Shown: piece by piece, positions 1-32,876 of the stretch | Numbering within the stretch: position 1 is the stretch's first letter | How the letters are laid out: every line of letters begins with the position of its first letter | Assembly: GCA_945872825.1 (NCBI GenBank) | Contig: CAMCBD010000026.1 | Coordinates: 1-32,876, forward strand | DNA length: 32,876 nucleotides | Direction of reading: 5' to 3' | Source of the DNA: Nitrosomonas ureae | GTDB lineage: Bacteria; Pseudomonadota; Gammaproteobacteria; Burkholderiales; Nitrosomonadaceae | Notes under the pieces: model-generated | The model's input: the letters and a program-made list of their open reading frames with translations, nothing else | The model's database searches: none | What the model was told of the DNA's origin: nothing | Program-made: the position numbers and the translations under genes

Positions 1-128
1 CGCTTTCATCAAGGTCTTGATAACCAAACTCCCAATGAGGTTTATTATCAATATCAAGCAATTCATCAGGCTGCCTGAGCTTGATTAACTACCCATATCA
101 GAGCTTAATTCTACTCTCAGGTTGGACA
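1..128 (+). mobile_element. 3' end of an IS3-type insertion sequence (partial)
   Basis: Frame 1 is open from the window edge to a TGA at 76-78. It encodes a 25-residue tail containing FHQGLDNQTPNEVYY, which resembles the C-terminus of IS3-family OrfB transposases (the usual pattern is YN...RPH-SLG--TP-EVY). About 50 bases further, the sequence reaches GGTTGGACA at 120-128. IS3-family ends read TG...CA, so base 128 is a plausible right boundary of the element. The remainder lies outside the window. The family call rests on a short tail and is moderate; the boundary is inferred. Confidence 0.55.
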
Positions 129-824
129 GTTGCAGGAGACCACTTCAAGGAGTGATGTGTTGGTTGGTCCAATTAAAGAAAAATCAAACTGCCCTGATTG
201 AATCTTTTTTGACCCATTGAATAGAACTTTAATGAAATTCCCATACCTTGTAGCAGGGATTTTGTCTTCATTTAACCAGAGTATTAGTACCTGCTTTTCA
301 TGACTATCCTTAAACCACTCATAAGGCATATCAATAGGGGGACAATGTGCATCAACATCAGAGACGCATGATGATTGCAAGCGATAAAAATTTATATGCT
401 CAGTATCTTGAGCAAAGTATCCTCGTGCACCAAGTGCAGAAACTACTGCATAACGATAGCGTTGCCGAAATTCAGTCAATTCTGGATAGGAGCTACCAAA
501 AACACTGATAGCGATAATTCTTAGATCTGTATCGTTTTGAATCTCGCTCCCGATTTCTTTCCTAAATTCATCTATCGATTTAGGCAGAAGTTTTTTTTCA
601 GATTCCTTATCTTGATTAAGATGTCGCTCAACGGCCGCAATCGGATCTTGCCATAAGCGCGCATCTACTTTACGAACATCGGACGATAATAGCTTGTTGG
701 TATATTGCGGATCGTGCGGGCGTGAGCTGGTTAAAGGATTGATTAATGTACCTGTAGCAAGCATTATCAATAATAAAATCGAGATCAGGCCGGTTTTTGA
801 ATCGTGATTATTATCGGCTGCCAT
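117..824 (-). CDS. Membrane-anchored protein of unknown function, probably truncated by an IS
   Basis: A 235-residue protein with one hydrophobic segment near the N-terminus (about residues 12-29, rich in Leu, Ile and Ala), followed by a hydrophilic region. The stretch DVRKVDARLWQDPIAAVERH recalls the start of large uncharacterised membrane proteins, but I cannot name a family. The last codons (Cys-Pro-Thr-stop) coincide exactly with the presumed IS3 right end at 117-128, so the native protein probably continued beyond the Asn encoded at 129-131. It is transcribed away from the large peptidase gene, with about 200 bases between the two starts. No convincing ribosome binding site is visible before the chosen ATG. 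Function is unknown, and it may be a non-functional 5' fragment. Confidence 0.55.
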   Translation of the reverse strand: MAADNNHDSKTGLISILLLIMLATGTLINPLTSSRPHDPQYTNKLLSSDVRKVDARLWQDPIAAVERHLNQDKESEKKLLPKSIDEFRKEIGSEIQNDTDLRIIAISVFGSSYPELTEFRQRYRYAVVSALGARGYFAQDTEHINFYRLQSSCVSDVDAHCPPIDMPYEWFKDSHEKQVLILWLNEDKIPATRYGNFIKVLFNGSKKIQSGQFDFSLIGPTNTSLLEVVSCNCPT

Positions 825-1025
825 AGCTTTTTTCTCGCTTCATGAATTTTTGTATCAAATGCACAGAATTATGTCGATGTTATGCGGTTCATCTCAAGAA
901 AACAATGATGTTTGATATGATGTGAACTGGCTGTTAGTAAAATCACATTACAGCACAAATCGTGTAAAAATCTGGATTATTGTCAGAATTCATCAAAGAA
1001 AAACTTCCAAACAAGAAAAGGGAAA

Positions 1026-4000
1026 ATGCAAAAATTAATAAATCGCAGTGTGGCAGTGCTCTTCTTCATCATCTGCACGCTCTACAGTCTCGTTACTTTT
1101 GCAAGCACCACAACTTTCCATCACCACATGGAAATCCAATTGTCGCCGGATACCTCGGAAATCCGGGTCAAAGACCATATTCAGATTCCAATGCATGTGC
1201 AGAATCAAGAAATCCCCATGCAACTCGATTTCTTCCTGCACGCCGGTTTGACGATTACGGATATACAAAACGCTGAAATTAAAGCACAAGGCAATGAAGT
1301 TGCTTTGAAATCCCGGTCAATTTCCATTAAACATTACACTGTAACGTTGCTTCCCGGTCAGAAGGAATTCACGCTGCATTTCAATGGAAAAATCAATCAC
1401 CCGGTGCAAAGCCCAGGACAAGAGTACGCACGCAGTTTCAGTTACACACCGGGAGTCATCTCGAATGAGGGAATTTTTCTGGCCAATTCCAGCGCGTGGT
1501 ATCCGCAGTTTGAAACTGATGCGATGGTGTCATTTCGCCTGGATATTCAAGTGCCCGCTGATTGGGATGTCGTCAGCCAGGGTACGTTGGTGCGCGAACA
1601 GAAAACAGCCACAACCCAGAATGTAATTTGGGAAGAAACACAGCCGCAAGACGATATCTATATCGTCGCGGGCCGCTATCAGCGCTACACGCAATCCGCC
1701 GGTGCGGTGAATGCTTTGGTTTATTTGCGTAGCGCGGATGAAGCGTTGGCGCAGAAATATCTGGACGTCACGGCGCAATATATTGCCCTGTATAACAAGC
1801 TGATCGGTCCTTACCCGTACACAAAATTCGCTCTGGTCGAGAATTTCTGGGAAACCGGATACGGCATACCATCGTTCACGCTACTCGGCCCCAAAGTAAT
1901 TCGTTTTCCTTTCATTCTGCATTCGTCGTATCCGCATGAGATTCTGCATAATTACTGGGGCAATGGCGTGTTTGTCGATTATGCCAAGGGGAATTGGGCG
2001 GAAGGCTTAACTGCTTATCTCGCGGATCACTTGGTCAATGAACAACGCGGCAAAGGCGAAGAGTATCGCCGCGACGTGCTGCAGAAATATGCTGATTTTG
2101 TGAACAAGGAAAAAGATTTTCCTATCATCCAGTTCGTTTCGCGCCATAGTGCGAGCTCGGAAGCCGTGGGTTATGGTAAGACCATGCTATTTTTCCACAT
2201 GCTGCGCCAGGAATTGGGCGACGAAGATTTTGTGCGCGTGCTACGTCAATTTTATAAGCAGTTCAAATTCAAACAAGCGACTTTTGCAGATTTGCTCACG
2301 ACGATCAACACAACCACCGGTCAAGATTTTTCTGCGCAGTTTGAGCAATGGGTGCACCGCGCTGGCGCACCCGATTTATTACTACGCGAGGCAGAAACCG
2401 AACGCACGGCGCAAGGATTTAAGCTCAAGATGACGGTTGAGCAAACGCAACCGGGCGAACTCTATCGTCTGCGCGTCCCTGTTTCTATCACGCTGGAAGG
2501 TGAGGATATGGCGACGCAATCGCACATCACTATGGATCAGCGAACACAAACCATTGAAATGGATTTCCACGCTCGCCCGGTGCGTATCGATCTTGATCCG
2601 CACTTTGATGTGTTCAGGCGCTTGGATAGCCGTGAAATCCCTTCCGCCTTGTCGCAGGGTTTTGGCGCAGAAAAACCGTTGCTGATTCTGCCTGCGCGCG
2701 CAGATAAACAAATCTCAGACGCGTATCGTGCGCTGGCGGCGAACTGGCAGAAAACCCAATCGAACCCACTGGAAGTGATTACGGACGATCAACTCACCGC
2801 TTTGCCCGCAGATCGCACCATCTGGATCATGGGTTGGCAAAATAAATTTGCTGAGACTGTCGCCAAAACTTTGGCGGATCGTAGTGTTTCCTATCAGCAG
2901 AACAAATTGCAACTGGATCAAAAGACCTATCCGCAAACTGAGCACGCCGTCGTATTGACTACCCGGCAACCGTCCAATCCGGATAAAACGCTGTTATGGA
3001 TCGCATCGGACAATCCCAAGGCGATTGCCGAGCTGGCCAACAAATTGCCGCACTACCGTAAATACAGTTATTTGGTATTCAAAGGCGACGAGTTGACCAA
3101 TATCGACAAAGGCCAATGGCCGATCACGCAATCGCCGCTCTCGCAATGGATCAAGCAGAAAGACAATTACGCCATTCACACGACACATACCGGCATCACC
3201 AAACCGCGCCGCGCATTGGCGGAATTGCCGCCGGTTTTTTCCGAGAGCCGCATGCTAAGTGATATTACGCATTTGGCCAGCGAATCGTTCAAGGGACGCG
3301 AACTGGGCACCCCGGAACTGGATACCGCAGCAACGTATATTGCCAAGCAATTTCAGCAAATCGGTCTGATACCCGGCGGCGGCGACAATAGTTATTTCCA
3401 GATTTGGCAGCAAGATGTCGGTGTGCCGAAGGGCACTATCACACTACGCAATGTGATCGGCATTTTGCCGGGTACCAACCCGCAACTCGCCGGGCAAAGC
3501 CTGATCATCGGCGCGCATTACGACCACCTCGGAATGGGCTGGCCGGACGTGCGTGCCGCACATCAGGGGAAAATTCATTACGGTGCGGATGACAATGCCA
3601 GCGGAATCGCCATCCTACTGGAATTGGCACGGCAAATCGTGCCCAAATGGCAACCGGAACGCACCATTATTTTTGTCGCTTTCACCGGGGAGGAAGCGAA
3701 TTTGCTCGGCTCCAAGCATTACATCCGCAATACCAAAAATTATCCAACCGGGAAAATCATCGCGATGCTGAATCTGGATACCGTGGGACGGCTTGAGAAC
3801 AACCCGGTCACAGTGTTCGGCGCCGGAACCGCGCGCGAACTGGTGCATGTTTTCCGCGGCGCAGGCTTTGTCACCGGCATTCGCGTCAACGCCGTACAAG
3901 ACGACTTCGGCTCCAGCGACCAAGCCGCATTCATCCAAGCCGGTGTGCCCGCCGTGCAATTCTTCGCCAGCGCACACGAGGACTACCACGCCCCCGGCGA

Positions 4001-4421
4001 CACCGTGGACAAAATCGACTCTGCAGGATTGGTCAAAGTCGCTGCCATCCTCAAAGAAGCCACCGAATACCTGGCTAACCGCATCGAGCCGTTAACCCTC
4101 ACGTTGCCATCGCAGAATGCGCAAACTGAATCCACAGAAACAAAAACCAAAGAAAAACGCACAGCCAGCCTCGGCACAGTGCCGGATTTTTCGTACCAGG
4201 GCGAAGGCGTGCGCATCGACAACACCCTCCCCGGCTCCCCGGCGCAACAAGCGGGACTACAACCGGGCGACATTTTGATTCAACTGGCTGGACAACCAAT
4301 CAGTGATTTGGCATCGTATGCTAATATCCTGCGAACGCTCAAAGCCGGAGAAAAATCCGAATTGAAATACCAGCGAGATGGTGAAGTGAATTTGGTTGAG
4401 GTTATGTTGGTTGAACGTTAA
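1026..4421 (+). CDS. Secreted M1-M28-PDZ multidomain metallopeptidase
   Basis: A 1131-residue exported protein with a signal peptide at about residues 1-26. The N-terminal half is an M1 (gluzincin aminopeptidase) domain. It has the zinc motif HEILH at about 304-308, a third ligand Glu in [10 protein letters not shown] about 18 residues later, and ENFWETGYG in place of the usual GAMEN. Residues ~750-1010 form an M28 aminopeptidase domain with [32 protein letters not shown] and DYHAPGDT, which together supply the two-zinc ligands. The last ~85 residues are a PDZ domain ([17 protein letters not shown]). It presumably trims peptides in the periplasm or outside the cell. The start is chosen because it opens the signal peptide; AAGGGA lies a few bases upstream. 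Two exopeptidase domains in one chain is unusual. Activity of both is inferred from the motifs. Confidence 0.85.
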
Positions 4422-4478
4422 TGGCGCTATGGTTCAATATTCTATTTTGCCGAATGACTAAACAGGGAGAGTTGGTGC

Positions 4479-4592
4479 ATGACAAAATCTGAGGCCCAAA
4501 CTCGTTCGGAGCTCATTGATAAGCAACTGGCGCTACCAGGCTGGAATATCAAAGACCCCGCGCAAGTGCCAGAGGGAGGACAGAGCAAATGA
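4479..4592 (+). pseudogene. N-terminal remnant of an HsdR-like restriction/helicase gene (37 codons)
   Basis: A short ORF with GGGAG upstream of its ATG. It encodes SEAQTRSELIDKQLALPGWN followed by IKDPAQV, which is very like the first ~30 residues of type I restriction R subunits and related DEAD/DEAH helicases (consensus: xTRxxLIDxxLxxAGWxVxDPxxV). After PAQV the frame departs from that pattern (PEGGQSK) and stops. The TGA overlaps the start of the reverse-transcriptase gene as ATGA, so ribosomes finishing this ORF could restart on the next gene. I infer that an incoming cassette or a deletion replaced the body of the old gene and left its promoter and start. It could alternatively be a short leader peptide in its own right. 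Confidence 0.6.
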
Positions 4593-7500
4593 CTGATCTT
4601 CAAAATCTTGGTCTTGCCTATCGCAAAGCCAAGGTTGATTTATACTACTCCTCACACGCCTCGCTGGACGCAATTGCAAAATATGAGGAAAACCTGCACG
4701 ACAACCTTTCCGCGCTGCTGGATAAGATCAACGGTGTAGATGAATCTTGGGTAACAAAAGTCAGCTTCATTGGCACTTGGACACTAGCAAGCAAATCTGT
4801 CGATATGGACGGCTGGAAGCATCATCGGAAAGAGAATGGCAACGGCCTGATCTTCTCTTCCCCGACCAATGAATGGGAACATGCCTGCAAGGCACTGACT
4901 GAAAACGAAAACCCTGAGAAACCAAAAGCTGAATTCCGAGTGATGGCGAAGTGCAGCCTGGACTTTCATGTGCTGTCCACGTTGTGGATGCTGGAAGTCG
5001 GCTATCTGTTTGATGCCAGATTGACCGACTGCTCTTATGGCAATCGTTTGCGTCGCACCAAGGATGGCAAGCTCATCAACCCGTTGTCGCTTGGTTCGTT
5101 CCAGCCCTACCTTAAGCCCTTTCGCGACTGGCGTGACAATGGCATCATCGCCATGCGCACCGCATTGGACGCTGACAAGAAGATTGTTGCGCTCACCGCT
5201 GATGTCAGCTCTTTCTATCACGAACTGAATCCCGGATTCATGCTGGCCTCAGCCTTCGTCAACGAGGTGTTGGGACTAGAGCTGACGGAAGATCAGGCCA
5301 AGCTCAACCGTCTTTTTATCCAGGCACTGTGGGCTTGGGCAGCGACAACGCCATTGAAGAAGGGCCTACCAGTCGGACTGCCCGCCTCTGCGGTAGTAGC
5401 CAACATCGCATTGGTTGAACTGGATCGCTGCATCGAGCAACAAGTGGTGCCTATCTACTACGGGCGCTATGTGGACGACATTCTGTTGGTCATGGAGAAC
5501 GGTGCCGATTTTGGCTCCACCGTCCAACTGTGGGAATGGTTGTTCGCCCGCGCTGGCGGAAAACTGGACTGGGTAGGTGCCGAGAAAAAGCAGCAGATTT
5601 GTTTCAAACCCAATTACCTCAGCCATGATGGAAGCAAAATCCATTTCGCCAATGGCAAGAACAAGGTGTTTATCCTTGCGGGTGAGCCAGGGAAAACGTT
5701 GGTGGACGCTATTGCCCACCAGATCCAAGAACGCGCCAGCGAATGGCGAGCCATGCCAAGACTGCCGCGATCGGCCGACCACATAGGCACCGATCTGTTG
5801 GCCGCCACACAAAGCGATGGTGAAGGTGCCGACAGCCTGCGTAAGGCCGATGCCCTGACCATGCGTCGTGCGAGCTTTGCTATCAAGCTGCGCGACTTTG
5901 AAGCCTATGAGCGTGACCTACTACCAGATGCCTGGGTGAAGCATCGACAAGCATTCTTCCGCGCTTTTATCCAGCATGTGCTGGTGTTGCCACAGTTCTT
6001 TGACTTGGCCATCTACCTGCCACGCGTGATTCGTCTGGCTACGGCCTGCGAGGATTTTGCAGATGTGCGCAAAATCTTCGAGACACTAGAAAATCTCTGC
6101 AAACAAGTCAAAGATCAGTGCGAAGTTGTCATCAAGGCGTGGCCCGAAGATGAGAAAAAGCCAAACGCCACCGAGATGATCAACTGCTGGCAAGAACAGC
6201 TCTTCTTCAGCATCCGCGAAAGTATCACTGCTGCCTTTCCACCCCGCTTGTCCAAAGCAGGCAAGCAGGCGTGGAAAGCACACATGGAAGACTGTCACCC
6301 AATGGTGGACCTTGAAACCTTTCCGGCTTGGCCATCATCAGTCAAAGACTTTCAAACACAGCAGGCACGACTGTTCTCATTCGACCTCGCGCACATGCCG
6401 TTTCGCTTCATCGGCTTGCCGAGGGAGATGGTCGCCCAGCGCGGTATCCCTGCGAAAAAGTCGGTTGTAGATTGCACCGAAGCCGCAAAGTTACTGCCGG
6501 ACAAAGTAACGACTGGCACTCAATCACTTGCCAAATGGCTAAGGTTCAAGGGCCTGCCGCATGGCCTACTGTTTGCCACCCGCCCCTTCAATCTGCCGGA
6601 GCTTTTCGTCCTGGACAAGGATGCCTATACCGAGATCGGACGCGCTGCCATGCAAGGCGTTGTGCTTGCTGTGCGCGGCTTTGAACTCAATGAGAGAGCC
6701 CCTTGTTTCGACAAGCACTGCGTTCTGCAAATTCCAGATGGCATCACTCCACGCAAATATGGTGTTGCCGTATCCAGTTGGCAGACGCACATGGGGAGCT
6801 GGACGGCATCCGTCATGCGAATGTCCGACCCAGACGCCGACCGCTACGCACGCCTGTGCCGTTTGCTGGATGGTGTAATAGCCCAACCTCACGATAGCCG
6901 CTATTTAATTTTGCCGGAACTGGCACTGCCCGCGCACTGGTTTATCCGCATCGCCCGCAAGCTGCAAGGTCGAGGCATCTCGCTTATCACGGGCATCGAA
7001 TACCTGCACGCCAGCAAGGCTCGGGTGCGCAATCAAGTCTGGGCAGCTCTGTCACACAATGGTTTGGGGTTTCCCTCACTGATGATTTACCGGCAGGACA
7101 AGCAATGCCCAGCCTTGCATGAGGAGCAGGAATTGCAACGGCTAGCCGGGCTAGAGATGAAGCCCAGCAAGGTTTGGAAAACGCCCCCCATCATTCAGCA
7201 TGGTGATTTACGTTTTGCCCTGCTGATCTGTAGCGAACTGACCAATATCAGTTACCGCGCAGCCCTGCGCGGCAAGGTGGATGCGCTGTTTGTACCGGAA
7301 TGGAATCCCGATACCGAAACCTTCAATGCGCTGGTGGAATCCGCCGCGCTGGACATACACGCCTACATCATCCAATGCAATGACCGGCAATACGGTGATA
7401 GCCGGATCCGAGCCCCGTTCAAGGACAGCTGGAAGCGCGACGTGCTACGGGTCAAGGGCGGTGTCACCGACTACTGCGTCATTGGTGAAATCGACGTGCA

Positions 7501-7624
7501 ATCCCTGCGCCAGTTCCAAAGCAGCCACCGCTCGTCCGACAAACCATTCAAGCCGGTACCGGATGGGTTCAACGAAGCGATGGATCACAACCGCAAAGTG
7601 TTACCTGCAGGCAGTGGGGAATGA
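4589..7624 (+). CDS. drt1: Defence-associated reverse transcriptase fused to nitrilase, DRT type 1 (UG1-like)
   Basis: A 1011-residue protein. The reverse-transcriptase domain spans about residues 130-330. The first catalytic Asp is in ADVSSFYHELN (Asp205), followed by GLPVGLPAS (259-267) and the catalytic YVDD (294-297). After a long linker, a C-terminal nitrilase/amidohydrolase-like domain carries ILPELALP (Glu777) and LLICSEL (Cys881), with candidate lysines just before the Cys. These are positioned as a Glu-Lys-Cys triad. RT plus C-terminal nitrilase is the architecture of the UG1/DRT1 antiphage family. The gene appears full-length and starts inside the stop of an HsdR-like remnant (ATGA). 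Relics of HNH and AlbA_2/Fic-like genes follow. No partner gene or structured RNA is obvious. Antiphage function is inferred from the family. Confidence 0.85.
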   Translation: MTDLQNLGLAYRKAKVDLYYSSHASLDAIAKYEENLHDNLSALLDKINGVDESWVTKVSFIGTWTLASKSVDMDGWKHHRKENGNGLIFSSPTNEWEHACKALTENENPEKPKAEFRVMAKCSLDFHVLSTLWMLEVGYLFDARLTDCSYGNRLRRTKDGKLINPLSLGSFQPYLKPFRDWRDNGIIAMRTALDADKKIVALTADVSSFYHELNPGFMLASAFVNEVLGLELTEDQAKLNRLFIQALWAWAATTPLKKGLPVGLPASAVVANIALVELDRCIEQQVVPIYYGRYVDDILLVMENGADFGSTVQLWEWLFARAGGKLDWVGAEKKQQICFKPNYLSHDGSKIHFANGKNKVFILAGEPGKTLVDAIAHQIQERASEWRAMPRLPRSADHIGTDLLAATQSDGEGADSLRKADALTMRRASFAIKLRDFEAYERDLLPDAWVKHRQAFFRAFIQHVLVLPQFFDLAIYLPRVIRLATACEDFADVRKIFETLENLCKQVKDQCEVVIKAWPEDEKKPNATEMINCWQEQLFFSIRESITAAFPPRLSKAGKQAWKAHMEDCHPMVDLETFPAWPSSVKDFQTQQARLFSFDLAHMPFRFIGLPREMVAQRGIPAKKSVVDCTEAAKLLPDKVTTGTQSLAKWLRFKGLPHGLLFATRPFNLPELFVLDKDAYTEIGRAAMQGVVLAVRGFELNERAPCFDKHCVLQIPDGITPRKYGVAVSSWQTHMGSWTASVMRMSDPDADRYARLCRLLDGVIAQPHDSRYLILPELALPAHWFIRIARKLQGRGISLITGIEYLHASKARVRNQVWAALSHNGLGFPSLMIYRQDKQCPALHEEQELQRLAGLEMKPSKVWKTPPIIQHGDLRFALLICSELTNISYRAALRGKVDALFVPEWNPDTETFNALVESAALDIHAYIIQCNDRQYGDSRIRAPFKDSWKRDVLRVKGGVTDYCVIGEIDVQSLRQFQSSHRSSDKPFKPVPDGFNEAMDHNRKVLPAGSGE

Positions 7625-7628
7625 GTAA

Positions 7629-7886
7629 GAGGATGATCACTACACGACTTTTTCCAATGCGAACCGCCTGAGCAAATGCCCGTTTTTCGGTATCGGTGAT
7701 ATCAAGGGCGAGCATTACAGCAAACGGGAGGCCTACGACCATTACCTGCCAAAGGCGCTGTACCCGTTCAACTTCATCAATTTTCGCAATTTGGCGCCTG
7801 TAGTCTGGCGAGACGACAAACCGGTGATGATCGGCGAGGATGCGCCGAAGGTATCAGAAAGTCCTTTCAAGCTACTGATCAAGTAA
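7629..7886 (+). pseudogene. HNH endonuclease fragment
   Basis: This frame opens after a stop at 7626-7628 and has no proper start. It reads RLSKCPFFGIGDIKGEH, then SKREAYDHYLPKALYPFNF, then INFRNLAPV. The DHYLPK...YP...NF-NL-P pattern is the core of a common HNH nuclease family. Those nucleases normally have CxxC zinc knuckles; here the first reads CPFFG (second Cys lost), and the distal CxxC after NLAP is replaced by unrelated sequence (VVWRDDKPV). Both ends are therefore missing. It follows the RT-nitrilase gene by four bases and is best read as debris of an older defence gene. Confidence 0.55.
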
Positions 7887-8023
7887 ACGACCATGTAACC
7901 GACCAAGTAGCGCAACTGTTAAAAGCAATCGGCACTCATGTACTCAACAGCGCCGGCTGGATCGAACGCACGCACGCGCGCAGCCTGATTCTCCGCGTAG
8001 CCCAACACAGCGTTATCGCTTGA
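7874..8023 (+). pseudogene. C-terminal relic of an AlbA_2/Fic-like ATP-binding or regulatory protein
   Basis: An out-of-frame stretch overlapping the end of the HNH relic encodes ATDQVNDHVTDQVAQLLKAI and stops at 8021-8023. Tandem (T/S)DQV repeats followed by a short helix are typical of the linker before the winged-helix tail of AlbA_2 (Schlafen-like) ATP-binding proteins and some Fic proteins, which are frequent in defence islands. There is no start codon or ribosome binding site. The assignment relies on one repeated motif and is tentative. Confidence 0.35.
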
Positions 8024-8191
8024 CTCATAAGAGTTTGCTTTGGTTGCAACTGCGAAATAATTGATAACAGAACACTGTTAACTGCTTAGTAATGCTTTGT
8101 TGACTTGTTATTATTCCCTGATTTCTCATTAAAATTAAGAAAACTCGAACAAAATAATGCAACCCAGTGATATCTCCCCTACTATATCGCG

Positions 8192-8860
8192 ATGAAAAAT
8201 TACTTCTCCCCCGTTCATCTGATATTTTTCGTTTTTCTGCTTGGCGTCATGATGGCGCTTATTCAAGTGGAGTTGCTGTCATTTGCTTTTGCGAAACTGG
8301 GTTTGTCACCGGCATTAGGATTGGTGGTGCTGTTTCTTTCCTTGCTGGGCAGCGTTATCAATTTGCCGGTGACTCGGATTAAAAGCCAGGTACCCATACA
8401 GGAATTCACGCAACCCGTGTATTGGGGGTTGCTCAGAGTGCCAGTGCGCCCATTTCACAACGAGACGCAGATTTCCATTAATCTCGGTGGTTGCCTGATA
8501 CCGGCGGCATTGTCGATTTATTTGTTTTCCAATAGCATGTTGAGCCTGTCTTCCACGCTGCTGGGGATCGCTATCATTACTCTAATCAGTTATTTTTTCA
8601 GCCGTCCGATTCAAGGGCTAGGCATTGGTATGCCGATACTGGTTGCGCCTGTCAGTGCGGCGCTGGTTGGTCTAATACTCAGTCCGGAACAAAGCGCACC
8701 GCTCGCTTATATCAGCGGCACATTGGGGGTGTTGATCGGCGCTGACCTGCTGCACATGAAAGATATTTCCCAGCTCGGCACGCCGTATGCATCGATTGGC
8801 GGGGCTGGCACATTTGATGGGATTTTCATCACCGGTATTGTTGCAGCATTGCTGGCCTGA
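8192..8860 (+). CDS. DUF1614 family integral membrane protein
   Basis: A 222-residue protein that is almost entirely hydrophobic, with roughly six to seven membrane segments. Features such as LLGSVINLPVTRI near residues 51-63, INLGGCLIPAALSIYL and the Gly-rich end GGAGTFDGIFITGIVAALL match the DUF1614 family of putative inner-membrane proteins. No function is established for this family. The ATG at 8192 was chosen because an initial hydrophobic helix follows directly; no strong Shine-Dalgarno sequence is visible. The gene stands alone between defence relics and a convergent PEP-CTERM gene, with a shared hairpin at its 3' end. Confidence 0.75.
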   Translation: MKNYFSPVHLIFFVFLLGVMMALIQVELLSFAFAKLGLSPALGLVVLFLSLLGSVINLPVTRIKSQVPIQEFTQPVYWGLLRVPVRPFHNETQISINLGGCLIPAALSIYLFSNSMLSLSSTLLGIAIITLISYFFSRPIQGLGIGMPILVAPVSAALVGLILSPEQSAPLAYISGTLGVLIGADLLHMKDISQLGTPYASIGGAGTFDGIFITGIVAALLA

Positions 8861-8876
8861 AAGATTAAATGCGCAC

Positions 8877-8899
8877 AAAAAACCCCGCCGCAGCGGGGT
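8877..8899 (-). terminator. Rho-independent terminator of the PEP-CTERM gene
   Basis: A perfect CCCCGC/GCGGGG stem (8883-8888 with 8893-8898, loop CGCA) is flanked on the plus strand by six A residues, which give a U-run for minus-strand transcripts. It lies about 20 bases past the end of the minus-strand PEP-CTERM gene and could also stop the convergent DUF1614 transcript. Confidence 0.85.
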
Positions 8900-8919
8900 C
8901 AGTAGCGTCTTCCTAGAAA

Positions 8920-9615
8920 TTAGGCTGTTTCTTGCAGTTTTTTACGTCGTGAAGCAAACCCCAACAAGCCAAGCCCAGCTAACAACATTGCATAGATTTC
9001 TGGTTCCGGAATGGCCGCTATGGCATCGATTTCGCCTTCGCCAGGAGAATAGAAACCACCCACCAGACGATCTCCCGAGACAACTGCAAAGTAATTATAG
9101 GAACCTGTGAAAGACCATTGTGTCGTCCAGTCGTCAGCATTCTTCAAAGCACTGGAATCATCCACTCCTTTCACCCACACATGAGTGATATGCCCTTCTT
9201 CGAGCAATGTGCCTGTGGAGTCAGAGCCGAAAATGCGGAATTCAAAAGCTTCCCAAGGCTCACCACCCGTGTTGCCAGCAGCCCAGCCATGGTCAATTGC
9301 TGGAATGGCAAGGACAGAACTCAGCGCGGTAGCACTATACACCACGATGGCCGGATCATACTGGAGCCAGTGATGGTCTGCTGTACTCATGGCGGCGGCA
9401 GGCGTGAAACCATCGCTACCCCAAGTTGATCCATCCGCCCAGCCGGTGGCACCGTTACCGCCACTTGAATAACTAAGATAAGTGGTTGGCGACACTTTGC
9501 CGCTTATCACTGTAGCAGTATCAATCAATGTTGTACCACCAATTGTGGTTGTAGCAAAAACAGAAGACGCTGATGCGGTAAATATGGCGATAGCTATTAA
9601 AGTCCGTTTAAACAT
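8920..9615 (-). CDS. PEP-CTERM sorting-domain exported protein
   Basis: A 231-residue protein with a signal peptide (MFKRTLIAIAIFTASASSVFA) and a classical C-terminal exosortase signal: IPEPEIYAMLLAGLGLLGFA followed by the basic cluster SRRKK. In such proteins the signal is processed by an exosortase during export to the surface or the polysaccharide matrix. The middle is rich in Gly, Ser, Thr and Trp and carries no domain I recognise. A strong ribosome binding site (GAGGTGA) precedes the start, and a clear terminator follows. No exosortase gene is in the window, so it must be encoded elsewhere if the signal is used. Confidence 0.9.
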   Translation of the reverse strand: MFKRTLIAIAIFTASASSVFATTTIGGTTLIDTATVISGKVSPTTYLSYSSGGNGATGWADGSTWGSDGFTPAAAMSTADHHWLQYDPAIVVYSATALSSVLAIPAIDHGWAAGNTGGEPWEAFEFRIFGSDSTGTLLEEGHITHVWVKGVDDSSALKNADDWTTQWSFTGSYNYFAVVSGDRLVGGFYSPGEGEIDAIAAIPEPEIYAMLLAGLGLLGFASRRKKLQETA

Positions 9616-9912
9616 AAAATCACCTCATAAAAGAATCATTCAAAATTTAGCACCGTAACCTTCAAGGCAGATACTTAATTGATTGTTTTTTAACCATCCT
9701 ATCTAGTAAATTGAAGTCTAACACATGGAAAATTTCTATTTAAAAAGAATTCCCTCTATAAAACCACTTATTTTGTCTTAATCCTTATGGGAAACAAGAT
9801 ACTTTAGGCTTTATCGCATTAACTCAATCCATTTCTGCAATTATCGGGTAACGCATTTATAATCGGCACACCCTTCGGGAAGTTGATTTGCACGAAGAAA
9901 TCGCGAAGAAAA

Positions 9913-10119
9913 ATGATGATTAAACCTAAAATCGAAATTACCGCCACGCCATTCAGTGGATGTTTTGGCTGCTACATATCTTTTCTCGACATAGACAAGC
10001 ATCTGGCCGGTCTACTCGAACATTGCTGCCCGTTCGATATCGGTTTGATTGAGAACGGTGTGTACAACGCAGAAATCGTGCCTGTGTTGCGTCGTTCCTC
10101 CACACCAAAAATACAATGA
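9913..10119 (+). pseudogene. hoxY: Relic of an NAD-reducing [NiFe]-hydrogenase small subunit (HoxY-like)
   Basis: About 68 codons encode SGCFGCYISFLDIDKHLAGL and then FDIGLIENGVYNAE. HoxY proteins begin with a similar GCxGCxxSFLDxDE motif (two cysteines of the proximal FeS cluster) and continue, after ~20 more residues, with CDIGLIEGGVCNxEN. Here the intervening segment is shortened, the Cys of the second motif is Tyr, and the frame ends soon after, so only the first third of a normal ~180-residue subunit remains. No hoxF, hoxU or hoxH is nearby. The stop overlaps the next gene's start (ATGA). A possible TATAAT box lies at 9858-9863. A relic of lost hydrogen metabolism is inferred. Confidence 0.5.
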
Positions 10120-10871
10120 GTTTTTCTATCGATATTTGCGAAAAAGCCGGTGTGCGCACATTGCATTTCGGCTCCGACTGGATACAGGGTGCAATGCGCA
10201 TCGCACGTCCATGGCATCTGGAACTCGACTACACCCGGGAAATGATGGCAAGTCTGCTGCTGAGAGATGATGTGCGCTTTCCGCGCAAAGTGCTGCTGAT
10301 CGGTCTTGGTGCGGCATCACTGACCAAATTTTTATATCGCAACTACCCACTGGCAAAACTGACCGTGGTTGAGATTGAACCGCGCGTGGTGGCAGCAGCA
10401 AAGCAATTTTTCAAACTACCGGAAGATCCACTGCGCCTGAATATCGTGATCGCAGACGGCTCAGAGTATATCGCTGAACGCGACAGGACCTACGATCTGA
10501 TTCTGGTGGATGGTTTCGATGCTGATGCACGTCCCGGTGCATTGGATATGCTGCCGTTTTACCAGATGTGCCGCGCTCGATTAAACCCTAACGGCATCCT
10601 TGCGGTGAATTTGTTGGGTCGCAGCCGCGGCTACCAGGCCAGTCTGGAACGCATTAGAGCATCGTTCGACGAGCGCGCGCTGGCTTTCCCGTCCTGCGAC
10701 AAAGGTAACGTCATTGCAATGGCCACGACCGGAGAGAAAATTAAAATTCCATTGGATGAACTCAAAGTGCAAATACTCAAATTGAAAGAAAGCACTGGAC
10801 TCAGTCTACTACCGACGTTGGCGCGTCTGGAGCAGGCAAAATCTTGTCCGGGCGGAATTCTTGAGATTTAA
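10116..10871 (+). CDS. Spermidine synthase-like SAM-dependent methyltransferase-fold protein
   Basis: A 251-residue protein of the spermine/spermidine synthase superfamily. The N-terminal region has LHFGSDWIQGAMRIARPW. The Rossmann nucleotide site is LLIGLGAASLTKFL (~60-73), with VVEIEP (84-89) as the acidic loop and LILVDGFDAD (128-137) as the position of the catalytic Asp in true synthases. It is shorter than SpeE (~280-300 residues), so it may act on another substrate; many such stand-alone homologues are uncharacterised. It begins within the stop codon of the HoxY-like relic and has no clear Shine-Dalgarno sequence of its own. Enzymatic role is uncertain; family membership is firm. Confidence 0.8.
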   Translation: MSFSIDICEKAGVRTLHFGSDWIQGAMRIARPWHLELDYTREMMASLLLRDDVRFPRKVLLIGLGAASLTKFLYRNYPLAKLTVVEIEPRVVAAAKQFFKLPEDPLRLNIVIADGSEYIAERDRTYDLILVDGFDADARPGALDMLPFYQMCRARLNPNGILAVNLLGRSRGYQASLERIRASFDERALAFPSCDKGNVIAMATTGEKIKIPLDELKVQILKLKESTGLSLLPTLARLEQAKSCPGGILEI

Positions 10872-11033
10872 CAAATGAAAGTATGGGCGAAAACATGGGA
10901 ACAGATCACGAAAAAATAGTGACGAAGAATCGGATATCCTTCTGTTTTGTAATTGATATGTGTGATTCTAGGCCTGAATATCCTGTTACTTTAGATTCTA
11001 CTTGGTGTGATTTTCTGGGTAAGCTTTAGCAAC

Positions 11034-11072
11034 AAAAAAACTCCGTCACCCTTCGTTTGAATGACGGAGTTT
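11034..11072 (-). terminator. Rho-independent terminator downstream of the minus-strand RTX gene
   Basis: AAACTCCGTCA (11038-11048) pairs perfectly with TGACGGAGTTT (11062-11072). On the minus strand the stem is followed by a run of T residues (plus-strand A tract at 11034-11040). It lies directly after the end of the RTX gene. Confidence 0.85.
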
Positions 11073-11084
11073 AGAGGGGTTAGT

Positions 11085-12044
11085 TTAAACAACTAAGAAA
11101 TCAGCGGCTGATACAGGAGGGACACCGCTAAGGATAGCAAAGACTTGTGCTCCACCCGCAAAACCACCATTAAAGTCATACGACAACTCACCATTCGTGG
11201 TGTTATAAACCAGGTAATCATTGGCATCTACCGCAGTGCCGGTTGCATTGGCGCGGAAGTTAGCCGCTGCAACAGCGCCTGGAGCGAAATTGGAAAAAAT
11301 AAAATTCTCCAACTCAATGGTATCCGCAGGCGCAAAGAAGCCGTTAATCAGATCAACGTTGGTGGCACCGAGTGGCGTGTCGAACAGATAGCGATCGTCA
11401 GCGCCTAAACCGGCAAAGAGGATATCGTTGCCCAGACCGCCGACGAGATAATCATTTCCAGTACCTCCAAAAATAGTATCGTTACCATCGAGTCCGAAAA
11501 TCCTATCATCGCCTGCGTCGCCACTTAAAGTATTAGCAGCGTTGTTTCCAAAAATGTCGTTGTTATTGCTGTTACCGGTACCATTGATTGCGGCAACGCC
11601 ACCCAATTAAAGATCTTCAATGCCAAAACCTAAGGTATGCGTGGCAGCAGTAGAAAAAACAAAATCATTGAGACCTCCTGCCACAGTATTCACGGTTTCG
11701 GCGGCAACATCTCCCACACTGTCGACAACATAGAAATCGTCCTGGTTGCCACCATCCATGATGTCTGCACCCGTGCCGCCATCTAAAAAGTCAAAGCCAG
11801 AACCGCCGAGCAGATTGTCGTTACCGCTACCGCCAAAAAGACTATCATTTCCGCTGCCGCCAATAAGCCGATCATTTCCGCTGTCGCCAAAAAGTTGATC
11901 ATCCCCGCCCCTGCCGTCCAGGATGTCATTACCTCCGAAGCCGCGGATAACATCGGCGACAGCGGTGCCGATTAAACTAAAGCGGAAAGCGCCGCCATTG
12001 AACGTGTTGTTGTCATTAAAGTTTGTACCATTGATATTTGCCAT
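11085..12044 (-). pseudogene. RTX calcium-binding protein interrupted by one in-frame TAA
   Basis: Reading from ATG at 12044, a 145-codon segment ends at TAA (11607-11609). The same frame then stays open for another 173 codons to 11085. Together they make a coherent ~319-residue RTX protein. Many nonapeptides of the GGxGxDxxx type (GNDRLIGGSGNDSLFGGSGN, LDGGTGADIMDGG) lie before the stop, and more (AGDDRIFGLDGNDTIFGGTG) after it. The end is a typical type I secretion tail (DLINGFFAPADTIELENF). The sequence crosses the stop without a break (GFGIEDL, stop, LGGVAAINGTG), so a single substitution of a sense codon is the simplest explanation. AGAGGT precedes the start. It is divergent from a second RTX gene. 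Readthrough is possible but unproven. Confidence 0.8.
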
Positions 12045-12447
12045 TTTGGTTACCTCTGTATTTAATTAGAAGAAATCAACAAATTTATTCATTAACATTC
12101 TTTACGAGGAAAATGATATAATTAATCATATCAAGCACTTGCATCGCTTTAATAGCGATTATAATGCGCCTGGATTGTTACAATAGGCACTAATATAATA
12201 GCACTATCGATTCTATTTGATGTGATTTTTTACGTATCCAAGTACGTATGTAGTATGTATGAGGGTCGAGCTTACTTTGGCGTTCTGAGCGTAGAGAATA
12301 AAAATCTATTCGCGGGATTCGGGTTTTCCTATACGTTTACCTAAACATATTAAGTTTATGTATAATGAAACTAAGGAGAAAGCGGATTTATTTTTCCTAT
12401 ATACCTTTAATTTTATTGGTATGAATTACTAAAACAAGGAGAAGCAA
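12045..12447. promoter_or_regulatory. Shared regulatory region of the divergent RTX genes
   Basis: About 400 AT-rich bases separate the two RTX starts. A perfect TATAAT lies at 12361-12366 in the plus direction, with TTTACC at 12336-12341 as a weak -35 at long spacing. Further upstream, TACGTA occurs at 12231-12236 and 12243-12248 and TATGTA at 12254-12259. These are spaced by 12 and 11 bases, about one helical turn, as expected of sites for an oligomeric regulator. The leader before the plus-strand gene is about 75 bases and ends in AAGGAG. Regulator identity is unknown. Confidence 0.4.
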
Positions 12448-13446
12448 ATGGCCATCATCAATGGAACTGAGCTGAGCGACTTTCTCACCGCGCTGAATGT
12501 GGATATCAACGGGATTGGCGACGAGATATATGGTCTTGGCGGCAACGATACAATCACTGGATTTTTAGGCAGTGACAAATTATTCGGTGGCGCAGGGCGC
12601 GACACGATCTATGGTATGGACGGCCACGATACACTGGATGGTGGCGCTGGCAATGACCGGCTGTTTGGTGGCAACGGCAATGATGGCATGGTCGGCGGTG
12701 CTGGTGACGACTATCTGAACGGTGAGCTGGGATATGATGCAGTGGACTATCGCGGGGTCACGGGCACGCGCGGAGTGACTGTCGATCTGCGCATTACCAA
12801 GGCCCAGAATACAAAGGCTGACGGAAATGATACGATTGTCAATGTCGAGCAGGTCTGGGGTTCAAACCTCAATGATACAATCACCGGCTCGAACGGCGAT
12901 AATGATCTTTATGGCTTCAATGGCAGCGACATCATCAACGGCGCTGGCGGCAACGACAATATCTTTGGCGGATTCGGAGAAACCACAGGTAACACCCTGT
13001 CCGGTGGTGATGGCAATGACAGCATTCTCGCCTCATCTGGTGCAGACACGCTGCGTGGCGATGCGGGGAACGACCGCCTGACGGGTTCGCTTGGCACCGA
13101 CCGATTGACGGGGGGCACTGGCGCTGATCGATTTGTATTCGACAACTTGATCGATTCCACCATAGCCGCAGCCGACACGATCACGGATTTCAATGGTGCT
13201 GAAGATCTGATCATGCTGGCACCCCTGCAATTCACCACATCGCAGACCTTCATTGGTTCGACGGATTTCTCGGCAACGGGTGGAGCCGAACTGCGGGTGA
13301 CAACGGCAGTGGGCATTCAAACGCTTCAGGTCGATGCCAACGGTGATGGCACAGCCGACATGGCTATCAAGGTGATCGGCACGGCACTTGCCGCTGATGA
13401 CTTCATCTATTCACCTTTCGGCGGGCTTGGCGGTTTCGGTATCTGA
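12448..13446 (+). CDS. RTX repeat calcium-binding secreted protein
   Basis: A 332-residue protein without a signal peptide and rich in Gly, Asp and Asn. Tandem RTX nonapeptides run from about residue 28 to 75 (YGLGGNDTITGFLGSDKLFG, GGAGNDRLFGGNGNDG) and again from ~130 to 225 (GGDGNDSILASSGADTLRG). The last ~100 residues (RFVFDNLIDS, ADTITDFNGAEDLIML) match the C-terminal region used by type I secretion systems. It is presumably exported by an ABC transporter complex not present here and folds when it binds calcium outside the cell. AAGGAG lies seven bases before the ATG. It is an intact counterpart to the broken divergent RTX gene. The specific role (adhesin, surface-layer or enzyme scaffold) cannot be told. 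Confidence 0.85.
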   Translation: MAIINGTELSDFLTALNVDINGIGDEIYGLGGNDTITGFLGSDKLFGGAGRDTIYGMDGHDTLDGGAGNDRLFGGNGNDGMVGGAGDDYLNGELGYDAVDYRGVTGTRGVTVDLRITKAQNTKADGNDTIVNVEQVWGSNLNDTITGSNGDNDLYGFNGSDIINGAGGNDNIFGGFGETTGNTLSGGDGNDSILASSGADTLRGDAGNDRLTGSLGTDRLTGGTGADRFVFDNLIDSTIAAADTITDFNGAEDLIMLAPLQFTTSQTFIGSTDFSATGGAELRVTTAVGIQTLQVDANGDGTADMAIKVIGTALAADDFIYSPFGGLGGFGI

Positions 13447-13479
13447 TCCCGTAAGGGATTGCATAGTTGTAAGCCTTCG

Positions 13480-13713
13480 CTATTTGGCGTGTCCCGGTTT
13501 CAATTTAATGACGTTGCTTGCTGCAATGATAAGATGATAATGGTTATCCATCAAACAATAACTATGGCACAGCCAGTTATAATCAGCCACAACCGTTCCA
13601 AGGATTTCTAAAAACCTTACCCGGCCATCATTGTCTTCAAAAATGGCTTCGCGGCGATCTCCATGCGAAGTCACGTGTACAGCCCATTCGGAAATTCTAA
13701 ACGGAGGAGTCAT
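13480..13713 (-). pseudogene. N-terminal fragment of a REP-associated tyrosine transposase (RAYT, Y1_Tnp)
   Basis: A 77-residue ORF with HVTSHGDRREAIFEDNDGR, NWLCHSYCLMDNHYHLII and then an unrelated tail. DNHYHL contains the His-hydrophobic-His metal motif of Y1 (IS200-like) transposases, and the DRREAIFEDN...R-FLEILG context is characteristic of RAYT proteins. The catalytic Tyr helix and the rest (normally ~150-300 residues in total) are absent, so it cannot be active. It sits between the RTX gene and the RIO kinase gene and points away from the latter. Short repeats at 16880 and 17964 could be related substrates, but that link is speculative. Confidence 0.75.
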
Positions 13714-13812
13714 GGCTTGGGGTATACAGCCATTTTTCTTTGTTCGCGACCCCTTTTGTGCTATAAATTGTATCTAAGATGAATATCAAAATATAAGCGT
13801 AGTATTACACGA

Positions 13813-14667
13813 ATGAAAACCCCAAAAAGAATTGAACCACTAATCCAGGACGGCTTTGTCGATGAAGTTATCCGTCAATTAATGAGCGGCAAGGAAGCTT
13901 CGGTTTATGTGGTTCGCTGCGGAGAAGAGATACGCTGCGCTAAAGTATACAAAGAAGCCAACAAGCGCAGTTTTCGCCAAAGTACAGATTACACCGAAGG
14001 CCGCAAAGTAAAAAACAGCCGTCGCGCACGCGCCATGGAAAAAGGCACCCGGTATGGACGCAAAGCACAGGAAGAATCCTGGCAAAGTGCCGAGGTAGAT
14101 GCCCTGTACCGGCTCGCTGCTGCTGGTGTGCGTGTACCCAAGCCATATCATTTTCATGAGGGTGTACTTCTGATGGAACTGGTCATTGACGGCGATGGCA
14201 ACGCAGCCGCGCGTCTCAACGATCTTGTACTGACTGCAGAGTTATCTCGTGAATATCATCGTATGTTAATTGCGCAGGTGGTTCGCATGCTGTGTGCTGG
14301 GATTATTCACGGTGATCTGTCTGAATACAACGTGCTAGTCGACAGTACAGGGCCTGTTATCATTGATTTGCCACAAGCTATCGATGCAGCTGCCAATAAC
14401 CAAGCCTGTAACATGTTGCTACGTGATGTCGAAAATCTGGCTACCTATTTCGGTCAGTTTGCGCCTGAATTGCTAGCTACCAGTTATGGTATGGAGATCT
14501 GGACGCTCTATCAAAGTGGACAACTACATCCGGACAGTGTTTTGACCGGACACTTTGAGCGTATTGAGAAACCAGTCAACATTCAAAGTGTTCTACGTGA
14601 AATCGATGACACGCTGAAGGAAGAAGAAGCGAGGAAGCTTTATCGTGCACTACATGCACATCAATGA
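13813..14667 (+). CDS. RIO-type serine/threonine protein kinase (PA4780-like)
   Basis: A 284-residue protein with the RIO kinase signature. The ATP-binding loop is SGKEASVYVV (25-34), the phosphate-binding Lys is in CAKVYK (Lys44), the catalytic loop is IIHGDLSEYNVLV (164-176), and the metal-binding Asp is in VIIDLPQAID (Asp185). Before the kinase core comes the basic insertion KVKNSRRARAMEKGTRYGRK that is typical of bacterial RIO proteins. Substrates of bacterial RIO kinases are not settled. It is monocistronic: about 100 bases separate it from the divergent transposase fragment, and an IS30 relic follows. Length and motifs indicate an intact gene. Confidence 0.85.
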   Translation: MKTPKRIEPLIQDGFVDEVIRQLMSGKEASVYVVRCGEEIRCAKVYKEANKRSFRQSTDYTEGRKVKNSRRARAMEKGTRYGRKAQEESWQSAEVDALYRLAAAGVRVPKPYHFHEGVLLMELVIDGDGNAAARLNDLVLTAELSREYHRMLIAQVVRMLCAGIIHGDLSEYNVLVDSTGPVIIDLPQAIDAAANNQACNMLLRDVENLATYFGQFAPELLATSYGMEIWTLYQSGQLHPDSVLTGHFERIEKPVNIQSVLREIDDTLKEEEARKLYRALHAHQ

Positions 14668-14700
14668 TCTTCAGAGTAGGTATGTGCTGTCAAAAATGGA

Positions 14701-14847
14701 GTTCAACGGTTCAAGCGGCTTAACAATGTCACTGCTGCCGAAATTAATCGTATTGAAAAACGATTCAACAATCAGCCCAGAAAATGTTTAAATTACAAAA
14801 TACCCTACGAGATCTTTAGGTTAGTGCGTGGTGCACTTGCAGGTTGA
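14701..14847 (+). pseudogene. C-terminal relic of an IS30-family transposase
   Basis: One frame reads FKRLNNVTAAEINRIEKRFN, then NQPRKCLNYKIPYEIFRLVR and stops at 14845-14847. The NxRPRKCLxYxTPxExF motif near the C-terminus is diagnostic of IS30-family transposases (here Gln replaces the usual Arg). The upstream three quarters of the gene are missing. It fills most of the gap between the RIO kinase and LysR genes. Confidence 0.7.
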
Positions 14848-14915
14848 ATGTGGCTGTTTTTAACGGATTAAATATTAGATAAAAATAAGGAAATCTAACC
14901 ATCAGATTATTCTGA

Positions 14916-15822
14916 TTATTCTTCCACCAATGCTTCAAACCGCTGCGCAAAATAATCGATCAAGACCCGTATTGATGGCAACAAGCCGCGCCGCGATGGA
15001 AATACAGCATGGATTATTTCACGCCGTGGCGCCCACTCTGGAAGCAGCCGGATCAGATTATCTTGCGTGAGCTCCTCTCGAACCATCATGGTAGGCAATT
15101 GTACGATGCCGACTCCGGCCAGAGCTGCATTACGTAACGCAATCATGTCGCTGGTCACCAACCTTGGCGTGTGATGAATTGTTACTTGCTCCCCATCCTT
15201 TCCAAACAGAATCCAGGAATGCTTCTGCTGAAAAGGGCCCAACCCCAAGCTTGGCCATTGTGTCAGATCAGTAGGTACTCTAGGAACGTCATGATGCAAA
15301 AAAAGAGCGGGATTGGCCACCAAGCACTGACCACGATCCGCCAATACGCGCACCACCAAGTTACTATCCCCCAGCGGTAATGGACGAACTCGGATAACCA
15401 AATCAATCGCTTCTTCAATGGGATCCACAACGCGATTAGTCGCCTCCAGATGTACTGTAACCTGCGGGTAGTTGACCATAAAATCAGCCAACATTGTACC
15501 TATATGTGCATGTAGCAACGCCACGGGACAAGACATCCGGACAAATACCACGAGGTTCCGCGCGCGTTACATTAATAGCATCCTGAGCTGCTTCGGCTTC
15601 CACCAACATCGCTTTACAATGCTCATAATACGTCTGACCAATTTCGGTCACTGAAAAGTGCCGAGTAGAACGCTGGATCAGGCGAACCCCTAATTTTCCT
15701 TCAAGCAAAGCAATGCGACGACTTAGCTTGGATTTCGGAATATTGAGGGCGCGACTCGCCGGAGCAAAACCGCCATAGTCTACAGCCTGAACATAATAAT
15801 AAAGATCATTAAGATCATGCAT
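14916..15822 (-). pseudogene. LysR-family transcriptional regulator, split by a single-base frameshift
   Basis: The N-terminal part (from ATG at 15822) has the winged-helix domain: LNDLYYYVQAVDYGGFAPAS followed by RALNIPKSKLSRRIALLEGK. It runs in frame to AEPRGI. From there the protein continues one frame over as VRMSCPVALLHAHIGTMLAD through the substrate-binding domain to 14916. Removing one A from the plus-strand AAA at 15543-15545 restores a continuous ~302-residue LysR protein (PRGI-VRMSCP), the normal family length. Either the gene has recently been inactivated or the sequence has an error. It is divergent from the pirin gene, a frequent LysR-pirin arrangement, so in intact form it probably controlled that gene. 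Confidence 0.85.
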
Positions 15823-15941
15823 TGGAGTCTTTGTTGTTCCTAAAATAGAACGATGATAACTATTTTACGATCTATTCAAATGATTAGCTTGCCTATACAC
15901 TAATTCCTGCACAAATTAGAAAATAACACAAGGAGATTACG

Positions 15942-16808
15942 ATGAAAAACATTCTTGGCGTTTATGATGCCCCTCCGTCTCATTGGGTAGGAGATGGCTT
16001 CCCAGTGAGATCACTATTTTCTTATCGAAATCATGGAAAATTACTCAGTCCGTTTTTACTGCTCGATTATGCAGGCCCTGCCGATTTTGTTCCAGCGAAA
16101 CATCCACGTGGCGTAGGGCAGCACCCTCATCGCGGTTTTGAAACGGTTACGATCGTTTATCAGGGAGAGGTAGCGCATCGGGATTCTACGGGGCAAGGAG
16201 GCATAATTGGCCCTGGCGATGTACAGTGGATGACTGCTGGTGCAGGTATTCTGCATGAGGAATTTCACTCCGAGTCTTTTACACATTCAGGCGGTTCACT
16301 AGAGATGGTGCAGTTGTGGGTGAACTTGCCTGCCAAGAACAAAATGACTACGCCGGGCTACCAAGCCATCCTCAATGCAGATATCCCAACCATTGCTTTG
16401 CCTGAAAGAGCTGGTACGGTTCGTGTAATCTCTGGAAATTACCAAGGCCATACAGGGCCTGCACACACTTTTAGTCCCATGAATGTTTGGGATTTGCGTT
16501 TGAATCAGGGAAAAAAAATTGAGTTATCGTTACCAGACGGCTGGAATGCCGCACTAATTATTTTACACGGCACGATGTCGATCAATAACAACTCAGTGGG
16601 AAAAGAAGCGCAAGCGGTAGTTCTTGATCGGCCTGGTAACGTGATATCGCTCGAAGCACAGGATGATGCTGTAGTACTCTTGCTTAGCGGCGAACCGATT
16701 GACGAACCAATTGTGGGTCAAGGCCCTTTCGTGATGAATAACCAGACGGAAATTGATCAAGCAATTGCAGACTTTAATAGCGGAAACTTCGGGCAATTAT
16801 CTCGTTAG
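15942..16808 (+). CDS. Pirin family protein
   Basis: A 288-residue bicupin protein. The N-terminal cupin holds the metal ligands: HPHRGFETVT (His61, His63) and GILHEEFH (His105, Glu107), at nearly the positions known for pirins. RSLFSYRNHGKLLSPFLLLD at 23-42 is the usual conserved stretch. Some pirins act as quercetin dioxygenases and others interact with metabolic enzymes; the role here is unknown. AAGGAG stands eight bases before the start. It is transcribed divergently from the frameshifted LysR gene across a ~120-base region that probably holds the regulator's site. The gene that once followed is cut off after a few codons by a repeat element. Confidence 0.85.
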   Translation: MKNILGVYDAPPSHWVGDGFPVRSLFSYRNHGKLLSPFLLLDYAGPADFVPAKHPRGVGQHPHRGFETVTIVYQGEVAHRDSTGQGGIIGPGDVQWMTAGAGILHEEFHSESFTHSGGSLEMVQLWVNLPAKNKMTTPGYQAILNADIPTIALPERAGTVRVISGNYQGHTGPAHTFSPMNVWDLRLNQGKKIELSLPDGWNAALIILHGTMSINNNSVGKEAQAVVLDRPGNVISLEAQDDAVVLLLSGEPIDEPIVGQGPFVMNNQTEIDQAIADFNSGNFGQLSR

Positions 16809-16854
16809 TTTGCATGATTATCAAACTGCAACATTCATTTATAGGAGAAACATA

Positions 16855-16879
16855 TGAGTACCCCAGCATACACGCCGTT
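16855..16879 (+). pseudogene. Start of a lost gene downstream of pirin
   Basis: AGGAGAAACAT-ATG is an excellent start site 46 bases after the pirin stop. Only about eight codons (MSTPAYTP) remain before the repeat beginning at 16880. It probably marks a former second gene of the pirin operon. Its identity cannot be told. Confidence 0.4.
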
Positions 16880-16986
16880 GGGGTCAGGTACAGAATCACG
16901 AATCCGATGCTGGCAACGCACACACCGCAAGGTCACAAAACAAAAACCATATTTAACGCTATATTATCAATTCGCGACCTGTCCCC
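16880..16986. repeat. Small repeat element, copy 1 (MITE- or REP-like), 107 bp
   Basis: The element begins GGGGTCAGGTACAGAATCAC and ends TTCGCGACCTGTCCCC, whose reverse complement is GGGGACAGGTCGCGAA. The ends are therefore imperfect inverted repeats (GGGG-T/A-CAGGT, then C-A/G-CGAA). The first ~78 bases recur with few mismatches at 17964. Its right edge coincides with the truncation of the HAF-repeat gene and its left edge with the truncation of a gene after pirin, so it lies at a rearrangement point. GGGGTCAGGT ends are common around IS200-like/RAYT elements; that link is inferred. Confidence 0.65.
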
Positions 16987-17384
16987 ATCGTTGATGTTCT
17001 CCATCCGCCTGTTACGAAAGGATCCAGTAAACTAAGATCGGTCATTACACCGTGACTATAGAGAAAAGCATGCCCAAAAATATCTCTTCCTACCACTTCC
17101 CCAGAATCATTGATGGCGAAGGCATTGCTGGTGAATTCACCCAGACTGGTCATGCCGGTGCCGTTAGGGCCCGTGATGAAAGCTTGAAAATCACGATTAG
17201 CAGTTTGAGCCCGCCCCACAACTTGCCCGGAATCATTGATGCCAGTGGCGTAACTGCTAGATCCACCAATGCCGCCCAGCCCGGCCATCCACCAGTCCGC
17301 CCGAGCCATTGCAGGGATTGAGGCTGCGGAAATTCCCACGAGGAAGAGGGTGGCGTGCTTAAATTTTGTTAGTTTTGTGCTCAT
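16959..17384 (-). pseudogene. HAF-repeat extracellular protein, 3' end lost at a repeat element
   Basis: Starts at 17384 with AAGGAACCTC upstream and a signal peptide (HATLFLVGISAASIPAMARA). Two HAF-type repeats follow: GLGGIGGSSSYATGINDSGQ-VVGRAQ and SLGEFTSNAFAINDSGEVVG-RD, then HAFLYSHGVMTDLSLLDPF. Such proteins normally carry five or more repeats and often end in a PEP-CTERM signal. Here the native frame ends near 16987, and the last residues (MGTGRELI) are encoded by the end of the repeat at 16880-16986. The preserved part is about 130 residues. It is likely a non-functional fragment of a secreted protein. Confidence 0.75.
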
Positions 17385-17963
17385 GAGGTTCCTTCAAAAT
17401 GATTTCATGCTAGTTGATGGTTTATTCATGAGATTGACTCACTCCTGTCCTGTTGCCGAGACAGTAGTGCGGCCCGATTTAGGCCTAATTAGGATACAGG
17501 TTTTCGCATAACTTGTTGAGCCAGATAGGAGAATCAGGCCACGGCTCATTGTAATACAATCTTTTCCCCAATACTAAAACTTGTGCCGCGACATGAGTTT
17601 GAAACGCTTGCAAAGCAGCATCATTCAGGCCGAATCAGTGTGTGTATTTGCTTCTGGCTTTCATCCAATTCCAGTCAAAGATTAAAAAACCATGCAGCAG
17701 ATTTTGCAGTTACTATCGTGCAATTTATTCGGAAAACGCAACTTGATGGCTTTAGCAGGCTGTTGAAAAACTATCTGCGGTGTTAAAAACAGACTCAAAA
17801 TGCTCATTTATTAAGCATAAACTGCACTTTTCACTTCTTTTTCCTCATGCGTCAGCAATCAATCGCAGATTCCGCGCAGTCGTTTCAGGCTTCCCGGAAG
17901 AATGCGCCACTCGACGGCATAAGCCGCGACAGGTAACAATTGAAGGTAGCTCCTAGCACCACC
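17385..17963. other. Gene-poor stretch, probably IS debris
   Basis: No convincing gene. The motif GCAGGCTGTTGAAAAACTA near 17755-17775 resembles the terminal inverted repeats of several transposase families (GGCTGTTGAAAAA type), which suggests a decayed insertion-sequence end. A minus-strand frame ending at 17859 (WRILPGSLKRLRGICD) could be the tail of a transposase, but I do not recognise it. Confidence 0.3.
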
Positions 17964-18077
17964 GGGGTCAGGTACAGAATCACGAACCCGATGCTGGCAA
18001 GGCACACACCACAAGGTCACAAAACAAAAATCATACTTAATCCCATCGGTTATATTCCTATTTCGCGCCCCATCTCC
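17964..18077. repeat. Small repeat element, copy 2, ~114 bp
   Basis: Begins with the same GGGGTCAGGTACAGAATCAC as copy 1 and stays closely similar for ~78 bases. It then diverges but ends with TTCGCGCCCCATCTCC, a degraded version of copy 1's TTCGCGACCTGTCCCC. It has the same orientation as copy 1, about 1.08 kb away. The two direct copies could mediate deletion of the intervening DNA. Confidence 0.6.
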
Positions 18078-18270
18078 ATGCTCGAAATAAAGTTGTCGAA
18101 CTATGGACGCAATCAGCTTATTCAGAGACTTCTTAGGCAGAGCTGAACACACCCGGAGTAATATTCATAAATTTTTCAAATCACCCAATCCCCACATGAT
18201 AAAATTCATCCTGATTTTTGATTGTTCATCATTTGGCTAACCTGAAATATCAATCCCAGCTTTATCATCC

Positions 18271-18474
18271 ATGATACAACTCACCATTAATGGACAACGG
18301 CAGCAATTTGAGTCGCCGATCAACGTGACACAGCTTATCGACCATCTCGCGTTGCACGGCAAGCGCATCGCCATCGAGCGCAATGGTGAGATTATTCCGC
18401 GCAGCCAATTCTCGGAACAAATTCTGGTTCATGGGGATCAGTTGGAAGTTGTTGTCGCAGTGGGCGGCGGTTAA
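18271..18474 (+). CDS. thiS: Sulfur carrier protein ThiS
   Basis: A 67-residue beta-grasp protein ending in VVAVGGG. The C-terminal Gly-Gly is the site adenylated and then converted to thiocarboxylate to donate sulfur during thiazole synthesis. Conserved features include the opening MIQLTINGQ, LIDHLALHGKRIAIERNGEI and GDQLEVV. Length is normal for the family. It is followed after 48 bases by thiG, its direct partner. No TPP riboswitch is recognisable upstream. Confidence 0.92.
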   Translation: MIQLTINGQRQQFESPINVTQLIDHLALHGKRIAIERNGEIIPRSQFSEQILVHGDQLEVVVAVGGG

Positions 18475-18522
18475 ATCCCGCACTATTCAACAAATATACC
18501 TTGGGTACAAAAAAAGAATTTC

Positions 18523-19347
18523 ATGGATAACTTAGTGATTGCCGGCAAAACCTATACCTCCCGTTTACTGGTCGGTACGGGTAAATACAAAGATTTCAAC
18601 GAAACCCGCGCAGCCGTTGAAGCCAGCGGCGCTGAAATTATTACCGTCGCGATCCGGCGGACGAATATCGGGCAAAATTCTAATGAGCCCAATCTGCTGG
18701 ATGTTTTGCCGCCTTCGCAATACACCTTATTACCCAACACGGCGGGCTGTTATACCGTTGAAGACGCGGTGCGCACACTGCGCCTGGCGCGCGAATTACT
18801 GGATGGGCACAGTCTGGTCAAATTGGAAGTGCTGGGCGACCCGAAGACATTGTACCCGAACATGGTGGAAACCCTCAAAGCCGCGGAGATCCTAATCAAG
18901 GAGGATTTTCAGGTGATGGTGTACACTTCGGACGACCCGATTATTGCCAAACAACTGGAAGAAATGGGTTGTGTCGCGGTCATGCCGCTGGCCTCATTGA
19001 TAGGCTCTGGCATGGGCATTTTGAATCCCTGGAATCTGCAGATCATCATCGACAATGCCAAAATCCCGGTACTGGTCGATGCGGGTGTCGGCACTGCGTC
19101 CGATGCGACCATTGCGATGGAACTGGGTTGCGATGGCGTGCTGATGAACACGGCCATTGCTGCAGCCAAAAATCCGGTATTGATGGCATCCGCGATGCGC
19201 AAAGCCGTTGAAGCCGGACGCGAAGCGTATCTGGCCGGACGCATGGCGAAGAAATTGTACAGCGCCAGCCCCAGCTCGCCAACGGATGGCGTCATCGCCC
19301 ATTCAGACACCGTTACAAAAAAATCAGCAACTGGTAAGCCGGCCTAG
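18523..19347 (+). CDS. thiG: Thiazole synthase ThiG
   Basis: A 274-residue TIM-barrel enzyme that joins 1-deoxyxylulose 5-phosphate, dehydroglycine and ThiS-bound sulfur into the thiazole phosphate of thiamine. Recognisable segments are [13 protein letters not shown] (13-25), AIRRTN (43-48), the Schiff-base Lys in [16 protein letters not shown] (Lys100), GSGMGILNP, and the phosphate-binding [13 protein letters not shown]. It appears full-length. It follows thiS and precedes trmB by 34 bases, which suggests one transcript. Confidence 0.95.
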
Positions 19348-19381
19348 TTAGCCGCACGCACGCCGCCAATTTTATCCGTCG

Positions 19382-20047
19382 ATGCAAAAAACCATCCGCA
19401 GCTTCGTTCTTCGTCAAGGGCGTTTATCCAATGCACAACGCCGCGCCTGCGAAACATTACTGCCCCGGTTTGGCATTCCATTTAGCGAGGACCGGCTGGA
19501 TCTGGATCAAGTTTTCGGCCGCCCGGCACCAAAAATCCTGGAAATCGGATTCGGCATGGGCGAAAGCACCACGACTATCGCAACGGCACATCCTGAATAT
19601 GATTATCTGGGGATTGAAGTACATACGCCGGGAGTCGGCAGTCTGCTCAATCAAATCGAGCATCTCGAATTGACGAATTTACGCATCATCCAACATGATG
19701 CCGTCCAAGTACTGCAACACATGCTGCCCGCAGAATGTTTAGATGGTATTCACATCTTTTTTCCCGATCCGTGGCCTAAAGCCAAGCACCACAAACGCAG
19801 ATTGATCCAACCGGCGCTGGTTTCTCACTTGTGCGCACATCTAAAAACGAGCGGGTATATCCATGTGGCTACCGATTGGGAAGATTATGCCGTACAAATT
19901 TTGCAAGTTTTAAGCCAGGAGCCCCAACTCGCCAACACCGCGGCAGATTATGCGCCACGGCCGGAATACCGGCCATTGACCAAGTTTGAACAAAAAGGAC
20001 TCAAGCTCGGGCATGGCGTGTGGGATTTAATTTTTCAGAAAAACTGA
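19382..20047 (+). CDS. trmB: tRNA (guanine-N7-)-methyltransferase TrmB
   Basis: A 221-residue SAM-dependent enzyme that makes m7G46 in the variable loop of tRNAs. The SAM site is [14 protein letters not shown] (51-64) with [11 protein letters not shown] (76-86) next. The family hallmark [16 protein letters not shown] (126-141) supplies the catalytic and RNA-binding residues, and an ATDWEDYA motif follows. Length is normal. It is co-oriented with thiS-thiG, probably in the same operon; the association is positional rather than functional. It converges on the HD-GYP gene. Confidence 0.93.
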
Positions 20048-20112
20048 ATTAACCAGAATTTTGTAGCAGATAGTTTTTTAACGGTCTGTTAAAGCGCAGA
20101 GGGTTGAACTGT

Positions 20113-21321
20113 TCATATTCCTTGTATTTTATTGATATCAAAACCCCATTTAATCGGGTCTTCAATATTTTCAATACTATCCGTTCCTTTTGATAAATCT
20201 AAGATTTCTACTGGAATATGCGCGTTCGCTCGCGTAGAAAAGAAAATCTTAATGATGGGTGCTGTCAATTTCTTCTGGGATTGTTCAATCACCACGCCCA
20301 ATCGCCCGGATTTGAGTTTTATCAGAGTACTGGTTGGATAAATACCAATTGTTTTAACAAAAGCCTGGAAAACCTTTTCATCAAAATGACCGGCCCATGT
20401 CGCCATTTTGTGGATTGATTCAGCAGGCGACCAAGCGGGCTTGTAACAGCGGCTTGAAGATATGGCGTCATAGACATCACAAACCGCCCCCATACGTGCA
20501 AACAAAGTAAGCGCATCGCCGGATAATTTTTCCGGATAACCTTGCCCATCCACACGTTCATGATGATGCAAGCAAACATCCAGAGCTGTTTCATGAACTT
20601 GATAACAGGATTTGAGTATTTCCCAGCCGCGTTGTGGATGACTTTTGATAATAGTAAATTCTTCATCCGTCAATTTTCCTGGCTTATCCAGCACTTCACT
20701 GGGAATCGCCATTTTCCCGACATCATGGAGTAACCCGGCAACACCCGCTTGTCTGAGCTGTTCACCACTTAACCCTAATTGCCTTCCCACGGCAACCATC
20801 AGCATACAAACCGCAACAGAATGTAAGTAAGTATACTCATTGACAGTTCTTAACCGGATCAAACTGAGTAACGCATTAGAGTTCCGTTCCATGGATTGAT
20901 TAATCTCATCGACCAATGATACCGCTTCTTCGATTTCTAGCGCTTTACCCATGCGAACATCGCTGAACATAGTCGTAACTGCTTCTTTTGCCTTTTTATG
21001 TATTTTTTTTGCAGCATCCAGCTCCTCACCTACCGAAACTCTTTTAGGCGGACGCGGTGTTTCAGTTTTTGGTTTGTCTGAATCAGGATTAACAACATTT
21101 ACGGTTTGCGTTTGTTCGCTGACGGCAACATCAAGCCCTTTACTGGTATCTATCCATATTTCATCCAGGGTACAACTCAGGAGTTTATCCAGGTCTTTCT
21201 GTTGATCCAGTAGGAATGATTTCCTCCAAAACGGATGCTCTAACCAGTTCCCCTTAATTTCATGAATATACATTCCCAGTCGAACGTCATCAGCTTGCAC
21301 TTTTTTTATCATAGAACTCAA
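20113..21321 (-). CDS. HD-GYP domain cyclic-di-GMP phosphodiesterase with DUF3391 N-terminus
   Basis: A 402-residue cytosolic protein. The N-terminal DUF3391 domain (about 4-65: KKVQADDVRLGMYIHEIKGN) commonly precedes bacterial HD-GYP domains. After a Pro/Lys-rich linker, the HD-GYP domain has GLLHDVGKMAIP (His199-Asp200), KSHPQRGWEIL and HHHERVDGQGYPEKL (252-266). All the metal and GYP residues are present, so c-di-GMP hydrolysis is likely. Two in-frame starts exist (Met1 and Met4); the conserved domain fits either. It stands alone, with a ~360-base upstream region. It may affect motility or biofilm formation, which fits the secreted matrix proteins nearby, but this is inference. Confidence 0.88.
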   Translation of the reverse strand: MSSMIKKVQADDVRLGMYIHEIKGNWLEHPFWRKSFLLDQQKDLDKLLSCTLDEIWIDTSKGLDVAVSEQTQTVNVVNPDSDKPKTETPRPPKRVSVGEELDAAKKIHKKAKEAVTTMFSDVRMGKALEIEEAVSLVDEINQSMERNSNALLSLIRLRTVNEYTYLHSVAVCMLMVAVGRQLGLSGEQLRQAGVAGLLHDVGKMAIPSEVLDKPGKLTDEEFTIIKSHPQRGWEILKSCYQVHETALDVCLHHHERVDGQGYPEKLSGDALTLFARMGAVCDVYDAISSSRCYKPAWSPAESIHKMATWAGHFDEKVFQAFVKTIGIYPTSTLIKLKSGRLGVVIEQSQKKLTAPIIKIFFSTRANAHIPVEILDLSKGTDSIENIEDPIKWGFDINKIQGI

Positions 21322-21682
21322 ATCGAAAGTAGAAAAGAAACGGCAGATTCAGGAACCTGCCACCCCAATTAATACTGATAAATTAAATCACACAGACTAT
21401 AGAGAATCCGAGTTATTAATGGCTCCTTTTAATAACGGTCAACATGTAGATTTATAAAGTAATATAATAATCCGGTGCCATTCCTGCTTTAAATTTCAGA
21501 GATGAATTACGCAAGTGTGCGCTAAGAATGAAGGTTTTCGGTACAAATGGAAGTAGCTAAATAGTGGGGAAGAAACCACCATGATAATAGTAAATGGCGC
21601 ACGGGAGCCTGTTAGCCCTCATGCTTGCAAACTATAAAAACACATCACTACTGTAGATAAAATTTACCAGAATCACGCAGCT
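21322..21682. other. Intergenic region upstream of the HD-GYP gene
   Basis: About 360 AT-rich bases between the HD-GYP gene start and the end of the next minus-strand gene. I see no coding frame, no recognisable riboswitch (no GEMM-like core) and no strong hairpin. It presumably holds the HD-GYP promoter. Confidence 0.4.
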
Positions 21683-22051
21683 TTAGTGTTTCTTTTGTTC
21701 AGTCCGATGAACTTCCGTTTCTTCAATAATTTGTGCATCTTCGATGATAACCGTCTGGTTCGCCTCAGCCTGCCGGTTTATATCATCGGGTTGCTGCATG
21801 GCATCCTCAAATTTTCTGCGCAGCCACCAAAAGCGTATTCCAACCACCACGACAGCCACTGCAAGTAAAGCAAGGAAAGCCGCAAAAAAGAAAACGCCCA
21901 ATACAACCATAAGCGCAACAACCGGGATGAGTACTGCAATGGTAATCCAGCGGTTAACGGGAGAAACCGGCACACGGTGAAATTCTCCCGATTCATTTTG
22001 ACGGTATTCAGAAACCTTGCTGATAATAATTTTCCTTTCTTCATCGTTCAT
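21683..22051 (-). CDS. Small membrane protein of unknown function, coupled to pepP
   Basis: A 122-residue protein: a hydrophilic N-terminus (MNDEERKIIISKVSEYRQNE), two closely spaced hydrophobic segments (about residues 35-75, very rich in Val, Ala, Leu and Phe), then a basic WWLRRKFEDA and an acidic/Gln-rich tail. Its start overlaps the stop of pepP by four bases, so it is translationally coupled to it. No domain is recognised. Similar small proteins beside pepP occur in betaproteobacteria, but I know of no function. Confidence 0.65.
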   Translation of the reverse strand: MNDEERKIIISKVSEYRQNESGEFHRVPVSPVNRWITIAVLIPVVALMVVLGVFFFAAFLALLAVAVVVVGIRFWWLRRKFEDAMQQPDDINRQAEANQTVIIEDAQIIEETEVHRTEQKKH

Positions 22052-23367
22052 TGCATCAGCTCCTCTATTTCGGCTATGGTTTTGGGTGCTGCCAGCGTCA
22101 AAAGTTCATGGCCGGTTTGTGTGACAATCACATCGTCTTCGATGCGTATCCCGATATTCCAGAAATGTTGCGGCACATTATCCGCCGGGCGGATATAACA
22201 TCCCGGCTCTACAGTCAGCACCATGCCGGGCTGCAGCAGACGCCAGTCACCTTTTTGTTTGTACTCACCGGCATCATGCACATCCATTCCCAGCCAGTGC
22301 CCGGTCCGGTGCATATAAAAGCGTTTGTAATCTCCCGATTCCAGCACCGCATCCACACTGCCCTGACACAATCCCAAATCAATAAAGCCTTGCGCCAGTA
22401 CATGCAATGCAGCTTTATGCGGATCGTTCCAGTTATTTCCCGGCTTCACTTGAGAAATAGCCGCGGCCTGCGCAACCAAAACCAGTTGATAAACATCCTT
22501 TTGGACAGCAGTAAATTTTCCATTAACCGGAAATGTCCGCGTAATGTCCGATGCATAGCCGTCCAACTCACACCCGGCATCAATCAATAATAAATCTCCC
22601 GATTTCAACTCGGTATTGTTCTCCACATAATGTAATACACAGGCGTTGGCGCCACCGGCAACAATGGATGTGTAGGCTGGCGCTTGCGCGCCGTGCCGGT
22701 AAAAAGTGTAAAGCAATTCCGCTTCAATTTCATACTCACGCATTCCCGGCCGGGTTGTCTGCATCGCACGCTGATGCGCCTGGGTCGAGATATCTGCCGC
22801 CCGCTGCATTATTTGTAATTCATCCGTCCCTTTAATCAGACGCATTTCATCCAATAATGCACGGCTATCATGAATTTCACCCGGTGCAACCACGCCTGTG
22901 CGCGCTTGTTCCCGCACCCGGTTTAACCAGCCGACGATGCGTTGATCCCAGGCATGATCCTGTCCCAATGCGGTATAAACAGCAGGCTGATCCACCAACA
23001 GTTTGGGGAGCAGTTCATCCAGTTTGCCAATCGAGTACGCTTCATCAAAACCAAAAACCTCTTTAGCAGCTTCCGGACCATAGCGAAAACCATCCCATAT
23101 CTCGCGTTCCATGTCTTTTTCGCGGCAAAACAAAACATGCTTTGCCGGTATTTTTTCTGTCGCAGCAATGATCACCAGCACAGACTCAGGCTCGCGAAAA
23201 CCCGTTAAGTAATAAAAATAGCTATCAAACCGGTAAGAATAATGCGCATCCCGATTACGTATCCGTTCCGGAGCCGTTGGGACAATAGCGACACCGCCAT
23301 GCATTTTGGATACCAAAAGCTGCCGGCGCGCGATAAAAGGTTGAATGTGTGTCATAGCTAGATACAT
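22048..23367 (-). CDS. pepP: Xaa-Pro aminopeptidase
   Basis: A 439-residue M24 metallopeptidase that removes N-terminal residues preceding proline. The N-terminal aminopeptidase-P domain includes DAHYSYRFDSYFYYLTGFRE (40-59). The pita-bread catalytic domain carries the two-metal ligands: Asp263 (LLIDAGCELDG), Asp274 (ASDITRTFP), His357 (HRTGHWLGMDVHD), Glu387 (LTVEPGCYI) and Glu410 (GIRIEDDVIV). Length is typical. Met5 (MTHIQPF) is an alternative and perhaps better start. The gene probably leads an operon with the small membrane protein downstream. Confidence 0.92.
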   Translation of the reverse strand: MYLAMTHIQPFIARRQLLVSKMHGGVAIVPTAPERIRNRDAHYSYRFDSYFYYLTGFREPESVLVIIAATEKIPAKHVLFCREKDMEREIWDGFRYGPEAAKEVFGFDEAYSIGKLDELLPKLLVDQPAVYTALGQDHAWDQRIVGWLNRVREQARTGVVAPGEIHDSRALLDEMRLIKGTDELQIMQRAADISTQAHQRAMQTTRPGMREYEIEAELLYTFYRHGAQAPAYTSIVAGGANACVLHYVENNTELKSGDLLLIDAGCELDGYASDITRTFPVNGKFTAVQKDVYQLVLVAQAAAISQVKPGNNWNDPHKAALHVLAQGFIDLGLCQGSVDAVLESGDYKRFYMHRTGHWLGMDVHDAGEYKQKGDWRLLQPGMVLTVEPGCYIRPADNVPQHFWNIGIRIEDDVIVTQTGHELLTLAAPKTIAEIEELMQ

Positions 23368-23395
23368 TGAATTTTTAGACTGCGTTCGTTGTTGG

Positions 23396-25118
<1,723 letters not shown>

Positions 25119-25341
25119 TTATGTATCCGGACAATTAACCGTTAATCAAAAAGACAATTCTCCAATGCATCATTGATCAAAGGGAATAGCCTGGCAAAAT
25201 AACCCCTGCTTCTTAATACTGGAACCCTTCTCAATAACAGTGGATAATCAGATCTTGTAAAGCTTTATCACATTTTGAGATTTTATCACGTCACTATCAT
25301 CAGCTGATCAGGTGCTGGATCAGTCAACAAGGAGAACAACG

Positions 25342-25647
25342 ATGCTTAATAAAAATGTAATCGACGAAATCAATGCCAAAGTCAGCGAAGTCCTGCACAC
25401 CAGTCCGGCCAAAGACATCGAGAAAAATGTCCGGATGCTGTTAGCAGGCGCCTTTACACGGCTTGATTTAGTCACACGTGATGAGTTTGATGTACAACAG
25501 GAAGTTTTACAACGCACCCGCGAAAAATTGATGATTCTCGAAGGTAAAGTTTCCGAATTGGAAGCATTGTTGAAAAAATCTACCAGCCTAGCGTCCTCTC
25601 ATGCGGCAGAAGAAAAACAGGATAATGAAGATATACATGAAAAGTAA
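25342..25647 (+). CDS. ubiK: Ubiquinone biosynthesis accessory factor UbiK
   Basis: A 101-residue BMFP-family protein (formerly YqiC). The N-terminal helix has [20 protein letters not shown] and the coiled coil [20 protein letters not shown], followed by a charged variable tail. UbiK binds UbiJ and helps the cytosolic ubiquinone-synthesis complex. An earlier in-frame ATG at 25312 exists, but the start at 25342 is preferred: AAGGAG stands nine bases before it and the family begins here. It lies upstream of yifB in the same direction. Confidence 0.88.
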
Positions 25648-25724
25648 GTTTATTTAACTTATCTTTTGTTATCTTTAAGTTAATTCCTGCCCGTTTCAGC
25701 ACACTCAGGATTACTAATTCTCAA

Positions 25725-27236
25725 ATGTCACTCGCTGTCCTGTATAGCCGCGCACTTTCAGGGATACAAGCGCCGTTGGTGACGGTGGAAACACATATCG
25801 CCAACGGCTTGCCCAGTTTTACCATTGTCGGACTCCCTGATACGGAAGTCAAAGAAAGCAAAGACCGCGTCAGGGCCGCATTGCAAAATGCGCAATTCAA
25901 AATTCCCGCACAGCGCATCACCATCAATCTGGCGCCCGCCGATCTGCCTAAAGAAAGCGGGCGTTTTGATTTACCCATCGCACTGGGTATTTTGGCTGCG
26001 ACCGGACAAATTCCCAAAGACAAATTGGATCAATATGAATGGGCGGGTGAGCTCGCTTTAACTGGGGAATTGCGCCCGATTCATGGCGCACTGGCGATGA
26101 CTTACAATGCATCCCAATCCGGCCGCAGTTTTGTATTACCCCAACAAAATGCCGCGGAAGCTGCACTGGTAAAAAAAGCCACCATTTATGCAGCCAAATC
26201 ACTGTTACAGATTTGCGCGCATTTGAGCGGACGCGAACCCTTACAAATTTACAAAAACTCATTCGAAATCAACACCGAAACCGGCGATTCAGCTTATCCT
26301 GATTTCGATGAAGTCAAAGGCCAAACCCATGCAAAACGCACACTAGAAATAGCCGCTTCCGGTGGTCATAGCCTTCTGATGATCGGCCCGCCCGGCACCG
26401 GGAAATCCATGCTGGCCGCACGCTTTCCCGGCATTCTGCCGCCCATGACCGAAGCGGAAGCACTGGAATCAGCCGCAATTCAATCACTCAGTTATGGCAG
26501 CTTCAATATTGAGAACTGGAAGCGTCGCCCCTTCCGTTCCCCGCACCACACCGCTTCCGGCGTGGCACTGGTAGGTGGTGGCAGCCACCCCCGCCCCGGT
26601 GAAATTTCACTGGCGATGCATGGCGTGCTATTTCTGGATGAATTAGCAGAATTTGACCGCAAAGTGCTGAAGGTACTGCGCGAGCCGCTGGAATCCGGAA
26701 AAATCACCATCTCCCGCGCAGCGCGCCAAGCCGAATTTCCGGCACAATTCCAACTGATCGCGGCGATGAACCCCTGCCCCTGTGGCTATTTGGGACACCC
26801 GTCCGGCAAGTGCCACTGCACCCCCGACCAAATCGCCCGCTACCGCGGACGAATCTCTGGCCCATTACTCGACCGCATCGACATGCAAATTGAGGTTCCG
26901 GCGGTGCCACAAGAGGAATTGATGCGCCAACATACTGTCGCTGAGAAAAGCAGCTCAATCAGAGTACGCGTAACAGAATCGCACCAACGACAACTTGAGC
27001 GGCAGGGAAAAACCAACAGCCGCTTGAGCGTCAAAGAAATCGACCAACATTGCGCTTTGGACACTGCTAGCGAAAATCTGTTGAAACAGGCAATCAGCCG
27101 TTTGAATCTGTCCGCCCGTGCGTATCATCGCATCCTAAAAGTTGCACGGACGATTGCAGATTTATCGAGAGCTAAGAAAATCAATAATCAGCACATTGCG
27201 GAAGCAATTCAGTATCGTAGATTGGATAAGCAATAG
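25725..27236 (+). CDS. comM: YifB/ComM-family Mg-chelatase-like AAA+ ATPase
   Basis: A 503-residue protein with the three-part YifB/ComM layout. The N-terminal Lon-protease-like fold domain is VETHIANGLPSFTIVGLPDT to about residue 175. The AAA+ core has Walker A MIGPPGTGKSML (~218-229) and Walker B VLFLDELAEF, plus zinc-like cysteines in NPCPCGYLGHPSGKCHC. The C-terminal Mg-chelatase lid is LNLSARAYHRILKVARTIAD. ComM is a helicase that promotes branch migration during natural transformation; many non-competent species keep the gene too. Length is normal. It may be co-transcribed with ubiK (77-base gap). Confidence 0.92.
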   Translation: MSLAVLYSRALSGIQAPLVTVETHIANGLPSFTIVGLPDTEVKESKDRVRAALQNAQFKIPAQRITINLAPADLPKESGRFDLPIALGILAATGQIPKDKLDQYEWAGELALTGELRPIHGALAMTYNASQSGRSFVLPQQNAAEAALVKKATIYAAKSLLQICAHLSGREPLQIYKNSFEINTETGDSAYPDFDEVKGQTHAKRTLEIAASGGHSLLMIGPPGTGKSMLAARFPGILPPMTEAEALESAAIQSLSYGSFNIENWKRRPFRSPHHTASGVALVGGGSHPRPGEISLAMHGVLFLDELAEFDRKVLKVLREPLESGKITISRAARQAEFPAQFQLIAAMNPCPCGYLGHPSGKCHCTPDQIARYRGRISGPLLDRIDMQIEVPAVPQEELMRQHTVAEKSSSIRVRVTESHQRQLERQGKTNSRLSVKEIDQHCALDTASENLLKQAISRLNLSARAYHRILKVARTIADLSRAKKINNQHIAEAIQYRRLDKQ

Positions 27237-27267
27237 GTTTCATTTTGCATCATCTTTTAAAACTAAA

Positions 27268-27877
27268 TTAGAAAACATGATATTGGTCTTGATTCTTCAT
27301 TCTGGACCTGATACCGAGATACACTGCTGCCGCAGTGCGGCCACTCACTGCTTCAGCAACAGCGCCGATCGTTGCTCTCACTGCCGACAATGTCAAATCG
27401 ATAGCTTTGTGAATTGGCGCATAACACACCCCGATAGGTTCATTACAACCCTGATAGGTGGCGGCCAGTATAAGGCTTGTGGAATAATCCCGCACGTTTT
27501 AACGAGATAATGGCTTGAACTGGACTGTAATACACTTCTGTCTGGCCAAAAGTCATGTCCTCTTTCATCTTACCGGGTAGCAAGGTTATTTTTTTAATGG
27601 CAGTATCTGTCTGTTTCGGTTCAAAAGTAATCTTATCGCGATAAAGATAATAATCCTTTGTGGATGTCAAATGGGCTATCAGCGTATTGGCGTCACGTAC
27701 CTCTACTGAGAGCTTGAATGCTCCATCGGGCGGCAAAAGTTCTTGTGGATTGCTCTGACCCAGATTGATACCCAGCCCCTGCAATTTTGAGAACGAATTG
27801 AAAGAGCCACTTTCCTGTGCGGAAACGTTGGTACTGGTCAAACATAATATAAGCAATAGATATTGGATTAAGCGCAT
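27268..27877 (-). pseudogene. dsbD: Broken thiol:disulfide interchange protein DsbD (N-terminal domain only)
   Basis: From ATG at 27877 the frame gives a signal peptide, then LLPPDGAFKLSVEVRDANTL, DYYLYRDKITFEPKQ and GQTEVYYSPVQAIISLKRA, all typical of the periplasmic alpha domain of DsbD. Near 27480-27495 the homology shifts frame and continues as LILAATYQGCNEPIGVCYAP-IHKAIDLTLSA, with the alpha domain's redox cysteine pair (GCNEPIGVC). After that, the eight-helix membrane domain and the C-terminal thioredoxin domain are absent. A working DsbD needs ~570-600 residues to pass electrons into the periplasm, so this copy is dead. It follows the equally decayed cutA, its frequent neighbour in betaproteobacteria. 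Confidence 0.85.
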
Positions 27878-27893
27878 CAGTATTCAGTATGGT

Positions 27894-28216
27894 TTAGTCA
27901 GATAGTTGGATTTCAGCATCGATCTACTGCAAATAGGCAGGCAATCCGTCCATGATAGGAACCATAATCACTTCCGGAAGTTCATAAGGATGCATCATCT
28001 TTATGAACTGTTCAACCCGCTCATAGTGTCGCTACTGGGTTTTGATTAAAACCGGTATCTCATCAGTCGATTCAATGTGCCCTTGCCAGCGATAAATAGA
28101 GGTACATGGATTCAGTACATTGACACAAGCTACTAAATGCTGGTCGATCAACGTTTTGGCTAATGCAACGGCACTCTTTTTTCGGGGAAATGGGTGATGA
28201 TAAGAATTGGCTCCAT
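27894..28216 (-). pseudogene. cutA: Decayed divalent-cation tolerance protein CutA
   Basis: The native start is probably ATG at 28216 (MEPILIITHFPEK). A one-base loss in the T-run at 28177-28182 shifts the frame to SAVALAKTLIDQHLVACVNV, then TSIYRWQGHIESTDEIPVLI-KTQ. A TAG follows at 28032-28034, but the frame resumes as RHYERVEQFIKMMHPYELPE with VIMVPIMDGLPAYLQ. A second TAG at 27924-27926 stands where CutA normally has Trp, and IDAEIQLSD follows to TAA at 27894. The whole CutA fold (~107 residues) is thus recognisable with one frameshift and two stops. The stops could arise by single G-to-A or C-to-T changes (TGG to TAG, CAG to TAG). Confidence 0.85.
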
Positions 28217-28372
28217 CACTGTTAATGGTCATAATTAGAAAGCTAAGTGAATGCAACAAGGCTTATTTTAACCGCTTACTTATTATTACGACCATTAATG
28301 AGGTTTACAGCCTTAAAGAATATCTTATACTGCTTCATACTATTGATTCCCGCAGGGATACACAGTTTTTTG

Positions 28373-28416
28373 GGGAGCATAGAATAGGCACAGTATTACG
28401 ATCATTCTATGCTCCC
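28373..28416. repeat. Long perfect hairpin between cutA and an outer-membrane protein relic
   Basis: GGGAGCATAGAAT (28373-28385) pairs perfectly with ATTCTATGCTCCC (28404-28416) around an 18-base loop. It lies about 55 bases past the end of the minus-strand outer-membrane protein gene and may terminate it, but no T-run follows on that strand. It could instead be an insertion-element palindrome or an operator. Confidence 0.5.
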
Positions 28417-28470
28417 TCTCCTCTATTAAAAAATATCAAGCAGTTTCAACTGGTAATTGCAACATAGCCT

Positions 28471-29316
28471 TTAGAAACCAATACCAATATAGCCGCCTAC
28501 TGTCATACCCCCAAATTTTGCGCCATCTAGCGAACTGGGTACTAATTGATACCGGGCATCGGCCCCGATATAGAAATCTTTCCAGATATTATATTCAACA
28601 CCACCCGCAAACATAATACCTGGATTTATATAAGTAATAGATTCAGAAGGCGGGCTAATTACATGAATAGCAAGCCCAACAGGAATAATCCAAGGCCTGA
28701 ATTTACTTCCTTCAAGAAATTTGATTTTAGGCGCTGCTGTTAAAGTAAATTGATTTACAGTAACACCTCGTGGATTCAGTGTACCCCCGGCTAGCTGAGT
28801 TGGTTCATTGGCAAGTACATTACCTGGAACGCCATGACCGAACTGTTTGTATTAGAACATTAATTCAGCAACTACCTCGGTTCTTGGCACAAAACCCCAA
28901 ACATTATTAGTAAGGCTAAAGTCAAAACCCGCACCAGCGTACCATGCATTCCTGTCTGCTTGTTCCTGAGCGCCGACAGGAGCAACACGACTTTCTAAAG
29001 AAACACCATTACGAAGATGATCGCTCCGAGCAAAGCCACCACGGAAAAATATCATCGTTCTTTTTCTACCGCTGGTATCATCTGCGAGAAATTTTGTTTC
29101 CTGGATTTGTTCAACCTTCTGTGTTGTTCGAACAGATTCCGTTTTGATTCTGCCTAATTCATTCTGAATTTCTTGCAATTTATTCTCTAACTGCTTCACA
29201 CGTTGCGCTGAATCATCTTGCGCTAGAGCTAGTGGTGAAACTATTGTGGCAGCAATTGAAAGAAATCCAACGACACACGCAAAGCTTAAATTTCCATTTT
29301 TGGATAAATATTTCAT
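28471..29316 (-). pseudogene. Outer-membrane beta-barrel protein interrupted by one in-frame TAA
   Basis: Starting at ATG 29316 (AAGGA eight bases upstream), the protein has a signal peptide ending near SPLALAQ, then a coiled coil (RVKQLENKLQEIQNELGRIK), then Gly/aromatic beta-barrel-like sequence. At 28852-28854 a TAA interrupts the sequence (VVAELMF-stop-YKQFGHG). The same frame then runs to TAA at 28471, with barrel-like text such as FRPWIIPVGLAIHV, YNIWKDFYIGADARYQLV and the end MTVGGYIGIGF. A terminal Phe is the usual outer-membrane assembly signal. One substitution (for example GAA to TAA) would explain the break. Complete length would be ~280 residues. An upstream in-frame ATG at 29346 is less likely. 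Confidence 0.75.
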
Positions 29317-29381
29317 AGCATTCCTTTTGTGTTTATTGTTATGCACTATAGGTAAATGTGAGAAGAATGATCGATCAGGAG

Positions 29382-29411
29382 ATAAAAGGAGGAAATGAGC
29401 CCTCCTTTTAT
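29382..29411 (-). terminator. Terminator of the cupredoxin/beta-propeller gene
   Basis: ATAAAAGGAGG (29382-29392) and CCTCCTTTTAT (29401-29411) form a perfect 11-bp stem with an 8-base loop. The stem's own A/T arms give U-rich 3' ends on both strands. It lies about 60 bases past the minus-strand gene that ends at 29469 and just upstream of the outer-membrane protein relic. Confidence 0.7.
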
Positions 29412-29468
29412 TTGTCCGGTGCTAGGCCAGCACGTTGACATTCTTCCAACTCATTTGATGTGATGAAG

Positions 29469-31298
29469 TTATTTAATTGGATTGCGTTGTTGAGTGGTGA
29501 GTTGATTACTCCAGGATGGGGGTAGATTTTGAACCCAACCGTTATAGACGACGGGGATAGGCAGGATGCCTTGTCCGCCCATTCCTGGATTGCCCGATAT
29601 GGCGTCATCGCGCTGTGTGGAGCTAGCAGCGAACAATCCTACCGATCCGACAATTTTGGCATCCACTGGATTGCCATCACTGTTGGGATCAGGATCTACA
29701 ATCAACATTCTGTTCGAGAACTTGCTGGAGACATAGGCATAGTAACCACCGCCTTGTTTTGCACCGTATTGCACCCCATGACAGCCAGGATCACAGGGCA
29801 ACATCGCAACCACTTCATCAGTGCTGGTATCAAGAATAGTGATCGTTCCGGTGAGAGTATTGGCTGTCACCATGTTTTTGCCATCGGGAGAAACTGGGGT
29901 TTGGATCGGCAATGCGCCCACCGGTCCGGTAATGGCTCCCGTGACAGGGTCATAGTTTTTGATCAGATTGATGTGCTTGGTCACTTTATGGGTATCCATG
30001 TTCACCACAGCGATAGTGCTATCGAGCAGGTTAGCCACATAATATTTGCTGGCATCCGGCATCATACCTGCTGCCAAAGGATGGCTGAACGGACCGCCTA
30101 CCGGCAAAATGGCTTCAATGCTATCGGTATGGAAATTATATTGCGTGGTATCGCCGAAAAGGGCGTTAGCCGTTACCATGGTTTTGCCGTCATGACTCAT
30201 CCAGTGCGCATGTGGATTGCCTCGTCCAATATCCACCTTGCGTAGCACCTCGGTTGCAAGAGGGGCCAATTCCATGACGGAACCAGTTTGATCATCGCCG
30301 TTATTGGTGACGTGAAGCCGGTCGCTATCGGTCAAAGTCATCACATGCGCCGGGGATTCACCCACGGATACATTGCGAATGAGCCTGCCGGTTTCACGGT
30401 CATAAACAGTCAGTTTATCGTCAAACCACTGTGTCACATAGATAACATTTTGATCTTTATCCGTCCACATGTTGTGGGGATTGTTCATGTCAATGGCAGG
30501 GAGCGCTACTTTGCGTGTGACTTGCCAGGAAGCTCCATCTACTGCTGATACCGTACCGGGTTTTTCTTTTCCTGATGTGGTTTCAAACTGAGTGGCTACC
30601 CATATTTCACCGACTGCGGGTGTCTCTGGATTACTCAGTTTTGCCAACGAAATATCATTGCCATAACGTGCATTTAGCACAGCGGGCAGGTTGACAACCC
30701 CGATATCCACACGTACATCGACATTGGGGTAAGTAATTTGCCAGGGGGTATCCTTTGTATAGTCCTGCCAGTTTGCAGGATTGGTGGCAATAAAGAATGT
30801 GCGCAATAGGCGTGTTGCCAGATCGCTACTGCTTGGAACAGTAATGCCATTGATTAGACTGATTGACGACCCCAGATCCAAACCAGTGGTCTTTGGATCA
30901 TCCACAATGACCGCACCAAACATGTAGGGATGGATACTACAGGTAAAAACATACAGTCCTGGCGTTGTCAGCGTGACATCATCGCCGCCATCCGAATGTT
31001 TTGTATCATTATGTGGCATACCAGCGGCCCCAGTGGGATAGATCAAACTGGTTCTCGTATGCACCGTATTGGAATTACCGGAAAACTTGACCAGCACACC
31101 AGGTGAAGCAACCGCCAGCGAGCGGTTACCCGCAATGGCGGATCCGGTATCAAACCAGCGTCCCGGATTATCTGTCAGCTCAAACCTGACTTCGTTACCG
31201 CTCGCAGAAACATTGCTTGCCGATAAAAAAACTAAAACCGCTGAAGCAGCAACAACCAGGCTCGCGGCCTTTTTAGTTAATCGTGATGCTTTAAACAT
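29469..31298 (-). CDS. Exported cupredoxin-beta-propeller (YVTN-type) copper protein
   Basis: A 609-residue protein with a signal peptide (~1-33). Residues ~36-135 are a cupredoxin domain with candidate type 1 copper ligands His80 (NTVHTRTSLIYP), Cys120, His123 and Met126 (TCSIHPYM). From ~190 to 580 come repeats of a seven-bladed beta-propeller of the YVTN/NirF-like type, e.g. VIYVTQWFDDKLTVYDRETG, YYVANLLDSTIAVVNMDTHK and NMVTANTLTGTITILDTSTD. It is probably a periplasmic electron-transfer or copper-binding protein; I associate such fusions with ammonia oxidisers. No second copper centre for oxidase activity is evident. The gene follows a small repeat-containing secreted protein gene in the same direction and ends at a clear terminator. 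Confidence 0.75.
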   Translation of the reverse strand: MFKASRLTKKAASLVVAASAVLVFLSASNVSASGNEVRFELTDNPGRWFDTGSAIAGNRSLAVASPGVLVKFSGNSNTVHTRTSLIYPTGAAGMPHNDTKHSDGGDDVTLTTPGLYVFTCSIHPYMFGAVIVDDPKTTGLDLGSSISLINGITVPSSSDLATRLLRTFFIATNPANWQDYTKDTPWQITYPNVDVRVDIGVVNLPAVLNARYGNDISLAKLSNPETPAVGEIWVATQFETTSGKEKPGTVSAVDGASWQVTRKVALPAIDMNNPHNMWTDKDQNVIYVTQWFDDKLTVYDRETGRLIRNVSVGESPAHVMTLTDSDRLHVTNNGDDQTGSVMELAPLATEVLRKVDIGRGNPHAHWMSHDGKTMVTANALFGDTTQYNFHTDSIEAILPVGGPFSHPLAAGMMPDASKYYVANLLDSTIAVVNMDTHKVTKHINLIKNYDPVTGAITGPVGALPIQTPVSPDGKNMVTANTLTGTITILDTSTDEVVAMLPCDPGCHGVQYGAKQGGGYYAYVSSKFSNRMLIVDPDPNSDGNPVDAKIVGSVGLFAASSTQRDDAISGNPGMGGQGILPIPVVYNGWVQNLPPSWSNQLTTQQRNPIK

Positions 31299-31345
31299 AT
31301 AATGTGCTCCTTGGATTAATTGACTATGCTAGTTTTGACTTGTAC

Positions 31346-31382
31346 AAACTCAGCTTCGCCATTGGTTCGGCGAACTGAGTTT
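31346..31382 (-). terminator. Candidate terminator of the small repeat-protein gene
   Basis: AAACTCAG (31346-31353) pairs with CTGAGTTT (31375-31382), and inside it TTCGCC (31355-31360) pairs with GGCGAA (31369-31374), with one bulged base. It lies between the small secreted protein gene (ending 31395) and the copper protein gene. The U-tract is short, so termination may be partial and allow read-through to the copper gene. Confidence 0.55.
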
Positions 31383-31394
31383 TCCTAGTCTTTC

Positions 31395-31667
31395 CTATTT
31401 CACGTTACCGTGACCACCTTGAGCATGACCATTTTTCCAAAGTAACTTTCCGATGCGTCTTGATTCACGATCATCGGAATTTTGGCCATCACGCGGAACT
31501 TCAACATTCCAAAGTAACTTTCCGATGCGTCTTGATTCGCGATCATCGGCATTCTGTCCACTTTGCATATACCCAATGTAATCATTTACTTCTTGTCGCG
31601 CCAAGACTGGAGCAGAGGCAAAGCTTATACTTAATATAAGAATTGTAATGTTTGAAATTTTTTTCAT
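31395..31667 (-). CDS. Small secreted protein with a duplicated 17-residue motif
   Basis: A 90-residue protein. It has a signal peptide (TILILSISFASAPVLA), then a mature region of ~65 residues dominated by two near-identical copies of GQN(A/S)DDRESRRIGKLLW, 24 residues apart. The tail is GHAQGGHGNVK, rich in Gly and His. At DNA level 53 bases are repeated (31436-31488 and 31508-31560) with only four differences, so the duplication is recent or under strong constraint. A strong AAGGAGAAGTAAC precedes the start. It is in line with the cupredoxin-propeller gene 96 bases downstream. I recognise no family. It may bind a partner or metal, or be a processed peptide; all of these are speculation. Confidence 0.7.
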   Translation of the reverse strand: MKKISNITILILSISFASAPVLARQEVNDYIGYMQSGQNADDRESRRIGKLLWNVEVPRDGQNSDDRESRRIGKLLWKNGHAQGGHGNVK

Positions 31668-32405
31668 GTTACTTCTCCTTAATTTGAATTAATTCAACAT
31701 CAGTAAAACTATCATGATTCTAACGTGTGATTTTTGCACACGCACAGACATATTACGCGTGAATTATTCCCACGTCAATGGCATGTGTAATAATTTCCCG
31801 CAAATTCTGAACAAGAGAGATCAATCCAAGGGATTACACAGGCTTGCTAAAGCAAGTGAAAATGTTTCTTTTAGAGACCCGGTTACAAACGGATAATACT
31901 TATCGCAAGAAGCGCTAGTTGGATGATGCGTCAGGGAATGACAGAATAGCGTCATCTCAGTACAGTTGCTTTTATCCCCGCATATCGCTTTTTAGAGAAG
32001 AGAAATTTTATTATTTGGATCGCAATTTGCATGATCATGCATCCGCTACCAGTCAATCATCGAGCTCTGTGATTATTTCTGGAACGTAGCCCAAATAATG
32101 AGTATAGGAAGAATAAATATGCCCTATTACCTAACTGAAATGTACTGGAAGCCAAACTAACTGTTAACACACTAACGATCAATCAATGACTTTACATTGG
32201 GATTACTGGGCTAAGAGGCATATACTTTATATTGCGAAAAATAATCTCATTAAAAAGGATATTAACCAATGAACCGATTGTTTGGCTTGATACAATTTCC
32301 ATCCATTATCAGTAGTGTCAGGCAATTTAGTTTAATATATTCAGTTGGTTATTGTTGATTCTCCCTCTGCTTTTCGTCTTCCAACAGGCGAACAGTTTTA
32401 TGCTA
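31668..32405. other. Long non-coding, AT-rich stretch
   Basis: About 740 bases without a supportable gene. A small hairpin CGTGTG/CACACG lies at 31724-31742. A 29-codon ORF starts at 32270 (MNRLFGLIQFP) with AAAAAGGA upstream but ends quickly and matches nothing I know. The promoter of the small secreted protein gene must lie at the left edge. Confidence 0.35.
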
Positions 32406-32876
32406 TCAGTTCTTCTTACTATCTGAGTGGTGCATCAGTCCTGCTGCAGGTTTCTTGCGAAACCATGCCATCGTTAGCGCATCGGTGACGATGTCTGCGG
32501 TCATGCGCGGTTTCAGCGACCAGCCAACCACTTCACGGTTAAACAGATCAAACACGATAGCCAGATATAGCCAGCCTTCATCAGTCCAGAGGTCAGTGAT
32601 ATCGGATGTCCAGACTTGATTAGGCGCGGCCGGGTTGAAATTCCGATCCAGCCGATTCGGTGCAATCGGCAGATTGTGCTTGGAGTCCGTCGTTACCTTG
32701 TAGCGCCGCTTGGCCTTGCACAAATGCCGTTCTCTCGCATTAGACGCTCAGCCCGCTTCTTGCAAGCTGGAAACCCACGATCACGCAATTCTCTGACCAT
32801 TCTCGGTCTACCGTAGATCCCCTTGAGTTCGGCATGAATAGATTGGATCAACGTCAGCACGAGTGTCCATAAGGCA
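32406..32876 (-). pseudogene. IS3-family transposase (OrfB) relic, frameshifted and 3'-truncated
   Basis: Entering from the window edge on the minus strand: LIQSIHAELKGIYGRPRMVR, then ELRDRGFPACKKRAERLMRE-NGICAR. This is the HTH_21 region of IS3 OrfB. The frame then slips by one base near 32720 (a GGG reduced to GG) and continues as AKRRYKVTTDSKHNLPIAPN, then APNQVWTSDITDLWTDEGWL with the first catalytic Asp of the DDE integrase core and VFDLFNREVVGWSL. It reaches MHHSD, where the second Asp lies, but the expected RGSQY continuation is replaced by SKKN and a stop. The DDE glutamate region is missing. The element is inactive. Confidence 0.85.

Follow-up and report, generated by a model that had tools for sequence, protein, structure and literature searches.

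A described relative of the gene studied here is DRT1 (UG1; PDB 9yfd), which has the same architecture; the reverse transcriptase (RT) and nitrilase parts of the two proteins are homologous (hmmsearch E 1.4e-19). Two further systems resemble it in gene placement. The anticodon nuclease PrrC, a homologue of RloC, is an effector whose gene is lodged within a type I restriction-modification (RM) locus (PMC12707154). BREX backup effector genes lie between BREX core genes, and those named in PMC12839542 include HNH, PD-(D/E)XK, TOPRIM/OLD, HKD, HEPN, PIN and Schlafen. The words "nitrilase" and "DRT" are absent from the main text of that source, and the search listing counted no occurrence of "reverse transcriptase" in it. 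Nesting of UG5-nitrilases in type I RM, BREX or DISARM operons was not mentioned in the literature searched, the main UG/Abi survey being outside its reach. Here we describe a UG5-nitrilase gene from Nitrosomonas ureae. It shares with other UG5-nitrilase RTs the full-length family match, the RT with C-terminal nitrilase and the invariant catalytic residues, and differs from them as the orphan of a type I operon that carries an hsdR::hsdS scar. The window, i.e. the whole stretch of DNA that was analysed, comprises 32,876 nucleotides and contains the following features.

4465–4469, + strand: Shine-Dalgarno-like GGGAG, 9 nt 5' of the leader ATG (read from the sequence)
4479–4567, + strand: hsdR head, codons 1–30, give or take a base, of the gene for a type I restriction subunit (blastn, codon-by-codon comparison, protein match)
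4568–4592, + strand: hsdS tail, the last 7 codons of the gene for a specificity subunit, which ends in its own TGA (DNA match to Nm75 and Nm132)
4589–7624, + strand: UG5-nitrilase (RT-nitrilase) gene, 1011 aa (PADLOC PDLC03780, alignment of 19 sequences)
5096–5530, + strand: RT domain core, residues 170–314 (Pfam RVT_1, E 1.6e-8)
5201–5203 and 5468–5479, + strand: RT active site, D205 and YVDD (Y294-V295-D296-D297), respectively
5738–5740, + strand: Ser384, candidate protein-priming residue (invariant in 24 of 24 sequences)
6788–7573, + strand: nitrilase domain, residues 734–995, with E777, K838 and C881 (PADLOC RTasNitrilase, E 2.8e-46)
7625–7890, + strand: relic of a downstream gene (its motif continues in an open frame directly 3' of the RT gene in L003; DNA similarity to L002 and L003)
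7870–8024, + strand: remnant of a Fic gene, from its C-terminal part (matched twice at the DNA level to the L002 Fic ORF)

The family of the RT gene was determined by profile comparison. The PADLOC model PDLC03780 (RT_UG5-nitrilase) matched the protein over its full length (residues 2–1008 of 1011) with 1049.8 bits. The best Drt1a model reached 88.4 bits over two stretches, the better of which (residues 772–993) lies in the nitrilase. The original prediction of an RT-nitrilase architecture was borne out by the matches to RVT_1, to PADLOC models and, in Foldseek, to nitrilases, but membership in UG1/DRT1 had to be rejected. Judged by its sequence, the gene belongs to UG5-nitrilase, a group of class 3 DRT-type reverse transcriptases that may correspond to the "DRT5L" of PMC13275509. 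The catalytic residues pointed out beforehand, D205, YVDD at 294–297, E777 and C881, were all found in place and, together with K838 and Ser384, are invariant in the 24 aligned UG5-nitrilase sequences, an alignment that leaves out the broken genes L009, L013, L014 and L015. We take E777, K838 and C881 to be the Glu-Lys-Cys triad of the nitrilase fold. For C881 this assignment is supported by its alignment with C1116 of DRT1 9yfd. An AF2 model of residues 708–1011, built from 13 sequences (pLDDT 73.6), was submitted to Foldseek; nitrilase-superfamily amidases were the best matches of the domain (best E 2.4e-10, TM about 0.55), so that the proposed nitrilase fold held up in structure prediction. 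The full-length AlphaFold model from 11 sequences was too poor for use (mean pLDDT 40.9). Ser384 follows a Gln by six residues, the same spacing as that of Ser402 in DRT1. It is a lead only, since the profile comparison with DRT1 spans the nitrilase part alone and neither profile alignment reaches this residue; conservation of S402 of DRT1 does not extend to the other class 3 DRTs (PMC13275509).

The RT gene is preceded by a 37-codon leader ORF (4479–4592, stop codon TGA), and the predicted ATGA overlap between this stop and the RT start (ORF 4589–7624) was confirmed. Over residues 1–32 the leader shares 78% identity with the beginning of hsdR in Nitrosomonas sp. Nm132 (E = 1e-11), in agreement with the HsdR-like start that had been proposed. 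At the DNA level positions 4478–4567 match the same hsdR start with 75.6% identity (blastn, E = 7e-12), far beyond chance. The remainder of the leader has a different origin: the end of hsdS and the RT gene are contiguous in the DNA match, from 4568 in Nm75 and from 4573 in Nm132. The HsdR was not "beheaded": the leader keeps its head without the body and ends in 7 codons of hsdS. These matches identify the leader as hsdR codons 1–30 joined in frame, at 4567/4568, to the end of hsdS, with loss of the intervening restriction genes. In Nm132 a distance of 6.05 kb separates the two pieces, which stand in the same order and on the same strand at the ends of hsdR-x-hsdM-hsdS-RT. This arrangement indicates that the restriction genes were deleted and that the RT gene kept its ancestral hsdS-RT junction, probably through a single deletion event. 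A leader-like match was absent from three other type I carriers (Bordetella, Advenella and Castellaniella genomes) and from the plasmids searched with the leader DNA, and the DNA 5' of the leader did not match that 5' of Nm132 hsdR. The hsdS tail contains GGGAGG at 4574–4579, 9 nt 5' of the RT ATG, and translation of the RT is probably coupled to that of the leader. No sigma70-like promoter was found in 4300–4700.

The leader had originally been explained in two ways. An RT from elsewhere could have been inserted behind an hsdR start and have captured its expression signals, and an hsdR head with a Shine-Dalgarno-like site does stand ahead of the RT. However, the final codons of the leader are hsdS sequence that runs directly into the RT, and in the relatives hsdR-hsdM-hsdS-RT is a single operon in which the RT is already a late gene. 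The hsdS tail thus contradicts capture by a foreign gene, which we consider highly improbable. We give just as little credence to a small ORF that is conserved in this DRT branch and has a function of its own. Short ORFs of 61, 47 and 24 aa do stand before the RT in L002, L006 and L012, respectively, but these are tails of different genes: of hsdS in L002 (32/53 identical to L003), of YhcG in L006 (13/20 identical to L096) and of an unnamed gene in L012 (15/22 identical to L015), with none of 2000 shuffles as good in any of the three cases. No peptide common to loci with different upstream genes was seen; the gene or gene tail 5' of the RT varies from locus to locus. The L005 stub was dropped as a kept gene tail (1756 and 45 of 2000 shuffles as good). 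A noncoding RNA at the leader/RT junction was likewise rejected: the fold of 4422–4620 was no better than that of shuffled sequences (z 0.74) and Rfam gave no match in 4000–8300.

The RT of the window groups with those of Nm75 and Nm132 in a single clade (100/100). In Nm132 the RT is a late gene of the operon and remains open, and hsdM is interrupted by a stop; Nm75 retains only the hsdS tail in front of the RT. A complete type I system (hsdR, hsdM, hsdS) is absent from the window locus, where only 30 hsdR codons and the hsdS tail are left. Outside the leader, the genome yielded hsdR-like matches of only 28–30% and hsdM-like matches of only 23–47%; judged by this search with hsdR and hsdM, the cognate restriction genes are gone from it. 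The 3' flank holds relics, too. The first of them is presumably HNH-like as judged by eye, and an ATG at 7621–7623 overlaps the RT stop; the second corresponds to an L002 ORF carrying Fic and Fic-like_C. As read from its codons the RT gene itself is under selection, with pairwise dN/dS values of 0.124 and 0.155. The share of amino-acid changes among codon changes was higher on the window branch (39/100) than on the Nm75 branch (31/154, p = 0.0015), so some relaxation is possible; compared with the Nm132 branch (35/108) the difference was not significant (p = 0.38). Decay is common in the RT family, as L009, L013, L014, L015 and L030 are broken or cut.

Our preferred reading, which we regard as probable, is that this UG5-nitrilase came from a type I operon by the joining of hsdR codon 30 to the hsdS end, and that it is an autonomous class 3 DRT serving as a second layer when nested. 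In this reading the RT gene was once a late gene of an hsdR-x-hsdM-hsdS-RT operon. Loss of the DNA between hsdR codon 30 and the hsdS end left a 37-codon hsdR::hsdS peptide before the RT, with the ancestral ATGA kept, and the window RT is what remains of its operon. The enzyme is predicted to act autonomously and, by analogy with DRT1 (PMC13275509), through protein-primed DNA synthesis and nitrilase-dependent abortive infection. Lodged in a type I RM, BREX or DISARM operon, it would form a second layer behind methylation-based defence.

Gene neighbourhoods were compared in 27 UG5-nitrilase loci with readable flanks, the window included, the neighbours being typed partly by HMM. Fifteen loci are located within or next to type I RM (10), BREX (4) or DISARM (1), so that embedding in an RM operon is seen in relatives and only as a relic in the window; type I relics were found in two loci, and in eight none of these systems was seen. 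Phage records gave no match. Of the viral contigs 101 were confirmed and 80 retained, and L097 and L098 alone aligned across residues 4–994 at 30% identity or more. The distribution of the loci could also arise if an ordinary defence gene often settled in defence operons simply because expression is shared there, whatever the partner. Such an explanation implies the same autonomy as our preferred reading and denies the layered role; the odds of the two overlap, and we consider it quite possible, if somewhat short of an even chance. It agrees with the mixed contexts and the broken copies, and with the good ribosome binding site that the leader supplies for the RT. The DRT1 controls can be read either way. 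None of five loci adjoins type I, BREX or DISARM (against 15/27, p = 0.03), which, like the low Drt1a score, sets DRT1 apart. Two of the five, however, adjoin other methyltransferase genes (L064 has the Hma system beside it, L060 a type II-like methyltransferase), and when any methyltransferase neighbour is counted in DRT1 there is no difference (15/27 against 2/5, p = 0.44), which makes the contrast weak. Against mere shared expression stand the ATGA overlap of the RT with the upstream gene in 10 loci and the clustering of host-system labels on the RT tree (12 changes, compared with 15.3 on average after shuffling; only 1 of 200 shuffles gave so low a count), to which near-copies contribute.

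A closer bond to the host system would be expected if UG5-nitrilase were a PrrC-like sentinel of HsdMS, PglX or DrmMI, kept quiet by the complex or sensing it, and killing the cell once a phage inhibits that complex; the window copy would then have outlived its ward. PrrC, embedded in its type I locus, answers RM inhibition (PMC12707154). In most linked loci the RT directly follows the specificity or methyltransferase gene or comes one or two genes later (L029, where it comes after hsdR, is the exception), and in L028 it sits between the two halves of pglX. UG5-nitrilases differ from PrrC in that an RT-nitrilase replaces the anticodon nuclease and in that they also occur in BREX and DISARM; sensing of RM inhibition is hypothetical here. 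A single binding interface is harder to reconcile with three unrelated partner systems. Moreover, the RT persists although a working partner is missing in the window and Nm75, and probably also in Nm132; such persistence would be dangerous were the partner its silencer. A copy with at least 99% identity is present in 253 of 5426 E. coli genomes, where it adjoins AbiE-type genes and an ash gene. Together with the eight loci without these systems, this shows that a partner is not obligatory. We consider a guard function unlikely, though worth keeping in view. More doubtful still is a broader version, in which UG5 RT-nitrilases (perhaps class 3 at large, given the two DRT1 loci beside methyltransferase genes) would be transferable guard cassettes, linked by ATGA overlaps, for methylation-based immunity of any kind. 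They would monitor the specificity/methyltransferase complex in type I RM, BREX or DISARM and, once it is inhibited, respond with protein-primed DNA synthesis and a suicidal nitrilase. The window orphan would be a guard that has come to work on its own, its DNA adduct serving as the safety catch.

Nesting in restriction gene clusters is frequent among the relatives of this RT-nitrilase, and the window copy has lost its cluster and retained a 37-codon scar. The collapsed locus is a natural test of whether the restriction machinery is needed or the RT-nitrilase works alone. The proteins of the orphans (window and Nm75) and of nested copies such as L004 (type I RM) are about 80–90% identical, and with this natural pair the guard question can be put to a direct test. 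Should UG5-nitrilases prove to recur as a second layer in three different methylation-based systems, they would add a quite different chemistry, DNA synthesis plus nitrilase, to RM-linked effectors such as PrrC and PARIS.

The RT-nitrilase gene was investigated in its 2.76 Mb genome (the window is contig C26), which belongs to the same genus as the Nitrosomonas genomes of L002 (N. oligotropha Nm75), L003 (Nitrosomonas sp. Nm132) and L010. These three were paired with the sampled genomes G1153, G1184 and G1190 via contig coordinates. Two ORFs with a common ATGA were called:

4479-4592, forward strand: leader ORF, 37 codons
4589-7624, forward strand: RT-nitrilase gene, 1011 codons

PADLOC analysis revealed a match of the protein to RT_UG5-nitrilase with 1049.8 bits (residues 2-1008). 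The DRT1 model Drt1a gave only 88.4 bits, with its best stretch within the nitrilase part, and the original assignment as DRT1/UG1-like was abandoned. RVT_1 was the sole Pfam match. The intact RT (Asp205, YVDD 294-297) and the nitrilase residues Glu777 and Cys881 had been recognized correctly: D205, YVDD 294-297, E777, K838 and C881 are invariant in 24/24 aligned sequences (alignment without the broken genes of L009, L013, L014 and L015). The proposed nitrilase-like domain was also borne out, as a model of this part (304 residues, 13 sequences, mean pLDDT 73.6) had nitrilase-superfamily amidases as best PDB matches (E 2.4e-10, TM ~0.55). A full-length prediction reached a pLDDT of 40.9, too low to serve. 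Among solved proteins, DRT1 (9yfd; family profile, E 1.4e-19) is nearest in sequence, and C881 aligns with its C1116, the nitrilase residue that was mutated in the DRT1 paper (PMC13275509). DRT5S/L of that paper, which it counts as class 3, are perhaps UG5 small/large. The invariant Ser384 is located six residues after Q378, and S402 of DRT1 likewise six after Q396. According to the paper, S402 lacks conservation among the other class 3 DRTs, so Ser384 as priming residue is only a lead.

In order to trace the leader, its 37-aa peptide was searched against nine genomes (E <= 1) and matched in six, its own included. The best matches were the hsdR starts of Nm132 (78%, E 1e-11), a Hydrogenophilales MAG (71%, E 3e-10) and Mariprofundus (58%, E 2e-6; a genome present under two handles), all on the same contigs as the respective UG5-nitrilase. 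The remaining matches were weaker (35-57%) and at other places; none was obtained at this cut-off in the Bordetella, Advenella and Castellaniella genomes. The Nm132 locus carries hsdR, a 136-aa ORF, hsdM, hsdS and the RT on a single strand (Pfam assignments), with two leader-matching pieces 6.05 kb apart. Window positions 4478-4567 showed 75.6% identity to the Nm132 hsdR start, and the sequence from 4573 showed 90.2% to the hsdS end and RT over 3059 columns. The match to Nm75 begins at 4568, directly adjoining the end of the hsdR match. Leader codons 1-30 track hsdR, and codons 31-38 track hsdS including its native TGA. Consequently, the leader is an in-frame hsdR::hsdS scar. Of the original proposal of an HsdR-derived, ATGA-coupled leader, the HsdR origin thus holds for codons 1-30 and the overlap stands, but the last codons derive from hsdS. 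In Nm132, CGCAGGT occurs in the same reading frame in codons 28-30 of hsdR and in the hsdS tail and is a possible deletion point. From the sequence comparison, the ATGA of the window is the ancestral hsdS-RT junction.

Outside the leader, Nm132 HsdR found only 28-30% matches in the window genome (contigs C55, C27), and Hydrogenophilales HsdM only 23-47% matches (C55, C3, C19, C45). A cognate HsdR/HsdM partner was not seen with these queries. C55 of this genome (G000) contains a separate divergent hsdR/hsdM pair. In Nm132 an in-frame stop interrupts hsdM (2102-3820) and the downstream RT is intact; in Nm75 only a 61-codon ORF is left, the end of which is an hsdS tail (32/53 residues identical to L003). 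Window, Nm75 and Nm132 form one clade (100/100 support), and all three combine an open RT with a broken or missing RM part. The RT dN/dS was 0.124 for window-Nm75 and 0.155 for window-Nm132. Amino-acid changes were in excess on the window branch when compared with the Nm75 branch (p = 0.0015), though not with the Nm132 branch (p = 0.38). The former excess speaks against an easy reading.

The M28 peptidase preceding the leader is present in 72 of 85 Nitrosomonas genomes. Different genes follow it in the four whose loci were read; the window locus therefore appears to be part of a cargo hotspot. The DUF1614 side is shared by G019 alone among the four; in the RT's place G019 has, among others, a protein resembling (by eye) the zeta toxin-like protein of L002. 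The variable-cargo stretch (window 4422-8191 and L187-L190) contains the RT here and toxin-like/Fic-like genes (by eye) elsewhere. RTX-repeat proteins on both strands and an FxDxF PEP-CTERM protein were observed near the RT locus (window 11610-13443 and 8923-9615).

Including the window, the collection comprised 28 distinct loci carrying the RT part of a UG5-nitrilase fusion. Fourteen came from the genome contig collection queried with the window's own peptides, eight further ones from overlapping samples of 41, 398, 399 and 369 genomes and one from 85 Nitrosomonas genomes. Plasmids contributed one S. meliloti (3 records) and one E. coli lineage (2 records), viral contigs two loci. Membership was assigned by HMM for the genome-sample loci and nine more, for the others by 64-90% identity in the best tblastn segment. 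Four loci are broken (L009, L013, L014, L015; the L015 match spans residues 1-593 only). Fragments (L030, L054, L055), split RT/nitrilase pairs (L052, L053, L100), a distant fused viral ORF (L099), remaining viral matches (short RT), Leptospira plasmid matches (nitrilase only) and duplicates were excluded before counting. The split pairs represent a two-gene form with separate adjoining ORFs, L054 (G457:C35) is a lone nitrilase part sharing 88% identity with that of the window, and in L030 (G001:C6) RT residues 1-105 are joined to an RHS-repeat ORF. The flanks of L041 (4.2 kb contig) are unreadable, so 27 loci enter the neighbourhood count.

Neighbourhoods of UG5-nitrilases (27 loci)
Type I RM, 10/27: L003, L004, L005, L007, L008, L012, L015, L027, L029, L051
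BREX, 4/27: L010, L013, L028, L096
DISARM, 1/27: L057
Type I relics, 2/27: window, L002
YhcG/DUF1016 adjoining RT, 1/27: L009
YhcG/DUF1016 relic, 1/27: L006
None of these systems, 8/27: L011, L014, L050, L056, L065, L066, L097, L098

HMM typing identified one or more core genes in each of the 15 loci linked to type I RM, BREX or DISARM. For the unlinked loci one nearby ORF was scanned in L011, L014, L050, L056, L065, L097 and L098; neighbours of the E. coli copies were taken from RefSeq annotation. A divergent SIR2 and pAgo gene pair adjoins the RT-nitrilase in L050, a nearby ORF of L065 is a weak type II enzyme match, and a gene for an RT-associated TM protein adjoins the RT in L098. When peptide-found loci were set aside, the family-model samples held eight readable loci besides the window: five linked (G069, G224, G342, G648, G1022), one beside YhcG (G353) and two unlinked (G528, G975); G069 and G353 also occur in the window-peptide set. 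All six full-gene loci of the Nitrosomonas genus sample were linked (4) or relics (2). Host-system labels changed 12 times on the RT tree versus a shuffled mean of 15.3, a value as low in 1/200 shuffles. On these counts, nesting of UG5-nitrilases in type I RM, BREX and DISARM is frequent. A literature search by title and abstract start, with the 2022 UG/Abi survey and supplementary files outside its scope, found no RT-nitrilases nested in these systems, and 'nitrilase' and 'DRT' are absent from the main text of a BREX survey (PMC12839542); an earlier mention of the nesting may exist.

As a control, Drt1a matched in 7/398 genomes. Among the five DRT1 loci with RT and readable flank (L058-L061, L064; L062, nitrilase only, and L063, short contig, set aside) none had type I, BREX or DISARM genes. 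For these three systems only, 15/27 versus 0/5 gave p = 0.03. L064 adjoins an Hma system (HmaB methylase, HmaC), and a type II-like methyltransferase ORF lies upstream in L060. With every methyltransferase neighbour included on the DRT1 side (2/5), p was 0.44; thus, UG5 and DRT1 are not shown to differ. From L064 and L060, an association between RT-nitrilases and methyltransferases may not be confined to UG5.

An ATGA overlap between the stop of the upstream gene and the RT start was seen in 10 loci (window, L002, L003, L004, L006, L013, L027, L028, L051, L096). Four short ORFs of 27-34 codons at the ATGA offset (L005, L012, L015, L029) match nothing and were left uncounted. The RT stop is also overlapped by the downstream gene in L007, L010 and L096. 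In the BREX operon of L028 (G342:C1, reverse strand, 5514-12225) the RT lies between N- and C-terminal pglX halves (model positions 2-605 and 621-1171 of 1174), and both halves have a start and a stop of their own. In the DISARM locus L057 (G1022:C1) it lies between DrmMI and DrmA, in the order RT, DrmA, DrmB; upstream of the RT, DrmMI is interrupted by a transposase-like gene (by eye). Where upstream genes were lost, tails of hsdS (window, Nm75), YhcG (L006) or an unnamed gene (L012) were left. These differing tails disagree with the alternative of a conserved small ORF of this DRT branch. Such kept tails would be expected if the RT translation start region were under selection.

A UG5-nitrilase copy was found in 253/5426 E. 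coli genomes and, in the two chromosomes read, adjoins AbiE-type genes, an ash gene and tRNA-Thr. An 'RT-nitrilase + 1TM' system was tested in a study of P2/P4 hotspots (PMC9122126); it may belong to UG5, and L098 has a gene for an RT-associated TM protein beside its RT. Copies outside the type I RM, BREX and DISARM operons, the E. coli one among them, argue against the need for a partner.
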